DNA from: Micromonospora inositola | GTDB lineage: Bacteria > Actinomycetota > Actinomycetes > Mycobacteriales > Micromonosporaceae | Direction: 5' to 3' | NCBI RefSeq assembly: GCF_900090285.1 | Contig: NZ_LT607754.1 | Span: 744,001 to 808,000, forward strand | DNA length: 64,000 nucleotides | Part shown: positions 1 to 64,000 of the stretch, piece by piece | Layout: each line of letters starts with the position of its first letter | Numbering within the stretch: the stretch's first letter is position 1 | Notes under the pieces: generated by a model | Database searches by the model: none | The model's input: the letters and a program-made list of their open reading frames with translations, nothing else | What the model was told of the DNA's origin: nothing | Position numbers and translations under genes: made by a program

Positions 1-552
1 CCCGCCGAACAGGATCAACCACCCCTGCGGCGCGGCGAGCCACACCTTCAGGATGTTGTCCATCGGCCAGAACACGCCGTAGCCGTGCCAGTCGCCGTTG
101 AGGTACAGCACCAGCGGCACGAACAGGACGCCCTCCAGCCCGTACGCCACCAGCACGAACCCGAGCAGGCACGCCCCGCCGGTGAATGCGCCGGGGATCA
201 GCCAGGCGAAGTCCCGCCAGGTCGCCGGGTCCCCGACCACCCACCGGAACCGCTTCCAGGTGCCGAACTGAGCGTCGGCCGGCACCGGTCGGTACGGCGT
301 CGCGATCGGCAGCCCGCACCACCGGCTCAGCCGCCGTTGCAGCCGCAGCGACAACCGCACCAGCACGGTCACCGCCGGGAAGAGCGCGAACCCGATGCCG
401 AACACGGGAATGAGCGCGAGCGAGACCACCGACAGCGCGAACAGCAACGCGTTGGTGGTCAGGCTCAGCAGGGCCACGGCCAGGCCCTGCACGGCGGCGA
501 GCGCGCCCGGTCGGATCTGCTGCCGGACGACCGCACGTAGTGAGCTGTCCAC
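1..552 (-). CDS. Putative sensor-domain histidine kinase, N-terminal part (cut by window edge)
   Basis: The reverse strand from GTG at 552 reads VDSSLRAVVRQQ... and stays open for 184 codons to the left edge, so the C-terminus is missing. It has two hydrophobic stretches near residues 15-65 (ALAAVQGLAVALLSL, FALFPAVTVLVRLSL), a short cytoplasmic-looking segment, then another hydrophobic block near 120-150. This resembles the 'putative sensor' domain found before HisKA_3/HATPase modules in actinobacterial NarL-type two-component systems. The kinase domain lies outside the window, so the assignment is by domain resemblance only. It is divergent from the MMPL transporter, with about 109 bp between starts, which suggests the partner response regulator may control that transporter. 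Confidence 0.6.
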   Translation of the reverse strand, partial: MDSSLRAVVRQQIRPGALAAVQGLAVALLSLTTNALLFALSVVSLALIPVFGIGFALFPAVTVLVRLSLRLQRRLSRWCGLPIATPYRPVPADAQFGTWKRFRWVVGDPATWRDFAWLIPGAFTGGACLLGFVLVAYGLEGVLFVPLVLYLNGDWHGYGVFWPMDNILKVWLAAPQGWLILFGG

Positions 553-661
553 GGCGCCATTCTCCGCCTGCGCCGCCACCGGATTCGGTGGTGCTACCAC
601 CACCTCCGTTCGGGACCTGGCACTCCTGTCTTCGCCCCACGCCCGCCGAAGGATCGAGGAC

Positions 662-2791
662 ATGACCACAAGGCTGCAAGAAAAGCACCGGCTGGCCGGC
701 CTGGCGTCCGGCCGCCGCAGCAAGTACGCCATGCTCATCTTCTGGCTCGTCCTCGTCGCGGCGGCCGGGCCGCTGGCGATCAAGCTGACCGAGGTGCAGG
801 ACAACGACACCCTCGGCGCGCTGCCCGCCACCGCCGAAGCCAGCCGGGCGGTGCAGCGGGCGGAGGACGCGTTCCCGGATTCGCAGAAGCCCCTGGCCGT
901 CGCCGTCTACGTCCGCGACGGCGGGCTCACCGGCGCCGACCGAGCGAAGGTGGACGGCGACCGCACGGCGTTCACCCGGTACGCGGACGGCGGCCAGGTG
1001 CCCCCGGCGATCCCCAGCGACGACGGGCAGGCGCTGCTGCTCTCCTTCCCGGTCGCAGGGGACGCCGACCAGCGCGCCGACGCGGTGGCCGACGTCAAGG
1101 AGCAGCTGGGCGACGCACCGGCCGGCCTGCGGACCGCGTTGACCGGTCCGGCGGGCGGCGAGGACGACGTCTTCGACGCGTTCGCCGGCATGGACACCAC
1201 GCTGCTGCTGGCGACCGCGGCCACCGTCGCGTTGCTGCTCCTCGTCACGTACCGCAGCCCGGTCCTGTGGTTGATCCCGCTCATCACGGTGGCGGTGGCC
1301 AACCAGCTCGCCAGCGCGGTGGTGTACCTGCTGGCCCGGCACGCCGGGCTGGCCGTGGATCTCCAGAGCCAGAGCATCCTGACCGTGCTGGTCTTCGGCG
1401 TCGGCGTGGACTACGCCCTGCTGCTCATCGCCCGCTACCGGGAGGAACTGCGCCGGCACGCCGACCGGCACGCGGCGATGGCCGTCGCGCTGCGGCGGTC
1501 GATCGGCGCGATCGGCGCCTCGGCGGCGACCGTCGCGATCGGACTGCTGTGCCTGCTCGCCGCGCACCTGCCGTCCACCCGGGGGCTCGGACCGGTCGGC
1601 GCGGTCGGGATCGCCGCGGCGCTGCTCGCCATGACCACGCTGCTGCCGGCCGTGCTGGTCATCTTCGGGCGGTGGCTGTTCTGGCCGTTCGTGCCGCGGT
1701 ACTCACCGGACGCGGTCGGGCTCGACGTGGCGGCCCAGCACGGCGTGTGGCGCCGGATCGCCGGTTTCGTCGGGCGGCGGCCCCGCGCGGTGTGGCTGGG
1801 AACGGCGGCGGCGCTGGTCGCCCTGAGCTTCGGCATCGGCAACCTCAGCATCGGCATGCCGCATGACGAGTCCTTCACCAAGGAGGTCGGCTCGGTCACC
1901 GGGCAGCGGATGATCGAGGCGCACTACCCGAGGGGAGCCGTCGCACCCGCCGAGATCCTGGCCGCCGCCGGGCCGGCCGACCAGGTGGTGGCCGCCGCCC
2001 GTGCGGTGCCGGGGGTGGCCGAGGTGGGCGAGCCGCAGCGCTCGCCGGACGGCCGGTGGGTGCACATCGCCGCGGTCCTGGCCGACACGCCGGACAGCGA
2101 CGCGGCGCTGGACACCGTCGACCGGCTCCGCGATGCGGTGCATGCCGTGCCGGGGGCGCAGGCCCTCGTTGGCGGGGACACCGCGTACCTGCTCGACGAG
2201 GAGCGGACGGTCGGCCGGGACAACCTGGTCGTCGTGCCGCTGGTGCTGGCGGTCGTCTTCGTCATCCTGGTGCTGCTATTGCGCGCGCTGGTCGCGCCGC
2301 TGCTGCTGCTGGCCAGCGTGGTCCTGTCCTACGTCGCCGCGATGGGCGCGGCCGGGCTGATCCTCGACGCGATGGGCTACCCGAAGCTATTCGTCGGGAT
2401 CCCGCTGCAGACGTTCCTGTTCCTCGTCGCGCTCGGCGTGGACTACACCATCTTCCTCACCACCCGGGCCCGGGAGGAGACGGCGCGGCTCGGGCACCGG
2501 CGGGGCGTGCTGCACGCGTTGACCGTGACCGGCGGGGTGATCACCAGCGCGGGTGTGGTGCTGGCCGCCACGTTCGGCGCGCTGAGCGTGCTGCCGCTGG
2601 TGCCGTCGGTGCAGTCGGCAGTCATCATCGGCGTCGGGGTGCTGCTCGACACGTTCCTCGTCCGCAGCCTGCTCGTCCCGGCGCTGGCACTGCACGTCGG
2701 CCCCCGTGTTTGGTGGCCGAGCGCCCTGGCGCGGCCGGCGATCCGGCCGGTCGCGGCGCCGCCGGTCGAGCGGGCAGCGGCGGCGTCGTAG
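662..2791 (+). CDS. MMPL/RND family transporter
   Basis: 709-aa membrane protein. ATG at 662 is preceded by AGGATCGAGGAC and begins MTTRLQEKHRLAG; the frame is open further upstream but that part would run into the divergent promoter region. Two repeated halves each have an N-terminal helix, a soluble domain and a helix cluster. The MMPL signature GxGVDYxxxLxxRxRE is visible twice, at about residues 242-256 (GVGVDYALLLIARYRE) and 589-603 (ALGVDYTIFLTTRARE). Family members export lipids or drugs using proton motive force; the substrate here cannot be inferred. A divergent sensor kinase next door suggests envelope-stress or antibiotic-responsive control. Confidence 0.9.
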   Translation: MTTRLQEKHRLAGLASGRRSKYAMLIFWLVLVAAAGPLAIKLTEVQDNDTLGALPATAEASRAVQRAEDAFPDSQKPLAVAVYVRDGGLTGADRAKVDGDRTAFTRYADGGQVPPAIPSDDGQALLLSFPVAGDADQRADAVADVKEQLGDAPAGLRTALTGPAGGEDDVFDAFAGMDTTLLLATAATVALLLLVTYRSPVLWLIPLITVAVANQLASAVVYLLARHAGLAVDLQSQSILTVLVFGVGVDYALLLIARYREELRRHADRHAAMAVALRRSIGAIGASAATVAIGLLCLLAAHLPSTRGLGPVGAVGIAAALLAMTTLLPAVLVIFGRWLFWPFVPRYSPDAVGLDVAAQHGVWRRIAGFVGRRPRAVWLGTAAALVALSFGIGNLSIGMPHDESFTKEVGSVTGQRMIEAHYPRGAVAPAEILAAAGPADQVVAAARAVPGVAEVGEPQRSPDGRWVHIAAVLADTPDSDAALDTVDRLRDAVHAVPGAQALVGGDTAYLLDEERTVGRDNLVVVPLVLAVVFVILVLLLRALVAPLLLLASVVLSYVAAMGAAGLILDAMGYPKLFVGIPLQTFLFLVALGVDYTIFLTTRAREETARLGHRRGVLHALTVTGGVITSAGVVLAATFGALSVLPLVPSVQSAVIIGVGVLLDTFLVRSLLVPALALHVGPRVWWPSALARPAIRPVAAPPVERAAAAS

Positions 2792-2885
2792 GAAACCCCG
2801 CGGGAGTCGGCACGGGCGCCAGGCGTACCACGGAGGTGCGGCCGGCGTCCCAGCGCTGGCAGGGCATCCGGCGGCGGGCAGGTAC

Positions 2886-3572
2886 CTATCGGGCCCTGCC
2901 CGCTTCCCTGGCGTTGTGCGGTCTGAGGCTGGCCGTAGCGAGCGGAGACGTGGCCAAGAGGACTTTGAGTTGGTCTTGCATACGTTCCAGTGGACCGTCG
3001 GCGCTGTGCAGTCCCTGGTAAAGGTGACGGAGCACGTCATCAGATCCGTTGGTGAACGCCAGTATCTCAGCGAGGGAGAGTTGGTGATTGAATATCTCCG
3101 CTTCGTTCCGCCATTCATGGAGCAGGCTGGCAAACGTTTCATCGCGCCCTGGGGACAGCACGGCCGAGGACAGCGCAGCATTCACCGCCGACAGGTTCAT
3201 CCGTGGGTAGACCTGCCGACGAGCTGGCGGGTTGGTTCCCATGGCAAAGGGCGGAGAGGTGAGGATCTTCCTGTTGGCCTGCAACTCGTCGCCGATGGCC
3301 TGGAGGGCCTCCGCACGCCTCTCACGATTCGCCGCCCATCGCTCGGCGACGATGCCTGTTATGCCCGCGAGCAGACCCATGACCTGCACCGCCGGCTCGA
3401 AGCGCGACGGGCCGGATGACCGGCGCCACCAGGCAGCACTGACGACGAAAGCCACCGCCAGGCTGCCGGCCGTGACCGCCATGATCCATGTGCGTGGCGT
3501 CTTCACCCACGACGGCAGGGGCACGCGGCGCAACCGCACCTCAACTCGAGGCCGCACCGGCCCACTCATCAT
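2886..3572 (-). CDS. Two-TM membrane protein of unknown function
   Basis: 228 aa, start ATG overlapping the upstream methyltransferase stop by 4 nt (ATGA), so translation is probably coupled. Two hydrophobic helices lie at about residues 28-48 (TWIMAVTAGSLAVAFVVSAA) and 62-76 (VQVMGLLAGITGIVA), followed by a charged, probably helical cytoplasmic region (ERWAANRERRAEALQAIGDE) and a mixed C-terminal domain. I do not recognise the family. Third-position GC is visibly lower than in flanking genes, as for the methyltransferase, which suggests both arrived together. It may anchor a membrane-associated function for its partner. Confidence 0.7.
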   Translation of the reverse strand: MMSGPVRPRVEVRLRRVPLPSWVKTPRTWIMAVTAGSLAVAFVVSAAWWRRSSGPSRFEPAVQVMGLLAGITGIVAERWAANRERRAEALQAIGDELQANRKILTSPPFAMGTNPPARRQVYPRMNLSAVNAALSSAVLSPGRDETFASLLHEWRNEAEIFNHQLSLAEILAFTNGSDDVLRHLYQGLHSADGPLERMQDQLKVLLATSPLATASLRPHNAREAGRAR

Positions 3573-4750
3573 TTCCCTACGCGGCGGAACACGTCTCGTG
3601 CGGCCGTGTCGGGGCCGTTGCCAGCATCGCTGTTCGAGAGGAGCATGAGATCCATGCCGAACCGACGGACTCTCTCGTAGGCCTGGAACTGCGTGTAGGC
3701 CTCATTCTCCACGAAAAGGCCCGCCTTGACCAACGCAGCCTCCAGGGCCTTCAACTGGTATTTTCGCGTGATGTGGAGGCGAATGGTGTCCCCGCTCGGA
3801 AAATGGACCTCACTGCGGTTCGGAAGCACGATCTTCAGATCTTCGACCGATTTGTTGCAGTAGATCACCTTGATGAGCAGCGAGCGACCCTCTTCGACCA
3901 CTCCCTCGAATCGCACATGGTTCATATTGATCGAGAGGTCGGTGTTCTGGTGCAACGCGCTTATGACGAACTCGCGGAACACCCAACTGGTCTCATACTC
4001 CCGGGCTGCCTGCTGCGCCATCCGGTCGTCGAGATGAGACGCTGTGGCGACCTCCACCAGCAGCCTGTCCTGCGGGCGTAGCAGTTGCTTGCTCAGCCGC
4101 TCGACCAGGTCGACGTCGTCGTCGAAGTTGGCCATCGTGTTACCGAGCAGAGAGAACAGCACCGGCTCGTCCCCCATCAGCCGGTCACGCAACTCGTTCA
4201 GCTCGGCCACGTTCTCTTCGACCGAGAAGTCGAGTTGCACCGGAAGCAGCTGGTTCCGGAACTGCATGAAAAAGGGCAGGGATTTCATCGGCTTCAAGCC
4301 GAGACGTAGCATCTCCGCGCTCATGTCGACGGGCACGTAGTACATTTCCGGGTTCAGCGGCTGGAGATCGGCCAGAACCACGGCGTCCTTCTCCCCCGTC
4401 CCGGGGCCCAGGCTGATGTAGTGATAGGGCTGGCCATTGTGCCGGGAATGCAGGCTCCGCCAACGCCGGCTGAAGGTCTCGATCCCGTCTCTCATGACGG
4501 GATAATTGGGGTCGGTGCAGGCCCGCTGCCAGTTGACCGCCGGCTCGATTCCCCAGTACGAATAACCGGACACAATCCTTTTCTCGTCGCCAGTTGACGA
4601 GAAGGGACGCTGAAGCTCGTTGGCCAGTTCGTTGAGCTTCCGGGACTGGTCTTCACCGACCAGGCACAGCGACCACGAGAACTCGGTTTCTGATATCACT
4701 TTCTCGAGTCTGCGCAGAAGTTTTATCTGCTCCCTGGCCTGCTGATCCAC
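3569..4750 (-). CDS. EgtD-like (histidine-specific methyltransferase fold) SAM-dependent methyltransferase
   Basis: 393 aa, GTG start MDQQAREQ. It shows the hallmarks of the Methyltransf_33 (EgtD) family: motif I SLGPGTGEKDAVV at residues 113-125, acidic strand-2 motif VPVDMSAEML at 139-148, FSLLGNTMANFDDD at about 199-212, and a C-terminal RKYQLKALE segment like the ISRKY region of EgtD. EgtD trimethylates histidine in ergothioneine synthesis, but no egtB/egtA neighbours are here, and many relatives in this fold have unknown amino-acid or peptide substrates. It overlaps the downstream membrane-protein gene by 4 nt and is overlapped at its start by a small ORF. Codon usage is less GC3-biased than the surroundings. 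Substrate unknown. Confidence 0.8.
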   Translation of the reverse strand: MDQQAREQIKLLRRLEKVISETEFSWSLCLVGEDQSRKLNELANELQRPFSSTGDEKRIVSGYSYWGIEPAVNWQRACTDPNYPVMRDGIETFSRRWRSLHSRHNGQPYHYISLGPGTGEKDAVVLADLQPLNPEMYYVPVDMSAEMLRLGLKPMKSLPFFMQFRNQLLPVQLDFSVEENVAELNELRDRLMGDEPVLFSLLGNTMANFDDDVDLVERLSKQLLRPQDRLLVEVATASHLDDRMAQQAAREYETSWVFREFVISALHQNTDLSINMNHVRFEGVVEEGRSLLIKVIYCNKSVEDLKIVLPNRSEVHFPSGDTIRLHITRKYQLKALEAALVKAGLFVENEAYTQFQAYERVRRFGMDLMLLSNSDAGNGPDTAARDVFRRVGK

Positions 4751-4920
4751 GATGAGCCATCCCCCGGGCGAGGTCGGACCGTCCCCATGTTCCGCTCGCC
4801 CACTTTAACAGCATTGAAGTCTTTGAAGGTACCCGCTTTGATGCGGCTTTCAAGGACGTAGGACCGGCGCAGGGGACCTTTTGTTTGCAATTGCGCCTGT
4901 CCAGGAGTCCGTGCAGGCAT
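4723..4920 (-). CDS. Possible 65-aa leader ORF upstream of the methyltransferase
   Basis: An ATG at 4920 opens a 65-codon frame whose last 28 nt overlap the methyltransferase start. The C-terminal half reads VLESRIKAGTFKDFNAVKVG and then ERNMGTVRPRPG. Codon use (AAA, CTT, GTT, AAT) matches the unusual low-GC3 style of the methyltransferase and membrane-protein genes. The only purine-rich SD-like sequence (TGAGGAG) is about 14 nt upstream, further than ideal. It could be a small substrate or leader peptide, a regulatory uORF, or chance. On the plus strand, 4911-5033 also has a short frame ending VQRNGQRLLEEARD that I cannot assign. I see nothing else in 4921-5119. Confidence 0.25.
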   Translation of the reverse strand: MPARTPGQAQLQTKGPLRRSYVLESRIKAGTFKDFNAVKVGERNMGTVRPRPGDGSSWISRPGSR

Positions 4921-5119
4921 CGCACGGCGTACAGCTCCTCAGGCCCACCTGGCAGATGCCCTCCCCGCCGCCGGCGGAACAGTGGACGGTGCAGCGCAAC
5001 GGTCAGCGCCTGCTCGAGGAGGCTCGGGACTGACCTGATTCGCGGATCGCGCACCGGGCAGGCGCGAACGTCCATAGCCTGGCAGGCGGGAGCACTTCGA
5101 GACGTTGACGGAGGACACC

Positions 5120-5473
5120 GTGACCAAGGCCGTCAGGGATGCGCTTGAGGGCGTCAGCGAGATCGAGCTGACCGTGACCGGCCGGAAGACCGGACGGCAG
5201 ATCACCCACCCGGTGTGGTTCGTCCAGGAGGAGGAGAGCGCCTTCCTGGTCCCGGTAACCGGGTCGGACAGCGACTGGTACAAGAACGTACGGCAGACAC
5301 CGATGGTGCAGCTGGCCGCCAACGGGACGGCGGTGAGCACGACCGCCACGCCGATCACGGACGCGGACCGGGTCAACCACGTGGTGGAGATGTTCCGCGA
5401 GAAGTACGGCTCGGATCAGGTGGACCAGCACTACCCGAAGCACGACGTCGCCGTCCAGGTCTCACTCACCTAG
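5120..5473 (+). CDS. Nitroreductase/deazaflavin-dependent oxidoreductase family protein (Ddn-like)
   Basis: 117 aa. GTG at 5120 is chosen because ACGGAGGA sits 5 nt upstream; an in-frame TTG at 5105 would overlap that ribosome binding site. The protein has the split beta-barrel pattern ELTVTGRKTGRQITHPVWFV, then LVPVTGSDSDWYKNVRQTP and VQLAANG, typical of F420-dependent nitroreductase-family proteins (Ddn/Rv3547-like). These bind the deazaflavin F420 and reduce diverse small molecules. It converges with the lipoprotein gene, with only 9 bp between stops. Confidence 0.75.
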   Translation: MTKAVRDALEGVSEIELTVTGRKTGRQITHPVWFVQEEESAFLVPVTGSDSDWYKNVRQTPMVQLAANGTAVSTTATPITDADRVNHVVEMFREKYGSDQVDQHYPKHDVAVQVSLT

Positions 5474-5482
5474 CCAGTCGGG

Positions 5483-6394
5483 TCAGCCGGTGATCGTTAT
5501 CGCGACCGGCAGACCCTGCTGCACCTCCAGGACCGCCCGCTCCCCCAGCGGTCGCGCGAGTTCGACCGTGGCCGTGCGTTCCGCTCCGATGGACGGGCAC
5601 GCCTCGCCGCCGCCCCCGTGCGGGTACGCGATGATGATCACGACGACCGCCTGGTCCGACTCGGCCGCCTCGGCGCCGTAGTCGATGCCGCACGGCTCGC
5701 TCCCCGGGCCGGGCGCTCCGGTGAAGGTGACGGTCAACTCGAGGCCGTTGGTCGTGGTGGCCGCCGATTCGATCGCCAGCCCGGCGTGGGGGTGGTCGTC
5801 GTCCCAGGGCGGTGGCGTCACCCGCACGATGGCGGAGGGGTCGACGGCCAGCCGGGCCACCCGCACGGCGGTGCCGCTGAGGGTGTACTCCCAGGCGGGG
5901 GCGGTCACCATGCCGCGGGTGGTCGCGATCGTCATGGTCGTCAGCCGAGCACCGGTGACCTTCAGCGGCACACAGTCGGGGCACTCGCCGGGGCGCGTCT
6001 GCTGGATCTGCGCCAACGCCGCATCCGCCGAGACGAGCGGCAGGTCGTCGCTGGTGCCGTCAGCCCAGACGACCTTCCCGCTCGTTTCGGACCGTCCCGG
6101 CAGCGTCACGATGGCCTCGATCCGACCGGCTCCCAGCGCCTGCTTGTGGTCTCCGTTCGCCGGCTCCCAGTCGCCGATCTGACGGGTCAGCTCGCCCACC
6201 GGGACGAACCGCGGCGGGCCGGCCACCGCCCGAACCGCTGCCTCGTACCGGGCCAGCGCGTCGGACGCCTGCTGGCGCAGGCCCTCCACCTCGTCGGCTG
6301 CTGGGCCGCTCCCCGCGGACCCGCAGCCGACGAGCAGTGCCGCGGCGGTGATCCACGGCAGTAAGCGACGCTCACTCCACCCGGGTGTCCTCAC
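5483..6394 (-). CDS. Secreted lipoprotein, unknown function
   Basis: About 303 aa from GTG at 6394. The N-terminus RRLLPWITAAALLVGCGSAG is a short lipoprotein signal peptide with lipobox LVGC, so the mature protein should be lipidated at that Cys and membrane-anchored. The body is beta-rich and Asp/Gly-rich, with paired cysteines (GECPDCVP, and one each in SEPCG and GEACP) that may form disulfides. No catalytic motif is seen. The start overlaps the upstream F420 protein gene by about 23 nt, so the exact start is uncertain (GTG 6394 lacks a well-spaced SD), but the shared strand suggests one transcript. Confidence 0.7.
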   Translation of the reverse strand: MRTPGWSERRLLPWITAAALLVGCGSAGSGPAADEVEGLRQQASDALARYEAAVRAVAGPPRFVPVGELTRQIGDWEPANGDHKQALGAGRIEAIVTLPGRSETSGKVVWADGTSDDLPLVSADAALAQIQQTRPGECPDCVPLKVTGARLTTMTIATTRGMVTAPAWEYTLSGTAVRVARLAVDPSAIVRVTPPPWDDDHPHAGLAIESAATTTNGLELTVTFTGAPGPGSEPCGIDYGAEAAESDQAVVVIIIAYPHGGGGEACPSIGAERTATVELARPLGERAVLEVQQGLPVAITITG

Positions 6395-7211
6395 ACCTCT
6401 GTGACGTTTCTCCGGTCGCCACGGTTGCACCTCCTCGATCGAGCGTCGTCAGCTCGAAGTGCACCGTACGGCCGGTCCGGCGGCGGCCGAGGCGGTGCGT
6501 CAGCGGCACCAGCACCCCGTGCAGCACCGGATGCTTGCGCCGCAGCGCCCGACCGGCCGCCCGGTATTCCGCCCCGCTCAGCCGCCGCCCCACCGCCTCC
6601 ACGGCGGCCCCGGTCGACTTGCCGAGCGCCGTCGACGGCGCCACGGTCACCCGTGGGTCGTTCCGCAGCCGTACCGTCTTCCACGCCTTCTCGAAGCTGC
6701 GCACGTACGCCCGATCCCCCTCCACCGCGATGCTCACGGCCGTGGGCACCGGCGTCCCGTCCCGCTTGTACGTCGTCAACACCACCGTCTTCTGCCGCAC
6801 AAAGCCAGTCCAGAAGGAGGCAGCGGAGGGCGAGACATAGCCGACCACCCACCCCAGCTCCCGCAGCCGATACACCAGCGCGACCAGGGCCAGCACGGCC
6901 AACAGCAGCACCAGCCAGGTCTGCACGGCGCTGCCGCCGACCTCACCGTCGATCGCGTGCGACACCGTGTGCGCCGCCCCGCCGACCAGGTAGCCGGCCA
7001 GCGCCACCGCGAGTGCGTCGGACCAGATGAGGGCCAGCAGCAGGGTCGCCCCGATGCCGAGCTGGAACGCCCCCACGTCGTGCACGAAGTGCTCGCTGGG
7101 CGGAAAGTCGACCGCCGAGCTGAACGAGGCAGGCGCCACCAGCGCCCACACCCCGACGACCATCGCCGCCAGACCGAGCAGCGCGACCAGGACCCGCACG
7201 ATGCTTCTCAT
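6372..7211 (-). CDS. Fusion of a four-TM domain and a PPOX-class F420-dependent oxidoreductase domain
   Basis: About 279 aa from ATG at 7211 (AGGCGGGC just upstream); a GTG at 7247 would add 12 residues but has no SD. The N-terminal ~125 residues hold four hydrophobic segments (VLVALLGLAAMVVGVWALVA, FQLGIGATLLLALIW, VALAGYLVGGAAHTVSHAI, WLVLLLAVLALVALVY), like DoxX/DUF4345-type domains. The C-terminal half has the PPOX/pyridoxamine oxidase-like barrel: KTVVLTTYKRDGTPVPTAVS, AYVRSFEKAWKTVRLRNDPR, VTVAPST. Soluble relatives bind F420 or FMN; here the barrel would be held at the membrane. The substrate is unknown. Confidence 0.75.
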   Translation of the reverse strand: MRSIVRVLVALLGLAAMVVGVWALVAPASFSSAVDFPPSEHFVHDVGAFQLGIGATLLLALIWSDALAVALAGYLVGGAAHTVSHAIDGEVGGSAVQTWLVLLLAVLALVALVYRLRELGWVVGYVSPSAASFWTGFVRQKTVVLTTYKRDGTPVPTAVSIAVEGDRAYVRSFEKAWKTVRLRNDPRVTVAPSTALGKSTGAAVEAVGRRLSGAEYRAAGRALRRKHPVLHGVLVPLTHRLGRRRTGRTVHFELTTLDRGGATVATGETSQRCEDTRVE

Positions 7212-7247
7212 GCCCGCCTGACGGGCCACCACCGGACGATGTGACAC

Positions 7248-7277
7248 GGGGAGCCGGCCCCGAAGCGCCGGCTCCCC
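7248..7277 (-). terminator. Stem-loop terminator after the DGPF gene
   Basis: Perfect 10-bp inverted repeat GGGGAGCCGG / CCGGCTCCCC with a 10-nt loop. It starts 14 nt past the stop of the DGPF-protein gene (7291) and lies ahead of the F420-fusion gene. There is no U-tract, which is common for actinobacterial terminators. Confidence 0.6.
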
Positions 7278-7290
7278 ACAGTAGAAGGCG

Positions 7291-7650
7291 TCAGCCCTCG
7301 TAGACCCGCCGCACGTCCACCTCGACGTCGATCCCGTGCTGCACGAAGACGTCGGTGAATCGCTTGCCCCACTCCACCGCCTCGTCCCGGGACCGCACGT
7401 CGAGCAGGGCGAACCCGGCGATGAGTTCCTTGGTCTCGGTGAACGGCCCGTCGGTGACGGTCTTCTTGCCGTTGCTGACGGTGATCCGGGCCGCCTCCTC
7501 CTTGCTGGCGCAGAGCCCTTCGGCGGCGAGCAGCACGCCGGCCTGGACGACCTCCTCCATGAAGGCGCCCATCGTCTTCATGAACTCCGGGCTCGGGTCG
7601 AAGTTGCCGGGCACGTCCTCGTCCAGCTTGTGCATCACCATGTAGCGCAT
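7291..7650 (-). CDS. YCII-related DGPF-domain protein
   Basis: 119 aa from ATG at 7650, preceded by AGAGGAACCACTGAG. It contains the YCII/DGPF signature: MRYMVMHKLDE at the start and TVTDGPFTETKELIAGF in the middle, ending VDVRRVYEG. DGPF proteins are genomically linked to ECF42 sigma factors; their biochemical role is unclear (YciI-like alpha+beta fold, possibly lyase-like or oxidative-stress related). It overlaps no gene but follows DUF998 by 1 nt, so the pair is co-transcribed downstream of an ECF42-type promoter at 8348-8374. A second copy of this module is at 42945-44500. Confidence 0.9.
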   Translation of the reverse strand: MRYMVMHKLDEDVPGNFDPSPEFMKTMGAFMEEVVQAGVLLAAEGLCASKEEAARITVSNGKKTVTDGPFTETKELIAGFALLDVRSRDEAVEWGKRFTDVFVQHGIDVEVDVRRVYEG

Positions 7651-7651
7651 C

Positions 7652-8314
7652 TCAGTGGTTCCTCTCATTCAAGGTGTGGGCGGACACCGCGGTGAGCCAC
7701 CCGAAGATGAAGACCGAGCCCAGCGCCAGCCGGACGCTGATGCTGTCCTGGTCGGGCCAGGCCATGACGACGACGGTCGCCAGGGCGCAGGCCAGGGAGA
7801 ACACCGCCCAGCCGCGCCGCCCGGTGCGCAGGTACCGGCGGGCGAAGACCAGGCAGGCGATGGTGAGCGATCCGAAGGCCAGCATGGCCCCGACGCCGTG
7901 ACCGATGGCGTGCCAGCTCAGCGAGTCGGGCGAGCCTTCGGGCGCGCCGGCCGGCCAGCCCATGCTGGGGTCGGAGGGCATCGCCGCGGCGACGATCAGG
8001 CCGACGCCGAAGACCGCCACCAGCGCCGGGCCCCACGTCCCGGCGGCCGTCCCGCGCAGCGCCCGTCGCATCCCGGCGGCGCCGGCGAGCGCCAGCAACC
8101 CGGTGAGTACGAAGTTGGCGACCTGGATCCAGCCGTGCTCGCCGAGGGCGAGCAGGCTGAGCGGCTGCCGGCTCAGGTCGAACCCGTCCCGGGTGAGCAC
8201 CTGGGCCGTCGCCACCACCCCGAAGAACGGCCCGGTGGCGATCCCGGCGGCGAGCAGGGTCCGGGTGGACATCCTGTCGGTCATCCCGGCCCGCGGCATC
8301 GTCGTACTGGTCAT
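7652..8314 (-). CDS. DUF998-family membrane protein
   Basis: 220 aa from ATG at 8314, preceded by GAGGAGATCGAG. Six hydrophobic segments (LLAAGIATGPFFGVVATAQV, VANFVLTGLLALAGAAG, ALVAVFGVGLIVAAAMPSD, HAIGHGVGAMLAFGSLTIAC, GWAVFSLACALATVVVMAW, SVRLALGSVFIFGWLTAV) match the DUF998 family, whose function is unknown. The LSRQPLSLLALGEHGWIQ stretch after the first helix is characteristic. It sits between the sigma factor and DGPF genes with a 1-nt gap to the latter, and has its own ECF42-type promoter 33 nt upstream. Confidence 0.85.
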   Translation of the reverse strand: MTSTTMPRAGMTDRMSTRTLLAAGIATGPFFGVVATAQVLTRDGFDLSRQPLSLLALGEHGWIQVANFVLTGLLALAGAAGMRRALRGTAAGTWGPALVAVFGVGLIVAAAMPSDPSMGWPAGAPEGSPDSLSWHAIGHGVGAMLAFGSLTIACLVFARRYLRTGRRGWAVFSLACALATVVVMAWPDQDSISVRLALGSVFIFGWLTAVSAHTLNERNH

Positions 8315-8347
8315 CTCGATCTCCTCGTCATCGGCTCTCACTGACGC

Positions 8348-8374
8348 GTCGATCGGGTCGGCTCGGATCCGACA
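8348..8374 (-). promoter_or_regulatory. Predicted ECF42-type promoter for DUF998-DGPF
   Basis: On the minus strand, TGTCGG (8374-8369), a 17-nt spacer, then CGAC (8351-8348), 33 nt before the DUF998 start. The published ECF42 pattern is TGTCGA-like at -35 and CGA/TC at -10 (recalled, not checked). The second DGPF module in this window has the same arrangement with the same 17-nt spacing (42883-42909), which supports both. Confidence 0.6.
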
Positions 8375-8381
8375 TCACCTC

Positions 8382-9656
8382 TCAAGATTTTTTCAGGCCC
8401 GTGCTGGCGGCGGCGCGATCCAGCAGCAACGCCCGCTCCCGCGCGTTGCCCGTGAGGGAAGCGGCGCGCTCGAACTCGGCGCGGGCCTCGTCGTGGCGGC
8501 CGAGTTTGGCGAGCAGGTCGCCGAGCACGCTGGGCAGCAGGTGGTAGTTGGCGAGCGCCGGCTCCTCGGTCAGGGCGCGGGCCAGTTCCAGGCCGGCGGC
8601 GGGTCCGTCGGCGAAGGAGACCGCGACGGCCCGGTTGAGTTCGACCACGGGCGAGGGCACGGCCCGGGCCAGGTCCGCGTAGAGCGCGGCGATCCGTGCC
8701 CAGTCGGTCCGGTCGGGGGTACGCGCCCGCGCGTGGCAGGCGGCGATCTCGGCCTGGAGGGCGTACGGGCCGGGGGTGCCGCCGAGCGCCCGGGCCCGGT
8801 CGAGGGCGGCGAGCCCGCGGCGGATGAGCAGCTGGTCCCAGCGGCTGCGGTCCTGGTCGTTGAGGAGGACGGGCTCCCCGTCGGGGCCGGTGCGGGCGGC
8901 GGTGCGGGAGGCCTGGATCTCCAGCAGCGCGGCCAGCCCGTGCACCTCGGGCTCGTCGGGCATCAGCCCCTGGAGGATGCGGGCCAGGCGCAGCGCCTCC
9001 TGGCTGAGCGCCGGGCGCATCCAGTCGTCGCCGGCGGTGGCCGAGTAGCCCTCGTTGAAGATCAGGTAGATGACCTCCAGCACGGAGTCGATCCGTTCGG
9101 CGCGTTCGGCGGGGCCGGGGACCTCGAACGGCACCCGGGCGGTGGTGAGGGTCTGCTTGGCGCGGGTGATCCGCTGGCCGACGGTGGCCTCGGTGGTGAG
9201 GAAGGCGCGGGCGATCTCGGCGGTGGTGAGGCCGCCGACCAGCCGGAGGGTGAGCGCGGCCCGGGCGATCGGCGAGAGGACCGGGTGGCAGGCGACGAAG
9301 ATCAGCCGGAGCAGGTCGTCCTCGATGCGTTCCTCGAACGCGGCGTCGAAGTCGGGGGTGAACTCCTCGGTGCCCAGGTCACGGCCGAGTTCGGCGACCT
9401 TACGTTCCTGGGTCTGCCGGCGGCGCAGCGCGTCGATCGCCCGGCGCTTGGCGACGGTCATCAGCCACGCGCCCGGGTTTGCCGGTACGCCCTCGCGCGG
9501 CCACGTCTCGAGCGCGGCGACCAGTGCGTCCTGGGCCAGTTCCTCGGCCTGCCCGACGTCGCGCACCAGCGCGGCCAGGCCGGCGATCACCCGCCCTGAC
9601 TCGATCCGCCACACCGCCTCGACGGTGCGGTGCGCCTCCGACTCCCCCATGGCCAC
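8382..9656 (-). CDS. ECF42-family RNA polymerase sigma factor
   Basis: 424 aa from GTG at 9656 (ATG at 9650 also possible). N-terminal sigma-2 region EELAQDALVAALETWPREG and PANPGAWLMTVAKRRAIDAL, sigma-4 HTH LTTAEIARAFLTTEATVGQR, then a ~220-aa C-terminal extension with TPR-like helices (PNRAVAVSFADGPA-type repeats, ALANYHLLPSVLGDLLAKLG). This long extension (DUF6596) defines ECF42. There is no anti-sigma gene; in ECF42 the C-terminal domain is thought to regulate activity. It is followed by DUF998 and DGPF. The start lies 3 nt past the stop of the upstream Cys-rich paralogue, so the two may be co-transcribed. Confidence 0.92.
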   Translation of the reverse strand: MAMGESEAHRTVEAVWRIESGRVIAGLAALVRDVGQAEELAQDALVAALETWPREGVPANPGAWLMTVAKRRAIDALRRRQTQERKVAELGRDLGTEEFTPDFDAAFEERIEDDLLRLIFVACHPVLSPIARAALTLRLVGGLTTAEIARAFLTTEATVGQRITRAKQTLTTARVPFEVPGPAERAERIDSVLEVIYLIFNEGYSATAGDDWMRPALSQEALRLARILQGLMPDEPEVHGLAALLEIQASRTAARTGPDGEPVLLNDQDRSRWDQLLIRRGLAALDRARALGGTPGPYALQAEIAACHARARTPDRTDWARIAALYADLARAVPSPVVELNRAVAVSFADGPAAGLELARALTEEPALANYHLLPSVLGDLLAKLGRHDEARAEFERAASLTGNARERALLLDRAAASTGLKKS

Positions 9657-9659
9657 CCA

Positions 9660-11054
9660 TCAGAGCAGGTCGCGCGGCGCAGGGACAAGGACCACGCTGG
9701 CGGGTGCCGCCGCGGCCCGGCCACCGTGCGGCGCCGGCCCGTAGACCGGCTGCTTCCTGCCCTTCCGGTCGGGACAGGTGCCGTACCGCCCGCCCACCAT
9801 GCCCACGGTCCCGTCCCCGCACCGCACCAGGTAGCCCTGGCCCGCCCAGAATCCATCCACGCAGACGAAGTAGCGGCACACGTCGACCGCCGGCTCGAGG
9901 ATCAGCGAGCCGCCGCAGTAGGTGTAGCCGAACGGATTCTCCGGCGCTCCGCACCGGTCGGAGGAGGTCGGAGTCGGGGTCGGCGAGGTCGTCGTCGGAG
10001 CGGGGGTCGGCGAGGGCGTCCTGCTCGGATCGACCGGGCCCGGGGTGGGGACGTGCCCGGTCTGCGGCGCCTGGCCGGTGGCAAGGTCCGAGGGGAGCTG
10101 GACGCGCCGATCGGCCGGCGGAGGCATGGGGCCGCCGGCGGCGATGCCCGCCGGCTCCGGGCGCGGCGCGGGCCCGCCCGGCACGTCCGCGGGGGCGCTG
10201 CTGGCCTCCGGCCCGATGCCGGTGTCGGCGCCCGGGGTGGCGGTGGCGGGCACGACGACGCCGCCGCCGGTGGGGAGGGCGGTGGGTGGGCGGCCGGTCG
10301 GGTCCGAGTCGGCCGTGGCGGCGAGCGCCACCAGGGCGACGAGTGCCGCCGCGGCGGCGGCGACCGCGCGTCGGGTGAGGCGGGCGTTCCCGGGCGCCTG
10401 CGTGGCGCTGACCAGTATCGGCGCCGCCGGCTGTGACCGTCGGTTGGCGGCCACCGCCTGATCGAGCCGGGCGAGCACGGCGTCGCGCTGCCCGGTGGCA
10501 TCGGCGTACGCGAGGGTCAGGCGCAGCCGAAACCGGGCCGCGGCGCCCCGGGGCACGCGGAGGCCGGCCACCAGCGCACCGGTGGGCCCGTGCAACAGGG
10601 TGGCCGGCACCGCCGGGTGGTGGGTGAAACCGCTCAGCTCGGCGTACGGCCATTCGTGGGTCCTCTTTCGACTCACCAGGACGATCCGGCGGTCGGTGAC
10701 CACCGCCGTGCCGGCGTCGGTCACCCGGCCGCCCTCCGGCAACCGAGGTGCGGATTCCGGGTGTGCGACCGCGATCGCCGACAGGTCGGGTAGGGGCAGG
10801 TCCGCGTGTCGCGGCACCGTGACCAGCCCGGTCGACGGCTGGACGGCGACAACGGTCTCGTCATCGGCCAGGTCCACGGGCACGGCCGGCCGGATCGTCG
10901 GGCGGTCCTCGGCGGCGGCCCGCAGGCGTTGCAGGCGTACGCCCCGCAGGCACCAGGCCTCGACGGCGTCCTCGTGGGCACGTCGCCGCCGGGCGTTCTC
11001 CCGCCTGGCCCAGCGGGCCCGCCAACCGGCACCGGTGCTGTCCACATGGGTCAT
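9660..11054 (-). CDS. Membrane-anchored PH-like / Cys-rich extracellular domain protein, paralogue 1 of 3
   Basis: 464 aa from ATG at 11054. Layout: basic N-terminus GWRARWARRENARRRRAHED; a beta-rich cytoplasmic domain containing VTDAGTAVVTDRRIVLVSRK and EWPYAELSGF (about 110-143), like a bacterial PH domain; one TM helix at about 229-247; a Pro/Thr/Ser linker (250-365); and an extracellular six-cysteine domain (C368, C380, C393, C398, C412, C427) with CGAPENPFGYTYCGGS and GFWAGQGYLVRCGDG. Positive charges before the TM predict N-in/C-out. Two paralogues at 26778 and 28359 share this order. Here the C-terminus carries an extra Ala/Pro tail. Function unknown; a surface sensor or wall-binding role is speculative. 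Confidence 0.8.
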   Translation of the reverse strand: MTHVDSTGAGWRARWARRENARRRRAHEDAVEAWCLRGVRLQRLRAAAEDRPTIRPAVPVDLADDETVVAVQPSTGLVTVPRHADLPLPDLSAIAVAHPESAPRLPEGGRVTDAGTAVVTDRRIVLVSRKRTHEWPYAELSGFTHHPAVPATLLHGPTGALVAGLRVPRGAAARFRLRLTLAYADATGQRDAVLARLDQAVAANRRSQPAAPILVSATQAPGNARLTRRAVAAAAAALVALVALAATADSDPTGRPPTALPTGGGVVVPATATPGADTGIGPEASSAPADVPGGPAPRPEPAGIAAGGPMPPPADRRVQLPSDLATGQAPQTGHVPTPGPVDPSRTPSPTPAPTTTSPTPTPTSSDRCGAPENPFGYTYCGGSLILEPAVDVCRYFVCVDGFWAGQGYLVRCGDGTVGMVGGRYGTCPDRKGRKQPVYGPAPHGGRAAAAPASVVLVPAPRDLL

Positions 11055-11151
11055 TCCGGCCCCGCCTTTCATGAGGATCCTTCGGTGGCATCCGGTACAA
11101 CCGCTGAGGCGGCCACAGGACACGCCGCAGGGTGAGCATCACGGAGCGTAC

Positions 11152-11213
11152 GTAAAGAGTTCTTGACACCATGTCCGCCGGGCTTTACATTCACCGTGTC
11201 AAGGATTCTTTAC
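11152..11213 (+). promoter_or_regulatory. Promoter with large palindromic operator for the XRE operon
   Basis: Arms GTAAAGAGTTCTTGACAC (11152-11169) and GTGTCAAGGATTCTTTAC (11196-11213) are inverted repeats matching at 16 of 18 positions across a 26-nt spacer. The left arm contains a consensus -35 TTGACA (11163-11168); 17 nt later TACATT (11186-11191) can serve as -10. The start GTG follows at 11227. A dimeric repressor bound to both arms would block polymerase; the XRE regulator two codons of operon away is the obvious candidate. Confidence 0.75.
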
Positions 11214-11226
11214 ATGGGGAGTGGTC

Positions 11227-11655
11227 GTGGCCTTCGAGGAGAAGCGCGCCTGGATCATGGCGCTGGTGGCGGTCGCGGGCTATGCCGCGTACGCGATGGT
11301 GGTCCTCGGCCGCGCGGACGGTGAGCCGCTCGCGGGCGTCTCCTACGCCAGCCCCCTGCTGGCCACGGTGGCCGCGGCGATCGCCGCCTCGATCGCGCTG
11401 AACATCCTGGTGTCGATCGTCTCGCCCGAGGGGGCCAACGAGAAGGACCAGCGGGACCGGGAGATCCACCGGCTCGGCGAATACATCGGCCAGTCCTTCG
11501 TGATCGTCGGCGGGGTGGCCGCCCTCGCGATGGCGCTCGCCGAGTGGGACCAGTTCTGGATCGCCAACGTCATCTACCTGTGCTTCGTGCTGTCCGCGGT
11601 GGTCGGCTCGGTCGCGAAGATCGTCGCCTACCGGCGGGGCTTCCAGTCGTGGTGA
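11227..11655 (+). CDS. Four-TM membrane protein in XRE-regulated operon
   Basis: 142 aa from GTG at 11227, chosen because GGGGA lies 6 nt upstream (GTG 11221 is too close). Four hydrophobic segments: IMALVAVAGYAAYAMVVLG, PLLATVAAAIAASIALNILV, YIGQSFVIVGGVAALAMALA, FWIANVIYLCFVLSAVVGSV. The loop EGANEKDQRDREIHRLGEYI is charged. Such DUF2178-like small membrane proteins commonly precede a short XRE regulator in Gram-positive bacteria. The stop TGA overlaps the regulator's GTG by 4 nt. Confidence 0.8.
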   Translation: MAFEEKRAWIMALVAVAGYAAYAMVVLGRADGEPLAGVSYASPLLATVAAAIAASIALNILVSIVSPEGANEKDQRDREIHRLGEYIGQSFVIVGGVAALAMALAEWDQFWIANVIYLCFVLSAVVGSVAKIVAYRRGFQSW

Positions 11656-11873
11656 AGCCCACCCGGATCACCAACACCATCCGGGCGCTGCGCTTCGCCC
11701 ACGACGAGATGACCCAGGCCGAGCTCGCCCGCCGGGTAGGCGTCACCCGACAGACCGTCATCGCCATCGAGCAGGGCCGCTACTCGCCCTCGCTGGAGAT
11801 GGCCTTCCAGATCGCGGCCGTCTTCGGCGTGCCGCTGACCGACGTGTTCCAGTACCCGCGGGAGGAATCGTGA
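11652..11873 (+). CDS. Minimal XRE-family helix-turn-helix regulator
   Basis: 73 aa from GTG at 11652 (GTGA overlap with the upstream stop). Almost entirely an HTH_3 domain: MTQAELARRVGVTRQTVIAI and YSPSLEMAFQIAAVFGVPLT, ending FQYPREES. It belongs to the short stand-alone regulators that accompany membrane proteins. It probably autoregulates via the 18-bp-arm palindrome at 11152-11213. It overlaps the downstream oxidoreductase gene by 4 nt, so all three genes appear translationally coupled. Confidence 0.9.
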   Translation: MKPTRITNTIRALRFAHDEMTQAELARRVGVTRQTVIAIEQGRYSPSLEMAFQIAAVFGVPLTDVFQYPREES

Positions 11874-12835
11874 GGGCCATCGTCCAGCACCGGTACGGCC
11901 CGGCCGACGTGCTGCGCCTCGCCGACGTCGAGGAGCCGGTTCCCGGCGCCGGTCAGGTGCTCGTCGGAGTCCGCGCCGCCGGCGTCGACCCCGGCGTCTG
12001 GCACCTGATGACCGGCCTGCCGTACGCGGTGCGCCTCGGCTACGGGCTGCGCCGACCCCGCCGCCGCGTCCCCGGCCTCGACCTGGCCGGCGTGGTCGCC
12101 GCCGTCGGGCCGGGCGTCACCGGGTTCGCCCCCGGCGACGAGGTCTTCGGCACCGGCGCCGGCAGCTTCGCCGAGTACGCGCTCGCGCCCGCCGATCGGC
12201 TCGCCCGCAAACCCGCCAACCTCAGCTTCGTCCAGGCCGCGGCCGTCCCGGTCTCCGGGCAGACCGCCCTGGCCGCCGTCCGCGACGCCGCCCGGGTCCG
12301 CCCCGGGCACCGGATCCTCGTCATCGGCGCCGGCGGCGGCGTCGGCTCGTACGCCGTCCAGCTCGCCGTCGCCGCAGGCGCGCGGGTGACCGGTGTCTGC
12401 GGGCCGGGCAAGCTCGACCTGGTCCGCTCCCTCGGCGCCACCGAGGTCATCGACTACACCCGTGCAGATTTCCCCGACCACCGGTACGACGTGGTCATCG
12501 ACACCGCCGGCAACCGGCCGCTGTCCCGGCTGCGCCGGGCGCTCACGCCGAAGGGGTCCCTCGTCCTGGTCGGCGGGGAGGCCAGCGACGGGAAGTGGTT
12601 GCAGGGCTTCGACCGGCAGTTGCGGGCATTGGCGCTGTCACCCCTCGTCGGTCAGCGGCTGGTGCCGCTGGTGGCGAAGGAGAGCACCGCGAACCTGGTG
12701 GCGCTGACTGGGCTGATCGAGGCCGGGCGGCTGCGGCCGGTGGTCGACCGCACCTTTCCGCTGGCCGAGACGGCCGAATCGATCCGGCACGTCGAGGGTG
12801 GCCACGCGACCGGCAAGGTGGTCATCGCCCTCTGA
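11870..12835 (+). CDS. MDR-family NAD(P)-dependent oxidoreductase (quinone oxidoreductase-like)
   Basis: 321 aa from GTG at 11870. GroES-like N-terminal part (MRAIVQHRYGPADVLRLADV, VPGLDLAGVVAAVGPGVTGF, PGDEVFGTGAGSFAEYAL), then a Rossmann fold with VIGAGGGVGSYAVQLAVAAG at about 145-164 and the ADH tail HATGKVVIAL. No catalytic or structural zinc cysteine cluster is seen, so it is the zinc-independent quinone/enone reductase type. It is the third gene of the XRE operon. Substrate unknown. Confidence 0.9.
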   Translation: MRAIVQHRYGPADVLRLADVEEPVPGAGQVLVGVRAAGVDPGVWHLMTGLPYAVRLGYGLRRPRRRVPGLDLAGVVAAVGPGVTGFAPGDEVFGTGAGSFAEYALAPADRLARKPANLSFVQAAAVPVSGQTALAAVRDAARVRPGHRILVIGAGGGVGSYAVQLAVAAGARVTGVCGPGKLDLVRSLGATEVIDYTRADFPDHRYDVVIDTAGNRPLSRLRRALTPKGSLVLVGGEASDGKWLQGFDRQLRALALSPLVGQRLVPLVAKESTANLVALTGLIEAGRLRPVVDRTFPLAETAESIRHVEGGHATGKVVIAL

Positions 12836-12904
12836 CCACGAATCAGAAGTTCGGGTCCCGTCGAGCGCCCAAGATCAAGCGCCTGCCGGCCTCGTCGGCC
12901 GGTC

Positions 12905-13534
12905 CTAGTCGCAGAGCTGCGCGTGCAACGTGTCGTAGACCCATTGCTCCCAGCGATCCGGGGCCCACCCCCGGTCGCGGACGAACAGGAGATACAGCTC
13001 CGGGCTGAGCAGGCCGAAGAGCACGTCGGCGGCGTGTTCGACGGACAGGCCCGGCTTGGCGCCGGGCTTCGCCACCAGGCTCCGGGCCGCGGCGGTGTGG
13101 ACTTCGAGGCGCGGATCGGTGTCCTGCTGCCACATGCTGGCCAGGCTCGGATCCTGCGTGCCGGCGGCGCGCAGGACGTCCATGATCGGCGCTACCCGCT
13201 GGAGCATGTCGCAGGTGCCTCGCACGTGCGCCCGCAGCTGCGCCTCGGCGGTGTCGGCCGCGAGAGCGTCGAGGAACCAGACCCGCTGCATCGTGGGGAT
13301 CGGCTCGTCGTCGCCGGCGATGGTGACGTCAACCAGCTCCTTGAGCAGAGAAGGCTTGTTGCCGAAGGCGAAGTAGATGGTCTGCACGGCGACCCCGGCC
13401 CGCTCGGCGACGCCCTGCAGCGTCGTCGCTCCGTAGCCCTGATCGACGAACAGTTCGTACGCGGCCTGCAGGATCCGTCGCCGGGTCTGCCGCGACTTCT
13501 CGCCCTTCTTGCCGGTGCTCTTGACCAGTTGCAT
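12905..13534 (-). CDS. TetR-family transcriptional regulator
   Basis: 209 aa, ATG at 13534. N-terminal TetR HTH SRQTRRRILQAAYELFVDQG, TTLQGVAERAGVAVQTIYFA, FGNKPSLLKELVD (about 14-60), followed by an all-helical ligand domain. It is divergent from the ABM-like/DrrAB operon with a 59-bp gap holding short inverted repeats, so it probably represses that exporter and itself. It converges with the MDR gene; a short CCGGCC-tcgtc-GGCCGG hairpin (12886-12902) lies between them. Confidence 0.93.
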   Translation of the reverse strand: MQLVKSTGKKGEKSRQTRRRILQAAYELFVDQGYGATTLQGVAERAGVAVQTIYFAFGNKPSLLKELVDVTIAGDDEPIPTMQRVWFLDALAADTAEAQLRAHVRGTCDMLQRVAPIMDVLRAAGTQDPSLASMWQQDTDPRLEVHTAAARSLVAKPGAKPGLSVEHAADVLFGLLSPELYLLFVRDRGWAPDRWEQWVYDTLHAQLCD

Positions 13535-13565
13535 CTCTATACTGTAACACTAGAGGCCAACTCTA
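13535..13565. promoter_or_regulatory. Possible TetR operator in divergent gap
   Basis: The AT-richer 59-bp gap between tetR and the exporter operon holds CTCTA (13535-13539), TAGAG (13551-13555) and CTCTA (13561-13565), giving two overlapping inverted repeats (CTCTA-N11-TAGAG and TAGAG-N5-CTCTA). These resemble half-sites of a TetR-type operator. The assignment is by position and symmetry only. Confidence 0.4.
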
Positions 13566-13593
13566 AAAACGAACTCCAGAGAAGGTGATCGAG

Positions 13594-13896
13594 ATGGCTC
13601 TCATCCGGACGACGCGGTTCACGGCCGACCCCGCCGAGGCCGACACCGTGCTCGAGCGGCGCAGGCAGCTCCTCGAAGCGCTCCGGGCGGCGTTCGCCGG
13701 CCCGACCGAGACCCGACTGATCCGCGTCGATGAGCGGACCTGGGTGGACATGTGGCGGTGGGATTCGCACGAGACCCTGCGCGCGGCCCTCGACGGCGCG
13801 CCGCGCCTGTCGGAGGCAACCGCGGCGTTCGCCGTCGCCCGCGATGTCAGCGCCGAGCAGGGCGACGTGGTCGACGAGGATGTGTGGGCCGGATGA
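13594..13896 (+). CDS. Small antibiotic-biosynthesis-monooxygenase-like protein
   Basis: 100 aa from ATG at 13594 (AGAAGG about 8 nt upstream; GTG at 13585 is too near it). Begins [20 protein letters not shown] and contains [19 protein letters not shown], the alternating beta pattern of the dimeric alpha/beta barrel (ABM) superfamily. Its stop overlaps the ABC ATPase start by 4 nt. It may be a small enzyme or scavenger linked to the exported compound; function not established. Confidence 0.65.
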
Positions 13897-14888
13897 CCCG
13901 CTCCAGCCACCTGGCCGTCGAAGCCTCCGGCCTGGTGAAGACGTTCGGCCCGACAAGAGCCGTCGACGGCATCGACCTGAGCATCCCCGCCGGCTCGGTG
14001 TACGGGTTCCTCGGCCCCAACGGTGCCGGCAAGACGACCACGATCCGCATGCTGGCCACGCTCCTGCGCCCCGACGCGGGCACCGCCCGGGTCTTCGGCC
14101 ACGACGTGGTCCGCCACGCCACCGCGGTACGCGACCGGATCAGCCTGACCGGACAGTACGCCTCGCTCGACGACGGCCTCACCGCGCGGGAGAACCTCGC
14201 CCTGCTCGGCCGACTGCACGGCCACTCCCGGGCCGGCGCGGCGACCCGAGCCGACGAGTTGTTGGAGGCCTTCTCCCTGACCGGGGCGGCCGGCCGGCTG
14301 GTCAAGACGTACTCCGGCGGCATGCGACGCCGGCTGGACATCGCCGCCGGCCTCATCGTCACACCCGACCTGCTGTTCCTGGACGAACCCACCACCGGGC
14401 TGGACCCGCGCAGCCGCAACGACGTGTGGAGCATCGTCCGGGCCCTCGTCGCCGACGGCGCCACGGTCCTGCTGACCACTCAGTACCTCGACGAGGCGGA
14501 CCAACTCGCCGACCGCATCGCCGTCATCGACCACGGCACCCTCATCGCTGAGGGCGCCAGCAGCCAACTCAAGGCATCGGTCGGCGGCGGCGCGCTGCAC
14601 GTCCGGCTGGCCGACCCGCACGATCGGCCCACCGCCGAGCGGGTGCTGAGGCAGGCGCTCCACGGGCCCGTGGCCCTCGACCCCGATCCAGCCGTCCTGA
14701 CCGGGCAGGTACCGGCCGGCGGACTCGCCGACGCCGAGGCTGCGACCCACGCGCTGGCCGAACTGTCGCGGGCCCGGGTCACGGTCACCGAGTTCGCCCT
14801 CGGACAGCCGAGCCTGGACGAGGTGTTCCTCGCCCTGACCGGCCGTCCGGCCACTGCGGACGCCGCGCTGAAGGAGAAGGCCGAATGA
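13893..14888 (+). CDS. ABC transporter ATP-binding protein, DrrA type
   Basis: 331 aa, ATG at 13893 (ATGA overlap). Walker [11 protein letters not shown] at about residues 40-49, signature [10 protein letters not shown] at about 139, Walker [14 protein letters not shown] at about 160, H-loop [17 protein letters not shown]. The long C-terminal domain ([18 protein letters not shown] to [15 protein letters not shown]) is typical of the daunorubicin-resistance DrrA subfamily. It pairs with the permease immediately downstream. Likely role: drug or lipid efflux under TetR control. Confidence 0.93.
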
Positions 14889-15706
14889 CGACGCTCGACA
14901 CCGGCGCCCGCCCGTCACGCGCGGTGCTCACCGCGCGCCCGCGCCCTACCCGGCCCGGCACCCTGACCGCCTGCCTGACGTTCGGCCGGCGAGCCCTGCT
15001 GAAGATCAGGCGTACCCCCGTCCAACTCTTCGACGTCGCCGTCCACCCGGTCGTGTTCACCCTGATGTTCACGTACCTGTTCGGCGGCGCGATCGGCGGA
15101 TCGACGGGGAAGTACGTCGGCTACCTGGTCCCGGGGATTCTCGTCATGACGCTCCTGGTGACCACCGGCACGACCGGCGCCGCGCTGAGCATCGACATCG
15201 CGAGCGGCGTGTTCGACCGGTTCCGTACGCTGTCGATCCGGCCCGCCGCCCTGCTCGTCGGGGCCCTCCTCGGCGACGTGGTGCGGTACGCGTTCGCCTC
15301 GACGGTGGTCGTGGGGCTCGGGCTCACGCTCGGTTTCCGCCCGCACGGCAACGTCGTCGGCGTGGCCGCCGCAGTGCTGCTCGTCGTGGCCTTCAGCGTC
15401 AGCCTGTCCTGGGTCTGGACGGCGCTGGCGCTGGCCATGAGGTCGCCGGGTGCCGTGCTCGGCGTGACCCAGGCGGTGCTGTACCCGCTGGCCTTCTTCA
15501 GCAACATCTTCATCGCCCCGGCGACCCTGCCCGGATGGCTGCGCACCTTCGTCGACGTCAACCCGATCACCCACCTGGTGACGGCGGCCCGGGAACTCAT
15601 GGCGGGCACCATGCCCGGCCGCGAGATCGGGTGGATCCTGGCCGCCTGCGCCGTCCTGACGGCGGTCTTCGGGCCGCTGTCGGTGCGCCTGCTCCGCAAC
15701 AGATGA
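14885..15706 (+). CDS. ABC transporter permease, DrrB type
   Basis: 273 aa, ATG at 14885 overlapping the ATPase stop by 4 nt. Six hydrophobic segments: [120 protein letters not shown]. The ABC-2 motif region [17 protein letters not shown] is conserved in DrrB proteins. It forms the membrane half of the exporter with the DrrA-like ATPase. Confidence 0.92.
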
Positions 15707-15737
15707 CCTACACCCCACCAGCGAAACGGAGGAGCAG

Positions 15738-16259
15738 ATGGCAGCCGACTCAGGCAAGGTCGAGGCGAGCGGCATCAGCCACGCCGCGACCGAACTGGCG
15801 ATCACCGTGACCCCGATCGGCACGGTTCACAACGGGCGATCGGACCCGGGAAACTCGGACCACTGGGCCGACGTGGCGAGCACCATCCTGGTCGAGCCAC
15901 GCTTCGGCGACCGCTGCCTCACGGGACTCGCCGACTTCTCTCACGTGGAGGTGGTCTTCTTCTTCGACCGCCTCGCCGAACGCGACGCCTACCGGCAGCC
16001 CCTGCGGCCCCGCGGCCGGGCCGACCTGCCCGAGGTCGGGGTGTTCGCCGACCGCGGGCCACGCCGGCCCAACCGCATCGGCTGCACCATCTGCGAGGTC
16101 GTCTCGGCCCGCGGCCGGGAACTGCGGGTACGCGGACTGGACGCGGTCGACGGCACACCGGTCCTCGACATCAAACCTGTGATGCGCCAATTCCTCCCGG
16201 AGCACAGCCGGCAGTCGGAGTGGGTCGACCGCCTGATGGCGGAGTACTTCGCCAGTTAA
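15738..16259 (+). CDS. trmO: tRNA (N6-threonylcarbamoyladenosine37-N6)-methyltransferase TrmO
   Basis: 173 aa, ATG at 15738 with CGGAGGAGCAG upstream. It matches the TrmO/YaeB (UPF0066) family: VTPIGTVHNGRSDPGNSDHW, ADFSHVEVVFFFDRLAERDA, GVFADRGPRRPNRIGCTICE, VRGLDAVDGTPVLDIKPVMR. E. coli TrmO methylates t6A37 of tRNA-Thr(GGU) using SAM. Some actinobacterial homologues lack the C-terminal domain, as here. It follows the exporter by 31 bp and may be co-transcribed by chance of position. Confidence 0.88.
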   Translation: MAADSGKVEASGISHAATELAITVTPIGTVHNGRSDPGNSDHWADVASTILVEPRFGDRCLTGLADFSHVEVVFFFDRLAERDAYRQPLRPRGRADLPEVGVFADRGPRRPNRIGCTICEVVSARGRELRVRGLDAVDGTPVLDIKPVMRQFLPEHSRQSEWVDRLMAEYFAS

Positions 16260-16275
16260 CGCCAGCCCCCCAGGG

Positions 16276-16305
16276 CCCGCTGCCGCCGTCACGGGCTGCA
16301 GCGGG
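16276..16305 (+). terminator. Stem-loop after trmO
   Basis: CCCGCTGC (16276-16283) and GCAGCGGG (16298-16305) form a perfect 8-bp stem with a 14-nt loop, extendable by GGG/CCC with one bulge. It begins 17 nt after the trmO stop and before the dehalogenase-like gene. Confidence 0.5.
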
Positions 16306-16425
16306 TCCCGGTGGTCCAGCAGCGGTACGGCGGTCCCCTCGTTGAACCGGCCGAGGCCACCATCACCGTCGCTGGCACTGCGGCGCGGTGCGGGTCTGAA
16401 GCCGACGGGGAAGGGGACGGAACTG

Positions 16426-16859
16426 GTGTTCGAGGGCTTCGAGGAACTGGACATCGGCACCATGGACACGACCATCCACGGACGCCGGGGCGGCGACGGC
16501 CCGCCGGTCCTGCTGCTGCACGGCATGCCCGAGACCCACCTCATGTGGCACCGGGTCGCGCCGCGACTCGCGGAACGGTTCACCGTGGTGGCCACCGACC
16601 TGCGCGGCTTCGACGACAGCGGGAAGCCGCCGAGCACACCGGACCATGCCCCGTACAGCATGCGCCAGGTGGCCCGCGAGCAGGTGGAGGTCATGCGGCT
16701 GCTGGGGTACGACAGGTTCGCCGTCGTCGGGCACGACCGCGGCGCGCGCTGCGCGTACCGGATGGCGCTGGACCACCCCGACACGGTGACCCGCCTCGCG
16801 GTGCTCGACATCGTGCCCACCGGCGACGCGTTCGGCCGCGCCGACATGGACTTCAGCGT
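16426..16859 (+). pseudogene. 5' half of haloacetate dehalogenase-like alpha/beta hydrolase, split by IS607 element
   Basis: GTG at 16426 opens VFEGFEELDIGTMDTTIHG, then oxyanion-hole motif LLLHGMPETHLMWHRVAPRL and nucleophile elbow VVGHDRGARCAYRMAL, where the Asp of GHDRGAR (about residue 104) is the nucleophile of fluoroacetate/haloacetate dehalogenases. The hydrolase sequence stops after ADMDFS at 16857 and continues at about 19515. The IS607 element between them removes function. The two halves join in frame if a single codon is restored, so insertion was clean. Confidence 0.85.
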
Positions 16860-16860
16860 C

Positions 16861-17020
16861 TCTGGTTTCCTATGTGATCCTCGGCAAGTCGGGCATCCGG
16901 CCGGCGTTACCGTTCCGGTCGGTGACCGGGGTGGCGTGCACGTGGCGGTGGAAGCCGCGGCCGAGGACTGCTCCGCGCACCCGGTGAGGGTGTCGGGGAG
17001 CGGTGGTGGGAACCGTGTGC
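16861..17020 (-). ncRNA. Predicted TnpB guide RNA (omegaRNA/reRNA) scaffold at the element's right end
   Basis: TnpB-associated RNAs derive from the 3' end of tnpB and run to the element boundary, with the guide taken from flanking DNA. Only 9-12 nt lie between the tnpB stop (16870) and the boundary, so the scaffold must overlap the tnpB 3' coding end. The region has GC-rich self-complementary segments (for example CCGGTCGGTGACCGG at 16914-16928). The guide would be transcribed leftward from about 16859 into the hydrolase gene. Extent is approximate; inferred from known TnpB biology. Confidence 0.4.
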
Positions 17021-18858
17021 GGCACCTGGGGAACCGGCCCTTTCGGGTTGGTCTCCTGGGGTGTCCGTCCCGCCGGACGCTTGCCGGCAGATCCCAATGG
17101 GGAGTCTGCCGGGGCGGGAACCTGCCGTCGCGAGGGCAGCAGGCGTGTAGTCTTGACCGTTGCAGGTCGGACCTGCTTCGGGGTGGGTACCGTCTTGCGC
17201 CGGTCTCGCGGCGGCCTGATCGTGGCGGCTTGGGTTGGTCGACGCGGCCGGTGACGGACCGGTGTATCGGTGGCGGTCCGGATCGCGGCGTTGCCGTTAC
17301 GGTCGCGGCGGGTTTTGGCCTGGTTGGCCAGGCCTCGGGCGGCGATCCGCTGCGCCGCGGCGTGGTCACGGTCCATCGACATGCCACACGAGCAGGTAGC
17401 CCACCGGTACCCGGCCACGCGCCCCTGTGGTGTTTTGACGTGCTTGACCGCGCCGCCGCAGCGGGGACAGCCCGACGATGTGCCACGCGCCGGAACAGTG
17501 ATGACGGCGATGCCTACCTTCGCGGCGAGGTGGGCGATGGCGGTGAACACGGTGCCGCGCACCGCACCAGACAGTCGCCGGTTGAGGCTGCGTGACCGAC
17601 CACCCGCCTCGAGCGTGGCGAGGTTCTCGACGTAGATCACGGTGGCGCCGACCGCGGTCGCGTGGTCGACGAGCCACCGCGCCGACGACCAGGCAAGAGC
17701 CTTGTTGAGATGCCGGATCCGGGCGCACACCGCCGAATGCTCGGCCTCCAGGAGGACAAGCTTGCCAGTCAGGGCCGGGTCGGCGGGGGCGTCGGCGGGC
17801 CGGCCGTCACGCAGCCGCGTCAGATGGTCGGCTTTGGTTTTGAGGTGTTCGCGGTGGCGCCGTAGTCGCACCAGTTTCGCCGACACGCCGGTCGCGTCGA
17901 ACCGCAACGGGCGCCCCCGCACCACCACGGAGCCGTCCTGGTCGAGGTCGGCCACGGTCGCGGTCAGCAGGGTGTTCACCCCCCAGTCGACACCAAGCGC
18001 ACGAGTGTGGCCGTCCAACGGCGGCCGGGTGTGCGGGGTCTGCCAGGGCAGGTCGACGCGAACCTTGCCATCGCCGGGCCGCAGCGTCGGGGTGCACACC
18101 TTCACCCCGGCGGGCACCGTCGCCGGCAGCACCACGTCGACATCGTGCCAAACCCAGTCGCGGTATGAGGCCGGCGCTGCACATATGGGAAGCTGCGCCC
18201 ACACCCGTACGACGCGGTCGTCGACCCGGTCGACGACGACCTGTTGCCGGTCGGCCGCCGCGAGGCTCACCTGCCGCGCCGCGGCCGGCGGACCCTCCAA
18301 CTCACACAGGCCTACCGGGAACCGGCCATACACGCCGATGTACCCGGTGATCTGTCGGGTCCGGTTGCGGATCGTGGCGTTATCAGTTCCCGCCGGTAGC
18401 GCCGCCCGCAACGCTGACCATTCGTCATCGGTCCGGGCGAACGGATCGGCCGGCCACGTGGCCAGCAGCGCGGCAACGATTCCACGACGGTGGCACGCCA
18501 GACGCAGAGCCCGGGCGGCTTCTTCCTCGGCGATCCGACGAACCCGGTCCGACACCACCACACCCGCCGACGGCACGGCACACCAGCCGAGCCGGCGCAG
18601 CGCCATCCACCCGCTGCTCGGCAGACGCCTCCCATCAGGGCCAACCCCACCGGCAAGCTCCGCCATTTCGGCATTCGACCAGTGCGCCGCGATCACCTCG
18701 TCGGCCATGCCCCGAACCAGGTCTGCCAGCCACCCCACCCGTTCGGCGAGCACCCGCCCCGATACGGGCACCCGCACGCCGGGCACACCGGGCTTACCGC
18801 CGCACACCGCACGGTACGCGGTGCACGTCGCGATCGACGTCAACACCGAGCCAGCCAC
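16870..18858 (-). CDS. tnpB: RNA-guided endonuclease TnpB (IS607 type) with long C-terminal extension
   Basis: 662 aa, GTG start sharing one base with the tnpA stop (TAGTG). RuvC-I LGVDWGVNTLLTA (D291), RuvC-II VIYVENLATLEAG (E411), zinc ribbon CPRCGG at 464-469 with CSCG at 489-492, RuvC-III SMDRDHAAAQRI (D496/D498). All catalytic positions are present, so it may be active. TnpB is usually around 400 aa; here about 200 N-terminal residues precede typical core elements and a basic, Pro/Arg/Thr-rich tail of about 158 residues follows RuvC-III. The tail looks low-complexity and probably reflects selection on the overlapping guide-RNA scaffold. It cleaves targets matching its guide and favours element retention. 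Confidence 0.9.
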   Translation of the reverse strand: MAGSVLTSIATCTAYRAVCGGKPGVPGVRVPVSGRVLAERVGWLADLVRGMADEVIAAHWSNAEMAELAGGVGPDGRRLPSSGWMALRRLGWCAVPSAGVVVSDRVRRIAEEEAARALRLACHRRGIVAALLATWPADPFARTDDEWSALRAALPAGTDNATIRNRTRQITGYIGVYGRFPVGLCELEGPPAAARQVSLAAADRQQVVVDRVDDRVVRVWAQLPICAAPASYRDWVWHDVDVVLPATVPAGVKVCTPTLRPGDGKVRVDLPWQTPHTRPPLDGHTRALGVDWGVNTLLTATVADLDQDGSVVVRGRPLRFDATGVSAKLVRLRRHREHLKTKADHLTRLRDGRPADAPADPALTGKLVLLEAEHSAVCARIRHLNKALAWSSARWLVDHATAVGATVIYVENLATLEAGGRSRSLNRRLSGAVRGTVFTAIAHLAAKVGIAVITVPARGTSSGCPRCGGAVKHVKTPQGRVAGYRWATCSCGMSMDRDHAAAQRIAARGLANQAKTRRDRNGNAAIRTATDTPVRHRPRRPTQAATIRPPRDRRKTVPTPKQVRPATVKTTRLLPSRRQVPAPADSPLGSAGKRPAGRTPQETNPKGPVPQVPHTVPTTAPRHPHRVRGAVLGRGFHRHVHATPVTDRNGNAGRMPDLPRIT

Positions 18859-19466
18859 TACCCCACGTCCCTAGCCGCGGCTGCCAGCAGTCGACGCTTG
18901 GCCTCACGGGACCGCAGGCCGTACATCCGGCCGGCGAACGTGGCCACCAGGGACATGAAATCGTCCAGGAGCTCCTCGACCCCACCGGCCGAACCCTTCG
19001 GGTGAAGCACCTCGACGCTCACCCCGTCACGACCGAGTAGAGCCGTCAGCCACACCGTGCCGAACCGGGCCAGCCGGTCCCTGTGCGTGACTCTTACTAC
19101 GGTGAACTCGCCGGCCGCCGCGCCCTTCAACAGCCGGGTCAGCCCCGGCCGATTCTCCCGCAACCCAGACGCCCTGTCCTTGAACACTGCCACTACCTCG
19201 GCGGCAGCGGTAGCCCGCAGCTCCGCCTCCTGGGCCACCAGCGACGTCTCCCGGCCAGCCGCACCCGACACCCGCACATACAACGCCTCACGACGCGGCC
19301 GTTCCACCTCACCGCGTCCAACAAACGCGTCAAGCAACGCAGAGTCGAATCGACGCTCCCGACCCACCCACGTCACCGCCACACGTCCCTCATCCGCCCA
19401 CCGGCGCAGGGTCACAGGATGCACACCGACGTACTCGGCAGCCGGACCCAGGCGCAGCAACGACAT
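18858..19466 (-). CDS. tnpA: IS607-family serine recombinase TnpA
   Basis: 202 aa, ATG at 19466. N-terminal MerR-like HTH (LLRLGPAAEYVGVHPVTLRR, WADEGRVAVTWVGRERRFDS), then the resolvase domain with catalytic serine in ALYVRVSGAAGRE (S67), ending in a helical GLRSREAKRRLLAAAAR tail. This is the standard IS607 transposase, which acts as a synaptic tetramer without target duplication. A TATTAT box a few bases upstream within the element end suggests a near-leaderless transcript. The stop overlaps the tnpB start by one base. Confidence 0.93.
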   Translation of the reverse strand: MSLLRLGPAAEYVGVHPVTLRRWADEGRVAVTWVGRERRFDSALLDAFVGRGEVERPRREALYVRVSGAAGRETSLVAQEAELRATAAAEVVAVFKDRASGLRENRPGLTRLLKGAAAGEFTVVRVTHRDRLARFGTVWLTALLGRDGVSVEVLHPKGSAGGVEELLDDFMSLVATFAGRMYGLRSREAKRRLLAAAARDVG

Positions 19467-19514
19467 GATCCATATAATATCACATAGGACCGCTTAGTTA
19501 ATTCGCCAATAGTT

Positions 19515-19962
19515 GCACGCCCTCGGGTTCTGGCTCTGGTCGTTCCTCGCCGCTCCCGAGCCGGTGCCCGAACGACTCGTCGCCCAGGCCCCGGAGGTCA
19601 TCGTCGACTACATGCTCGACTCGTTGTCCGAGGTACCGGACGCCTTCCCGACCGCCGTCCGGGCGGAGTACGTGGCGAAGCTCGGTGCCCCGGACACCGT
19701 CCACGCCATCTGCGAGCAGTACCGGGCGGCCGCCGGGCTGGACTACCAGCACGACGAAGCCGACCGCGGCAAACGGCGGATCCAGTGCCGCGTCCTGGCG
19801 CTCTGGAGCCACGCCGGCCCCGTGGCGAGCTGGTATGAGCCGCTGGAGGTGTGGCGGGCCTGGGCCGATCAGGTGGACGGGCGTCCCATCGCGGCCGGGC
19901 ATTTCCTGCCGGAGGAGGCCCCCGACGAGACGACCCGGCAGCTTCTCGCCTTCCTCACCTGA
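19515..19962 (+). pseudogene. 3' half of the split alpha/beta hydrolase
   Basis: Continues the hydrolase after the IS607 element: HALGFWLWSFLAAPEPVPER, DSLSEVPDAFPTAVRAEYVA, QCRVLALWSHAGPVASWYEP and the catalytic-His region GRPIAAGHFLPEEAPDETTR. WLWS..AAPEPVPERL is the cap region typical of haloacetate dehalogenases. No start signal of its own; the TTG at 19513 is created at the junction. The stop at 19962 is about 10 bp before the IS110 element. Confidence 0.85.
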
Positions 19963-19972
19963 CAGTGAGGAT

Positions 19973-20201
19973 GTGGGGGTGGGGTCACCCGGTCTGGTCT
20001 GACTCACCGCCTGACCGACGATGTTGTCCTGCTGAGGATCCGTCGACCGGTTCCGGGTGGCCCCGTTCCTGCACGTCACTGGCAGGGGCGTCGTGACCTG
20101 ATAGGAGCCTGTGCAAGAGGCCCCGCCACTGTCCTGTCCGCCCGTCCCAGCGGTGCGTGCCGACCCTGTTCGGTGCAAGCGAAAGGGACGACGGTTCCAG
20201 C
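19973..20201 (+). ncRNA. Predicted IS110 bridge RNA region
   Basis: IS110-group elements encode a structured bridge RNA between the left end and the recombinase start. This 229-nt gap has no ORF. It contains TGAGGATCCGTC at 20033-20044, matching the reconstructed target, and ATAGGAGC at 20101-20108, repeated near the right end at 21266-21273 and possibly relating to donor recognition. RNA ends and folding were not computed. Confidence 0.6.
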
Positions 20202-21260
20202 ATGACAGCCAAGAAGCGCAAGGTCACCGGCGGCGTCGATACTCACGGCAGAACGCACCACGCGGCCGTAGTTGACCAGACCGGACGTGTACTCGGTGAT
20301 CAGCAGTTTCCCGCCACTGCGGCCGGTTACCAGCAGCTGCTGGTGTGGCTTCGCACCTTCGCCACGGTGGTGAAGGTCGGTGTCGAGGGCACCGGCGCCT
20401 ACGGCGCGGGCCTGGCCCGCTACCTGAGCGGCCAGAAGATCACCGTCGTCGAGGTCGACCGACCAGACCGTAAGACCCGCCGGGTGAAGGGCAAGTCCGA
20501 CCCGATCGACGCGCTCGCCGCCGCCCGCGCCGCGCTGTCCGGACAAGCGTGCGGCGTACCGAAGACCCGAACCGGACCGGTCGAGGCCATCCGCGCGCTG
20601 CGGGTAGCCCGCAACGGCGCGGTCAAGGCCCGCACCGCCGCGATCAACCAGCTCCACGGTCTGCTCACCGCCGCACCCGAGCCGCTACGCGCCGAACTCG
20701 CCGGCTACTCAGGCGCTGCCCTGATCAACCACTGCGCCGCCCTGACCTACGACGACACCCGGCTCAGCGACCCCGCCGAGGCCACCAAAGCCTCCCTCGC
20801 CGCGATCGCCGCCCGGATCCACGCCCTGACCGCGGAGATCACCCTCGCCGACCAGCGACTACGTCCCACCGTCGCCCGCACCGCCCCCACCCTCAGCGCC
20901 CTGTTCGGTGTCGGACCCGAGGTCGCCGGTCAACTCCTGGCCACCGCCGGCGACAACCCCGACCGGCTGCGCTCCGAAGCCGCCCTGGCCCACCTCTGCG
21001 GCGCCGCACCCATCCCCGCCAGCAGCGGACGCACCGACCGCCACCGCCTCAACCGCGGCGGCGACAGAGCCGCGAACAACGCGCTGCACACGATCGTGCT
21101 CAGCCGCATGCGCTACGAACCCCGCACCCGCGCCTACCTCGACAAACGCACCAAACAAGGCCTCAGCAAAAAAGAGATCATGCGATGCCTCAAGCGCTAC
21201 GTCGTCCGCGAGGTCCACACCGCCCTACTCGCCGACTTCACCGCCCTCGACACCCCTTGA
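20202..21260 (+). CDS. IS110-family DEDD transposase/recombinase
   Basis: 352 aa, ATG at 20202. RuvC-like DEDD domain: TGGVDTHGRTHHAAVVD (D13), VGVEGTGAYG (E62), KSDPIDALAAARAAL (D100, D103). C-terminal Tnp20 domain: LFGVGPEVAGQLLATAGDNP, LCGAAPIPASSGRTDRHRLN with the Ser-rich catalytic region, and RGGDRAANNALHTIVLSRMR. Length and motifs are intact, so it may be active. It is guided by the bridge RNA predicted upstream. Confidence 0.95.
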   Translation: MTAKKRKVTGGVDTHGRTHHAAVVDQTGRVLGDQQFPATAAGYQQLLVWLRTFATVVKVGVEGTGAYGAGLARYLSGQKITVVEVDRPDRKTRRVKGKSDPIDALAAARAALSGQACGVPKTRTGPVEAIRALRVARNGAVKARTAAINQLHGLLTAAPEPLRAELAGYSGAALINHCAALTYDDTRLSDPAEATKASLAAIAARIHALTAEITLADQRLRPTVARTAPTLSALFGVGPEVAGQLLATAGDNPDRLRSEAALAHLCGAAPIPASSGRTDRHRLNRGGDRAANNALHTIVLSRMRYEPRTRAYLDKRTKQGLSKKEIMRCLKRYVVREVHTALLADFTALDTP

Positions 21261-21331
21261 CATCCATAGGAGCATCCTCGCGGAGCGGGATCCGTCCGCC
21301 CGGACAACGCCCTCGGGGGGACGATGGGTAC

Positions 21332-22123
21332 GTGGACAGCGAGCCGGTCGACTGCGCGCCCGAACAGAAGTTCCCGCGCGCGATCCTGCGGCAGCGCTGG
21401 CAGGACCTCACCTTCCTGCACTGGGCCGTCGCGCCCGAACTGGTCGCGCCCCTGCTGCCCGGCGGCACCCGCCCGGACACCCTCGACGGGCTCAGTTACG
21501 TCGGGCTGATCGGTTTCCGGCTGGTCGGGCTGGGGCTCGGACGGGGACCGGGAGTGCCGTACTTCGGCAGCTTCTGGGAGACCAACATCCGGCTGTACTC
21601 CGTCGACGACACCGGCCGGCGGGCCGTGGTGTTCCGCTCGCTCGACGCGTCCCGGCTGGCCCTGGTGCTGGTCGCGCAGCTGAGCCTGCGGCTGCCGTAC
21701 AAGTGGTCGGCGATGCGGCTGGACCGGGACGGTGACCGGTACAGCTACCGCTGCCGGCGCCGCTGGCCCGGCCCCGTCGGCGCGACCAGCCGAATGGTGG
21801 TCCGGGTGGGTGAGCCGATCGCCCACCCGACCCCCCTCGAGCACTTCGTCACCGCCCGCTGGGGCCTGCACACCCGGGCGTACGGGCGCACGCTGCACCT
21901 GCCGAACTGGCATCCCAGCTGGCCGCTGCACCGGGCCGAGCTGCTGCACCTGGACGACGAGCTGGTCACCGCCGCCGGGCTGCCGCCGCCGGCCGGGCCG
22001 CCGGCGAGCGTGCTGTACTCCCCCGGCGTCCCGGTCCGGTTCGGCCCACCGGTAACCGTGCGCCGACCCGGCGAGCGACCGACACCGCCCCCTCGGGCGC
22101 CACAGGGCGGCGGGTGGCGGTGA
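21332..22123 (+). CDS. DUF2071 family protein (YqjF-like)
   Basis: 263 aa from GTG at 21332; the purine stretch GGGGGG is about 11 nt upstream. Family features: ILRQRWQDLTFLHWAVAPEL, LLPGGTRPDTLDGLSYVGLI, PYFGSFWETNIRLYSVDDTG, FRSLDASRLALVLVAQLSLR, and FVTARWGLHTRAYGRTLHLP. Members share an acetoacetate-decarboxylase-like fold and have no firm biochemical role. The start lies only 40 bp after the IS110 element, so its native promoter may have been displaced. The last ~30 residues are Pro-rich. Confidence 0.82.
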   Translation: MDSEPVDCAPEQKFPRAILRQRWQDLTFLHWAVAPELVAPLLPGGTRPDTLDGLSYVGLIGFRLVGLGLGRGPGVPYFGSFWETNIRLYSVDDTGRRAVVFRSLDASRLALVLVAQLSLRLPYKWSAMRLDRDGDRYSYRCRRRWPGPVGATSRMVVRVGEPIAHPTPLEHFVTARWGLHTRAYGRTLHLPNWHPSWPLHRAELLHLDDELVTAAGLPPPAGPPASVLYSPGVPVRFGPPVTVRRPGERPTPPPRAPQGGGWR

Positions 22124-22228
22124 TCAGCACGTCGACCAGCCGGGCGAGGTCGACAGCGTCCTTCCCGGCGAGGTTCTGCGTCGCCCGAGCCGGTGCATCA
22201 GTGGCACGAGCCAGCACGTCTCCCGGCA

Positions 22229-22408
22229 TCAAGGTGTTGAGGGGCGAGCCGCCCGCCGGCGGAGAGCGATCCGGCCGGTGCGCTCCCGCAACTTCCGCGC
22301 CGTCTGACCCAGCTCGAACGCGATCCGGGCGGCCTCGTACGCCTCCGCGGTGCCCGACTCGGCCACCCGGCGCTCGCGCAGGTCGTCCCACTCGGCGCAT
22401 TCCGTCAT
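22229..22408 (-). pseudogene. Truncated XRE-type (HigA-like antitoxin) N-terminus
   Basis: ATG at 22408 encodes MTECAEWDDLRERRVAESGT and AEAYEAARIAFELGQTARKL, very like the N-terminal helix region of stand-alone XRE antitoxins (WDDLR..R....AEAYE.AR.AFELG). After KLRERTG the expected HTH is missing and the frame ends GRIALRRRAARPSTP. It is probably a decayed gene. No toxin partner is adjacent. The rest of 22124-22644 has no convincing gene; a minus-strand frame reads LARATDAPARATQNLAGKDA but I cannot assign it. Confidence 0.4.
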
Positions 22409-22644
22409 GCTCGGCCCCTCCACCATGGTCTGCCACTCCGCCAGTCGCTCATCAGCCCAACGACGGTCGGGGCACCGGGTCATGCGTGGCCCTGGTCACG
22501 TTCTGATCACTCCCTTCTTATCCATCGGCTTCTACCATCACGTCTCCGGGTCAGAACGGACCCGACCGGATCGGGCTCGGGATGTCGGGTCGGATACCCC
22601 GGAGGCTGCCTAGCGTCGATGGCGGAAAGAGGAAGGAGCACCGG

Positions 22645-23505
22645 GTGCTGGAGCGGCTCAACCAGGCCATGGAGCACATCGAGCGGCACCTCGACCAGCC
22701 CGTCGAGGTGGCCGAGCTGGCGCGGATCGCGGTCACGTCGGAGTACCACTTCCGGCGGCTGTTCTCCGCCCTCGCGGGCATCCCGCTGTCGGAGTACGTC
22801 CGCCGGCGGCGGCTCACCGTCGCCGGCGCGGAGGTGCTGGCGGGCGGGGAGTCGCTGCTCGACATCGCGGTCCGCTGGGGGTACGGCTCCAACGAGGCGT
22901 TCGCCCGGGCGTTCCGCGCCGTGCACGGCATCGGTCCGAGCGAGGCCCGGCGTACGGGGGCGGCGCTTCGCGCCCAGCCCCGGATGTCCTTCCGACTCGT
23001 TGTCGAAGGGAGCACCAGCATGCGATACCGGATCGTGGAGAAGGACGAGTTCCGCCTGGTCGGGCGGAAGGCCCGCGTCCCCCTGGTCCACGAGGGGATG
23101 AACCCGGCCATCGTCGCGTTCATCCGCGGCATCGACCAGGAGGCCGTACGCCGGATGGAGGCGCTGTCCGACCAGGAGCCGCGGGGCATCGTCAACGTCA
23201 GCGACGACCTCGCCGGGAGCCGGGAGGAGGGCACGGAGCTGGACTACTGGCACGGGGTGGTCACCGGTGCCGACATGCCGGAGGACCTGGACGCCCTGCC
23301 GGTGGCGGCGGGCAGCTGGGCGGTCTTCGAGACCTCCGGGGAGTTTCCGCAGGCGGTGCAGTACCTGTGGCGGGACGTCTTCACCCAGTGGTTCCCGTCG
23401 AACCCCTACGAGAGCCGGCCCGGCCCGGAGATCTCGAAGGTGCGGGTGTCTGCGGACGGCAAGCGGGCCGACGCCGAGCTGTGGATCCCGGTGCGGCGGA
23501 CCTGA
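22645..23505 (+). CDS. AraC-family regulator with GyrI-like effector domain
   Basis: 286 aa from GTG at 22645, with GAGGAAGGAG upstream. N-terminal AraC double HTH: LNQAMEHIERHLDQPVEVAE, LARIAVTSEYHFRRLFSALA, and second HTH SLLDIAVRWGYGSNEAFARA with FRAVHGIGPSEARR. C-terminal half is a GyrI/SOUL-like ligand-binding domain: MRYRIVEKDEFRLVGRKARV, LDYWHGVVTGADMPEDLDAL, WAVFETSGEFPQAVQYLWRD. This is the Rob/BmrR-like combination used to sense small lipophilic molecules. Target genes not evident. Confidence 0.9.
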   Translation: MLERLNQAMEHIERHLDQPVEVAELARIAVTSEYHFRRLFSALAGIPLSEYVRRRRLTVAGAEVLAGGESLLDIAVRWGYGSNEAFARAFRAVHGIGPSEARRTGAALRAQPRMSFRLVVEGSTSMRYRIVEKDEFRLVGRKARVPLVHEGMNPAIVAFIRGIDQEAVRRMEALSDQEPRGIVNVSDDLAGSREEGTELDYWHGVVTGADMPEDLDALPVAAGSWAVFETSGEFPQAVQYLWRDVFTQWFPSNPYESRPGPEISKVRVSADGKRADAELWIPVRRT

Positions 23506-23510
23506 AGATC

Positions 23511-23897
23511 TCAGCCCTCGGCGGGCCAGGCCCGCCGGAGGGCGTCGAGCGCCGCCTCCCGGTCCGCGCCGAGCAGCCGCGCCTGCCGCAGGTAGGCGGC
23601 CGCGTGCCGGTCGAGGGCGCGGTGGCGCTCGTCGGCCGGCACGGCGGCGCCGTCCGCCACCCGGGTGCCGCCGCCGCGCCGCGACCTGACGAGGCCGGCG
23701 GTCTCCAGCTCCCGGTAGGTGCGGGCGACGGTGCCGACGGCCAGGCCGAGGTCGCCGGCGAGCTGCCGCAGCGGCGGCAGCCGGTCCCCCGGGTGGAGCA
23801 CTCCGGCGTGGATCAGGTCGACGAGCTGCCGGCGCAGCTGCTCGTACGGGGGCGTGGGGTCGTCGGTGTCGACCCGCAGGGTCGGTGGCCCGCTCAC
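23511..23897 (-). CDS. GntR-family (YtrA-type) transcriptional regulator
   Basis: 128 aa from GTG at 23897 (GTGA overlap with the upstream membrane-protein stop). Winged HTH: PPYEQLRRQLVDLIHAGVLH, PGDRLPPLRQLAGDLGLAVG, TVARTYRELETAGLVRSRRG. The short C-terminal helical tail fits the YtrA subfamily, which usually sits in ABC-transporter or membrane-protein operons. It is encoded after, and coupled to, the membrane protein at 23894-24757, which it may regulate. Confidence 0.9.
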   Translation of the reverse strand: MSGPPTLRVDTDDPTPPYEQLRRQLVDLIHAGVLHPGDRLPPLRQLAGDLGLAVGTVARTYRELETAGLVRSRRGGGTRVADGAAVPADERHRALDRHAAAYLRQARLLGADREAALDALRRAWPAEG

Positions 23898-24757
23898 GCG
23901 GGCAGCGCAGCGGGCCGGGGTGCATGGGTGCCAGGGTTCAGGACGGCGGCGGCGCTCCACCACAGGAGCGCGGTCCAGCCCGGGGTGAGCAGGATCAGCA
24001 GCCAGGCGGCGACGGTCCACCACGCCGGCCGGCACGGGTTGGCCAGCAGGCCGGCGGCGGTGACGAGGGATACGCCGATCAGCGGGATGGTGACCAGCAC
24101 TCCGCACGCGCCGGTGACCGCGTACGCGGACCGGCGCCGCTCGGCGTCGTCGGGCACCAGGTCGCCCGCGGCGGCCTGCGGGCGGGGGCGCCCGACCACA
24201 CGACGCAGTGCCAGCGCGGCGACCAGCACGCCGACGCCGACCACCAGCGCGAGCGGGATGCTGTAGAACGAGCCGGCCCACGGGCCGTGGGAGCCGGTGA
24301 ACTGACCGCAGTCGTACGCGAGGGAGCGGCCGGCGCGGCCGAGGTCGTCGGTGGCTCCGGCGGCGGTGGTCGCGGCGAGCAGGGCGGTCAGGGCGGCGCC
24401 GGCAACGGCCACCGCCGTGAGCGGTCGGCGTGGCAGGTACTGGCGGACCTGCCGGGTCTCCAGCGCTGCCCGGCGGGTGGTGCCGGCGGGGCGGACGGCG
24501 CGGCTCTCCCCCGCCACCACGCCGGCCAGCACGCAGAGGCCGAACAGCGGCGCGGCGAGCAGCACGCCACGCCCGAGCGGGTCGTAGCCGGCGGCGACGG
24601 CGGCGACAGCCACCCCGAGGATCAGGCCGGTCCACCGCCAGCGCCGCGTGGTCCGCCGGATGTGGGCGGTGGCGGGGTCCGCCGTCGCCGACGGGCGGGT
24701 CAGCGCGGCGCCGAGCAGCAGCAACAGCGCGAGTCCCAGGATGGTCGTGACGACCAT
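23894..24757 (-). CDS. Polytopic membrane protein in operon with GntR regulator
   Basis: 287 aa from ATG at 24757, preceded by AAGAGGAGCGGCC. About seven hydrophobic segments, including VVTTILGLALLLLLGAALT, WTGLILGVAVAAVAAGYDPL, LAAPLFGLCVLAGVVAGES, LTAVAVAGAALTALLAATTA, SIPLALVVGVGVLVAALALR, and WTVAAWLLILLTPGWTALLW. Family not recognised; the resemblance is to DUF-type permease-like proteins coupled to YtrA regulators. Extracellular loop CGQFTGSHGPWAGSFYS contains one Cys. Confidence 0.75.
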   Translation of the reverse strand: MVVTTILGLALLLLLGAALTRPSATADPATAHIRRTTRRWRWTGLILGVAVAAVAAGYDPLGRGVLLAAPLFGLCVLAGVVAGESRAVRPAGTTRRAALETRQVRQYLPRRPLTAVAVAGAALTALLAATTAAGATDDLGRAGRSLAYDCGQFTGSHGPWAGSFYSIPLALVVGVGVLVAALALRRVVGRPRPQAAAGDLVPDDAERRRSAYAVTGACGVLVTIPLIGVSLVTAAGLLANPCRPAWWTVAAWLLILLTPGWTALLWWSAAAVLNPGTHAPRPAALPA

Positions 24758-24850
24758 GGCCGCTCCTCTTGTCTCAATCGTTTGCCACAAGTGAGCATGA
24801 CCCGACCGTCTCAGTTGTGTCAATGAGCCGATACAAGCAGGTCGGCTGGG

Positions 24851-26029
24851 TCAGTCCCGCTTCGCCTCGGCGGCGGCCTGCGCCAGGCAGGCCGGCACGT
24901 CACCGGCGTGGTACGGGTGCTCGCTCGGCTCGATCCCGGCGAGGAACATCGCGTAGACCGCGGCCAGCCGCAGCGGGGCGATCGGACGCAGCAGCGCCAC
25001 CGCCCGCTCCGGGTCGGAGCCGGGCACGTGGGCCCGCCACCGGGCCGCCCAGGCCGCCAGCAGCGGCCCGGCCGTCGCCGGGTCGAGGGTCTCGGTGAGC
25101 CGCAGGATGTCGAAGGCGGGGTGCCCGACGAAGGCGTCGCCCCAGTCGATGATCACCCGGCGCTCACCGTCGCCGCGCACGTTGCCGGGGTGCAGGTCGC
25201 CGTGGACGAGGGTGTCGGGCAGCCCGCAGCGGCGTACCTCGTCGAGGCGGTCGTCGAGGCCGGCGAGCAGGCCGTCCACGGTGGAGACTTCGTGCGGGGC
25301 GAGCATGGCGCGGATCCAGCGGGCGAGGGCGGGCCCCCGCCGGTCCGGTACGCCGGCGGCGATCAGCCCGGCGACGTCGTCGGCGGCACGCACCTGGATC
25401 GCGTGGTGGTCGGCGGCGACGGCGACCCGCTCGTCGACGCCGGCCGCGTAGCGGTCCTCGCCCGGCACGTGGTCGAGCAGCACCCGGCCCGCCCCGTCGT
25501 CGGCGAGCACCGTCGGGGTGACGCCGGGCGCGGCGTGGGCGAGCCAGCGCAGCACCGCACCCTCGTGTCGGAAGAAGACCGGCACCTGCTTGAGCCAGGC
25601 GCTGCCGTCCTCGCCGTCGAGGCGCCAGATCGCCGAGAGGTTCCAGGTGCGCTGCTGCGCGACGGTGGCCACCGGTCGGCCGAGGCGGCCCAGCTCGGCG
25701 GCGGCCCAGGCGAGGCTGCGGGCCGGGCCGCCCGGCTCGGCCCACGGGGCGCGCAGCGGGTGCGGCGACAGGTCCACCGACACCGGATCCAGTGGGACGG
25801 CCGGTCGTTCGGGGACCTGACCCAGGTAGGTGAGGTGGCCGCCGGGCGGCTCCGGCCGATCCGCCGTCAGCAGCCGCAGCACCGCCACGTCGACGCCGTA
25901 CCGGCGGCGGGCCTCGGCGACCACCGAGCCGACCTCCTGCCACCACGGCTCCGGCACGTCGTACGGGGGGAGGGCGCCCAGCGGCGCGCCGGCGGGGTCG
26001 ACCAGGACGAGGGTCACGGTGCGGGACAC
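24851..26029 (-). CDS. Aminoglycoside phosphotransferase (APH)-family protein with extra N-terminal domain
   Basis: 392 aa. The C-terminal two-thirds is an APH/choline-kinase-like fold: SAWLKQVPVFFRHEGAVLRW (ATP-binding Lys), catalytic loop LVHGDLHPGNVRGD at about 275-288, and Mg-binding VIIDWGDAFVGHPAFDILRL. The N-terminal ~110 residues (MSRTVTLVLVDPAGAPLGAL) form a separate small domain. Substrate unknown; such proteins may phosphorylate drugs, sugars or small metabolites and should not be called a resistance gene from sequence alone. Confidence 0.82.
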   Translation of the reverse strand: MSRTVTLVLVDPAGAPLGALPPYDVPEPWWQEVGSVVAEARRRYGVDVAVLRLLTADRPEPPGGHLTYLGQVPERPAVPLDPVSVDLSPHPLRAPWAEPGGPARSLAWAAAELGRLGRPVATVAQQRTWNLSAIWRLDGEDGSAWLKQVPVFFRHEGAVLRWLAHAAPGVTPTVLADDGAGRVLLDHVPGEDRYAAGVDERVAVAADHHAIQVRAADDVAGLIAAGVPDRRGPALARWIRAMLAPHEVSTVDGLLAGLDDRLDEVRRCGLPDTLVHGDLHPGNVRGDGERRVIIDWGDAFVGHPAFDILRLTETLDPATAGPLLAAWAARWRAHVPGSDPERAVALLRPIAPLRLAAVYAMFLAGIEPSEHPYHAGDVPACLAQAAAEAKRD

Positions 26030-26169
26030 GCGCGGGACGGTAACGCCCGCCGCACCGATCTGGCGAAGGGTTTACCGGGGACCCCTGAGCGGCTCCGGGT
26101 CGGGCGTTCCGGGGCCGCTACGGGTATGGCCCGGATGTCCTCGGGTCACCCCACCGCCACGCTGAGGCA

Positions 26170-26739
26170 ATGATTACCACCGATTCCCGGGCGGCCGGGC
26201 ACGTCAGGTACCCCTGGTTGCGCCCGGCGGCCCTCAGCGCGTCGATGTTGCTCTTCGGCTACGGCGTCCTCCGTCTGCTCGACGGCCTGGACGGGTACCG
26301 CGACAAGTCCGGGTGGCCCTGGATGACGGGGCACACCCTGTTCCTGCTCGGCATCGTCCTGTTCGGGGTGTTCATCGTCGAGCTGCGCCGCCTGCTGCTG
26401 GCCACCTCGCCCCGGCAGCGGCTGCTCACCGAGGTGGCGACCGTGGCCGGGCTGGTCGGCGCGGCCGCGTTCGGCTGGGTGATCCTCGGCGACCTGTTCC
26501 CGCGCTTCGCCGACGCGGTGCCGCCGCCGGACGTGGTGCTCATCGGCGGGCCGGCGCTGTTCCAGCTGGGTCTGCTGACGCTGCTGGTCCGGGTGGCCGT
26601 CGGCCGGCTGCTGCCGGTGTGGGCGCCGGTGCTGGTGCTGGTCGGCTTCGTCGCGATCGCGGTGGACCTGGACCTGCTGCCGGTCGGCGCGGCGCTCGTC
26701 TTCGGTGGACTGCTTCAGATCCGGCGGCCCGAGCCCTGA
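26170..26739 (+). CDS. Integral membrane protein, unknown function
   Basis: 189 aa from ATG at 26170. Five or six hydrophobic helices: AALSASMLLFGYGVLRLL, HTLFLLGIVLFGVFIVELRR, VATVAGLVGAAAFGWVILGD, LIGGPALFQLGLLTLLVRVA, and PVLVLVGFVAIAVDLDLLPV. No domain is recognised. It converges with paralogue 2 of the Cys-rich family with a 38-bp gap; upstream 26030-26169 is a divergent promoter region shared with the phosphotransferase. Confidence 0.75.
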   Translation: MITTDSRAAGHVRYPWLRPAALSASMLLFGYGVLRLLDGLDGYRDKSGWPWMTGHTLFLLGIVLFGVFIVELRRLLLATSPRQRLLTEVATVAGLVGAAAFGWVILGDLFPRFADAVPPPDVVLIGGPALFQLGLLTLLVRVAVGRLLPVWAPVLVLVGFVAIAVDLDLLPVGAALVFGGLLQIRRPEP

Positions 26740-26777
26740 ATCCGGCGGGATCGACGGCCCGTCCCCGGAGAACCGGG

Positions 26778-28088
26778 TCAGACGTAGGCCGGGCGCCAGG
26801 TGCCGCCGTGGTCGGCGCAGGGTCCGCGCGGCACGCCGGTCATGCTGACCAGGCCGTCGTTGCACTGGACCATGTATCCCTTGCCGTTCCAGAACGTCTC
26901 GACGCAGTCGAACCAGTCGCAGACGTCCGTGGCGGGGTCATAGACGTAGGAGCCGCCGCAGTAGTTGTAGCCGTACGGATTCTCCGGCGCGCCGCAGCGG
27001 TCGATCGCGGTCGGGCTCGGCGAGCCGGCGGACGGGCTCGGACCGGGGCCGCCGGTGCCGCTGGGCGTCGGCAGACCCGAGGGCGTGACTCCCGGCCCGC
27101 CCAGGGTCGGGCTCGGCGCGCCCGACGTGGCCGGTCCGGAGCTGGGTGCCCACGGCGCCGTACCGGGCCGGGAGCTGCCGGGCGCGCCGGGGCCGTCGGT
27201 GGCAGCGGTGGAGCTGACCGGCGCGCCGACGCCGGTGGACGGCGACGGTTCGCTCGGGCCGGTCGGGGCCGGGCCGGGTCCGCCGTCGATTTCCATCCCG
27301 ACCACCGGCCGATCCGCCGTGGACCAGCGCACCGCGCCGGCGACCGCCGCCACAGCCACCAGCACCGCGACGGCGGCGACCAGCCCCGGGCGGGCGAGAC
27401 GGGCGACGACCGGGGCTTCGGCCGGCGCGGCCGGCGCGGGGTCCGCGGGTCGGGTACGCCAGTGCGCCACCACCGCCTCGTCGAGCCGGTCCAGCAGCGC
27501 GTCCCGCGCTCCTGTCGCCTCGGCGTACGCGAGGGTGAGTCGCAGCCGGAAGGCGGACGCGGCGGCCCGGGGCAGCCGTACTCCCGCGATCCGGCCCCCG
27601 TCGTGCGGGTGCAGCAGGGTGTACGGCTCGCGGGGATCGTGCGCCACGCTGGCAAGCTGCGCGTACGCCCACTCCCGGATCCCGTCGCGGCCGACGAGGA
27701 TCAGCCGTCGGTCGGTCACCACCGCCGTCCCGGCGTCGACCACGGCCACGCCCCTCGGCAGCCATGGCGACCGGCCGGTGTCCTCGATGGGAACGACGGT
27801 CAGCTCGGGCGCGGGCAGACCGGCGGCGTGCCGGGCCGTCACCTCGATGAGGTCCGCCGCCGGCTGCACCGCGGCCACGACCTCGCCCTGCTCCAAGGGC
27901 ACGGGCAGCCCGGCTGGCGGTTCCCCCCGTTCCTCGGGCTCCTCGGCCCAGGCGCAGACCTGCCGCAGTTCGTCGTGGCGTCGTCGCCACGCCTCCATCG
28001 CGGACTCGTACGCCGTGCGCCGCCGCTCGTTCTCTCGTCTGGTCCACCGGGTCCGCCAGCCCGAAGCCGTGCCGTCCGTCGCCGTCAC
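26778..28088 (-). CDS. Membrane-anchored PH-like / Cys-rich extracellular domain protein, paralogue 2 of 3
   Basis: 436 aa from GTG at 28088 (AGAGGCGACCCG upstream). Same order as paralogue 1: basic start GWRTRWTRRENERRRTAYES, PH-like core VVDAGTAVVTDRRLILVGRD with EWAYAQLASV, TM segment LVAAVAVLVAVAAVAGAV, long Pro/Gly/Ser/Thr linker, then the Cys-rich domain CGAPENPYGYNYCGGSYVYD, FWNGKGYMVQCNDGLVSMTG and CADHGGTWRPAYV. The end resembles DUF3761-like C..HGG modules. Six cysteines are conserved with the paralogues. Function unknown. Promoter lies in 28089-28358, in which I see no other gene. Confidence 0.8.
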   Translation of the reverse strand: MTATDGTASGWRTRWTRRENERRRTAYESAMEAWRRRHDELRQVCAWAEEPEERGEPPAGLPVPLEQGEVVAAVQPAADLIEVTARHAAGLPAPELTVVPIEDTGRSPWLPRGVAVVDAGTAVVTDRRLILVGRDGIREWAYAQLASVAHDPREPYTLLHPHDGGRIAGVRLPRAAASAFRLRLTLAYAEATGARDALLDRLDEAVVAHWRTRPADPAPAAPAEAPVVARLARPGLVAAVAVLVAVAAVAGAVRWSTADRPVVGMEIDGGPGPAPTGPSEPSPSTGVGAPVSSTAATDGPGAPGSSRPGTAPWAPSSGPATSGAPSPTLGGPGVTPSGLPTPSGTGGPGPSPSAGSPSPTAIDRCGAPENPYGYNYCGGSYVYDPATDVCDWFDCVETFWNGKGYMVQCNDGLVSMTGVPRGPCADHGGTWRPAYV

Positions 28089-28358
28089 CGGGTCGCCTCT
28101 CATCGCGAAGGGTTTCCGCGTCAACCTGATACAACCGCGCGGGCCGGTGCAGGACACGCCGTCGCCGTGGACCGGTTCGGTTGATTCATTACGGTCGAAC
28201 GGTGGATGGCGGGCAGCCGGACGCGGGGCGGCGCGTGTCGAGGAGACGGTCTTCTTCCAGGCCGGCGGGCTGGCGGTGGTGCTCTGGGGGCGCGACAAGC
28301 TCACCGACGACGCGGGCGGTGTCGCGTTTGGGCGCCGGGGTGGACAGCGGAGCGTGGA

Positions 28359-29531
28359 TCAGGTCCAGACGGTGCGGCGGACGCCCAGGTGACCGGCGCA
28401 GGCCTCCGGCTGGCCGCCGGTCAGACTGATCATCCCGTCGCGGCACTGCAGCAGGTAGCCGCGGCCGGACCAGAAGCCCGGGGCGCACTCGAAGTAGTCG
28501 CAGATCCGCCCGGCCGGCTTCCGGATCCGGTAGCCGCCGCAGAAGTCGTACCCGAAGGGGTTGGCCGGGGCGCCGCAGCGGCGCTCGCCGGCGGGCCGTG
28601 GTGCGGCGGTGCGGGACCGTGCGGGTGTCGGCGCGGCGCTGGTCTTCTTCCGCGGTTTCGGCGGGATCGTGGCGTCGACCTGCACCGCGGGCGCCACCGG
28701 TTGCGGTGCGGGGGTGGCGGTGGCCGCCGGGGTGGCGGCGGAGGCGACGTCCGAGCCGGGCCGCACCGGCGGGTTGGACTCGAAGAGGATCGCCGGCACC
28801 ACCAGAGCGAGGGCCGCCGCCACCGCCACGGTGCGCCGGCCGCCCGGCACCCGCGCGAAGGGCCGGGCCTGCGCCGGGGTGACGATGCCCGGCCGGAACG
28901 GCTGGGTCTGGGCGTGTTCGGCGATCAGCTCGTCGAGCTGGGCGACCACGGCGGCCCGCTGCTCGATGGCGTCGGCGAAGGCCAATGTGAGCTTGAACCG
29001 GAAGTCGGCGATCGCGCTGGTGGGCAGCAGCAGGCCGGAGGTGCGGCGCCGGTCGAGCACCTGGATCAGCGTCACCGGGGCCGCCGGGTCGTGGGCCAGC
29101 CCGGTCATCCGCCCGTACGCCCAGTCGCGCCGGCCGCGCCCGCCGAGCAGCACCAGCCGGCGGTTGGTGAGGACGGCGAGCCCGGCGTCGGTGACCTTGA
29201 GGCCTTCCGGGCGGCGCGGGCGCAGGGCCGGCGGGTCCGGGTCGACGGTCAGCTCGGGGGCCGGCAGCACGGCGGTGTGCCGCACCTCGACCAGTTGCGC
29301 GGCCGGCAGTGTCCAGAAGACGACCTCGCCGGGGGCCAGCTCCATCGGCAGGCCTACGCCCGCCTCCGCCGAGCCCTGGAAGGAGCCGGCGAGGGTATAC
29401 AGCCGACGCAGTTCGTCGTCGCGCCGCCGCCACGCCTCGTCGGCGTCGCGGAAGGCCCGCTGCCGCCGGTCGTTCTGCCGGTGCGCCCACCGGTAACGCC
29501 AGGTGGAACCCGTCGAATCAGTCTTCGTCAC
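28359..29531 (-). CDS. Membrane-anchored PH-like / Cys-rich extracellular domain protein, paralogue 3 of 3
   Basis: 390 aa from GTG at 29531, with GGAGGAGTCGGC upstream. N-terminus STWRYRWAHRQNDRRQRAFR, PH-like core VTDAGLAVLTNRRLVLLGGR with DWAYGRMTGL, a TM segment near 'TVAVAAALALVVPAILF', a shorter linker, and the six-Cys domain CGAPANPFGYDFCGGYRIRK, FWSGRGYLLQCRDGMISLTG, ending CAGHLGVRRTVWT. It is adjacent to and on the same strand as paralogue 2, 270 bp upstream of it, suggesting tandem duplication. Function unknown. Confidence 0.8.
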   Translation of the reverse strand: MTKTDSTGSTWRYRWAHRQNDRRQRAFRDADEAWRRRDDELRRLYTLAGSFQGSAEAGVGLPMELAPGEVVFWTLPAAQLVEVRHTAVLPAPELTVDPDPPALRPRRPEGLKVTDAGLAVLTNRRLVLLGGRGRRDWAYGRMTGLAHDPAAPVTLIQVLDRRRTSGLLLPTSAIADFRFKLTLAFADAIEQRAAVVAQLDELIAEHAQTQPFRPGIVTPAQARPFARVPGGRRTVAVAAALALVVPAILFESNPPVRPGSDVASAATPAATATPAPQPVAPAVQVDATIPPKPRKKTSAAPTPARSRTAAPRPAGERRCGAPANPFGYDFCGGYRIRKPAGRICDYFECAPGFWSGRGYLLQCRDGMISLTGGQPEACAGHLGVRRTVWT

Positions 29532-29797
29532 GCCGACTCCTCCGCCGCGCGAGCCCACCAATCGGGGTGTCATTCACATCAACTGTGACAGAAGGCCGAT
29601 AAGACACGCGAAAGTCGCTATTCCGACCGATCGGTTGATTGACGCGCACGATAGGCGGAGCCCGCCGCGTTCGATTCCGGGGGCGGGAGCGGGTGTGCTC
29701 CGGGTCGGACCGCTTCACCGTGCGAGGGGGTCCCGGCGTCGGTAACGTCAGCCACAGTCGGGGTGCGCCGTGGCCTCGGGGCGAGGGAGGTGGACCG

Positions 29798-31345
29798 GTG
29801 AGCGACACGACCTCCACCGTCGTGGTCGGCGTGGACATCGGCACCACCAGCACCAAGGCCGTCGCGTACGACTCCGACGGGCGCCAGCTCGCCACCCATT
29901 CGGTCGGCTACCCGCTCGACGAGCCGCACCCGGGCTACGCCGAGCAGGACCCCCGGCTGATCCTCGACGCGGTGGTCGAATCGATCCGGGCCGTGGTCGC
30001 CGAGCTGTCCGAGCCGATCGCCGGGCTGTCGTTCAGCACCGCCATGCACAGCCTGATCGGGCTGGACGCCGACGGCATCCCGCTCACCCCGTCGGTCACC
30101 TGGGCGGACTCCCGGGCCAGCGCGCAGGCCGAGCGGCTGCGCGCCGTGCCGTCCGGGCTGGCCCTGCACCGGCGCACCGGCACGCCGGTGCACCCGATGG
30201 CGCCGCTGCCCAAGCTGGTCTGGTACGCCGAGCAGGAGCCGAAGCTCTTCGAGCGGGTCGCGCACTGGGTGGGCATCAAGGACTACGTGCTGCTGCGGCT
30301 GGCCGAGGCGCTGGTCACCGACCACTCGGTCGCCTCCGCCACCGGCCTGATGGACATCCACAAGCTGGCCTGGGACGCCCAGGCGCTCGGCGTCGCCGGG
30401 ATCACCGAGGAGCAGCTGCCGCAGCTGGTCCCCACCACCACCGTGCTGCCCGGCCTCACCGCCGAGGCGGCCGCGGCGACCGGCCTGCCCGCGGCCACCC
30501 CCCTCGTCGTCGGCGCCGGGGACGGCCCGCTGGCCAACCTCGGCCTCGGCGCGGTCAAGCCCGGCGTGGTCGCCTGCTCCATCGGCACCTCCGGGGCGAT
30601 GCGGGTGGCCGTCGAACGGCCCGGCGTAGACCCGCTCGGCGGCGTGTTCTGCTACGCGCTAACCGAGAACCGCTGGGTGGTCGGCGGCGCGATCAACAAC
30701 GGCGGCATCGTGCTGCAGTGGGCCGGCGACGCGCTCGCCCCCGAGCTGGGCGAACACGCCGAGGAGGAGCTGCTCGACCTGGCCGCCCAAGCGCCGGTCG
30801 GCTCCGGCGGGCTGATCATGCTGCCGTACCTGCTCAGCGAGCGGGCGCCGCACTGGAGCGCGCTGCCCCGCGGCGCGTACGTCGGGCTGACCCATGGCCA
30901 CCGGCGCGCGCACCTGGTCCGGGCCGCGCTGGAGGGGGTCTGCCAGCAGCTCGCCCTGGTGCTGGGTTCGGTCCGCGCGGCCGGCAACGAGGTCCGGGAG
31001 ATCCGCGCCAGCGGAGGCTTCGCCCGCAGCACGCTGTGGCGGCAGATCCTCGCCGACGCGCTCGGCATGCCGGTGCGCTTCCCCGCCGGGCACGAGGGGT
31101 CCAGCTTCGGCGCCGCACTGCTCGGCATGCAGGCCCTCGGCCTGATCGACTCGATCGACGTCGCCGCCGACCTCGTGGAGATCGACGAGACGGTACGCCC
31201 CGACCCGGCCTCGGCGGCCACGTACGCGGCCCTGCTGCCGCTCTTCTCCGAGCTGTACGACGCGCTCGTTCCGACGTTCGCGTCGCTGCGACGGCTGGCG
31301 CCGAGCCTGCCGCCGGAGCCACCACCCACCGCTCTTCCCATGTGA
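29798..31345 (+). CDS. gntK: Gluconokinase, FGGY carbohydrate kinase family
   Basis: 515 aa from GTG at 29798 with GGGAGG upstream. FGGY kinase: VVGVDIGTTSTKAVAYDSDG (phosphate-1 motif), LSFSTAMHSLIGLDADGIPL, VTWADSRASAQAERLR, GAGDGPLANLGLGAVKPGVV, SIGTSGAMRVAV, and IRASGGFARSTLWRQILADA (adenosine region). The gluconokinase identity is supported by the GntP-type permease 36 bp downstream. Together they import gluconate and phosphorylate it to 6-phosphogluconate for the pentose phosphate pathway. The 266-bp upstream gap holds the promoter; no GntR regulator is adjacent. Confidence 0.9.
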   Translation: MSDTTSTVVVGVDIGTTSTKAVAYDSDGRQLATHSVGYPLDEPHPGYAEQDPRLILDAVVESIRAVVAELSEPIAGLSFSTAMHSLIGLDADGIPLTPSVTWADSRASAQAERLRAVPSGLALHRRTGTPVHPMAPLPKLVWYAEQEPKLFERVAHWVGIKDYVLLRLAEALVTDHSVASATGLMDIHKLAWDAQALGVAGITEEQLPQLVPTTTVLPGLTAEAAAATGLPAATPLVVGAGDGPLANLGLGAVKPGVVACSIGTSGAMRVAVERPGVDPLGGVFCYALTENRWVVGGAINNGGIVLQWAGDALAPELGEHAEEELLDLAAQAPVGSGGLIMLPYLLSERAPHWSALPRGAYVGLTHGHRRAHLVRAALEGVCQQLALVLGSVRAAGNEVREIRASGGFARSTLWRQILADALGMPVRFPAGHEGSSFGAALLGMQALGLIDSIDVAADLVEIDETVRPDPASAATYAALLPLFSELYDALVPTFASLRRLAPSLPPEPPPTALPM

Positions 31346-31381
31346 TCGCCCGTCCCGAGGCACGGACGACTACCGAAGGTC

Positions 31382-32905
31382 GTGATAGCCGTGGTCACAG
31401 TGCTCGCCGCGCCGGCGGAGCCGCTCACCAACGCCGGGAACACCCAACTGATCATCGCGGCCCTGCTGGGCATCGCCGCGGTGGTGCTGCTCATCGCCTG
31501 GGGCAAGGTGCACCCGTTCCTCTCCCTGATCCTCGGCGCGGCCGTGCTCGGCGTGATCGCCGGCGTGGCCCCCGACAAGATCGTCACCTCGTTCAGCGGC
31601 GGGGTCGGCTCCACCGTTGGCGGGGTCGGCCTGCTGATCGCCCTCGGCGCGATGATCGGCGGCCTGCTCGCCGAGTCCGGCGGCGCGGACAGCCTCGTCG
31701 AACGGGTGGTCAGCCGGGTCTCGGGCACCGCCCTGCCGTGGGCGATGGCCGGGGTCGCCGCGCTGATCGGCCTGCCGCTCTTCTTCGAGGTCGGCGTGGT
31801 GCTGCTGGTGCCGATCGTGCTGCTGGTGTCCCGGCGGACCGACGTACCGCTGATGAAGATCGGCATCCCGGCGCTGGCCGGCCTGTCCGTGCTGCACGGC
31901 CTGGTGCCGCCGCACCCGGGCCCGCTGGTCGCGATCGACGCCCTCGGCGCCAACCTCGGCCAGACCCTCGCGCTGGGTCTGCTGGTGGCCATTCCGACGG
32001 TGATCGTCGCCGGTCCGGTCTTCGGTAACTTCATCGCCCGCTACGTGCCCGCCACCGCGCCGGAGGCGCTGCTGCCCACCCGGCGGCCGCTGGCCGCCGC
32101 CGGCGGGCGGGGACCCGCGCGCGGCCCGGTCGACGCCGACGGGGACCTGGTCGCCGAGGACGACCTGGTCAACCCCGGCACCGGCCGCCCCGGCGAGCCC
32201 ATCGACGAGGCCGCCACCGAGCGGGTACGCGCGCGCCGAGGGCCCGCCCTGTGGGCCGCGGTCGTCACGGTCCTGCTCCCGGTGGTGCTGATGCTGCTGC
32301 GCGCGATCGGCGAGCTGACCCTCGACAAGGGCACCGGGGGACGCAAGGCGCTGGACATCGCCGGCACCCCGATCGTCGCCCTGCTGGCCGGCGTCATCTT
32401 CGCGATGATCTTCCTCGGCTACCGGACCGGCTTCAGCCGCGCCCAGGTCTCGGGTTTCCTCGGCGGTTCGCTGCCGCCGATCGCCGGCATCATCCTGATC
32501 GTCGCCGCCGGCGGCGGCTTCAAGCAGGTGCTGGTCGACGCGGGCGTGGGCAACCTGGTCGCCGACGCGGCGAAGGACGCCAACCTCTCCCCGCTGCTGC
32601 TGGGCTGGCTGGTCGCGGTCGGCATCCGGGTCGCCACCGGCTCGGCCACGGTCGCCACCATCACCGCCGCAGGCATCGTCGCCCCCCTCGCCGCCACCCT
32701 GGACCGGCCGGAGGTGGCGCTGCTGGCGCTCGCCATCGGCTGTGGGTCGCTGTTCTTCTCGCACGTCAACGACGCCGGATTCTGGCTGGTCAAGGAGTAC
32801 TTCGGGCTGACCGTCGGGCAGACCATCAAGAGCTGGTCGGTGATGGAGACGATCATCTCGGTGGTCGGCTTCGTCGGCGTCCTGCTGCTCGACCTGGTGT
32901 TGTAG
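31382..32905 (+). CDS. gntP: Gluconate:H+ symporter, GntP family
   Basis: About 507 aa; the start could be GTG 31382 or GTG 31391, the latter better spaced from AAGG. Twelve or more hydrophobic helices with GntP-family motifs: AWGKVHPFLSLILGAAVLGV, PLFFEVGVVLLVPIVLLVSR, LHGLVPPHPGPLVAIDALGA, VRVATGSATVATITAAGIVA-like block and FFSHVNDAGFWLVKEYFGLT. A hydrophilic loop near residues 225-285 is longer than in E. coli GntP. Operon partner of the gluconokinase. Confidence 0.92.
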   Translation: MIAVVTVLAAPAEPLTNAGNTQLIIAALLGIAAVVLLIAWGKVHPFLSLILGAAVLGVIAGVAPDKIVTSFSGGVGSTVGGVGLLIALGAMIGGLLAESGGADSLVERVVSRVSGTALPWAMAGVAALIGLPLFFEVGVVLLVPIVLLVSRRTDVPLMKIGIPALAGLSVLHGLVPPHPGPLVAIDALGANLGQTLALGLLVAIPTVIVAGPVFGNFIARYVPATAPEALLPTRRPLAAAGGRGPARGPVDADGDLVAEDDLVNPGTGRPGEPIDEAATERVRARRGPALWAAVVTVLLPVVLMLLRAIGELTLDKGTGGRKALDIAGTPIVALLAGVIFAMIFLGYRTGFSRAQVSGFLGGSLPPIAGIILIVAAGGGFKQVLVDAGVGNLVADAAKDANLSPLLLGWLVAVGIRVATGSATVATITAAGIVAPLAATLDRPEVALLALAIGCGSLFFSHVNDAGFWLVKEYFGLTVGQTIKSWSVMETIISVVGFVGVLLLDLVL

Positions 32906-32925
32906 CGGCAGCGGACCCGGATCGC

Positions 32926-32940
32926 GCCCGCGCTGCGGGC
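32926..32940. terminator. Short hairpin between gntP and convergent monooxygenase
   Basis: GCCCGC-gct-GCGGGC, a 6-bp perfect GC stem with a 3-nt loop, 21 nt past the gntP stop and 17 nt past the convergent gene's stop. Could terminate both directions. Confidence 0.4.
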
Positions 32941-32956
32941 CGAGGACTGTTCGGAC

Positions 32957-33241
32957 TCACGGCGCCTCGACGCCGGAGATGCGGTACCTGTGCACCTCGG
33001 CGCCGAGGATCGCCACCGTCTGCTCCTCCGCCGGGCCGGACCCGCGGAAGGCGAGCAACTGCTCGTCGGTCTCCCACCGCTCGTAGACGTTGACCCGGCC
33101 CGGCTCGATCAGGTCCGCGCTGACCGCGAAGTCCACGCAACCCGGCGCGGAGCGCGCCTGGCGGACCGCTTCCACGCAGGAGGCCAGGTAGGCGTCCCGG
33201 CCGTCCGGGTCGACGTAGAGACTGCCGGCGACGATGAGCAC
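32957..33241 (-). CDS. Antibiotic biosynthesis monooxygenase (ABM)-domain protein
   Basis: 94 aa from GTG at 33241, preceded by GGGAGGCCACCA. ABM dimeric barrel: VLIVAGSLYVDPDGRDAYLA, ARSAPGCVDFAVSADLIEPG, VNVYERWETDEQLLAFRGSG, VHRYRISGVEAP. The 'APGC..F.......P..v..yE.W' pattern is characteristic (YgiN/ABM). Such proteins act on quinones or as small stress enzymes. It precedes the TipA-like regulator gene by about 48 bp only in map order; both are on the minus strand, the regulator upstream. Confidence 0.85.
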   Translation of the reverse strand: MLIVAGSLYVDPDGRDAYLASCVEAVRQARSAPGCVDFAVSADLIEPGRVNVYERWETDEQLLAFRGSGPAEEQTVAILGAEVHRYRISGVEAP

Positions 33242-33289
33242 TGGTGGCCTCCCGTGGTGAGCCCTACCCGTCAGGGCCATCCTGGCACG

Positions 33290-34048
33290 TCAGGCCCGGC
33301 TGATCGCGTTGGCGTGGATGGCCTCGCTCAGGTAGGCGGCCAACCCCGGCCGGATCTTCTCGTAGTACGCGGTGAACCGCGGGTCCGCCACGTACATGTC
33401 GGCCAGCCCAGTGTGGATCTCGTAGCTGCACTCGTAGAACCAGCGGCTGATGAGCTGCCGGTGCTCCTCGGCCAGCTCCATCGCCTCCGGGCTGTCGGCC
33501 GGCGCGCCCGAGTCCATGACGGCGGCGACGCGCCGCCCCCACTCCTCGTTCTCCGCCTTGTTGCGCAGCCAGTCCTCCTTCGAGTAGCTGGCCGTACGCC
33601 GGTTGGACTCCCGGTACGCCTCGCTGTCGCCCCAACGCTGCTCCGCCTCCTCGGCGTGCGCGTCCGGGTCGAAGTCGCCGAAGACCTCGAACCGCTCCTC
33701 CGGCGTGAGCCTGATGTTCATCCTTCTCGCCTCCATCGCCACCTCGATCGCCGCGACCATCTCCTGGAGCTTGCCGATCCGCCCGCTGAGCAGCTCGTGC
33801 TGCCGGCGCAGGTGCGCCGCCGGGTCCGCACCCGGGTCGTCGAGGATCGCCGCGATCTCGTCCAGCGGGAACCCCAGCTCCCGGTAGTAGCGGATGAGCT
33901 GCAACCGCTCCAGGTCCGCGTCGTCGTAGCGGCGGTAGCCCGCCGCCGTCCGGCCGCTCGGCGAGAGCAGCCCGATCTCGTCGTAGTGGTGCAGCGTCCG
34001 CACCGTCACCCGGGCCGCCTTCGCCACCTGACCCACCGTGTACGCCAT
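33290..34048 (-). CDS. MerR-family regulator with TipAS-like antibiotic-binding domain
   Basis: 252 aa, ATG at 34048 (GGAAGGGAGGGAACC upstream). MerR HTH: AYTVGQVAKAARVTVRTLHH, YDEIGLLSPSGRTAAGYRRY, LGFPLDEIAAILDDPG, then a dimerisation coiled coil. The C-terminal ~120 residues (FDPDAHAEEAEQRWGDSEAY, WYECSYEIHTGLADMYVADP-like) form the TipAS/SkgA globin-like domain, which in TipAL binds thiopeptides. It likely activates its own promoter and perhaps the monooxygenase gene downstream. Confidence 0.92.
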   Translation of the reverse strand: MAYTVGQVAKAARVTVRTLHHYDEIGLLSPSGRTAAGYRRYDDADLERLQLIRYYRELGFPLDEIAAILDDPGADPAAHLRRQHELLSGRIGKLQEMVAAIEVAMEARRMNIRLTPEERFEVFGDFDPDAHAEEAEQRWGDSEAYRESNRRTASYSKEDWLRNKAENEEWGRRVAAVMDSGAPADSPEAMELAEEHRQLISRWFYECSYEIHTGLADMYVADPRFTAYYEKIRPGLAAYLSEAIHANAISRA

Positions 34049-34145
34049 GGTTCCCTCCCTTCCGCGACCAAGGCTCCCGCCTGCCGTTACGTGAGGGTCA
34101 AGTCCGATTCTGCGGCCCCGCCGCCGGAGGTGTCCGGGGAACACG

Positions 34146-34187
34146 ATCGCCCCCGGTCTCCCGAGGGCGCGGGAGACCGGGGGCGAT
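34146..34187 (-). terminator. Strong 17-bp stem-loop terminator
   Basis: ATCGCCCCCGGTCTCCC (34146-34162) and its exact reverse complement (34171-34187) form a perfect 17-bp stem with an 8-nt loop. It starts 20 nt after the stop of the membrane-protein gene at 34207 and separates it from the TipA-like regulator on the same strand. No U-tract. Confidence 0.75.
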
Positions 34188-34206
34188 TGGTTCGGGGCTG
34201 GTCGGG

Positions 34207-34845
34207 TCAGGTGGTGACGCGCTCCCGGGCCTGCTTGGGGGCGGCGAAGGTCTCGGTGGCCGGGGTCCGGAAGGCGTGCACCAGGCCGGCGAGCGAGAGC
34301 AGCAGGAGCAACGCCGCGCCGAGGTACATGGCCAGGGCGCCCTGCCCTGCCTTGCGGCCGAACTCGCTGAAGCCGTACGAGGTGAGCAGCATGCCGCGCA
34401 GCGTCTCGCCCTTGAAGACGGTCTCCCGCTGGGCGGTGGCGGCGGCGAGCTGCTTCTGCAGGTCGGCGAGGTTGGCGGCGTTGGTCTGCTCGGCCTGGGC
34501 CACCTGCGCCTTCAGCGCGGCCTCCGGCCCGCCCAGGTCGGCGTACGTCCTGCCGCCGCCGATCGACTTGAGGTGCAGGCCGATGAACTCGTTGGCGTAG
34601 CACTCGGCCTGCTTGCCGGTGTTCAGCTGCTCGCCGGCGTACTCCCGGAGGCAGTCGGACTTCTTCTCCTCGTCGGTCAGCTGGTCGGCCGGCTTGAAGC
34701 TGATGTGCTGCGCGCTGAGCTGGTCGTGCACGTAGGTGTTGGCGAAGTTGGCGTTCGTCGTCAGGACGATGCCCACGACGAGCAGCAGGACCGCGAGGCC
34801 CAGGCCGCCGATGCTGAACAGCAGGTCCAAAGTCCGTCGCTTCAT
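34207..34845 (-). CDS. Two-TM protein with extracytoplasmic coiled-coil region, unknown function
   Basis: 212 aa, ATG at 34845 (AGGAGCCCCCC upstream). TM1 at about 8-29 (LLFSIGGLGLAVLLLVVGIV), an extracytoplasmic domain with two Cys (KKSDCLREYAG, KQAECYANEFIG), a coiled-coil-like stretch ALKAQVAQAEQTNAANLADL and QKQLAAATAQRE, then TM2 at about 171-190 (GALAMYLGAALLLLLSLAGL) and a short basic tail. Conserved-hypothetical style; I do not recognise a function. Confidence 0.75.
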   Translation of the reverse strand: MKRRTLDLLFSIGGLGLAVLLLVVGIVLTTNANFANTYVHDQLSAQHISFKPADQLTDEEKKSDCLREYAGEQLNTGKQAECYANEFIGLHLKSIGGGRTYADLGGPEAALKAQVAQAEQTNAANLADLQKQLAAATAQRETVFKGETLRGMLLTSYGFSEFGRKAGQGALAMYLGAALLLLLSLAGLVHAFRTPATETFAAPKQARERVTT

Positions 34846-34980
34846 GGGGGGCTCCTGTATGGATGATGGCGCTTCTCGGTGACAGTTCCATCGTCGCGGT
34901 GCGGGAGCCGCTGGGAGCAGGGTCGAACCCCCTGTCCCGGTCGGGACCTTCGGCCTGTGTCGGACGGGCCGGGTTGCCGG

Positions 34981-37263
34981 TCAACGGGTGACGTCGACCG
35001 GGGTCAGCGTGGCCAGCAGCTCCGGCAGGGGGGCGGGGCGGCCGTACCGGAAGCCCTGACCGTGGACGCAGCCGATCGCGGTGATGGCCGCGTGCTGCGC
35101 GTCGGTCTCCACCCCCTCGGCCACCACGGCCAGGTCGAACGCGGCGGCGAGCCGGTTGACCATGTCCACCGTGGCGTACGCCCGCGGGTCCTCGGCGCCC
35201 AGCCGGGCCACGAAGGAGCGGTCGACCTTCAGCTCGGTGGCCGGGATCCGGTGCAGGTAGCTCAGCGAGGAGTAGCCGGTGCCGAAGTCGTCGATGGCGA
35301 TCCGGATGCCCAGCTCGCGGAGCTGGCGCAGCTGGTCCAGCACCGCGTCGCTCCCCTCGATCAGCGCCGACTCCGTGAGTTCCAGGGTGAGCGCGCACGG
35401 TGGCAGGCCGGCGCCGGCGGTGGCGGCCTGGACCGTGGCGATCAGGTCGGGCCGGCGCAGGTGCGCGGCGGCGATGTTCACCGCGACGGTCACCTGGGGC
35501 GCGCGTTCCCGCCAGGCGGCCGCGGCCCGGCACGCCTCGTGGATCACCCAACGGTCGACCGGCAGGATCAGCCCGGTCTCCTCGGCCACCGGCAGGAACT
35601 TCGCCGGGGCCAACACCCCGAGCCGGGGGTGCCGCCAGCGGACCAGCGCTTCAGCGCTACGGACCACGCCGGTGGCCAGGTCGACGATGGGCTGGTACTC
35701 CAGGTGCAGCTGCCCCTCCTCGACGGCGCGGCGCAGGTCGGCGATCAGCTCCGCGCGGCTCACCGCCGACTCGCGCAGTGCCGGCGTGCACGTCTGGTAG
35801 GCGGACTTGCCGGCCGCCTTGGCCGCGTACATGGCAATGTCGGCGTCGCGGAGCAGGTCGGTGTGGGAGGTGTGCTGCGGCCCGTACTCGGCGATGCCGA
35901 TGCTCGCCGACGGGTTGAGGCCGAAGTCTTCCTCGCCGGGCAGCGGCTCCAGGGCGGTGAGCAGCCGTTCGGCGAGCCGCTCCGGCGGGCGGTCGGGCTC
36001 GACCAGCACCGCGAACTCGTCGCCGCCGAGCCGGGCGATCATCCCGTCGGTGCCGGTGGCGTCCCGCATCCGCTCGGCGATGCTGGCCAGCAGCCGGTCC
36101 CCGGTGGCGTGCCCGAAGCGGTCGTTGACCTGCTTGAACCCGTCCAGGTCAAGCAGCAGTACGGCGACCGGCGCCTCGTCGCGCAGGGCGCGGCGCAGCC
36201 GCCGGTTGAAGGTCAGCCGGTTGGGCAGGCCGGTGAGCTGGTCGGCGTAGGCGAGCCGGCGCAGCCGGGCCACCAGCCGCAGGTTCTCGTTGGCGGCCAG
36301 CCCCTGGCGCAGCGCCAGCACGCCGAGCAGCGCCATCATGCCGAGGAAGACCAGGTGCGGGGTCTGGCCGGTGGGCCGGCGGGCGAGCACCACCGCGACG
36401 ATCGCCCCGCCGACCGGCAGGTACGGCAGGGCCACCCGCCACCAGGGCGGCAGCGGCGACTCGGCGGTCTCCTCGCCGCCGTCGCCGCCGGCGGGCGGCC
36501 GGTATGCGGTGGCGGCACCGATCAGCAGGTAGCTCAGCGGCCAACACACGTCGATCGGGTGGCCGGGGGCGTAGCTGCCGTGCACGACGAGCGAGACGTA
36601 GCCGGCGTCGGCCGCGGCCCGGGCGGCGAGGCTGGCCCCGATCACCGCCCACGCGCGCCACATGGGCCGGAACGGCCCGGCGACCGCGACCAGGATCGTC
36701 AGCTGGATCAGGTCGAACATCGGATAGAGCAGCCCGAGGGTGCGCATCGGGTCGGTGAGGTCGGCGGCGGCGACGTCGCGGAACACCACCACCCAGCCGA
36801 TCGGGATCAGGGCCAGCCCGACGATCACCCCGTCGAGGAGGGTCCGGGCCTGCCCGACCAGGCTGCGCGGGGCGGCCAGCGAGCAGAGCAGCGCGGCGGT
36901 GCCGGTGACGATGCCGGCGGTGAAGATGCCGCCGATCAGGGGCGTGTGGGGCAGCTCCCGGCCACCGAGCCGTTCCACCGTCCACAGGATCCGGCCGAGC
37001 GCGGCGAGCGCCATGGTGACCGCGAGCAGCGTCCAGAACCGGCGCAGCGTCGGCGGGTGCCGACGGGCCACGCCGACACAGGCGACCGCCGCCCAGCCCG
37101 CCACCGCCACCGCGCCGAGGTCGCTGACTTCGGCCGCGCCGGGCAGCCCGGCCACCAGCCAGCCGGCTTCTCCGAGTACGACGACCGCGGCCGCGACGAG
37201 ACCGACGCGGCCGGACAGCGTGGGACGGGCCACGACGGCGTGGCTCACGTCCTGCGGCAGCAC
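34981..37263 (-). CDS. Bifunctional diguanylate cyclase/phosphodiesterase (GGDEF-EAL) membrane protein
   Basis: About 760 aa from GTG at 37263 (GGAG 9 nt upstream); the frame opens earlier at 37338. Around eight or nine N-terminal TM helices (VGLVAAAVVVLGEAGWLVAG to LVFLGMMALLGVLALRQGLA), then GGDEF with DQLTGLPNRLTFNRRLRRAL, LLDLDGFKQVNDRFGHATGD and intact RLGGDEFAVL (about 408-412), and EAL with SAEALVRWRHPRLGVLAPAK, ELTESALIEG, DDFGTGYSSLSYLHRIPATE, KVDRSFV and EGVET. Both active sites appear complete, so it may make and degrade cyclic di-GMP; net output cannot be predicted. The GGDEF region lacks an obvious RxxD I-site before GGDEF. Confidence 0.92.
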   Translation of the reverse strand: MLPQDVSHAVVARPTLSGRVGLVAAAVVVLGEAGWLVAGLPGAAEVSDLGAVAVAGWAAVACVGVARRHPPTLRRFWTLLAVTMALAALGRILWTVERLGGRELPHTPLIGGIFTAGIVTGTAALLCSLAAPRSLVGQARTLLDGVIVGLALIPIGWVVVFRDVAAADLTDPMRTLGLLYPMFDLIQLTILVAVAGPFRPMWRAWAVIGASLAARAAADAGYVSLVVHGSYAPGHPIDVCWPLSYLLIGAATAYRPPAGGDGGEETAESPLPPWWRVALPYLPVGGAIVAVVLARRPTGQTPHLVFLGMMALLGVLALRQGLAANENLRLVARLRRLAYADQLTGLPNRLTFNRRLRRALRDEAPVAVLLLDLDGFKQVNDRFGHATGDRLLASIAERMRDATGTDGMIARLGGDEFAVLVEPDRPPERLAERLLTALEPLPGEEDFGLNPSASIGIAEYGPQHTSHTDLLRDADIAMYAAKAAGKSAYQTCTPALRESAVSRAELIADLRRAVEEGQLHLEYQPIVDLATGVVRSAEALVRWRHPRLGVLAPAKFLPVAEETGLILPVDRWVIHEACRAAAAWRERAPQVTVAVNIAAAHLRRPDLIATVQAATAGAGLPPCALTLELTESALIEGSDAVLDQLRQLRELGIRIAIDDFGTGYSSLSYLHRIPATELKVDRSFVARLGAEDPRAYATVDMVNRLAAAFDLAVVAEGVETDAQHAAITAIGCVHGQGFRYGRPAPLPELLATLTPVDVTR

Positions 37264-37395
37264 AACTATTCGCTCCGGCTCTCTCTCAGACGTGCACCCT
37301 CGACGATGAGGACCGGTCACGGGCGGCGAACGCCGCAAGCGTAGTCACCGCCCGATGCCGCCGCCAGAGCCGATCGGCAACCGTCACCCGCCCGA

Positions 37396-37926
37396 TCAGG
37401 ACGGTGACCCGCTGTCGCCCTGCCGGTAGAGGGCGACCAGCACGCCGTACCGGGGCGCGTCCGGGCCGGCCTCCTCTGCGCCGCCGACGAGGTCGTCCAG
37501 GGTGGCCCGGAGCCGGTCCGCCTGGGCGGGGGTGAGCCGGAGGTGGCGCAGGTGCAGCAGCGGGTCGCGGTCGGTGGCGATCTGCTGGGCGACCGCGTTG
37601 AGCAGCGCGGCGGTGGCGTCCAGGTCGCCCGCCTCGCCGATCATCCGGCGGAAGGTGCGCTCGTGGTACTGCTCGGTGCCGCCGCGCACCTGCCGTGAGT
37701 GACCGACCCGGACCATGCCGGCCTCGGCCAACACCTTGAGGTGGTGGGCCACGGTGCCCTTGGCTGTACCGAGGCCGGTGGCGAGCTGGCTGATGGTGGC
37801 GGGCCGCCTGCCCAGCGCGAAGAGCAGCCGGTGGCGGAATGGGTGCGCGAGCGCCTTGAAGTGGGCCGGGGTGCGGACCTCCAGCACCTCGTCGGGGATC
37901 TCCTCGGTCACCGATAAAGCGTCCAT
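37396..37926 (-). CDS. ArsR-like winged-helix transcriptional regulator
   Basis: 176 aa, ATG at 37926. HTH_20/ArsR fold: PAHFKALAHPFRHRLLFALG, RRPATISQLATGLGTAKGTV, AHHLKVLAEAGMVRVGHSRQ. No metal-binding Cys pair is visible, so it is probably not a metal sensor. Divergent from the S41 peptidase gene; an inverted repeat AAAGCGTC-N10-GACGCTTT spans its start codon and a TTGAC-N5-GTCAA overlaps the divergent -35, indicating autoregulation and control of the peptidase. Confidence 0.88.
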   Translation of the reverse strand: MDALSVTEEIPDEVLEVRTPAHFKALAHPFRHRLLFALGRRPATISQLATGLGTAKGTVAHHLKVLAEAGMVRVGHSRQVRGGTEQYHERTFRRMIGEAGDLDATAALLNAVAQQIATDRDPLLHLRHLRLTPAQADRLRATLDDLVGGAEEAGPDAPRYGVLVALYRQGDSGSPS

Positions 37927-37946
37927 TTCTCTTGACGCTTTGTCAA
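37916..37946. promoter_or_regulatory. Operator/promoter region between arsR-like gene and S41 peptidase
   Basis: AAAGCGTC (37916-37923) and GACGCTTT (37934-37941) form an 8-bp perfect inverted repeat over the regulator's ATG. TTGAC (37932-37936) and GTCAA (37942-37946) form a second, interleaved one. TTGACG (37932-37937) followed after 18 nt by TGTACT (37956-37961) reads as a plus-strand promoter for the peptidase gene. Confidence 0.55.
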
Positions 37947-37997
37947 TCTGGCTGCTGTACTGCGAATCCCACAGTGGAACACGATCGGGGGCAACCG

Positions 37998-38948
37998 ATG
38001 CGACAGGACGAGATCGCCGAGGTCGTGGAGCGGACCGCGAAGCTGGTCGCCGAGCACTACGTCTTTCCCGAGGTCGCCGAGCAGGTCGCCGCGCACCTGG
38101 GCGACCGGCTCCGCGCCGGCCGGTACGCCCACGTCCCCGACCCGCGCACGCTCGCGGAGCTGGTGACCGAGGACCTCCAGTCGGTTAACGGCGACCTGCA
38201 CCTGCGGCTCAAGCACCACGTCACGGCGCTGCCCGACCGGGACGAGGAGCCCGACCAGGACGCGTGGGCTCCGCTGGCCGCCGCCACCATGAGCGGGGTG
38301 GCCCGGGTCGAACGCCTGGCCGGCAACGTCGGCCTGCTGGAGATCCGGCCGTACCTGTTCCCGCCGCAGCTCGGCGGGGACGCCATGATGGCGGCGCTGC
38401 GCCTGCTCGTCGACACCGACGCGCTCCTGCTTGACCTGCGCGGCAACCGGGGCGGCAGCCCGGACATGGCCGCGCTGGTCTGCGGCTGGTTCTTCGCCGA
38501 GCCGGCGCACCTGCTCACGATGCACGACCGGACCGGCGGGGCCCGCCAGTCCTGGAGCGCCGCGTACCTGCCCGTTCCGCGGTACGCCGTCGACAAGCCG
38601 GTCCTCGTGCTCACCGGCCCGGAGACCTTCTCCGGGGGCGAGGAGTTGGCGTACGACCTCCAGCAACTCGGCCGGGCCACGGTGGTCGGCGAGCGGACCA
38701 GGGGTGGGGCACATCCCCGGACCGGGTACCGGGCCCACCCGCACCTGGAGGTCACCGTGCCGGTCGCCCGGCCGGTCAACCCGGTGAGCGGCACCAACTG
38801 GGAGGGCTGCGGGGTGGCCCCGGACGTCCCGGTCACCGCCGCCGAGGCGCGCGACGTGGCGTACCGGAAGGCACTGGAGGCCCTCCTGGCCGACGACCCA
38901 CGGCGGTCGACGGCGGACGAGGCGCGCGAGGCCCTGGCCGGTCTCTGA
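37998..38948 (+). CDS. S41-family peptidase (IRBP/tricorn-core-like)
   Basis: 316 aa, ATG at 37998. N-terminal helical IRBP-like domain (VVERTAKLVAEHYVFPEVAE, QVAAHLGDRLRAGRYAHVPD), then the S41 fold: VGLLEIRPYLFPPQLGG, DALLLDLRGNRGGSPDMAAL, and the catalytic serine in LTGPETFSGGEELAYDLQQL (about S212). Also VVGERTRGGAHPRTGYRAHP and the C-terminal GVAPDVPVTAAEA motif. No PDZ or signal peptide is evident, so it appears cytoplasmic. It is divergent from and probably controlled by the ArsR-like regulator. Confidence 0.9.
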   Translation: MRQDEIAEVVERTAKLVAEHYVFPEVAEQVAAHLGDRLRAGRYAHVPDPRTLAELVTEDLQSVNGDLHLRLKHHVTALPDRDEEPDQDAWAPLAAATMSGVARVERLAGNVGLLEIRPYLFPPQLGGDAMMAALRLLVDTDALLLDLRGNRGGSPDMAALVCGWFFAEPAHLLTMHDRTGGARQSWSAAYLPVPRYAVDKPVLVLTGPETFSGGEELAYDLQQLGRATVVGERTRGGAHPRTGYRAHPHLEVTVPVARPVNPVSGTNWEGCGVAPDVPVTAAEARDVAYRKALEALLADDPRRSTADEAREALAGL

Positions 38949-39026
38949 AGCGGACCGACGGCCACGGTCCGGCCCGGTGGGACGACGGGGCGGACCTCCG
39001 CCGGCCGCTTTTGGCGGGTGACGTGG

Positions 39027-39665
39027 CTACCCGGGGTGGCGGGCCAGCACGTAGAGGCGGCGGGTCGCCGCCTCCTGCGGGTACGCGACCCGCTCCAGCC
39101 GCGCCTCGACCGCGAGCCCGGCGTCGGTCAGCGCCGCCACCACCGTCTCGGCCGCGAAGAAGTGGAAGTCCACGTCCACCCGGTGACCCCACCACTCGTC
39201 CAGGTGCCGGACCTCGGAGCCGAGGTGGACCGCGACCAGCAGCGGTGCGCCGGGGCGCAGGACCCGCCGCAGCTCCGCGCAGGCCGGGCGCAGCTCCCCC
39301 GGGTCGAGGTGGATGACCGAGTAGAGCGCCACAGCCGCGCCGAACTCGCCGTCGTCGGCGGGCAGCCGCAGCAGGTCACCCTCGCGGAACTCCGCCGCCG
39401 GGTACGCGCGCCGGGCCACCGCCACCATCTCCGGCGACAGGTCGATCCCCACCGCGCGGACACCGTGCCCGGCGAGCCAGGCCGTGACGTGCCCGGGCCC
39501 GCAGCCCAGGTCGGCGACGACCACGCCCGGCCCGGCCTCCTCGACCAGCGCCGCCAGCAGCGCCCGGTCCAACGGCTTGCCCGCCAGCTCGTCGGCGAGC
39601 CGCGACCGGTACTCCTCGGCCACCGTGTCGTAGCTGCGCCGAACCCGATCGTGACCACCGCTCAT
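39027..39665 (-). CDS. Class I SAM-dependent methyltransferase
   Basis: 212 aa, ATG at 39665. Motif I VVVADLGCGPGHVTAWLAGH (about 50-69), motif II VRAVGIDLSPEMVAVARRAY, motif III region FREGDLLRLPADDGEFGAAV and post-motif ALYSVIHLDPGELRPACAEL, LRRVLRPGAPLLVAVHLG. Methyltransf_25/11 type. The substrate cannot be deduced. It begins about 52 bp past the stop of the frameshifted cassette gene and is read on the same strand. Confidence 0.88.
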   Translation of the reverse strand: MSGGHDRVRRSYDTVAEEYRSRLADELAGKPLDRALLAALVEEAGPGVVVADLGCGPGHVTAWLAGHGVRAVGIDLSPEMVAVARRAYPAAEFREGDLLRLPADDGEFGAAVALYSVIHLDPGELRPACAELRRVLRPGAPLLVAVHLGSEVRHLDEWWGHRVDVDFHFFAAETVVAALTDAGLAVEARLERVAYPQEAATRRLYVLARHPG

Positions 39666-39717
39666 CGGGCCAATATGGCACGGTCCACCGTGGATGGCCG
39701 GGATGCCTGCCGCGACC

Positions 39718-41276
39718 TCAGGCCCACTCCTCCGCCGGTTCACCGTCGTCGCCTCCGGGAGTGGCGACCTCGGAACCGCCATCGACGTAAGCCGCCGGCC
39801 CGTCCGCCGGCGCCGCGGCGGCAGGCGGCCCACCATGCGTCCACGGGGTCTCCTCCGCCGCGGGGAAGTTCCCCGCCGGCAGGAAGGCGTCCGAGAGGGT
39901 GGTGAAGCAGAGCCGCTCCCCCACCTCCGGCACGCTGCCCGGCGGCGCGGCCAACCCCCGGCCCATCCCGCCGGACAGTTCCAGCACCACCTCGGTCTTG
40001 CCGTCCGCGCCCGGCGTCACGAAGGCCACCCGGGCCTTCTGCGCGGGGCGGGTCGGCGAGTACAGGGTCGCCCCGACCGGCACCAGCACCGGTTCGGCGG
40101 TGACCACCTGGATCCGGGGGCGCAGCACGGGCCGCTTGCCGGTGTCGTCCACCCGCTTCGGATCGACCAAGGTCACCTCGCCGACGAACGCCTCCCCGGT
40201 CAGCCGGTGCTCGGCCATCACCAGCGGATCGTCGTAGGCGCGCTGCACCGCGTACGAGGTGAGGGCGCGTTCCAGCCGGTGCAGGCGCACGGCGGCGGCC
40301 ACCGCGCCGTCCCGGCGCGGCTGCGGGCCGCCACCGGCGTCGACGTGCTCGGCGTACCCGGTGAAGGCGTCCTTGTCGCCGTCCCACCGGCCGGCCACCC
40401 GGGCCCCCGGTGGCAGGGCGCGCAGCAGCCCCACGCCGCGCCACATCAGCTCCCAGGTGGGCGCGAGCTGGTCGCGCAGCAGGCGCTCCAGCTCCGCGTA
40501 CGCCGCCGCGCGGGCGACCGGGTCCGCCTCGGCGTCCGCGTACGCGGCGATGGCCGGGGCGAGGCACTTGTTGTCGAAGTCCGGGTCGGTGGCCGGGCCG
40601 GCCGGCGGGCAGACCGCCGGGTCCTCGGCCCGGGCGGCCGCCTCCGCGCCGGTCAGCCCGGCCGGTGGGCGATCCAGCCGAGCAGCGCCGGCAGGTGCAG
40701 GTCCTCCACCGGGCTCTGCCCGGTCGCCCAGTGCAGGGTCAACGCCTCGGTCATCGCCAGCAGCGCCGCCGAGCCGGGGTGTTCGGCCCGCTCGGCGAAG
40801 AAGGTCAGCCAGCGGCCGAGCAGCGGCACCGACGGGTGCACCGGGTGGTCGCCGTCGGGCCGCCGGAACCGGGTGGAGCGGCCGAGCAGCCGCAGGAAGG
40901 TGACCCCGGCCGGGTTCGGCACCAGCAGCTGCGGCGCGTCGACGTACCGGTGGCGGACGTCCCGGCCCCGGTCGGTGGGCACCGCCTCGGCGACGCCCCG
41001 GAACGTGTCGAGGTACGGCAGCACGATGCCGGCCAGCTCGGCGGCGAAGGCGAACCGCTGCTGGCGGTTGCGGGGCTGCGGCACGATGAGCAGCCGCGCC
41101 TCGTCCGGCGCCGCGCCGACCAGGGCCGCCAGGGGGGCGTTCGCCTCGCCGGCCATGGCCAGCGGCACCAGCACCAGCGGGCGTTCCGCCAGGTGCAGGT
41201 GCCGGACGGTGGCGACCGGCTGGGCCACCCCGGCGGCGAGGGCCTGCGCCTTCGCGAGGGCGCGCAGCGTACTCAT
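39718..41276 (-). pseudogene. Conserved ~518-aa partner of the Cas4-like nuclease, interrupted by an apparent 1-nt deletion
   Basis: ATG at 41276 (overlapping the nuclease stop by 4 nt) reads MSTLRALAKAQALAAGVAQP ... LHLPALLGWIAHRPG and stops at 40653. In the -1 frame the sequence continues without a gap as PPAGLTGAEAAARAEDPAVC ... to PAEEWA at 39718, with no usable start codon of its own. Restoring one C in the CCC run at 40667-40669 gives a single continuous ~518-aa product (GWIAPPAGLTGAEAA). Features: VLVPNPAGVTFLRLLGRSTR-like and SGGMGRGLAAPPGSVPEVGE blocks; no recognised domain. Either a sequencing error or a recent mutation. Confidence 0.75.
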
Positions 41277-42361
41277 GCGGGGTTTCCGGTCCGGGCGTCG
41301 GCGCGCAGGCGGGCGGCGGCGCGCAGCAGCGCGGCGGCCTCCCCCTGCTCCGGCTCGGGGGTGCGAACGCCTTCGGCCAGCGCCAGCACGTCGGACACCT
41401 CGGCGATCCCGCCCAGCGCCTCACGGACCGGGCGGCCCAGCGCCGTGGTGTGCCCGCGCGCCTCGTGCCGGCAGAAGTACGCCAGCTCGCAGGCGGCCAG
41501 GCACTCCGGCGCGTAGCGGGCCTCCACGCGGGACAGCGCGGCGACCAGCGTGGCCGGGTCGGCGGTCAGGTCGGCGGTGAAGTCCGCCGGCACGTCGGCG
41601 AGCAGGGCGTCGATCCGGGCCATCCGGTCGAGCTGGCGACGCAGCACCAGCAGTTGTTTGCGGACGTCGAGCAGGCTGGCCACCGGCTGGTTGGCGAAGT
41701 CGCGCGGGCAGACCAGCACCACGTCGGGCGACACCTGCTCCGGGTCGTGTCCCTCGGCGGCGAGCAGCTGGCGCAGCGCCAGCACGTAGACGGCGGACTG
41801 GATGGCGGCGGCGGAGACCTTCACCGGGTCGGCCTGCCCGTCGATCACCGGAAAGGACTTGATCTCCACGACGTGGAACCGGCCGGCGAGCCGGGCGGCG
41901 ACCAGGTCCGGTTCCAGGTGCACCCGCTGGCCGGCCACGTCCAGGCCGAGCAGCGGATGGTCGAAGAGCGCCGCGCCCTCGCCCGGGTCGGTCAGCGCCG
42001 CCCGGGACCGCTCGTGCCGGTCCGGCAGGTCTTCGGCGCCACCGAGGTCCGTCCAGCTCGCCCCCGCCGGCACCGGTACGCCCAGCCGCTCGGCGACCAG
42101 CCGCAGGAGTTCCACCCCACCGTCGGCCTTGACCTGCGCCTCGAACGCGTTGCCACGGGTGATGGCGAAGCGGGACTGGCCGAACCGGGCCGGGAAGCCG
42201 ATCCGCTCGGCCAGCTTCGGCTTGTCCACCCCCGCGCTGTCCAGCACGGCCCGGCGAGTGCAGCCCGGGTTGCCGGTCAACGCGGCGATGGTCCGCGCGT
42301 TGTGCCGCCGGGGCGACACCCCGCCGCGGATCTGGGCCAGTCGCTCGGCGCTGCTCGTCAT
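41273..42361 (-). CDS. Predicted PD-(D/E)XK nuclease, RecB/Cas4-like with four Cys
   Basis: 362 aa, ATG at 42361. RecB-family nuclease layout: motif RGNAFEAQV with E74, EPDLVAARL (D152), VVEIKSF (E166, K168), and QSAVYVLAL (Q188, Y192). C34 in GNPGCTRR lies near the N-terminus, and C287, C291, C297 (ECLAACELAYFCRHEARG) near the C-terminus. One N-terminal plus three C-terminal cysteines is the 4Fe-4S arrangement of Cas4, AddB and Dna2 nucleases, although spacing here is CX3CX5C. It is translationally coupled to the 518-aa partner downstream. No CRISPR array or cas1/cas2 is nearby. Role in DNA repair or defence is inferred only. Confidence 0.72.
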   Translation of the reverse strand: MTSSAERLAQIRGGVSPRRHNARTIAALTGNPGCTRRAVLDSAGVDKPKLAERIGFPARFGQSRFAITRGNAFEAQVKADGGVELLRLVAERLGVPVPAGASWTDLGGAEDLPDRHERSRAALTDPGEGAALFDHPLLGLDVAGQRVHLEPDLVAARLAGRFHVVEIKSFPVIDGQADPVKVSAAAIQSAVYVLALRQLLAAEGHDPEQVSPDVVLVCPRDFANQPVASLLDVRKQLLVLRRQLDRMARIDALLADVPADFTADLTADPATLVAALSRVEARYAPECLAACELAYFCRHEARGHTTALGRPVREALGGIAEVSDVLALAEGVRTPEPEQGEAAALLRAAARLRADARTGNPA

Positions 42362-42411
42362 GATCCGCCAGGATAGGCGTTCTTCGTACGGGGCTGAAGA
42401 TCACAGGCCGG

Positions 42412-42588
42412 TCAGCGGCCGGCGGAGCGGTTCCAGGGCGAGCGGGGGGACTCGGCGCCGGCCGACGGCCGGCTGCGACGACGGCGCCGACGGCCGGGCG
42501 TGCAGGGCGGCCGGGAGACGGTGTGCACCGGGGCGGTGGCCGGGACGACCGGCTGCCGGCCGATCAGCCAGCAGAGGAAACGGGCCAT
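42412..42588 (-). CDS. 58-aa basic small protein coupled to zinc-ribbon gene
   Basis: ATG at 42588 is 2 nt past the zinc-ribbon stop. It encodes MARFLCWLIGRQPVVPATAP followed by an Arg/Ser/Pro-rich tail (GRRRRRRSRPSAGAESPRSP). The short hydrophobic start may be membrane-associated. It has no recognised family; coding status is supported only by position and the lack of other annotation. Confidence 0.35.
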   Translation of the reverse strand: MARFLCWLIGRQPVVPATAPVHTVSRPPCTPGRRRRRRSRPSAGAESPRSPWNRSAGR

Positions 42589-42590
42589 GG

Positions 42591-42824
42591 TCAGCCGACC
42601 GGGAGGCGCTGCGCCTCGGCCCGGGCGATGTCGTACTCGGCGCCGCAGAAGGTGCACTGCTGGGTGTACCGGGTCCGCACCGGGATCAACGGGACGAAGA
42701 AGAGGGTGAACTTGGTGGCCCGGCGGGTGATCACCTGGGCGGCCTGGTTGCCGCAGTTGCGGCAGACCTGGGTGACGACACCGGACTGGTCGACCTTGGT
42801 ACGGAGCCCGAAGATGAAGAGCAT
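42591..42824 (-). CDS. Small zinc-ribbon protein (zinc_ribbon_15-like)
   Basis: 77 aa, ATG at 42824. Begins MLFIFGLRTKVDQSGVVTQV and has two CxxC knuckles, VCRNCGNQ and QCTFCGAEY, flanking a conserved hydrophobic core KFTLFFVPLIPVRTRYTQ. This matches the zinc-ribbon family starting MLFIFGxRTK. The knuckles probably bind one Zn. The role is unknown; possibly a membrane-peripheral adaptor. Divergent from the second DGPF/ECF42 module. Confidence 0.85.
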   Translation of the reverse strand: MLFIFGLRTKVDQSGVVTQVCRNCGNQAAQVITRRATKFTLFFVPLIPVRTRYTQQCTFCGAEYDIARAEAQRLPVG

Positions 42825-42882
42825 CGTCCGGCAGTACCCAGCCGGGCCCGAAAAATCACCACCGAAAATTCTGGTAGGCAGG

Positions 42883-42909
42883 TGTCCGGATCCGCGCGTG
42901 CCGTTCGTC
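42883..42909 (+). promoter_or_regulatory. Predicted ECF42-type promoter for the second DGPF-sigma module
   Basis: TGTCCG (42883-42888), a 17-nt spacer, then CGTC (42906-42909), 36 nt before the DGPF start at 42945. Same -35/-10 words and identical spacer to the promoter at 8348-8374 ahead of the first module. This implies autoregulation by the sigma factor encoded in the operon. Confidence 0.6.
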
Positions 42910-42944
42910 ATGCTGCTGCAACCACGACATGGAGGAGCGCACCG

Positions 42945-43277
42945 ATGAAGTACCTGATGTTCGTCTGCACCGACACCGAGCCGGACGCCGACCCGACCGC
43001 CGCCCCGGACATCGACGAGTGGGTGGCCGAGCGGGACGGCAAGGGCCAGCGCCTCATGGGCAGCGTGCTGGGGCCGGCGTCGGCCGCCACCACCGTCCGG
43101 GTACGCGACGGGGAGCTGCTCCTCTCCGACGGCCCGTTCGCCGAGACCAAGGAGGTGATCGTGGGCTTCGACCTGCTCGAGTGCGCCGACCTGGACGAGG
43201 CGATCGAGGTGGCCCGCGCCCACCCGATGGCGTACAGCGGCCGGCTGGAGCTTCGGCCCCTCGTGGACCTGGACTGA
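42945..43277 (+). CDS. YCII-related DGPF-domain protein (second copy)
   Basis: 110 aa, ATG at 42945, preceded by GGAGGAGCGC. MKYLMFVCTDTEPDADPTAA start, then LLLSDGPFAETKEVIVGFDL (DGPF signature) and a C-terminal VARAHPMAYSGRLELRPLVD. It is 5 nt upstream of an ECF42 sigma gene. Unlike the first module, no DUF998 gene is present and gene order is DGPF then sigma. Confidence 0.92.
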   Translation: MKYLMFVCTDTEPDADPTAAPDIDEWVAERDGKGQRLMGSVLGPASAATTVRVRDGELLLSDGPFAETKEVIVGFDLLECADLDEAIEVARAHPMAYSGRLELRPLVDLD

Positions 43278-43282
43278 CGCCG

Positions 43283-44500
43283 GTGATCGACGCGGCCGAG
43301 GCGGTCGCCGTCGCGGGTGCCGAGGCGTACCCGCGGATCGTGGCGACGCTGATCCGCGTCACCGGGGACTGGACGCTCGCCGAGGACTGCGCCCAGGAGG
43401 CGCTGGCCACGGCGCTGGAGCGCTGGCCCCGCGACGGCGTACCGGCGAATCCGGGCGGCTGGCTGCTGACGGCCGCCCGGAACCGGGCCCTGGACGTGCT
43501 GCGCCGGGCCACCGTGGAACGCCGCAGGCTGCGCGACCTGGCGCTGCTCACCGACCCGGAGCGGGCGCCGGCCGAGCCGGAAGGGGACGTGGTGGACGAC
43601 CGGCTGCGGCTCATCTTCACCTGCTGCCACCCGGCGCTGGCCCTGGAGGCGCGGGTGGCGCTGACGCTGCGCACCGTGGCCGGGGTGCCGACCGCCGACA
43701 TCGCCCGCGCCTTCCTGGTCACCGAGTCCACCATGACCCGGCGGATCACCCGGGCCAAGACGAAGATCGCCACGGCCGGCATCCCGTACCGGGTGCCGAC
43801 CGGGGCCGCGCTGGTCGAGCGGCTGCCGGGCGTCCTGGCCGTGCTCTACCTGCTCTTCACCCGGGGGTACGACGCCGACGGCGAGCCCGCCTTCGCCGCG
43901 GAGGCGATCCGGCTGGCCCGGCTGCTGGACCAGCTGATGCCGGCGCAGCCGGAGGCAGCCGGGCTGCTCGCGCTGTTCCTGCTGCACGACTCCCGCCGGG
44001 CGGCCCGCCGCGACGCCGGCGGCAACCTGCTCACCCTCGACGAGCAGGACCGATCCCGCTGGGACCACGCCGCCATCGCGGAGGGCCGGTCGCTGCTGGA
44101 CCGGGCCGGCCACGGTCCGTACGCCCTCCAGGCCCGGATCGCCGCCTGCCACGCCACCGCGCCGACCGCCGCCGACACCGACTGGCCGGCCATCGCCCAC
44201 TGGTACGACCAGCTGGCGCGGCTCCGCCCGACCCCGGTGATCCGGCTCAACCGGGCGGTGGCCCACGGTTTCGCGTCCGGCCCGGCGGCCGGGCTGGCGC
44301 TGCTGGCCGAGGCCCGCGCGGGCGGCGCGCTCGACGGCTACCCGCCGGCGCTGGCGGCGGAGGCCGAGTTCACCGCCCGAGGGGGTGACCCCGCCCGCGC
44401 CGCCGCGCTGTTCCGGGCCGCCGCGGCCCTGGTGAACTCCGCCGCCGAACGCACGGCACTGGTCAAGCGCGCCGACGGCCTGACCGTCGGCGGCCCGTGA
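43283..44500 (+). CDS. ECF42-family RNA polymerase sigma factor (second copy)
   Basis: 405 aa from GTG at 43283. Sigma-2 WTLAEDCAQEALATALERWP and PANPGGWLLTAARNRALDVL; sigma-4 VPTADIARAFLVTESTMTRR; then the DUF6596/TPR-like C-terminal extension (LLDQLMPAQPEAAGLLALFL, LTLDEQDRSRWDHAAIAEGR, VIRLNRAVAHGFASGPAAGL). It resembles the sigma factor at 8382-9656 in domain order and motifs, but is clearly a different paralogue. Regulation is probably by its own C-terminal domain. Confidence 0.92.
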   Translation: MIDAAEAVAVAGAEAYPRIVATLIRVTGDWTLAEDCAQEALATALERWPRDGVPANPGGWLLTAARNRALDVLRRATVERRRLRDLALLTDPERAPAEPEGDVVDDRLRLIFTCCHPALALEARVALTLRTVAGVPTADIARAFLVTESTMTRRITRAKTKIATAGIPYRVPTGAALVERLPGVLAVLYLLFTRGYDADGEPAFAAEAIRLARLLDQLMPAQPEAAGLLALFLLHDSRRAARRDAGGNLLTLDEQDRSRWDHAAIAEGRSLLDRAGHGPYALQARIAACHATAPTAADTDWPAIAHWYDQLARLRPTPVIRLNRAVAHGFASGPAAGLALLAEARAGGALDGYPPALAAEAEFTARGGDPARAAALFRAAAALVNSAAERTALVKRADGLTVGGP

Positions 44501-44599
44501 CCGCGCGCGGCACGGGCGGGCGAGCCGTTTCGGCTCGGCGACGTCCCTGAACGTGGTACGACAGCCGGGCGCGGAACAGCGACCGACTCTCGGAAGGGC

Positions 44600-45793
44600 A
44601 TGCCGATGCCGGCGAGCGACGCTGGAGTGTTGCGCGATCCCACCAGCCCGCAGCACGTGACATTTCTCGAGCTGTTCTTCGACCTGGTCTTCGTGTTCGC
44701 GCTCGACCGCGTCTCCCAGGGCCTGATCGACGAGCTGGACTGGTCGGACCTGGTGGAGGCGATCGTGCTGCTGCCCGCCGTCTGGTGGATCTGGATGATG
44801 ACGGTCTGGATGACGGACCGGCTGGATCCGGAACGGGCCTCGACCCAGCTGACCGTCATCGGGATCATGCTGGGCAGCCTCGTCCTGGCATCCGCGGTGC
44901 CGGACGCCGTCGGCCGCCGCGGCTGGTTCTTCGCCGGCATGTACGTCGCCGTTCAGCTGGGGCGCAGTCTGTACCTGGTGGTCGTCCTGCGCCGCCACGA
45001 GTTGCGCCGCCCGAGCCTGCGTACGCTCTTCTGGTTCGCCGTGTCGGCCGTGCCCTGGCTGCTCGGCGCCGCGAGCAGCGGGGGGCTGCGGCTGGCTCTG
45101 TGGGCGCTCGCCATCACCATGGACTATGTTGCGGCCCGACTCGACTATCCCACCCCTTGGGCCGGCCGATCCCCGATCTCAGAGTGGGGGCTCGCTGCGG
45201 CGCACATGTCCGAGCGGTTCCGACAGGTCGTCATCGTCGCTCTCGGCGGCACCATCATCGTCGCCGGAACCACCTTCGGGGCGAGCGACTTCGGTCTCCA
45301 CAGTGTGGTGGCGCTGGTGATCTCCTTCGCCGTCACCGGTCTGCTCTGGCGGATCTACATCTACCGGGCAGGTGAGCTGATGTCCCAGGCGCTCGCCCGG
45401 TCGCCGAATCCCGCACACCTGGGCCGCTCCACCGCGTACACCCATCTCCTCATCGCGGCAGCCACCATCACCGTCAGCGTCGCTGACCGGCTCGTCATCG
45501 CCCAGCCACTGGCGCGCCCGAACGCGTCCTGGACCGCGGCGATCATGGCTGGGCCGGTGCTGTTCCTGCTTGGCCGGGCCCGCCTGGAGTACACCGTGTT
45601 CAGCCGGGTCGCGTACTCCCGACGGATCGGGCTCGCCGTGCTGGTGGCCGTCACTCCCGTGATGATCGCCGTACCGCCGCTGGCGGTCGCCGCGACGATG
45701 GTGGCGATCCTCCTCGGGGTTGCCGCCGGCGACGTCGCCGGCTGGCGCCGCAATCCAAGCACCCCGACTCCGCCGGGCGCCCCAGCGGGCTGA
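44600..45793 (+). CDS. ltrA: Low temperature requirement A (LtrA) family membrane protein
   Basis: 397 aa, ATG at 44600 with CGGAAGGGC upstream (44606 also possible). LtrA hallmarks: VTFLELFFDLVFVFALDRVS at the start, VWWIWMMTVWMTDRLDPE, EWGLAAAHMSERFRQVVIVA, and LGGTIIVAGTTFG. About 12 TM helices. LtrA was named for growth of Listeria at low temperature; its mechanism is not settled. It ends beside a hairpin at 45781-45812. Confidence 0.9.
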   Translation: MPMPASDAGVLRDPTSPQHVTFLELFFDLVFVFALDRVSQGLIDELDWSDLVEAIVLLPAVWWIWMMTVWMTDRLDPERASTQLTVIGIMLGSLVLASAVPDAVGRRGWFFAGMYVAVQLGRSLYLVVVLRRHELRRPSLRTLFWFAVSAVPWLLGAASSGGLRLALWALAITMDYVAARLDYPTPWAGRSPISEWGLAAAHMSERFRQVVIVALGGTIIVAGTTFGASDFGLHSVVALVISFAVTGLLWRIYIYRAGELMSQALARSPNPAHLGRSTAYTHLLIAAATITVSVADRLVIAQPLARPNASWTAAIMAGPVLFLLGRARLEYTVFSRVAYSRRIGLAVLVAVTPVMIAVPPLAVAATMVAILLGVAAGDVAGWRRNPSTPTPPGAPAG

Positions 45794-45812
45794 CAACCAG
45801 CCCGCCGCTGGG
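45781..45812 (+). terminator. Hairpin over the ltrA stop region
   Basis: CCCAGCGGGCTG (45781-45792) pairs with CAGCCCGCCGCTGGG (45798-45812), giving a ~12-bp stem with one small bulge and a 5-nt loop, overlapping the ltrA stop codon. Confidence 0.45.
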
Positions 45813-45869
45813 CCATTCATCGGTAGCGACGGCTTCGGGTTGGACAACCAGCCGGCGATCCGATCGGTG

Positions 45870-47081
45870 TTACAGGGACTTGATCAGCTCGGGGACGTGG
45901 CGACGCTGCCGGATGAGCAGCACGACGGCCAGCGCGGTGTAGGCGACAGCGATGACGTAACGGATGTTCGGTGCGGGCAGCACGAACTGGACGGCGAACA
46001 GGCCGAACAGCAGGGCGGCTTCACCGCGAGCCAGTCGCAGGTCGGTCAGGACGGCCACGCCGAGCAGCGTCTGGGCGGAGGTGAGCACGAGTTCCGCGGT
46101 CTGGCGGGCGTCCAGCGGCAACCCGGCGAACTTTCCGCCGCCGAGGTAGTAGGCGACCGGCAGGCAGGCGATCAGCAGGGTCCACTGGTTGAGTTTCGCG
46201 GCCAGCAGTGCGCCCATGCCGTCGTCGGCGCGTCCACGCAGGGCGAACATGATCGCGACGATGACCTCGGGCGCTTCGGAGGCGATCGGGGCCAGCCACT
46301 GGACGAGCAGGAACTCGTCAATGCCCAGGTCGGCGCCCGCACCGACGAGGGCGTCGGCGAAGGGTCCGGTGGCGGCCAGGATGATCATCCCGGCGGCGAC
46401 GAACAGCGCGGCGACCAGGCCACGCCGGCGGGTGGTCGGCTGAACAGCGATGGTGGCTGCCACGCCGGCCAGTTCTTCGTCGGCTTCCTCCTTGCCGCGG
46501 ATCCGCCACAGGTAGGCGGCGAACAGCCCACCGAGCACCAGCGCGTCGTACCAGGCCAGCCGGCCGGTCAGCGGTATGACCAGGGCGTAGCTGGTGGCGA
46601 CGGCGAGGAACACGATCTCGGTACGGCGGTGTGCCAGCAAGGTCACGGCGTTGCGTTCGCCGCGGACGCCGCAGCGGCGTACCGCGACGATCGCGAAGAC
46701 GACCAGCAGCGGCCAGGCCACCCCGATGAGCAGGCGGTTCGCGCCGGTCATGTTCGCCGTGGCGTAGGCGGCGTACGCCGGGTCGTGACCGGCGGTGTAG
46801 GCGAAGAAGATGTCCACCGCATACTCGGGCAGGATCGCCACCAACGCCAGGATGGCCAGCGCGAGGCTGCCGGAGATGTCCACCCGCGCGGCCTCCGAGG
46901 CCCACATCAGCAGCGCCACCGAGGCGAGCACGGCGGCGCCGAAAACTGCCACCGCCGCCACCGGCGGCAACTCCACCCCGGCCAGCCGCATGATCACTGC
47001 CGGGGCGGCGACCGCCACCGCGAGGGCGATACGAGCCCCGGCGCCCCGACCGGTGACGGTGGTCTCGACCTCAGCGCCCAT
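45870..47081 (-). CDS. Cation (Na+/Ca2+)-exchanger superfamily membrane protein
   Basis: 403 aa, ATG at 47081. Two inverted 5-TM repeats, each with an alpha-repeat: ALAILALVAILPEYAVDIFF and WLAPIASEAPEVIVAIMFAL, the conserved acidic residue (E in LPEY and SEAPEV) being the ion-binding position of the CaCA superfamily. A cytoplasmic loop with RGKEEADEELAGVAA separates the halves. The ion specificity is unknown. Its start overlaps the stop of an upstream lspA fragment by 11 nt, so it was once translationally coupled to a signal peptidase gene. Confidence 0.88.
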   Translation of the reverse strand: MGAEVETTVTGRGAGARIALAVAVAAPAVIMRLAGVELPPVAAVAVFGAAVLASVALLMWASEAARVDISGSLALAILALVAILPEYAVDIFFAYTAGHDPAYAAYATANMTGANRLLIGVAWPLLVVFAIVAVRRCGVRGERNAVTLLAHRRTEIVFLAVATSYALVIPLTGRLAWYDALVLGGLFAAYLWRIRGKEEADEELAGVAATIAVQPTTRRRGLVAALFVAAGMIILAATGPFADALVGAGADLGIDEFLLVQWLAPIASEAPEVIVAIMFALRGRADDGMGALLAAKLNQWTLLIACLPVAYYLGGGKFAGLPLDARQTAELVLTSAQTLLGVAVLTDLRLARGEAALLFGLFAVQFVLPAPNIRYVIAVAYTALAVVLLIRQRRHVPELIKSL

Positions 47082-47301
47082 CACGGCCGCCGCCGGTGCC
47101 GCCGAGGTGGACCGCGTCGCCGCCCACGGACGGAGCGGCGGTGAGCGGCACGTTGCGCAGGCTCAGCAGTACCGCAACGGCGACGCCCCGGACCGGGGCC
47201 CTGTCGGCGCGATTGAACGTCGGCCACCAGTCGAGATGCAGGAAGTCCACGACCTCACCTTGGCCCACCCCTGGGGCGCGGAAGAGCCGGTCGAGCAAAT
47301 G
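47071..47301 (-). pseudogene. lspA: C-terminal fragment of lipoprotein signal peptidase (lspA)
   Basis: The minus strand encodes HLLDRLFRAPGVGQGEVVDF followed by LHLDWWPTFNRADRAPVRGV. This matches the two LspA catalytic blocks, N-x-x-D-R and F-N-x-A-D, both catalytic Asp retained though the first N is H. The N-terminal three quarters of LspA are absent; the frame upstream is out of register. It overlaps the exchanger start by 11 nt. The arrangement of lspA beside a cation transporter recalls heavy-metal operons such as pbr, but here only a remnant is left. The rest of 47302-47519 shows no gene. Confidence 0.65.
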
Positions 47302-47460
47302 CCGAACTCTGACCAGGACGGGTCAGTAACCGATCCGCGACGTGACGGTCCAGCGCGCCGAGACGGTCGTCGATAGGGGCACCGGTCGACGGCGGCGACA
47401 TCGCCGCGATCGCCTGGCTGGTCATCCGGGTTGCCTGTGCAGCGCTGGCGCCACGCATGG

Positions 47461-47498
47461 CTGAACGCCCGGCCCGTCATGCCGGGTCGGACGTTCAG
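47461..47498 (-). terminator. Hairpin terminator after the CHRD gene
   Basis: CTGAACG (47461-47467) pairs with CGTTCAG (47492-47498), enclosing an inner CCCGGC/GCCGGG stem. It starts about 22 nt past the CHRD gene stop. Confidence 0.55.
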
Positions 47499-47519
47499 CC
47501 GGTCGGGTGAGCGCGACCG

Positions 47520-48272
47520 TCAGTCGTCGCTCTTGTCCTTGCCGTGGTCGTCCTTGTCGCCGTGGTCGTCCTTGTCCTTGCCGTGGTCGTCCTTGTCCCG
47601 GCCCCAGTCGTCGTCGTCCTTCTTGTCCCGGTCGTCACTCTTGATCTGGCCGCGGATCTCGCCGTTCGGGAACTTCTTGGTGTGCACATTGGCATACGTG
47701 ACGCCGGCCTCGATCGCATCGACGAGCTCGTCGAACTCACCCGGCTCGATGCCCTGGTCGGCGGGGCCGATCACGTCATCGGGCTTGATGGTCCCTTCGA
47801 TCGTGGCCGGGGCCTCGGGGCAGGGCTGGACGTCCTTCGACGGGCCACCCTTCATGTCCTTCAGGTTCGAGCACAGGAACACGGCGATGCCGCCGCTCTG
47901 GTGCCGCCCCCCAAAGTGGATGTGCGCCTGCTGGACGTCCTTCAGGTCCTCGTAGCTCAGCCGGAACTTGATCTCCTTGTCCCGTTCGTCGATCTTGGCC
48001 TCGAACCGGCCGGAGCCGGGCGTCGAGATCGGCTTCGGGTCCTCCTCGAATCCGCTGAGCTTCGCCCGCACCGTCTCCCGGTCCCGCTCGTCGCCCCGGT
48101 CTCGCCCGTCCTGGTTGCCTGCGTCCCGCCAGTCGAAAGAGTCGTGCGAGTCGCGGGAGTCGTGCGAGTCGCGTCCGTCGCCCATGGCCGCGCTTCCCAC
48201 GGCGGTGCCCGCCACCGCCGCGCTGACCGCCACCGCCACCGCCACCGCCAAGAGTCGGGTACGTCCCACCAT
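47520..48272 (-). CDS. Secreted CHRD-domain protein with Asp/His-rich tails
   Basis: 250 aa from ATG at 48272 (GTG 48275 also possible; GGAAGGAG upstream). A signal peptide at 1-30 (LLAVAVAVAVSAAVAGTAVG), then a charged segment (DSHDSRDSHDSFDWRDAGNQ), the CHRD domain (VRAKLSGFEEDPKPISTPGS, YEDLKDVQQAHIHFGGRHQS, GVTYANVHTKKFPNGEIRGQ), and a repetitive acidic C-terminal tail (KDDHGKDKDDHGDKDDHGKD). CHRD domains occur in chordin and bacterial cell-surface proteins; AHIH and NVHTKKFPNGEIRGQI are diagnostic. The His/Asp tails suggest metal or surface binding. Confidence 0.85.
   Translation of the reverse strand: MVGRTRLLAVAVAVAVSAAVAGTAVGSAAMGDGRDSHDSRDSHDSFDWRDAGNQDGRDRGDERDRETVRAKLSGFEEDPKPISTPGSGRFEAKIDERDKEIKFRLSYEDLKDVQQAHIHFGGRHQSGGIAVFLCSNLKDMKGGPSKDVQPCPEAPATIEGTIKPDDVIGPADQGIEPGEFDELVDAIEAGVTYANVHTKKFPNGEIRGQIKSDDRDKKDDDDWGRDKDDHGKDKDDHGDKDDHGKDKSDD
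47525..47601. repeat. Tandem repeat coding the CHRD protein's DDHGKDK tail
   Basis: Imperfect tandem units of about 15-27 nt built on GTGGTCGTCCTTGTC and variants, repeated about four times near the 3' end of the CHRD gene and encoding KDDHGKD-type units. Unit number may vary between strains. Confidence 0.6.
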
Positions 48273-48275
48273 CAC

Positions 48276-48597
48276 TGCTGCTCCTTCCCTAGATGACGCC
48301 TGGGCCCGGATTCACCGACGGCGATGACCATCCGTGGGGCGCGCAGGCGTGAAGGCGCCGTTCACCGCGGAAATGGGAGTTCTCGAGGACTTCGGCACTC
48401 GGGCCGAGTCGGCGCCCCCTTTGGTGAAATTTTCCCACGTTATGGCGGGTACGGGTGGCGACTCCCCTGATCTGGCGGTCAGGGATATTTCGGGGCTGGA
48501 TCGGGTGATATGCGGCTGCTCATGCCGCAAGGAGCGCGCCGGGACGGTAAGGGCGGCCCCGTCCCGGTGCGGAGCGGCGGATGGGAAGGCCCGGTCG
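48276..48597. other. Intergenic region, promoter of the CHRD gene
   Basis: A 322-bp gap between the divergent CHRD gene and the small ORF at 48598. It contains an AT-richer island (GGTGAAATTTTCCCACGTTA) and no gene I can support. It probably carries both promoters. Confidence 0.4.
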
Positions 48598-48774
48598 ATG
48601 AACCGTTCCCCCGAGGACGTCGAGCAGCGCGACTGGAGCCGGGCCGTCGCGGCGACGCTGGCCGAGGGCTCGCCGGAGCGGGCCTTCTACGACGCGTTGG
48701 CCGAGACGGCGGAGGCGGCCATCCGCTCGGAGATCGACCACGAGCGCCGCTTCCTGGAGCACCGCGACTGGTGA
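48598..48774 (+). CDS. 58-aa hypothetical acidic protein
   Basis: ATG at 48598 with GGAAGG upstream. Sequence NRSPEDVEQRDWSRAVAATL and FYDALAETAEAAIRSEIDHE is amphipathic helical and acidic, with no recognised domain. Codon usage is normal for the window. No further frame upstream is coding-like. Confidence 0.45.
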   Translation: MNRSPEDVEQRDWSRAVAATLAEGSPERAFYDALAETAEAAIRSEIDHERRFLEHRDW

Positions 48775-48816
48775 GGCGCCATCGTTCCCGACGGCACCTC
48801 CGGCGAGCGGCGGAAC

Positions 48817-48990
48817 TCAGTCCCGGAGAACCGTCGCGAGGCGGCGCATGCCCTCGGCGATCTCCGCGGGGTTGTGCGTAGTGAACGACAGCCGCAGCGT
48901 GGTCGAATCCGGGTTCACAGCGAAGAACTGGGCGCCGGGCACGAACGCCACGTCCGCGGCTGACCGCTCCGGCACCACCTCAGCAAGCGA
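48817..48990 (-). pseudogene. C-terminal fragment of a PLP-dependent aminotransferase (class I/II)
   Basis: The minus strand encodes LAEVVPERSAADVAFVPGAQ and FFAVNPDSTTLRLSFTTHNP, then AEIAEGMRRLATVLRD. This is the typical C-terminus of LysN/2-aminoadipate or MocR-type aminotransferases (AFVPG..FF.......LRLSFT......I.EG..RL). The upstream 330+ residues including the PLP lysine are missing; upstream DNA to 49190 has no matching sequence. It lies within 260 bp of the tRNA fragment, so a deletion or mobile-element event probably truncated it. Confidence 0.65.
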
Positions 48991-49190
48991 AGATCCACAG
49001 TCCTGGCGATAGTGGACAGCCACCCGTGAGCCGGCCCGCCGCCACCCGGCCATGACCCAGACCGGGCGACACCCATAATCACCGGTCAGTACGGATCGGC
49101 ACGAACCCCGCCGAAACAGCAGTGACAAGGGACCACCATCGGAGTACCAACCTCCCACATGGTGGTGGATCACGCCGCATCCCGGGAAAG

Positions 49191-49234
49191 GATCAAGGCC
49201 GTGACCGGCGTTTCCGCTGTTCACGGCCTTGATC
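49191..49234 (-). terminator. 14-bp perfect stem-loop beyond the tRNA fragment
   Basis: GATCAAGGCCGTGA (49191-49204) and TCACGGCCTTGATC (49221-49234) are exact inverted repeats with a 16-nt loop. They are just 3' of the tRNA-Arg fragment on the minus strand, so they may be the original tRNA terminator. Confidence 0.5.
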
Positions 49235-49240
49235 ATGCTG

Positions 49241-49285
49241 TGCGCCCGAAGAGACTCGAACCCCTAACCCTCGGATCCGTAGTCA
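49241..49285 (-). other. 3' half of tRNA-Arg(ACG), probable integration site scar
   Basis: Minus strand reads GACTACGGATCCGAGG, GGTTAGGGGTTCGAGTC, then TCTTCGGGCGCA: anticodon loop CTACGGA with anticodon ACG (49278-49280), variable region, T arm with GGTTCGAGTC and acceptor 3' strand. The 5' half (D arm, acceptor 5' strand) is absent; instead homology begins exactly at GAC before the anticodon loop, next to the SRPBCC gene stop. 3' tRNA halves are the usual att cores of integrative elements. No CCA is encoded. Confidence 0.75.
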
Positions 49286-50143
49286 GCTTGTCGCGCCAGC
49301 CGTCGGCATGTCGACGGAGAGCCAGATCGGCTGCCAGTCCGCCATCTCGTGGTAGCGGCGCAGCTCGGCCAGCCCGGCCACCGACCCGGTCCAGGCCGCG
49401 TACGGCGGGTTGCCCTCGTCGAAGCCGCTCTGCACGAAGGTGAGCTTGGTCTTCCCGGCGGACTCGGCCAGCTCCCAGGTGCTGATCCCGGTCGGTCCCC
49501 AGTCGACGGAGAGCTTCCGGCCCGGCTCCAGGTCGACCACCTTGGCGGCGTACCCGGACTCGAAGCCGCCCATGGCGTACCGGCCGCCGACCCAGGGCTC
49601 GATGCCGATCGGGTAGCCGAACCAGGCGCTTGCCTGCTCCGAGTCGGTCAGCGACTGCCACACCCGGTCCATCGGCGCGGCGATCGTCAGCTCGCCGCGC
49701 AGGTCGGCGGAGGTGAAGTCGGTGCGGGGCAGCAGCGGCCGGCCCTCCAGGTGGGCGGCCAGGTTGGCGATGCCCAGGGCCCAGAAGGTCTGCAGGACCC
49801 CGCGGATGCTGCTGCCGCTCATCGCCTCGGCGAAGTCGAAGTGGCTCTGCCGCAGGGTGAGGACGGTGGCCTCGCCCTCCGGGGTCAGCTCGAACTCGGT
49901 GGTGGTCTCCACCCCGTCGAGCGGCCAGGCGAAGCGCAGCATGTGCTCGTCGGCGTGGAGCAGCCGCTGGTGCGGCGCGTCGCCCTCGGGGGTGAAGCGG
50001 CCCCAGAACGAGTACCGCTCGGGCAGCTCGACCTCGGCGTGCTCGGCCAGCCAGACGCGCAGCTCGGCCGGGTCGGTCAGGGCGTGGCGGACGGTCTCGG
50101 CCGGAGCGGCGAGGCGGGCCCGCACGGTCAGCAGGTCACTCAT
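49283..50143 (-). CDS. SRPBCC/AHSA1-domain protein (two START-like domains)
   Basis: 286 aa, ATG at 50143. Two AHSA1-like repeats: LTVRARLAAPAETVRHALTD, PAELRVWLAEHAEVELPERY, then GELTIAAPMDRVWQSLTDSE, QASAWFGYPIGIEPWVGGRY, FVQSGFDEGN. The first is followed by LLHADEHMLRFAWPLDG. Such ArsR-linked SRPBCC proteins are common and probably bind hydrophobic ligands or act as chaperone-like proteins. Its start overlaps the regulator stop by 8 nt. Its 3' end abuts the tRNA-Arg half, so its last codons may come from the recombination event. Confidence 0.85.
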   Translation of the reverse strand: MSDLLTVRARLAAPAETVRHALTDPAELRVWLAEHAEVELPERYSFWGRFTPEGDAPHQRLLHADEHMLRFAWPLDGVETTTEFELTPEGEATVLTLRQSHFDFAEAMSGSSIRGVLQTFWALGIANLAAHLEGRPLLPRTDFTSADLRGELTIAAPMDRVWQSLTDSEQASAWFGYPIGIEPWVGGRYAMGGFESGYAAKVVDLEPGRKLSVDWGPTGISTWELAESAGKTKLTFVQSGFDEGNPPYAAWTGSVAGLAELRRYHEMADWQPIWLSVDMPTAGATS

Positions 50144-50696
50144 GGTTGTCGCCTTTCGGGTAGCAGGCCACGGCGAGCTTGAAGGCGTCCCCCTCGGCGC
50201 CCCCGTAGCGCGTGAACAGGTCCCGCAGCGTCGACTGCAGGTCGTGCAGGAACTCCTGGCGCCGCTCGGCCGGCACCCGGATCTCGCCGGAGACACCGAT
50301 CGACGGCAGCTCGGGCGCGGTGCGGTCGAGGGCCGCGACGTCGGCCTGAACCTCCTCCATGAGGTCGAGCAGGTAGCCCAGGCTCAGCTCGTCACGGGCC
50401 CGGCGCAGCCCGCCGATCCGCCCGACCAGCCGCGGCGACAGCCAGTACGACCGGGCCACAGCCTGGTAGATGCCCTCACTGATGCCGCGCACCTTGCGGG
50501 TCGACACCTGCTCGACCAGGCCGGCGGCGACGAGCTGCTTGACGTGGTAGTAGACCCGCTGCGGGGTCTGCTCGAGGCGGGCGGCGATCTCGGTGCAGGT
50601 GCCGGGCTCGGCGAGCTGCCGCAGCACCTCGACACGCTGCGGTTTGAGCAGGGCCTCGGCCTGCTCGATCTGCTCCAGGTACAGGACGTCTCTCAT
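50136..50696 (-). CDS. ArsR-type winged-helix regulator of the SRPBCC gene
   Basis: 186 aa, ATG at 50696. HTH_20: LYLEQIEQAEALLKPQRVEV, LRQLAEPGTCTEIAARLEQT, PQRVYYHVKQLVAAGLVEQV. Long C-terminal helical domain (YWLSPRLVGRIGGLRRARDE, VPAERRQEFLHDLQSTLRDL). It overlaps the SRPBCC gene by 8 nt, the usual operon partner. A perfect palindrome TTGTACGTACAA is 12 nt upstream of the start. Confidence 0.88.
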   Translation of the reverse strand: MRDVLYLEQIEQAEALLKPQRVEVLRQLAEPGTCTEIAARLEQTPQRVYYHVKQLVAAGLVEQVSTRKVRGISEGIYQAVARSYWLSPRLVGRIGGLRRARDELSLGYLLDLMEEVQADVAALDRTAPELPSIGVSGEIRVPAERRQEFLHDLQSTLRDLFTRYGGAEGDAFKLAVACYPKGDNHE

Positions 50697-50708
50697 GGCA
50701 AAATCAGC

Positions 50709-50720
50709 TTGTACGTACAA
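50709..50720 (-). promoter_or_regulatory. TTGTACGTACAA palindrome, likely ArsR-type operator
   Basis: A 12-bp perfect palindrome 13 nt before the regulator ATG. TTGACA lies upstream on the same strand (50734-50729), so the palindrome would overlap the core promoter. Position suggests autoregulation. Confidence 0.55.
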
Positions 50721-50741
50721 AACTTCTTTGTCAATAGGAAC

Positions 50742-50777
50742 GACGAGAGGGACGGCCGCGCGGCCGTCCCTCTCGTC
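50742..50777 (-). terminator. Perfect 18-bp palindromic terminator after the CFA-type methyltransferase
   Basis: GACGAGAGGGACGGCCGC followed directly by its exact reverse complement, 6 nt beyond the stop at 50784. As strong as the stem at 34146-34187, and it separates this operon from the ArsR/SRPBCC operon. Confidence 0.75.
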
Positions 50778-50783
50778 AGATCG

Positions 50784-52127
50784 TCAGGGCGTCCAGTCGG
50801 GGCGCAGCGGGTAACCGTTCACGCCGTCCGGGCCGTTGTGGGTGGCCAGCACCTGGTGCAGCTGGATGCCGTTGCGCTCGAAGCCCAGCCGCGAGCCGGC
50901 CATGTAGAGCCCCCACACCCGGGCGGTGCCCGGCCCCACCTCGTCGACGCAGAAGTCCCAGTGCTCGACCAGGTTGCGGCACCAGCCGGCCAGGGTCAGC
51001 GCGTAGTGCTGCCGCAGGTTCTCCTCGTGGTGCACCTCCAGCCCGGCGTCGTGGATCTCGCTGATCAGCCGGCCCGGCCCGGCCAGCTCGCCGTCCGGGA
51101 AGACGTACCGGTCGATGAACGCGCCGGAGCGGTGCGGGGCCCGGTTGTCCGCTCGGGTGATGCAGTGGTTGAGCAGCCGCCCGCCCGGCTTCAGCCGGTT
51201 GCGCAGCGCCCCGAAGTACGCCGGGTAGTTGCGTACCCCGATGTGCTCGGTCAGCCCGATCGAGGAGATCGCGTCGAACTGCTCGCGCGGCGCGTCCCGG
51301 TAGTCCAGGTGCCGCACCTCGGCCAGCTCGCCCAGCCCCTCCCGCTCGATCGCCGCCTGCGCCCACTGGGCCTGCGCCTTCGACAGGGTCACCCCGAGCG
51401 CCTTGACGCCGTACTCCCGGGCGGCGTGCCGGACCATGCCGCCCCAGCCGCAGCCGACGTCGAGCAGCCGCATCCCCGGCCTCAGCGCCAGCTTGTTCGC
51501 GACCAGGTCGTACTTGGCCTGCTGGGCCTGCTCGAGGGTGTCGTCGGGGCTGTGGAAGACCGCGCAGGTGTACGTCATCGACGGGCCGAGCACCTTCTCG
51601 TAGAAGGCGTTCGACACGTCGTAGTGGTGGGAGATCGCGGTGCTGTCCCGGGTGCGGGAGTGCCGCAGCCCGTTCATCACCCGCTTCCAGCGCGGCAACG
51701 CCTCCTGCGGCGGGGGCGGCGGCGGCATCAGCCGCTCCCAGCCGAGGCCCCGGACCAGGGCCAGCGCCTCCGCCACCGGCGGCAACCGCAGCGGCATCTC
51801 GTCCTTGAGCACCCGCAGCGCCTCGTACGGGTCACCCGGGTGGACGCCGTCCAGCCCCAGGTCGCCGCTGACGTACGCCCGGGCCATGCCCAGGTCGCCG
51901 GGGGCGGTCAGCAGGTACGACAGGCCCCGCTCGGAACGGATGGACAGGGTGATCCCGGCGTCGGCCGGGCCGATGGCGCTGCCGTCGTAGCCGGTGACCC
52001 GGACCGGCAGCGCGCCGGTGGTCACCGCGCGGACCACCTCCGCCACGGTCGGTCCCGTGTGCCGGCCTCCCGCCGGCGGGCTGGACGGGGCGTTCGCCGC
52101 CCCCTGTTCACGGTCGATCAGGCTCAT
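50784..52127 (-). CDS. tmsB: Cyclopropane-fatty-acid-synthase-family methyltransferase, probable 10-methylene fatty acid synthase
   Basis: 447 aa, ATG at 52127. CFAS/mycolic-acid methyltransferase fold: HHYDVSNAFYEKVLGPSMTY, TCAVFHSPDDTLEQAQQAKY, motif I MRLLDVGCGWGGMVRHAARE (about 216-235), LGVTLSKAQAQWAQAAIERE, SSIGLTEHIGVRNYPAYFGA and a C-terminal GLEVHHEENLRQHYALTLAG. These transfer a methyl from SAM onto the double bond of oleate in phospholipids. The FAD-dependent oxidoreductase immediately upstream (4-nt overlap) indicates the TmsAB/BfaAB pathway, giving 10-methylstearate (tuberculostearic acid). Not experimentally shown here. Confidence 0.85.
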   Translation of the reverse strand: MSLIDREQGAANAPSSPPAGGRHTGPTVAEVVRAVTTGALPVRVTGYDGSAIGPADAGITLSIRSERGLSYLLTAPGDLGMARAYVSGDLGLDGVHPGDPYEALRVLKDEMPLRLPPVAEALALVRGLGWERLMPPPPPPQEALPRWKRVMNGLRHSRTRDSTAISHHYDVSNAFYEKVLGPSMTYTCAVFHSPDDTLEQAQQAKYDLVANKLALRPGMRLLDVGCGWGGMVRHAAREYGVKALGVTLSKAQAQWAQAAIEREGLGELAEVRHLDYRDAPREQFDAISSIGLTEHIGVRNYPAYFGALRNRLKPGGRLLNHCITRADNRAPHRSGAFIDRYVFPDGELAGPGRLISEIHDAGLEVHHEENLRQHYALTLAGWCRNLVEHWDFCVDEVGPGTARVWGLYMAGSRLGFERNGIQLHQVLATHNGPDGVNGYPLRPDWTP

Positions 52128-53521
52128 TGCCTTGCTACCGCCTTTTCGTAGAGTCCGGTGAGCCGGTGGTCCGGGTCGTATCGGTCCTTCACCGCGCGCC
52201 AGGTCTCCCCGCCGTAGAGCCGGTCGAACGCCGCGCGGTCGTAGTACGCGTCGGAGTAGAGCGACTTGTGTCCGCCCGCCTCCGACACCGCGCGCTCGAT
52301 CGCCCGGTTGACGTCGCCGTCGGCGGCGCCCTCGGCGATCGGCACGCTTCCCCAGAAGCCGATGTTTACATAGGTTTCGCCCGATTGGAGGGGATACAGC
52401 GGCCAGGCCCGGGCGGATCCCGGACCGGCCGGTTCACGCAGCCGCAGCGGGCAGAGCCAGACCGGGTTCATCCCGACTTGCCGGGCGAACCAGCGCAGGA
52501 AGTCGGCGGTGCCGTCGAGCGGGATCTCGACGTCCTGCACCACCCGCTCCCGGGCCGGCCGGCCGCGCCAGCGGTCGACCCGGGCGGCCACCTGGTGGCG
52601 GTGCTCCAACCGGACCAGCCGGTGGTAGAAGTCGCTGCGCCGGTACCGGGCCGGCCAGAGCCGGCGGACCACCGGGTGCTGTACCCCGAACGCCGCCGAG
52701 CACCAGAACCAGTCGGTGTCCCAGCGCCAGAGGTAGTCGTACGTGGTGAGGGTGTCCCGGGTGCGCCGGCGCAGCGAGCGGTAGTAGATGTCCTGGCCGG
52801 TGTAGTCGCTGGGCGGCTCCGCGTCGTCGCTGAACGTCCCGAGCACCAGGTACGCCTCGCCGGGGCTGAACATCACCCCGTCCATCGCGTCGACCGGCTC
52901 ACCGGCCCACTCGCCCTTGGCCACCACGTCACGGATCGCGTCGGTCAGCTCCTCCAGCCGGTTGAACCGGATGTTGCGCAACGCCACGTACCGGCGGACC
53001 GGTTGCAGCTCGATGCGCAGCCGGGTGGCGTAGCCGAGGCTGCCCAGCGAGTTGGGGAAGGCCCGGAACAGGTCGGCGTGCTCGCCCTCGGGCCGGACGG
53101 TGAGGATCTCGCCCGCCCCGGTGAGCACGTCCATCTCCCGCACCGACTCGTGCGGCAGCCCGTTGCGGAAGGAGGTGGACTCGATGCCCAGCCCGGTCAC
53201 CGCGCCGCCCAGGGTGATCGTGCGCAACTGCGGCACGACCAGCGGCATCAGCCCGTGCGGCAGGGTCGCGTCGACCAGGTCCTCGTAGGTGCACATGCCC
53301 TGCACGTCGGCCGTGCGGGCGGCCGGATCGACGGCGAGCACGCCGTTCAGGCCGCTGACGTCCAGCCCCGGGGTCCGCGGTGCGGATCGGGGCCGGAACA
53401 GGTTGGAGGTGCGTTTGGCCAGCCGTACCGGCTCGCCGGGTGGCACCGCGGCGTACGACCGCCGCAGCGTGTCCACCGCCTGATCATGGTCAACCGGATG
53501 ATCCACACGCTCCGAGCGCAT
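52124..53521 (-). CDS. tmsA: FAD-binding oxidoreductase, probable 10-methylene fatty acid reductase
   Basis: 465 aa, ATG at 53521. N-terminal FAD_binding_4/PCMH domain: RTSNLFRPRSAPRTPGLDVS, GVLAVDPAARTADVQGMCTY, LPHGLMPLVVPQLRTITLGG, AVTGLGIESTSFRNGLPHES. The C-terminal half is of the alditol-oxidase/24-sterol-reductase type (YDRAAFDRLYGGETWRAVKD, RYDPDHRLTGLYEK). Adjacent to and 4 nt overlapping the CFAS-type gene, as in the tmsAB/bfaAB operons that make 10-methyl branched fatty acids; it would reduce the 10-methylene intermediate. TGTGATCACA (53521-53530) is a perfect palindrome over the start region. Confidence 0.83.
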   Translation of the reverse strand: MRSERVDHPVDHDQAVDTLRRSYAAVPPGEPVRLAKRTSNLFRPRSAPRTPGLDVSGLNGVLAVDPAARTADVQGMCTYEDLVDATLPHGLMPLVVPQLRTITLGGAVTGLGIESTSFRNGLPHESVREMDVLTGAGEILTVRPEGEHADLFRAFPNSLGSLGYATRLRIELQPVRRYVALRNIRFNRLEELTDAIRDVVAKGEWAGEPVDAMDGVMFSPGEAYLVLGTFSDDAEPPSDYTGQDIYYRSLRRRTRDTLTTYDYLWRWDTDWFWCSAAFGVQHPVVRRLWPARYRRSDFYHRLVRLEHRHQVAARVDRWRGRPARERVVQDVEIPLDGTADFLRWFARQVGMNPVWLCPLRLREPAGPGSARAWPLYPLQSGETYVNIGFWGSVPIAEGAADGDVNRAIERAVSEAGGHKSLYSDAYYDRAAFDRLYGGETWRAVKDRYDPDHRLTGLYEKAVARQ

Positions 53522-53614
53522 GTGATCACACTACGCCTCACCCGCCAGTTCGGTGGGATGTCCACGGTGGCCATTTCGCGTCCGGCACCGGGCCGCCGGG
53601 TTACCGTGGCGGGC

Positions 53615-54085
53615 ATGTCGTCCCCCGCGCTCGCCGCCCTCGACGCCGCCGGCCTGCCGTACCGGGTGATCCGGCACGGACCGGTCCGCAGCCTCGCCGA
53701 GGCCGCCGCCGCCCGCGGCGTCGCGGTCCCCGACGTGGTCAAGACGATCGTGGTACGCCGGGGCGAGGACGACCACCTCTTCGTGCTCACCCCCGGCGAC
53801 CGGGTCGTCTCCTGGCCCAAGCTGCGCGCCCTGCTCGGGGTGAGCCGGCTGTCCATGCCGGACGCCCAGGCCGCCCGGGCCGCCACCGGCTACGAACGGG
53901 GCACCATCACCCCGTTCGGCTCGACCACCGCCTGGCCGGTCGTCGCCGACGAGCGGCTGCGCGGCCGGGAGATCACCCTCGGCGCGGGCGAGCCCGGGGT
54001 GGCCGTCGCGGTGGACGCAGACGCCGCCGTCACGGCGCTGGCGGCCACGGTCGCCGACGTCACCGATCCCGAGCCCGCCCGCTGA
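53615..54085 (+). CDS. YbaK/prolyl-tRNA-deacylase-like protein
   Basis: 156 aa, ATG at 53615. YbaK/ProX fold: LAALDAAGLPYRVIRHGPVR, SLAEAAAARGVAVPDVVKTI, VVRRGEDDHLFVLTPGDRVV, SWPKLRALLGVSRLSMPDAQ, ATGYERGTITPFGSTTAWPV. The central K in VVKT and G/P-rich loop GTITPFG are the family's substrate-binding elements. Such stand-alone proteins hydrolyse mischarged Cys- or Ala-tRNA(Pro). Divergent from the fatty acid operon. Confidence 0.82.
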   Translation: MSSPALAALDAAGLPYRVIRHGPVRSLAEAAAARGVAVPDVVKTIVVRRGEDDHLFVLTPGDRVVSWPKLRALLGVSRLSMPDAQAARAATGYERGTITPFGSTTAWPVVADERLRGREITLGAGEPGVAVAVDADAAVTALAATVADVTDPEPAR

Positions 54086-54124
54086 CCGCTGGCCGCCGCC
54101 GCGGGGCCGGCATAGCGTGGGGTC

Positions 54125-54409
54125 ATGCCGAAAGCCGTCTGGAACGACCTGATCGTCGCCGAGAGTGACGACACCGTGGTGGTCGAGGGCAACCACTACT
54201 TCCCCCGCGCGGCGCTGCGCGTCGAGCTGATCCGCGACTCCGCCACGCACACCGTCTGCCCGTGGAAGGGCACCGCTTCGTACTACACGCTCGAACACGA
54301 CGGGGAGACCAGCGCCGACGCGGTCTGGTACTACCCGGACCCCAAGCCGGACGCGGAGATGGTGCGCGACCGGGTGGCCTTCTGGAAGGACGTCCGGGTC
54401 GTCGACTGA
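54125..54409 (+). CDS. DUF427 family protein
   Basis: 94 aa, ATG at 54125. Matches DUF427: PKAVWNDLIVAESDDTVVVE, GNHYFPRAALRVELIRDS, HTVCPWKGTASYYTLEHDGE, WYYPDPKPDAEMVRDRVAFW. The invariant CPWKG motif and YFP are present. Function unknown. It follows the YbaK-like gene by 39 bp. Confidence 0.9.
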   Translation: MPKAVWNDLIVAESDDTVVVEGNHYFPRAALRVELIRDSATHTVCPWKGTASYYTLEHDGETSADAVWYYPDPKPDAEMVRDRVAFWKDVRVVD

Positions 54410-54467
54410 GTCACCCCGACACCGGGGCGACTGGCCAGCGGCGGTCGCCGTGGGTCAGGATGCCCCC

Positions 54468-55190
54468 ATGTCCGACCCGCACACCGACCCGCCCGGCACC
54501 GTGTACGGCGCCCGCCGCGCGGCCCGCCCCGGCCTGCCGCGGGACCCGCTGATGCGGATCGCGCTGGGGGTGGCGCTGGTGGGCGTACTGCTCGGGGCGT
54601 TCTTCGCCACCGGCGTGCTCGGCGGCGGCGACGACGAGCCGGTGCTGCCCGCGGCGGCCGCGCCCACCCGGCCGGCCGACGGGCCGACCGAGGCGGCGCC
54701 GACCACCGAGGCCGCGCCGACCACCCCGCCCGCGCCGTCGCCCACCCCCGCGCCCACCACCCCGCCGGCACCGGCCGCCGGGCCGAAGGTGTTCCGGGCC
54801 GCCGCCTCCGGCCTCTGTGTCGGCGTGAGCGACGAGGACCCCGAGGGCGCGCATGCGGAGCTGGCCGGGTGTACCGGCGGCCCGGAGCAGCAGTGGGTGG
54901 CGACGGCGGTCGCCGCCGACGTGTTCAGCCTGACCAACGCGGCCAGCGGCAAGTGCCTGGACGTCTACGGGCAGGGCACCGACGACGGCACGGACGTGGT
55001 GCAGTGGTCCTGCAACGGCCAGCCCAACCAGCAGTGGCGGCTCACCCCGGCCGGCGCCGGTCCGGTGCTGCTGGTCGCCGTGCACAGCGGCAAGTGCGCC
55101 CAGGTGCACGACGCCGGCACCGAGGCTGGTGACCAGCTCGAACAGGCCGCCTGCACCGGGGCGCCCGAGCAGCAGTGGACGGTGGGCTGA
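54468..55190 (+). CDS. Membrane-anchored ricin-type beta-trefoil lectin-domain protein
   Basis: 240 aa, ATG at 54468. Cytoplasmic basic start, one TM helix at about 29-48 (RIALGVALVGVLLGAFFATG), a Pro/Thr/Ala-rich linker, then a ricin B-lectin domain with three QxW repeats (GGPEQQWVATAVA, QPNQQWRLTPAG, GAPEQQWTVG) and conserved CLDVYGQGTDDGTDVVQWSC. The domain probably binds sugars at the cell surface. Three pairs of Cys fit disulfides within each repeat. Confidence 0.85.
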   Translation: MSDPHTDPPGTVYGARRAARPGLPRDPLMRIALGVALVGVLLGAFFATGVLGGGDDEPVLPAAAAPTRPADGPTEAAPTTEAAPTTPPAPSPTPAPTTPPAPAAGPKVFRAAASGLCVGVSDEDPEGAHAELAGCTGGPEQQWVATAVAADVFSLTNAASGKCLDVYGQGTDDGTDVVQWSCNGQPNQQWRLTPAGAGPVLLVAVHSGKCAQVHDAGTEAGDQLEQAACTGAPEQQWTVG

Positions 55191-55254
55191 CCAGGGCCAC
55201 TGCGGCCACGCCGGGAAGCCGCCGGGACCGACGTGCCCCGCCGTCGCGGCCCGC

Positions 55255-56340
55255 TCAGTCGGCCGTGGTCGCCGAGCGCAGCCGGTCCAGCGCTCCCGTG
55301 GCGTCGTGCAGGTGCACGTCGAACCCCGCCCGCTCCAGGCCGGAGCGGGGCCCCACGGCGGGACGCGCCGGTCCTCGCGGCCCGACCCCGTCGGCCGTCA
55401 CCTCGCCCACCGCCGGAAGGTGCCGCCCAGCCAGCTCGTCCAGTCCGGCGGCCAGGCCGAGGAGCTGATCAGGCAACCGGTCGGGGGCATTCTCCTCACC
55501 CGTCCTGATCCGCTCCCGCACGTTCTCGCACAGCAGGAGGGCGGCGGCGACCAGGACATCAATGTCGCTGAGCCGATCGTCGACCTGACGCACCCGGGCG
55601 GCGCGCCGGTGCCCGCGTACCGTCCGCGCGGTCACCCGCCGGGCCGTCAGGCGCGCCCGGGCCAGCCCACCGAGCCGGGCGTGGGCGTCCCGGGCCCGGT
55701 CGCAGGCCGTCGCCGCCAGGTGCGACGAGTTGCGGCCGAGCGCCTCGGCGGCGGTACGCAGGGCGTCGGCGGTGGCGTGCAGAATCTCCCGCACCGGCGC
55801 CGCGACCAGCTTCAGCGGATCGGGACTGAACAGCACCTGGCTGCCGAGCAGGCCGAGCGCGCCGCCCACCGCGGCGTCCAACAGATGTCCCAGCGATCTC
55901 CCCGCCGGGGCGAGGGTCAGCACGAACAGCACGGCGGCACCGGACTGGATGTACGCCAGCGGTCGGGCATCGATGATCGCGGCCGCCACCATCGCCAGGG
56001 CGACCGCCAGCACGGTCTGCCACGGCCCGGTCCCTATGCCGACGAGCCGGAACAGCTCCCCCACCGCGACCCCGGCCAGCACGCCGGCGAGCAGGTCGAC
56101 GGCCTGACGGCCGCGCCCGCCCACGCCGGCCGCCAGGCACACCACCGCCGCGGATGCGGCGAAGACCGGGGCCTGGTGCCCGAATATCGACCCGGCGATC
56201 CACCAGGCGGCGCCGGCGGTGACCGAGCACTGGGCGATCACCGGCACCGCCTGGCGTAGCCGGTGCCGCAGGGGCCCGGGGCTGGCGGCGTCGAGCGCCG
56301 AACGCAGGGTCGGCGTGAGCCGGTCCGGACGCCGGATCAC
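55255..56340 (-). CDS. FUSC-family (aromatic acid exporter-like) membrane protein, copy 1
   Basis: 361 aa from GTG at 56340. N-terminal six hydrophobic helices (VPVIAQCSVTAGAAWWIAGS, FAASAAVVCLAAGVGGRGRQ, LLAGVLAGVAVGELFRLVGI, VLAVALAMVAAAIIDARPLA, GAAVLFVLTLAPAG, VGGALGLLGSQVLFSPDPLK) then a ~150-aa helical cytoplasmic domain. 'GRGRQAVDLLAGVL' and 'LLGSQVLFSPDP' are shared with copy 2 at 59013. FUSC proteins resemble one half of ArAE/fusaric-acid exporters; the substrate is unknown. Confidence 0.82.
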   Translation of the reverse strand: MIRRPDRLTPTLRSALDAASPGPLRHRLRQAVPVIAQCSVTAGAAWWIAGSIFGHQAPVFAASAAVVCLAAGVGGRGRQAVDLLAGVLAGVAVGELFRLVGIGTGPWQTVLAVALAMVAAAIIDARPLAYIQSGAAVLFVLTLAPAGRSLGHLLDAAVGGALGLLGSQVLFSPDPLKLVAAPVREILHATADALRTAAEALGRNSSHLAATACDRARDAHARLGGLARARLTARRVTARTVRGHRRAARVRQVDDRLSDIDVLVAAALLLCENVRERIRTGEENAPDRLPDQLLGLAAGLDELAGRHLPAVGEVTADGVGPRGPARPAVGPRSGLERAGFDVHLHDATGALDRLRSATTAD

Positions 56341-56537
56341 CCGGATCGGCGGTTGGTCGGCGAGCCACCTTCCGCCGGCTCACCCACCGGGGACGGCCCG
56401 AGCCCGGCGGCACCGACCCCGGGGCGCCGGAGGTCGGTCCGCCGGCACGGCTCCGCGGTCTCCATACCGTCAAGGTAGCCACGCCAGCCGGCGCAGAGGG
56501 CGGGAACAGGTTCGGCGTCGGCCCGAACCGCCGCCGC

Positions 56538-57848
56538 TCAGCCCCGGTAGCTCCAGGCGCGGGGCCCGGCCGGCACGGCGGCCGGGATCGGCGGCACCGG
56601 GACGGCGACCGGCCCCCGCCGGCGCAACAGCAGCGAGAGCCCGGCCGCGCCGATCGACAGCGCGCCGGCCACGTACCAGGCCAGGGCGTAGTCGCCGAGC
56701 CGGTCGCGGACCAGTCCGGCGCCGGTGGCGGCGATCGCCGCGCCGACCTGGTGGGCGGCGAAGACCCAGCCGAAGACCACCGCGCCGGAGGCGCCGAAGT
56801 ATTCCCGGCACAGCGCCACCGTGGGCGGCACGGTGGCCACCCAGTCCAGGCCGTAGAAGACGATGAAGACCAGCATGCTCGGCTCGGCGGTGCCGGCGAA
56901 GAGGGCGGGCAGCATCAGCAGCGACGCGCCGCGCAGCGCGTAGTAGATGCCGAGCAGCAGCCGGCTGTCCATCCGGTCGGTGAGCCAGCCGGAGGCCACC
57001 GTGCCGACGATGTCGAAGAGCCCGACCAGGGCGAGCAGCCCGGCGGCGGTCGTCTCCGGCATGCCGTGGTCGTGCGCGGCCGGCACGAAATGCGTGCCGA
57101 CCAGGCCGTTGGTGGTCGCGCCGCAGATGGCGAAGCCGCCGGCGAGCAGCCAGAACGGCCGGGTCCGGGCGGCCTGGGCCAGCGCGCCGACCGCCCGGGC
57201 CGCCGCGCCGCCGGCCGGCGGCGTCGGGGGCGCCACCTCGGTCGCGCCGTAGGCCGGCAGCCCGAGGTCCGCCGGGTGCTCGCGCAGCAGCCAGACCACC
57301 AGCGGTACGACCGCCAGGGCGGCCCCGGCGACGACGAGCGCCGCCACCCGCCACCCGTGGTCGCGGACCAGCACGGCGACCAGCGGCAGGAAGACCAGTT
57401 GCCCGGCGGCCCCGCCCGCGGTCAGCACCCCCGTCACCAGGCCCCGCCGGTGGACGAACCAGCGCCCGGTCACGGTCGCCACGAAGGCCAGCGCCATCGA
57501 CCCGGTACCCAGCCCGACGAGGACGCCCCAGCAGAGGATCAGCTGCCAGCTCGCGGTCATGAAGACGGTCAGCCCGCTGCCGAGGGCCACCAGCACCAGC
57601 GCGCCGGCCACCACCCGGCGGATGCCGAAGCGGTCCATCAGCGCGGCGGCGAAGGGCGCGGTCAGCCCGTACAGCATGAGGTTGACCGAGACGGCGGCGG
57701 AGATGGTCGCCAGCGGCCAGCGGAATTCGGCGTGCAGCGGGTGCAGCAGCACCCCGGGCGTGGCGCGGAAGCCGGCCGCGCCGACCAGCGCCACGAAGGC
57801 GACGGCGGCGACGGACCAGGCCGGGTGGAGACGGCGGTATCGGGTCAC
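56538..57848 (-). CDS. Major facilitator superfamily transporter
   Basis: 436 aa from GTG at 57848 (MTRYRRLHPAW start; an ATG at 57899 would add 17 residues with no SD). Twelve TM helices; MFS_1 signature AALMDRFGIRRVVAGALVLV after TM2/3, LVGLGTGSMALAFVATVTGR, and second-half ASGWLTDRMDSRLLLGIYYA. The monocarboxylate/oxalate-type family is possible. Divergent from the DJ-1/AraC regulator with a ~70-bp gap. Confidence 0.9.
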   Translation of the reverse strand: MTRYRRLHPAWSVAAVAFVALVGAAGFRATPGVLLHPLHAEFRWPLATISAAVSVNLMLYGLTAPFAAALMDRFGIRRVVAGALVLVALGSGLTVFMTASWQLILCWGVLVGLGTGSMALAFVATVTGRWFVHRRGLVTGVLTAGGAAGQLVFLPLVAVLVRDHGWRVAALVVAGAALAVVPLVVWLLREHPADLGLPAYGATEVAPPTPPAGGAAARAVGALAQAARTRPFWLLAGGFAICGATTNGLVGTHFVPAAHDHGMPETTAAGLLALVGLFDIVGTVASGWLTDRMDSRLLLGIYYALRGASLLMLPALFAGTAEPSMLVFIVFYGLDWVATVPPTVALCREYFGASGAVVFGWVFAAHQVGAAIAATGAGLVRDRLGDYALAWYVAGALSIGAAGLSLLLRRRGPVAVPVPPIPAAVPAGPRAWSYRG

Positions 57849-57918
57849 GGTACGAGTCTCGGCAACCTCGGCCGGAACGACGAGTGGCCGGAAAGCCATC
57901 ATGCGCAATAATCGGGCC

Positions 57919-58890
57919 ATGACCCTCGCCCCGCACCGGATCGCGGTGCTCGCCGTCGACCAGGTGGTCGGCCTCGACCTCGGCACCCCGTCCCAGGTCT
58001 TCGGCACCGCCCGCACCGGCGACCTGGCGCAGCTCTACACCGTCGACACCTGCACCCCGGGCGGTCGGCCGGTCCGCAGCACCGCCGGCTTCCAGGTCCT
58101 CCCCGACCACGGGCTGGAACTGGTCGAGACCGCCGACACGGTGGTCGTCCCGGGCATCCACGGCGGTCCCCCAATGACCGACGGCACGCTCGACCCGGAC
58201 GTCGCGGCGGCACTCCAGGCGGCCCACCAGCGGGGCGCCCGGATCATGTCGATCTGCACCGGAGCCTTCGTGCTGGCCGCCGCCGGGCTCCTCGACGGCC
58301 GTCGGGCCACCACCCACTGGGCGTACGCCAGCCTGTTCCGCCGGCTGCACCCGGACGTCGACCTGGACCCGGAGGTGCTCTTCATCGACGACGGGGTGCT
58401 CACCTCGGCCGGGGTGGCCGCCGGCATCGACCTCTGCCTGCACGTCATCCGCACCGACCACGGCAGCGAGGTGGCCAACCGGGCGGCGCGGCGCTGCGTG
58501 ATGCCGCCGTGGCGGGACGGCGGCCAGGCCCAGTACATCGAGCGGCCGGTCCCCCGGGCGGTGGTGACGGGCACCGCGGCGACCCGGGAATGGGCCCGGC
58601 AACGGCTGCACGAGCCGGTCGCGCTGCGCGACCTGGCCGCGCACGCCCGGATGAGCGTACGCACCTTCACCCGGCACTTCCGCTCGGAGACCGGGCTGAG
58701 CCCGGCGCAGTGGCTGCTCCAGCAGCGCACCGAGCACGCCCGGCTGCTGCTGGAGACCACCGACCTGACGGTCGACCAGGTGGCCCGCCACGCCGGCTTC
58801 GGCACCACCGCCGCCCTGCGCCAGCACTTCCACCACCGCCTCGGCGTCGCCCCCGCCACCTACCGCCGCACCTTCCGCCACACCTCCTGA
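57919..58890 (+). CDS. GlxA-type regulator: DJ-1/PfpI amidotransferase-like domain plus AraC HTH
   Basis: 323 aa, ATG at 57919. N-terminal DJ-1/PfpI domain: HRIAVLAVDQVVGLDLGTPS, VVPGIHGGPPMTDGTLDPDV, IMSICTGAFVLAAAGLLDGR (Cys nucleophile elbow in SICTGAF), ATTHW. C-terminal AraC HTH: LRDLAAHARMSVRTFTRHFR, GLSPAQWLLQQRTEHARLLL, and second HTH VDQVARHAGFGTTAALRQHF. Family FtrA/GlxA; probably controls the divergent MFS gene. Confidence 0.92.
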   Translation: MTLAPHRIAVLAVDQVVGLDLGTPSQVFGTARTGDLAQLYTVDTCTPGGRPVRSTAGFQVLPDHGLELVETADTVVVPGIHGGPPMTDGTLDPDVAAALQAAHQRGARIMSICTGAFVLAAAGLLDGRRATTHWAYASLFRRLHPDVDLDPEVLFIDDGVLTSAGVAAGIDLCLHVIRTDHGSEVANRAARRCVMPPWRDGGQAQYIERPVPRAVVTGTAATREWARQRLHEPVALRDLAAHARMSVRTFTRHFRSETGLSPAQWLLQQRTEHARLLLETTDLTVDQVARHAGFGTTAALRQHFHHRLGVAPATYRRTFRHTS

Positions 58891-58916
58891 CCCCCACTCC
58901 CCACTCCCCGCTCTCG

Positions 58917-58985
58917 CGATCTTGCAGTTGGGGCCCCTCCGATGGCCTGTTTGCGGCTTTTGCCGAGGCACCAACTGCAAGATCG
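58917..58985. repeat. REP-like extragenic palindrome
   Basis: CGATCTTGCAGTTGG (58917-58931) and its exact reverse complement CCAACTGCAAGATCG (58971-58985), with a 39-nt internal loop. Between the convergent AraC and FUSC genes. Micromonospora genomes carry many such 'GATCTTGCA' palindromes (recalled, not counted). It may act as a bidirectional terminator. Confidence 0.65.
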
Positions 58986-59012
58986 GCAGGGGGGTGGGGC
59001 GGGGGTCAGGGG

Positions 59013-60086
59013 TCAGGGGGTGGGGGGTGGGGGGTGGAGGTGGTGGAGGGCGGTGCGGGCGGCGTGGAGGTGGACCTCGGTGGTCGGGGGGTACTGGGTG
59101 GGGGGCGTGGGGGTGGCGGATCGTCGGTGGTGGTCGGGAGGGGCGGTCATCGCGGGCGCCATGGCCGGTAGCGGCAGGGCGGCCAGCTCGGCCACCCCGT
59201 CGGCCAGCTCGGTCAGCCGGGCCGGCAGTGGATCGGTCGCCGGCGACGCGGCCCGGGCCAGTCGGGTCTGCACGTCGTCGCAGAGCAGCAGGACGGCGGC
59301 GACCAGCACGTCGACGTCGTCGAGCGGACGGTCGGCCCGCCGCAGCCGGGCCAACCGCCGCCGGCCTCGTACGGTGCGACCGGTGACCCGCCGGGCCGCG
59401 GCGCGGGCCCCGGCCAGCTCCCCGAGCCGGGCGTGCGCGTCCCGGGCGTGTTCGCAGCCGACCCGCGCCTGCGCCACCGAGCCCCCGCGCAGCGCCTCGG
59501 CCGCGGTACGCAGGGCGTCCGCCGTGTCCCGCAGGATCTCCCGGACGGGTGCCTCGACCAGCTTCACCGGGTCCGGGCTGAACAGCACCTGGCTGCCGAG
59601 GAGCCCGACCAGACCGCCCACGGCGGCGTCCACCAGGTAGTCCAACGGGGAACTCGACGCCCCCACCGCCACCACGATCAGCACGGCGGCGCCGGCCTGG
59701 ATGTAGGTCAACGGCCGGGGGTCGACGAGCGCGGCGATCGACATGGCCAGCGCGATCGCCGGCGCGATCAACCAGAACTCGTTGCCGGTGTGCAGCGCGC
59801 TCACGCCCTCCCCGACCAGGACACCGGCCAGCACCCCGACGAACAGGTCGACGGCCTGCCGCCCCCGGCCGCCCATCCCGCCCGTCAGGCAGATCAGCGC
59901 GGCGGTGGCGGCGAAGATCGGCGTCCCGTGGCCGAAGAGCGACTGGGAGATCCACCACGCGACGCCGGCCATCAGCGCGCACTGGACGATCAGCGGCGCG
60001 GCCACCCGGATCCGGTGCCGCAGCCGGCCGGGTCCGGTGGTGTCGAACGCCGATCGGCGGACCGACACCCAGCGGGAGGGCTTCAC
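59013..60086 (-). CDS. FUSC-family membrane protein, copy 2
   Basis: 357 aa from GTG at 60086. Same layout as the FUSC gene at 55255: hydrophobic helices (APLIVQCALMAGVAWWISQS, FAATAALICLTGGMGGRGRQ, LFVGVLAGVLVGEGVSALHT, IAPAIALAMSIAALVDPRPL, GAAVLIVVAVGASSSPLDYL, VGGLVGLLGSQVLFSPDPVK), then a helical cytoplasmic half and a long, Pro/His/Thr-rich C-terminal tail absent in copy 1. The pair brackets the MFS/AraC divergent genes. Confidence 0.82.
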   Translation of the reverse strand: MKPSRWVSVRRSAFDTTGPGRLRHRIRVAAPLIVQCALMAGVAWWISQSLFGHGTPIFAATAALICLTGGMGGRGRQAVDLFVGVLAGVLVGEGVSALHTGNEFWLIAPAIALAMSIAALVDPRPLTYIQAGAAVLIVVAVGASSSPLDYLVDAAVGGLVGLLGSQVLFSPDPVKLVEAPVREILRDTADALRTAAEALRGGSVAQARVGCEHARDAHARLGELAGARAAARRVTGRTVRGRRRLARLRRADRPLDDVDVLVAAVLLLCDDVQTRLARAASPATDPLPARLTELADGVAELAALPLPAMAPAMTAPPDHHRRSATPTPPTQYPPTTEVHLHAARTALHHLHPPPPTP

Positions 60087-60099
60087 CAGCCCCGGCGGC

Positions 60100-60591
60100 T
60101 CACGACCCGGCCACGGGTGCGCGGGCTGGGCCGTCCCGCAGCACCCGGAGCTGGGCCAGGTGCATCGGCAGGTGGACGCGGGTGTGCAGGTCGAGGGTGC
60201 GTCCCCAGGGCAGGTGTTGGTCGACGATCAGGTCGAAGCCCTCGCGCAGGTGGGTCTCGACCGGGGTGTCGGCGGCCGGGCCGAGCCGCTCGACCAGCAC
60301 GCAGAGCTTCTGGCTGGTGGCCCGGAGCAGGCTGCCCACCCCGTCCAGCCCGCCGCACTCGGAGACCAGCGCGTCGAGCTGCGGGCGGTGGATCGTCTCC
60401 AGGTCGTAGTAGGCGAACGGCGACCCGGCGAGCACCGCCTCGGTCGCCTCGCTCAGCAGCTCGTCGTTGGCGGCCAGATGCGCCACGATCTGCTCCGCGC
60501 TCAGCTCGCCCTCGGCGGGCGCCCCGAACCCGCCCGCGTCCACCTCCTCGAGCACCTCGTCATAGACCCGCCGCAACCCCCCGCTCTCCAT
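60100..60591 (-). CDS. DinB-like four-helix protein (metal-dependent enzyme candidate)
   Basis: 163 aa from ATG at 60591 (GCGGGG just upstream). All-helical with His positions expected for DinB/YfiT metalloenzymes: AEQIVAHLAANDELLSEATE, and VHLPMHLAQLRVLRDGPARA with HxxxxH-type spacing near the C-terminus. DinB-like proteins include mycothiol-dependent enzymes in actinomycetes. Identification is by fold pattern only. Overlaps no gene. Confidence 0.55.
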   Translation of the reverse strand: MESGGLRRVYDEVLEEVDAGGFGAPAEGELSAEQIVAHLAANDELLSEATEAVLAGSPFAYYDLETIHRPQLDALVSECGGLDGVGSLLRATSQKLCVLVERLGPAADTPVETHLREGFDLIVDQHLPWGRTLDLHTRVHLPMHLAQLRVLRDGPARAPVAGS

Positions 60592-60702
60592 CCCCGCAGT
60601 CAACCCCGCCCCCACCCGCCGATCAGGGAGTTATGGCGTCCATTTCACCCGGATGAGGGGATTCGTCCACGACCACCACTCCATGATCGACGGGGGGAGG
60701 GG

Positions 60703-62655
60703 TCAGGGGCGGCCGTGGCGGGCGCGGAGGTAGTCGCTGACGACGTACTCGCCCAGGTCGTCCAGGTCCGGGGTGAACATGCGACCCTTGGAGCGGCGGG
60801 CCACGGCGTCGACGAAGCGGCGCAGGCCCGGGTCGTCGCCGAGCATGAACAGGTTGAGCGTGGCGCCGTAGCGGGTGAGCTTGTCCACCTCGCGGATGGT
60901 CGCCTCGATCGTCTCCGGCAGCGGCGGCCAGTGGAAGTACGCCTCGCCGTCCTCCGGGTCGAGGTGGGCGGTGGGTTCGCCGTCGGTGACCACCAGGACC
61001 ACCGGCTCGGCGCCCGGGTGCCGGCGGAGGTGCCGGCCGGCCAGCCGGAGCGCGTGCTGGAGGTTGGTGCCCTGCTCCATGTCCGGTTCCACCGCCGCCA
61101 GCTCCTGCTGGGTCAGCGGCAGCGCCTCCCGGCCGAAGCCGACGATCTGCAACGCGTCCTGCGGGAACCGGGTCGCCACCAGGTGCGACAGCGCGAGGGC
61201 CGTCTGCTTCATCGGCCCCCAGCGCCCCTGCGAGATCATCGAGTACGACAGGTCCACGCAGAGCGCCACCGCCGCCGACGCCCGGCGCTCGGTCTCCACC
61301 ACCTCGAAGTCGGAGACGTCGAGCTGCACCGGGACCGTGGGACCGGCCCGGCGTACCGCGCGGGTGAGGGTGCGCACCACGTCGAGGGGCTGCTCGTCGC
61401 CGTACTCCCACTGCCGGGACGCCCCGCTGACCTCGCCCGCGGCGCCCGCCGAACGGAGGTCGTGCTGGCCGCGCGGCCCGGCGGTCAGGTCGGCGAAGAC
61501 CCGGCGCAGCGCGGTGCCGGCGAGCCGACGCAGCGCCTTCGGGCTCAGGGTCAGCCCGTCCGCGTCCCGGCTCACCCAGCCCTGCCGGCGCAGCTCCCGT
61601 TCCAGCTCCCGCAGCCGGCGTACGTCGTCGGCGGCGTCCCGGCCCAGCGTCCGGGCCACCGCGTCGACGTCCACGTCGTCCAGGGTGGCGCCCGCGTGCT
61701 CCTGATCGAGCTGATCCAGCAGCTCGTCCAGCTCGGCGATCTCGCCGAGCGCCCCGGTCGCCTCGCCGTAGCCGAGCGGCTGGTCACCGCGGACCCGCTC
61801 GCCGCGCTGCCAGCTCAGGTCCGGCCGCAGCGCCCGCAGGTGGGCGTCGAGCGCGGACAGCTCGCCGGCCAGCTGCTCGCCGAGCGACTGGCGCATCAGG
61901 CCGGCCAGCTCCTCCCGCTGCCGGTCGGACAGCGACCGCATCAGCCGCTCCCCGGCCGCCGCCCGGCGGGCCAGCACGTCGACCAACTCGTCGACGTCCT
62001 TCGGCTGCTCCGGAAAGAACTCGCCGTGCCGGCGCATGAACTCGGCGAACGCGTCGGTGGTGTCCTCGGCGCGGGCGTGCCGGGCCAGCAGGTCGTTGAG
62101 GTCCCGCATCATCTCGGCGAGCTGCCGCTGGGCGGCCGGGTCGGCGGCGGCCCGCGCCGCGTCCCGCAGCCCGGCGAAGCGCTGCTCCAGCACCTCGCCG
62201 CGGAGCCCGTCGAGGATCCGCTGGTACGTCTGCCGGGCCTCGTCGCTGGCCCACTGGTAGCCGGACAGCTCCTCCACCGCCCGGGCCGTCGAGCGGGGCA
62301 GGTTGTCCAGCACCGCCTCGGCGAAGCGGGCGTCGTCGCCGTCGCGGCCGCGCAGCTCGTCCCGCTCGGCGGCGAGCGCCTGGTCGAGCAGGGCCCGGGC
62401 CCGGGTCACCGCCCCGTCCAGGTCGCCCCGGCGCAGCGCGTCGCGGCGCAGCCGCCGGGCCCGGGCGGCCAGCTCGTCCAGGCCGCCCCGCCCCTGCGGG
62501 CCCCGTCGCAGCAGGTCGCGCAGCGCCTCCCGGAGGCTGCCGCCGTTCAGCACCTCGGCGCCGACCGCGTCCACCGCGGCGCGCACGTCGTACGGCGGGG
62601 CGAGCGGGTCGGGCCCGCCGCGCCACTGGCCGTACCGGAACCGGTTGCCGGCCAT
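60703..62655 (-). CDS. VWA (CoxE-like) domain protein, MoxR-AAA partner
   Basis: 650 aa, ATG at 62655. Long helical N-terminal region rich in Asp/Glu/Arg, then a C-terminal von Willebrand A domain with MIDAS VALCVDLSYSMISQGRWGPM (about 464-483), EQGTNLQHALRLAGRHLRRH, and VVLVVTDGEPTAHLDPEDGE. It starts 2 nt after the AAA ATPase stop. Such MoxR/VWA pairs act as chaperones assembling metal cofactors or remodelling complexes, like CoxD/CoxE and ChlI/ChlD. Target protein unknown. Confidence 0.9.
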   Translation of the reverse strand: MAGNRFRYGQWRGGPDPLAPPYDVRAAVDAVGAEVLNGGSLREALRDLLRRGPQGRGGLDELAARARRLRRDALRRGDLDGAVTRARALLDQALAAERDELRGRDGDDARFAEAVLDNLPRSTARAVEELSGYQWASDEARQTYQRILDGLRGEVLEQRFAGLRDAARAAADPAAQRQLAEMMRDLNDLLARHARAEDTTDAFAEFMRRHGEFFPEQPKDVDELVDVLARRAAAGERLMRSLSDRQREELAGLMRQSLGEQLAGELSALDAHLRALRPDLSWQRGERVRGDQPLGYGEATGALGEIAELDELLDQLDQEHAGATLDDVDVDAVARTLGRDAADDVRRLRELERELRRQGWVSRDADGLTLSPKALRRLAGTALRRVFADLTAGPRGQHDLRSAGAAGEVSGASRQWEYGDEQPLDVVRTLTRAVRRAGPTVPVQLDVSDFEVVETERRASAAVALCVDLSYSMISQGRWGPMKQTALALSHLVATRFPQDALQIVGFGREALPLTQQELAAVEPDMEQGTNLQHALRLAGRHLRRHPGAEPVVLVVTDGEPTAHLDPEDGEAYFHWPPLPETIEATIREVDKLTRYGATLNLFMLGDDPGLRRFVDAVARRSKGRMFTPDLDDLGEYVVSDYLRARHGRP

Positions 62656-62657
62656 GG

Positions 62658-64000
62658 TCAGCCCCGGCCGCCGTAGACGGTGCGACCCGACTCGGTGACG
62701 TCCTTGCCGAGCCGGCGGGTCAGGTGCAGCCCCTCCAGGACGAACTCGACCCCGGCGGCGGCCTCCTCCGGGGTGGGCGCGTCACCCAGCCCGAGCCGGT
62801 CGAGGACCTTGGCCAGCCCGTCCACCGGACCGACCTGGCGCAGCAGCTCGGCCGAGGAGACCAGCTCCCCGGTCTCGATCACAGTGCCCTCGGCGACCAG
62901 CCCGGTGAACCCGGACAGGTCCAGCCCGGCGAGCCGGGCCCGGAACGTCTCGGCGGTGGCGGTGCGCAGCAGGTGGGCCAGCACCTCGATCTCCCGGCCC
63001 TCCTCGCCGCTCTCGAACTCCACCTTGCCACGCAGGGTGGAGGTGACGGAGACGGCGTCACCGACCCGGGCGACGGGCGCCTCGGCGCGTACCCCCTCGG
63101 CAGCGGGAGCTGCGGCGAGCAGGCCGGCGCGGCGCAGCGCGGCGGCGGCGACCGTCTCGGCGGCGGCGATGGCGAACCGGGCGGAGACGCCGGAGCGCGG
63201 ATCCACCGACGGCGACTCGCGGACCGCGCGGGCGAACCGGGCCAGCACCTCCAGCACGTGCTCCGGCACCTCGGCGACCAGGCCGGCCTCCTGCCGGATC
63301 AGCGCCAGCTCCAGCTCCAGGTCGACGGGGTAGTGGGTGCGGACCTCCGCGCCGAAGCGGTCCTTGAGCGGAGTGATGATCCGGCCCCGGTTGGTGTAGT
63401 CCTCCGGGTTGGCGCTGGCCACCAGGAGCAGGTCCAGCGGCAGCCGCAGCTGGTAGCCGCGGACCTGGATGTCCCGCTCCTCCAGCACGTTCAGCAGCGC
63501 CACCTGGATGCGTTCGGCCAGGTCGGGCAGCTCGTTGACGGCGAAGATACCGCGGTTGGTGCGCGGCACCAGTCCGAAGTGGATGGTCTCCGGGTCGCCG
63601 AGGGTGCGCCCCTGGGCGATCCGGATCGGGTCCACGTCGCCGATCAGGTCGCCGACGCTGGTGTCCGGGGTAGCCAGCTTCTCGCCGTACCGCATCGAGC
63701 GGTGCAGCCAGCCGATCGGCAGGTCGTCACCGGCCTCGGCGACCAGCGCGCGGGAGGCCGGGGTGAGCGGGTGCAGCGGGTGCTCGTTGAGCACCGAGCC
63801 GGGGATGACCGGGGTCCACTCGTCGAGCAGCGCGCCGAGCGAGCGGATCAGCCGGGTCTTGCCCTGGCCGCGCTCGCCGAGCAGCACCATGTCGTGGCCG
63901 GCGAGCAGGGCCCGCTCGACCTCCGGCAACACCGTGTCCTCGTAGCCGACGATGCCGGGGAAGCGGTCCTCGCCGGCGCGCATCCGGGCGAGAAGGTTGT
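62658..64000 (-). CDS. MoxR-like AAA+ ATPase (5' end outside window)
   Basis: The frame is open to the right edge: NLLARMRAGEDRFPGIVGYE, so the ATG at 63983 is probably internal and the true start lies beyond 64000. Walker A LLGERGQGKTRLIRSLGALL, sensor/Walker B-like TNRGIFAVNELPDLAERIQV, LLVASANPEDYTNRGRIITP and R-finger region LKDRFGAEVRTHYPVD are those of Mg-chelatase ChlI/MoxR-type ATPases. 447 or more aa. Coupled to the VWA gene downstream, 2 nt away. Confidence 0.92.
   Translation of the reverse strand, partial: NLLARMRAGEDRFPGIVGYEDTVLPEVERALLAGHDMVLLGERGQGKTRLIRSLGALLDEWTPVIPGSVLNEHPLHPLTPASRALVAEAGDDLPIGWLHRSMRYGEKLATPDTSVGDLIGDVDPIRIAQGRTLGDPETIHFGLVPRTNRGIFAVNELPDLAERIQVALLNVLEERDIQVRGYQLRLPLDLLLVASANPEDYTNRGRIITPLKDRFGAEVRTHYPVDLELELALIRQEAGLVAEVPEHVLEVLARFARAVRESPSVDPRSGVSARFAIAAAETVAAAALRRAGLLAAAPAAEGVRAEAPVARVGDAVSVTSTLRGKVEFESGEEGREIEVLAHLLRTATAETFRARLAGLDLSGFTGLVAEGTVIETGELVSSAELLRQVGPVDGLAKVLDRLGLGDAPTPEEAAAGVEFVLEGLHLTRRLGKDVTESGRTVYGGRG

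Follow-up and report, generated by a model that had tools for sequence, protein, structure and literature searches.

An IS110-group element of Micromonospora inositola with a predicted bridge RNA matching its own insertion site behind a hydrolase stop codon

The closest described systems are IS621 with its bridge RNA, and ISEc21 and ISMch6 with their seekRNAs. According to Durrant et al. 2024 (PMC11208160), the bridge RNA of IS621 and the IS110 group is a non-coding RNA from the left end of the element, in which a left target guide (LTG) pairs with the bottom strand of the target and a right target guide (RTG) pairs with the top strand; a promoter is re-formed across the circle junction, and the circle is inserted without a scar at a short core, which in IS621 is CT, the targets being REP elements. 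Siddiquee et al. 2024 (PMC11187229) describe an IS110-type seekRNA in which the bottom-strand match comes first, and already report guide retargeting between relatives.

The element described here resembles IS621 in its left-end non-coding RNA, in an LTG and an RTG predicted to match opposite target strands, in a promoter that would be re-formed across the circle junction, here by sequence only, and in scarless circle insertion at a short core. Unlike IS621, it has one shared C as core and a nearly fixed C(T/A/G)GAC guide block that often coincides with gene stops. With ISEc21 and ISMch6 it shares the IS110-type order of strand matches and natural retargeting via three guide bases, but its hosts and targets are others, and the available portions of PMC11187229 report no link to stop codons. 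The mechanism is known; no stop-codon-guided IS110 element, and so no precedent for a stop-codon-anchored guide, was found in the literature searched, which included the accessible parts of PMC2516522 and PMC11187229 and left subscription journals mostly outside its coverage.

In the 64,000-nt stretch of DNA that was analysed (contig NZ_LT607754.1, positions 744,001 to 808,000; hereafter the window), positions 19964–21276 very probably constitute an IS110-group element in which the guides of a left-end bridge RNA match the element's own insertion site behind the stop codon of a hydrolase gene. This reading is built on what is observed in silico about the element's termini, the guide–flank covariation, the geometry of the loop and the host origin of CTGA at other sites. 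The left end of the element would encode a bridge (seeker) RNA, and the recombinase would have inserted the circle at the C that immediately follows the hydrolase gene's TGA stop codon. The predicted target-binding loop matches the element's own insertion site, which makes both guide and target visible. What the likely guide matches is the final stretch of the neighbouring gene, stop codon included, so that the element sits just behind that gene. The element and its surroundings comprise:

19956–19963, + strand: left target CACCTGAC, host-derived, read in L119 and L121 without the element
19960–19962, + strand: hydrolase TGA stop codon, within the left target; the equivalent CTGA is host sequence at other insertions
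19963: core C, left copy; C in 80 of 81 left ends
19964–21276, + strand: IS110-family element, 1313 bp including one core copy, placed by paralogue breakpoints, homologue ends and empty sites
19967–19972, + strand: −10-like hexamer GAGGAT, within TGAGGAT; spacing to TTGACN 17 bp in 75 of 81 sites and 18 bp in 5 of 81
20202–21260, + strand: IS110-family recombinase, 352 aa (PF01548, E 2e-26; PF02371, E 1e-16)
21257–21262, + strand: −35-like TTGACA in the right end; TTGACN in 80 of 81 right ends
21266–21275, + strand: right terminus ATAGGAGCAT (left donor), the right terminus in homologues
21276–21280, + strand: core C (right copy) and right target CCTCG, complementary to the RTG; C in 81 of 81 right ends

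The recombinase scores 177.4 bits (cut-off 140) against the NCBIfam model NF033542, 'IS110 family RNA-guided transposase', and its description as a DEDD (RuvC-like) recombinase with a C-terminal Transposase_20 domain follows from this model, PF01548 and PF02371, not from residue alignment. These family models and the mapped termini bear out the IS110 assignment made in the original prediction. The left end (19964–20201) is 238 nt long and the right end runs for 16 nt beyond the recombinase stop codon, counting the core; by the features tested, a long left and a short right end, the element falls into the IS110 group. No long subterminal inverted repeats joining both termini, which would point to the IS1111 group, were present among the 25 longest of 171 inverted-repeat pairs. 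A search of PDB sequences returned a sole hit at E 0.15, which is not a relative. Against the NCBIfam model for the TIGR-Tas endonuclease, the recombinase (20202–21257) scores a weak 26.4 bits, below the cut-off of 100.

Insertion sites were compared over 141 loci, namely the window, 80 loci fetched from a genome collection (the best 80 of 127 encoding a relative), and 60 stretches fetched among the matches listed by a family search with matches in at least 96 of 354 genomes. Dropping 23 loci without recognisable ends left 118, of which 97 passed the end filter; 87 remained with the required 12-nt flanks and after exclusion of L023, L041 and L204, and these represent 81 distinct sites. In the closest homologues, DNA similarity begins at about 19958–19961 and stops at about 21276. 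Copies that share a genome, such as L017/L019, L031–L033 and L010/L047, diverge on the left at CTGAC or a few bases before it and on the right, where flank is available, at or within one base of GGAGCATC; some other paralogue pairs have breakpoints further out. The right ends of homologues terminate at GGAGCAT|C. The ends had been proposed at 19973 and 21291, and the comparison with other copies, set beforehand as the refuting test, contradicts them: paralogue breakpoints, homologue tables, covariation and empty sites all give other ends, and the empty sites, the paralogues and the 81 distinct insertion sites, the window included, move the left end by 9 nt and the right end by 15 nt.

Empty sites define the status of the CTGA at the left end. 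At L191, all ten relatives that span the join align gaplessly if CTGA is counted as host DNA and show a 4-nt gap if it is not (an eleventh, L249, stops short of the junction), and at L233, nine of nine relatives span the join with no gap nearby when CTGA is kept. The two closest of nine L229 relatives read CAGCAA-CTGA-CCCGC, the remaining seven reading CTGA (five, some with adjacent gaps), TTGA (one) or CGAG (one). CTGA is in place in three of nine L188 relatives, two others aligning with gaps and four not spanning the site; at L180, where the right flank is unalignable, L258, one of five relatives inspected, reads GACGC-CTGAC. Since the empty sites keep CTGA as host sequence, the simplest placement of the shared core is the C at 19963 and at 21276, a single base with no large target duplication, in line with the gapless empty sites of L191 and L233.

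If CTGA at the left end instead belonged to the element and insertion deleted about 4 bp of target, the circle junction would read GGAGCATCTGACAG, whereas the favoured ends imply GGAGCAT-C-AGTGAGG. Such a reading accommodates the left ends, C(T/A/G)GAC in nearly all 81 sites, and the L191 relatives, none of which has CTGA at the site (CCGA in five, CGGA in one, CCAA in two, CGAA in two). We nevertheless regard it as improbable, because CTGA occurs in uninterrupted DNA in five of nine L233 relatives (CTCA in three, GCCA in one), because the two closest L229 relatives and L258 read as given above, and because the window's gene would lose a stop codon that its relatives carry there. An element starting at CTGAC with a target xxx|Cyyy was dropped, the empty sites of L191 being 4 nt longer than the join, and the target was refitted as xxx-CTGA-C-yyy; the reading frame of the joins could be classified at 9 of 81 sites, the three frames counting 3/2/4, and the xxx|Cyyy reading put the window itself out of frame.

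Both flanks of the window's own site are present in 9 of 29 loci, and all nine have the hydrolase TGA there. L119 and L121 read CACCTGAC at the window's left site, their right side having diverged, and the nearest relatives carry CACCTGAC or GGCCTGAC on the left. None of the relatives compared has exactly the window's empty site. The right side has diverged in the nearest ones (92–93% identical over the gene), and the right target of the window is therefore known only from the occupied copy. Under the favoured model, the empty site would have read TTCCTCACCTGA-C-CTCGCGGAGC.

The junction of an excised circle would re-form a promoter, TTGACA-17-GAGGAT. TTGACN and GANNAT are jointly present in 79 of 81 sites, and their spacing is 17–18 bp in 80 of 81.

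The left end contains the elements of a candidate bridge RNA:

20001–20003, + strand: proximal helix of the target-binding loop, 5′ strand; pairs with 20042–20044 and is invariant in the 35-sequence consensus
20008–20015, + strand: LTG CGCCTGAC, which matches the left target except for one G·T wobble, at 20009
20017–20020 with 20025–20028, + strand: distal helix of the target-binding loop; four pairs, two invariant and two changed on both sides
20034–20037, + strand: RTG GAGG, complementary to CCTC at 21276–21279; U20033 could wobble with G21280
20042–20044, + strand: proximal helix, 3′ strand (GTC), from the consensus fold of 35 left ends
20101–20108, + strand: probable left donor guide ATAGGAGC, identical to 21266–21273, by inspection only
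20127–20131, + strand: probable right donor guide CACTG, reverse complement of CAGTG at 19963–19967, by inspection only

The window strand at 19964–20150 folds with −91.1 kcal/mol (z −2.3); in the minimum-energy structure of this single sequence, parts of the loop region are paired, and in the centroid the region is open. The consensus fold of 35 left ends places the LTG on the 5′ strand and the RTG on the 3′ strand of one internal loop, and for 10 of its 25 pairs at least one sequence differs on both sides, as is seen among the further pairs that lie beyond the proximal helix. The predicted target-binding loop has guides complementary to opposite target strands, strongly for the LTG and more weakly for the RTG. 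By anatomy, not by experiment, the left-end RNA would be a bridge RNA, which is presumably made and guides this recombinase. The donor guides at 20101–20108 and 20127–20131 we infer from the sequence, the conservation of both candidates being too high for covariation. In the window, no match to an Rfam family attained the gathering score.

The target guides were located by a blind scan, in which each column of the left end was compared with 12 flank positions per side over the 81 distinct sites. Left flank positions −1, −2 and −3 equal 20010, 20009 and 20008 in 79, 74 and 79 of 81 sites (shuffle means 22.9, 37.0 and 51.3; z 14.8, 12.1 and 9.3), the next best unrelated pair reaching z 5.0, and 20012 agrees with 19960 in 80 of 81. 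On the right, flank position +2 is complementary to 20036 in 68 of 81 sites and +3 to 20035 in 56 (z 7.8 and 7.7); the RTG signal is clearer than background yet much weaker than that of the LTG, since unrelated right-side pairs reach z 6.0, and position +4 with 20034 (44 of 81, z 4.2) does not rise above this background. All four RTG bases, one of which is invariant, match in 31 of 81 sites, and at least three of them in 58. The guide block reads CTGAC in 60 of 81 sites, CAGAC in 15 and CGGAC in 6. The window, whose LTG has one non-Watson-Crick position, is among the 10 of 81 sites lacking a full triplet match. Outside the scan, 43 of 52 extra loci dropped out because they lacked ends or a guide motif or were duplicates; the nine others match at left −3, −2 and −1 in 9, 7 and 9 cases and at right +2, +3 and +4 in 8, 6 and 2.

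Shared ancestry rather than guiding could also produce such covariation, given that the sites are related, that the scan shuffles are uncorrected for kinship and that unrelated column pairs reach z 6.0. Three observations make this very unlikely. Most flanks are different host loci. With one site taken per guide triplet, 16 of the 19 show a full left match (mean 1.0 and maximum 7 over 10,000 permutations). L017 and L019, which lie in one genome and are 97% identical, differ in guide and flank together, their guides GGG and GAT each fitting its own flank.

In the window's own genome, a left-end relic (L005, G000:C1:6501226-6501322) has guide CGG and flank CGG, and L002 (G000:C1:4062112-4062477) is an 89%-identical right-end fragment of a related IS110 element. 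Members of a CAGAC-guide subclade (L013, L014, L205–L214 and L216; RTG ATCCCG) repeatedly lie between GGGTCG(A/G)CGG-CAGAC to the left and CGGGAT to the right, and so appear to have a separate, repeated target. In one Streptomyces genome, L024, L026, L027, L043, L054 and L076 are units of about 2.6 kb that have the same outer ends and carry extra DNA between the left end and the recombinase.

The original prediction had assigned the guide differently. It joined TGAGGAT (19966–19972) to CCGTC (21292–21296), took the resulting TGAGGATCCGTC for the restored target, considered the GAT ahead of both junctions compatible with a shared core, and read a contiguous guide at 20033–20044. The letters are as it gave them, and in its favour TGAGGATCCGTC occurs exactly, and only once in the window, at 20033–20044. 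However, TGAGGAT lies within the element, as the left breakpoints of paralogues fall on CTGAC or slightly ahead of it, and CCGTC is host DNA, beginning 16 nt past the core, as right ends part at or within one base of GGAGCATC; because the true core C is at 19963 and 21276, the reconstructed 12-mer is a chimera of element and host DNA. The TGAGGATG-like segment belongs to the element in homologues, paralogues break ahead of it, and right ends stop at GGAGCAT|C. The proposed geometry is also unlike that of the described bridge RNA, whose target halves, according to PMC11208160, are not one contiguous copy.

Nor does the match at 20033–20044 exceed chance when the ends may shift. If they are allowed to move within 20 nt, a junction-spanning match of at least 12 nt to the element's own left end arises for 36 of 162 control junctions built from host flanks only (81 sites at two offsets). 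The true ends, given the same freedom, yield one in 62 of 81 sites, a count raised by genuine guides and by element DNA within the search range. The 12-mer is found in five of 364 fetched loci, all five being the window's own place, and is absent from all nine relatives with both flanks (of 29 loci; 3.2–3.4 kb each). Its overlap with the RTG, from which 20033–20044 extends into the 3′ strand of the proximal helix, is accidental. An element at 19973–21291 with a 12-mer guide was therefore rejected on the paralogue and homologue ends, the control junctions and the absence of the 12-mer from relatives, and we consider it virtually excluded. What survives is the expectation that the element's own guide and target are visible in one piece, in that a left-end loop matches the insertion site, although not as the 12-mer; GAT does stand at both junctions, but the core is C.

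The guide block coincides with gene ends. Among the 60 CTGAC sites, 38 have clear sense coding upstream, 8 antisense and 14 unclear, as called by a simple composition rule, not annotation. A TGA in frame with upstream coding is a stop codon, and in 35 of the 60 sites (35 of the 38 with clear sense coding) the TGA is the host gene's in-frame stop. Among 1066 background CTGACs (626 sense-coding), drawn from 400 kb of three genomes of one genus plus the window, 144 are in-frame stops, giving a Fisher p of 9e-15 with related copies treated as independent and insertion sites from several genera. This count omits the 15 CAGAC sites, all unclear, and the 6 CGGAC sites (1 stop, 4 unclear, 1 antisense). 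IS900 targets sites near translation starts. According to the accessible part of PMC8141618, this element of Mycobacterium avium subsp. paratuberculosis is, like the present one, an actinobacterial IS110-family element rarely found within coding sequences.

The coincidence with stop codons might arise solely through loss of harmful insertions, not through guide design. Insertion within genes is harmful, and background CTGACs outside clear coding are already stops in 144 of 347 cases. Insertion sites outside clear coding nevertheless exceed this, with 35 of 49 (Fisher p 1e-4, related copies being treated as independent and the background coming from one genus). In addition, 79 of 81 sites have C or G at guide position 20008 and all 81 have C at 20011, a composition that fits third codon positions, so that the guide itself resembles a gene end. 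We judge loss of harmful insertions as the sole cause to be a serious possibility that falls somewhat short of an even chance; it explains part of the excess, perhaps all. Guide design would mean that an actinobacterial IS110 clade has evolved a bridge RNA whose left guide is a gene end (last sense codon, TGA, C), so that the element homes to the first base behind stops and switches host gene via two or three last-codon bases, a guide-encoded site that avoids harm. For this proposal we see the case as evenly balanced.

The 81 distinct sites and 19 guide triplets form a natural guide–target set for an actinobacterial branch of bridge recombinases. They suggest self-guidance to stop codons as a simple host-sparing route for an RNA-guided element, and point to compact recombinases that usually land just behind genes.

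The hydrolase gene carries a further insertion in the window. Host DNA at 16390–16867 and 19521–19963 is contiguous in L119 and L120, and 16870–19466 holds an IS607-type recombinase gene and a TnpB-like gene that split the hydrolase gene, so that, with the IS110 element, two kinds of RNA-guided mobile element occur in one gene.
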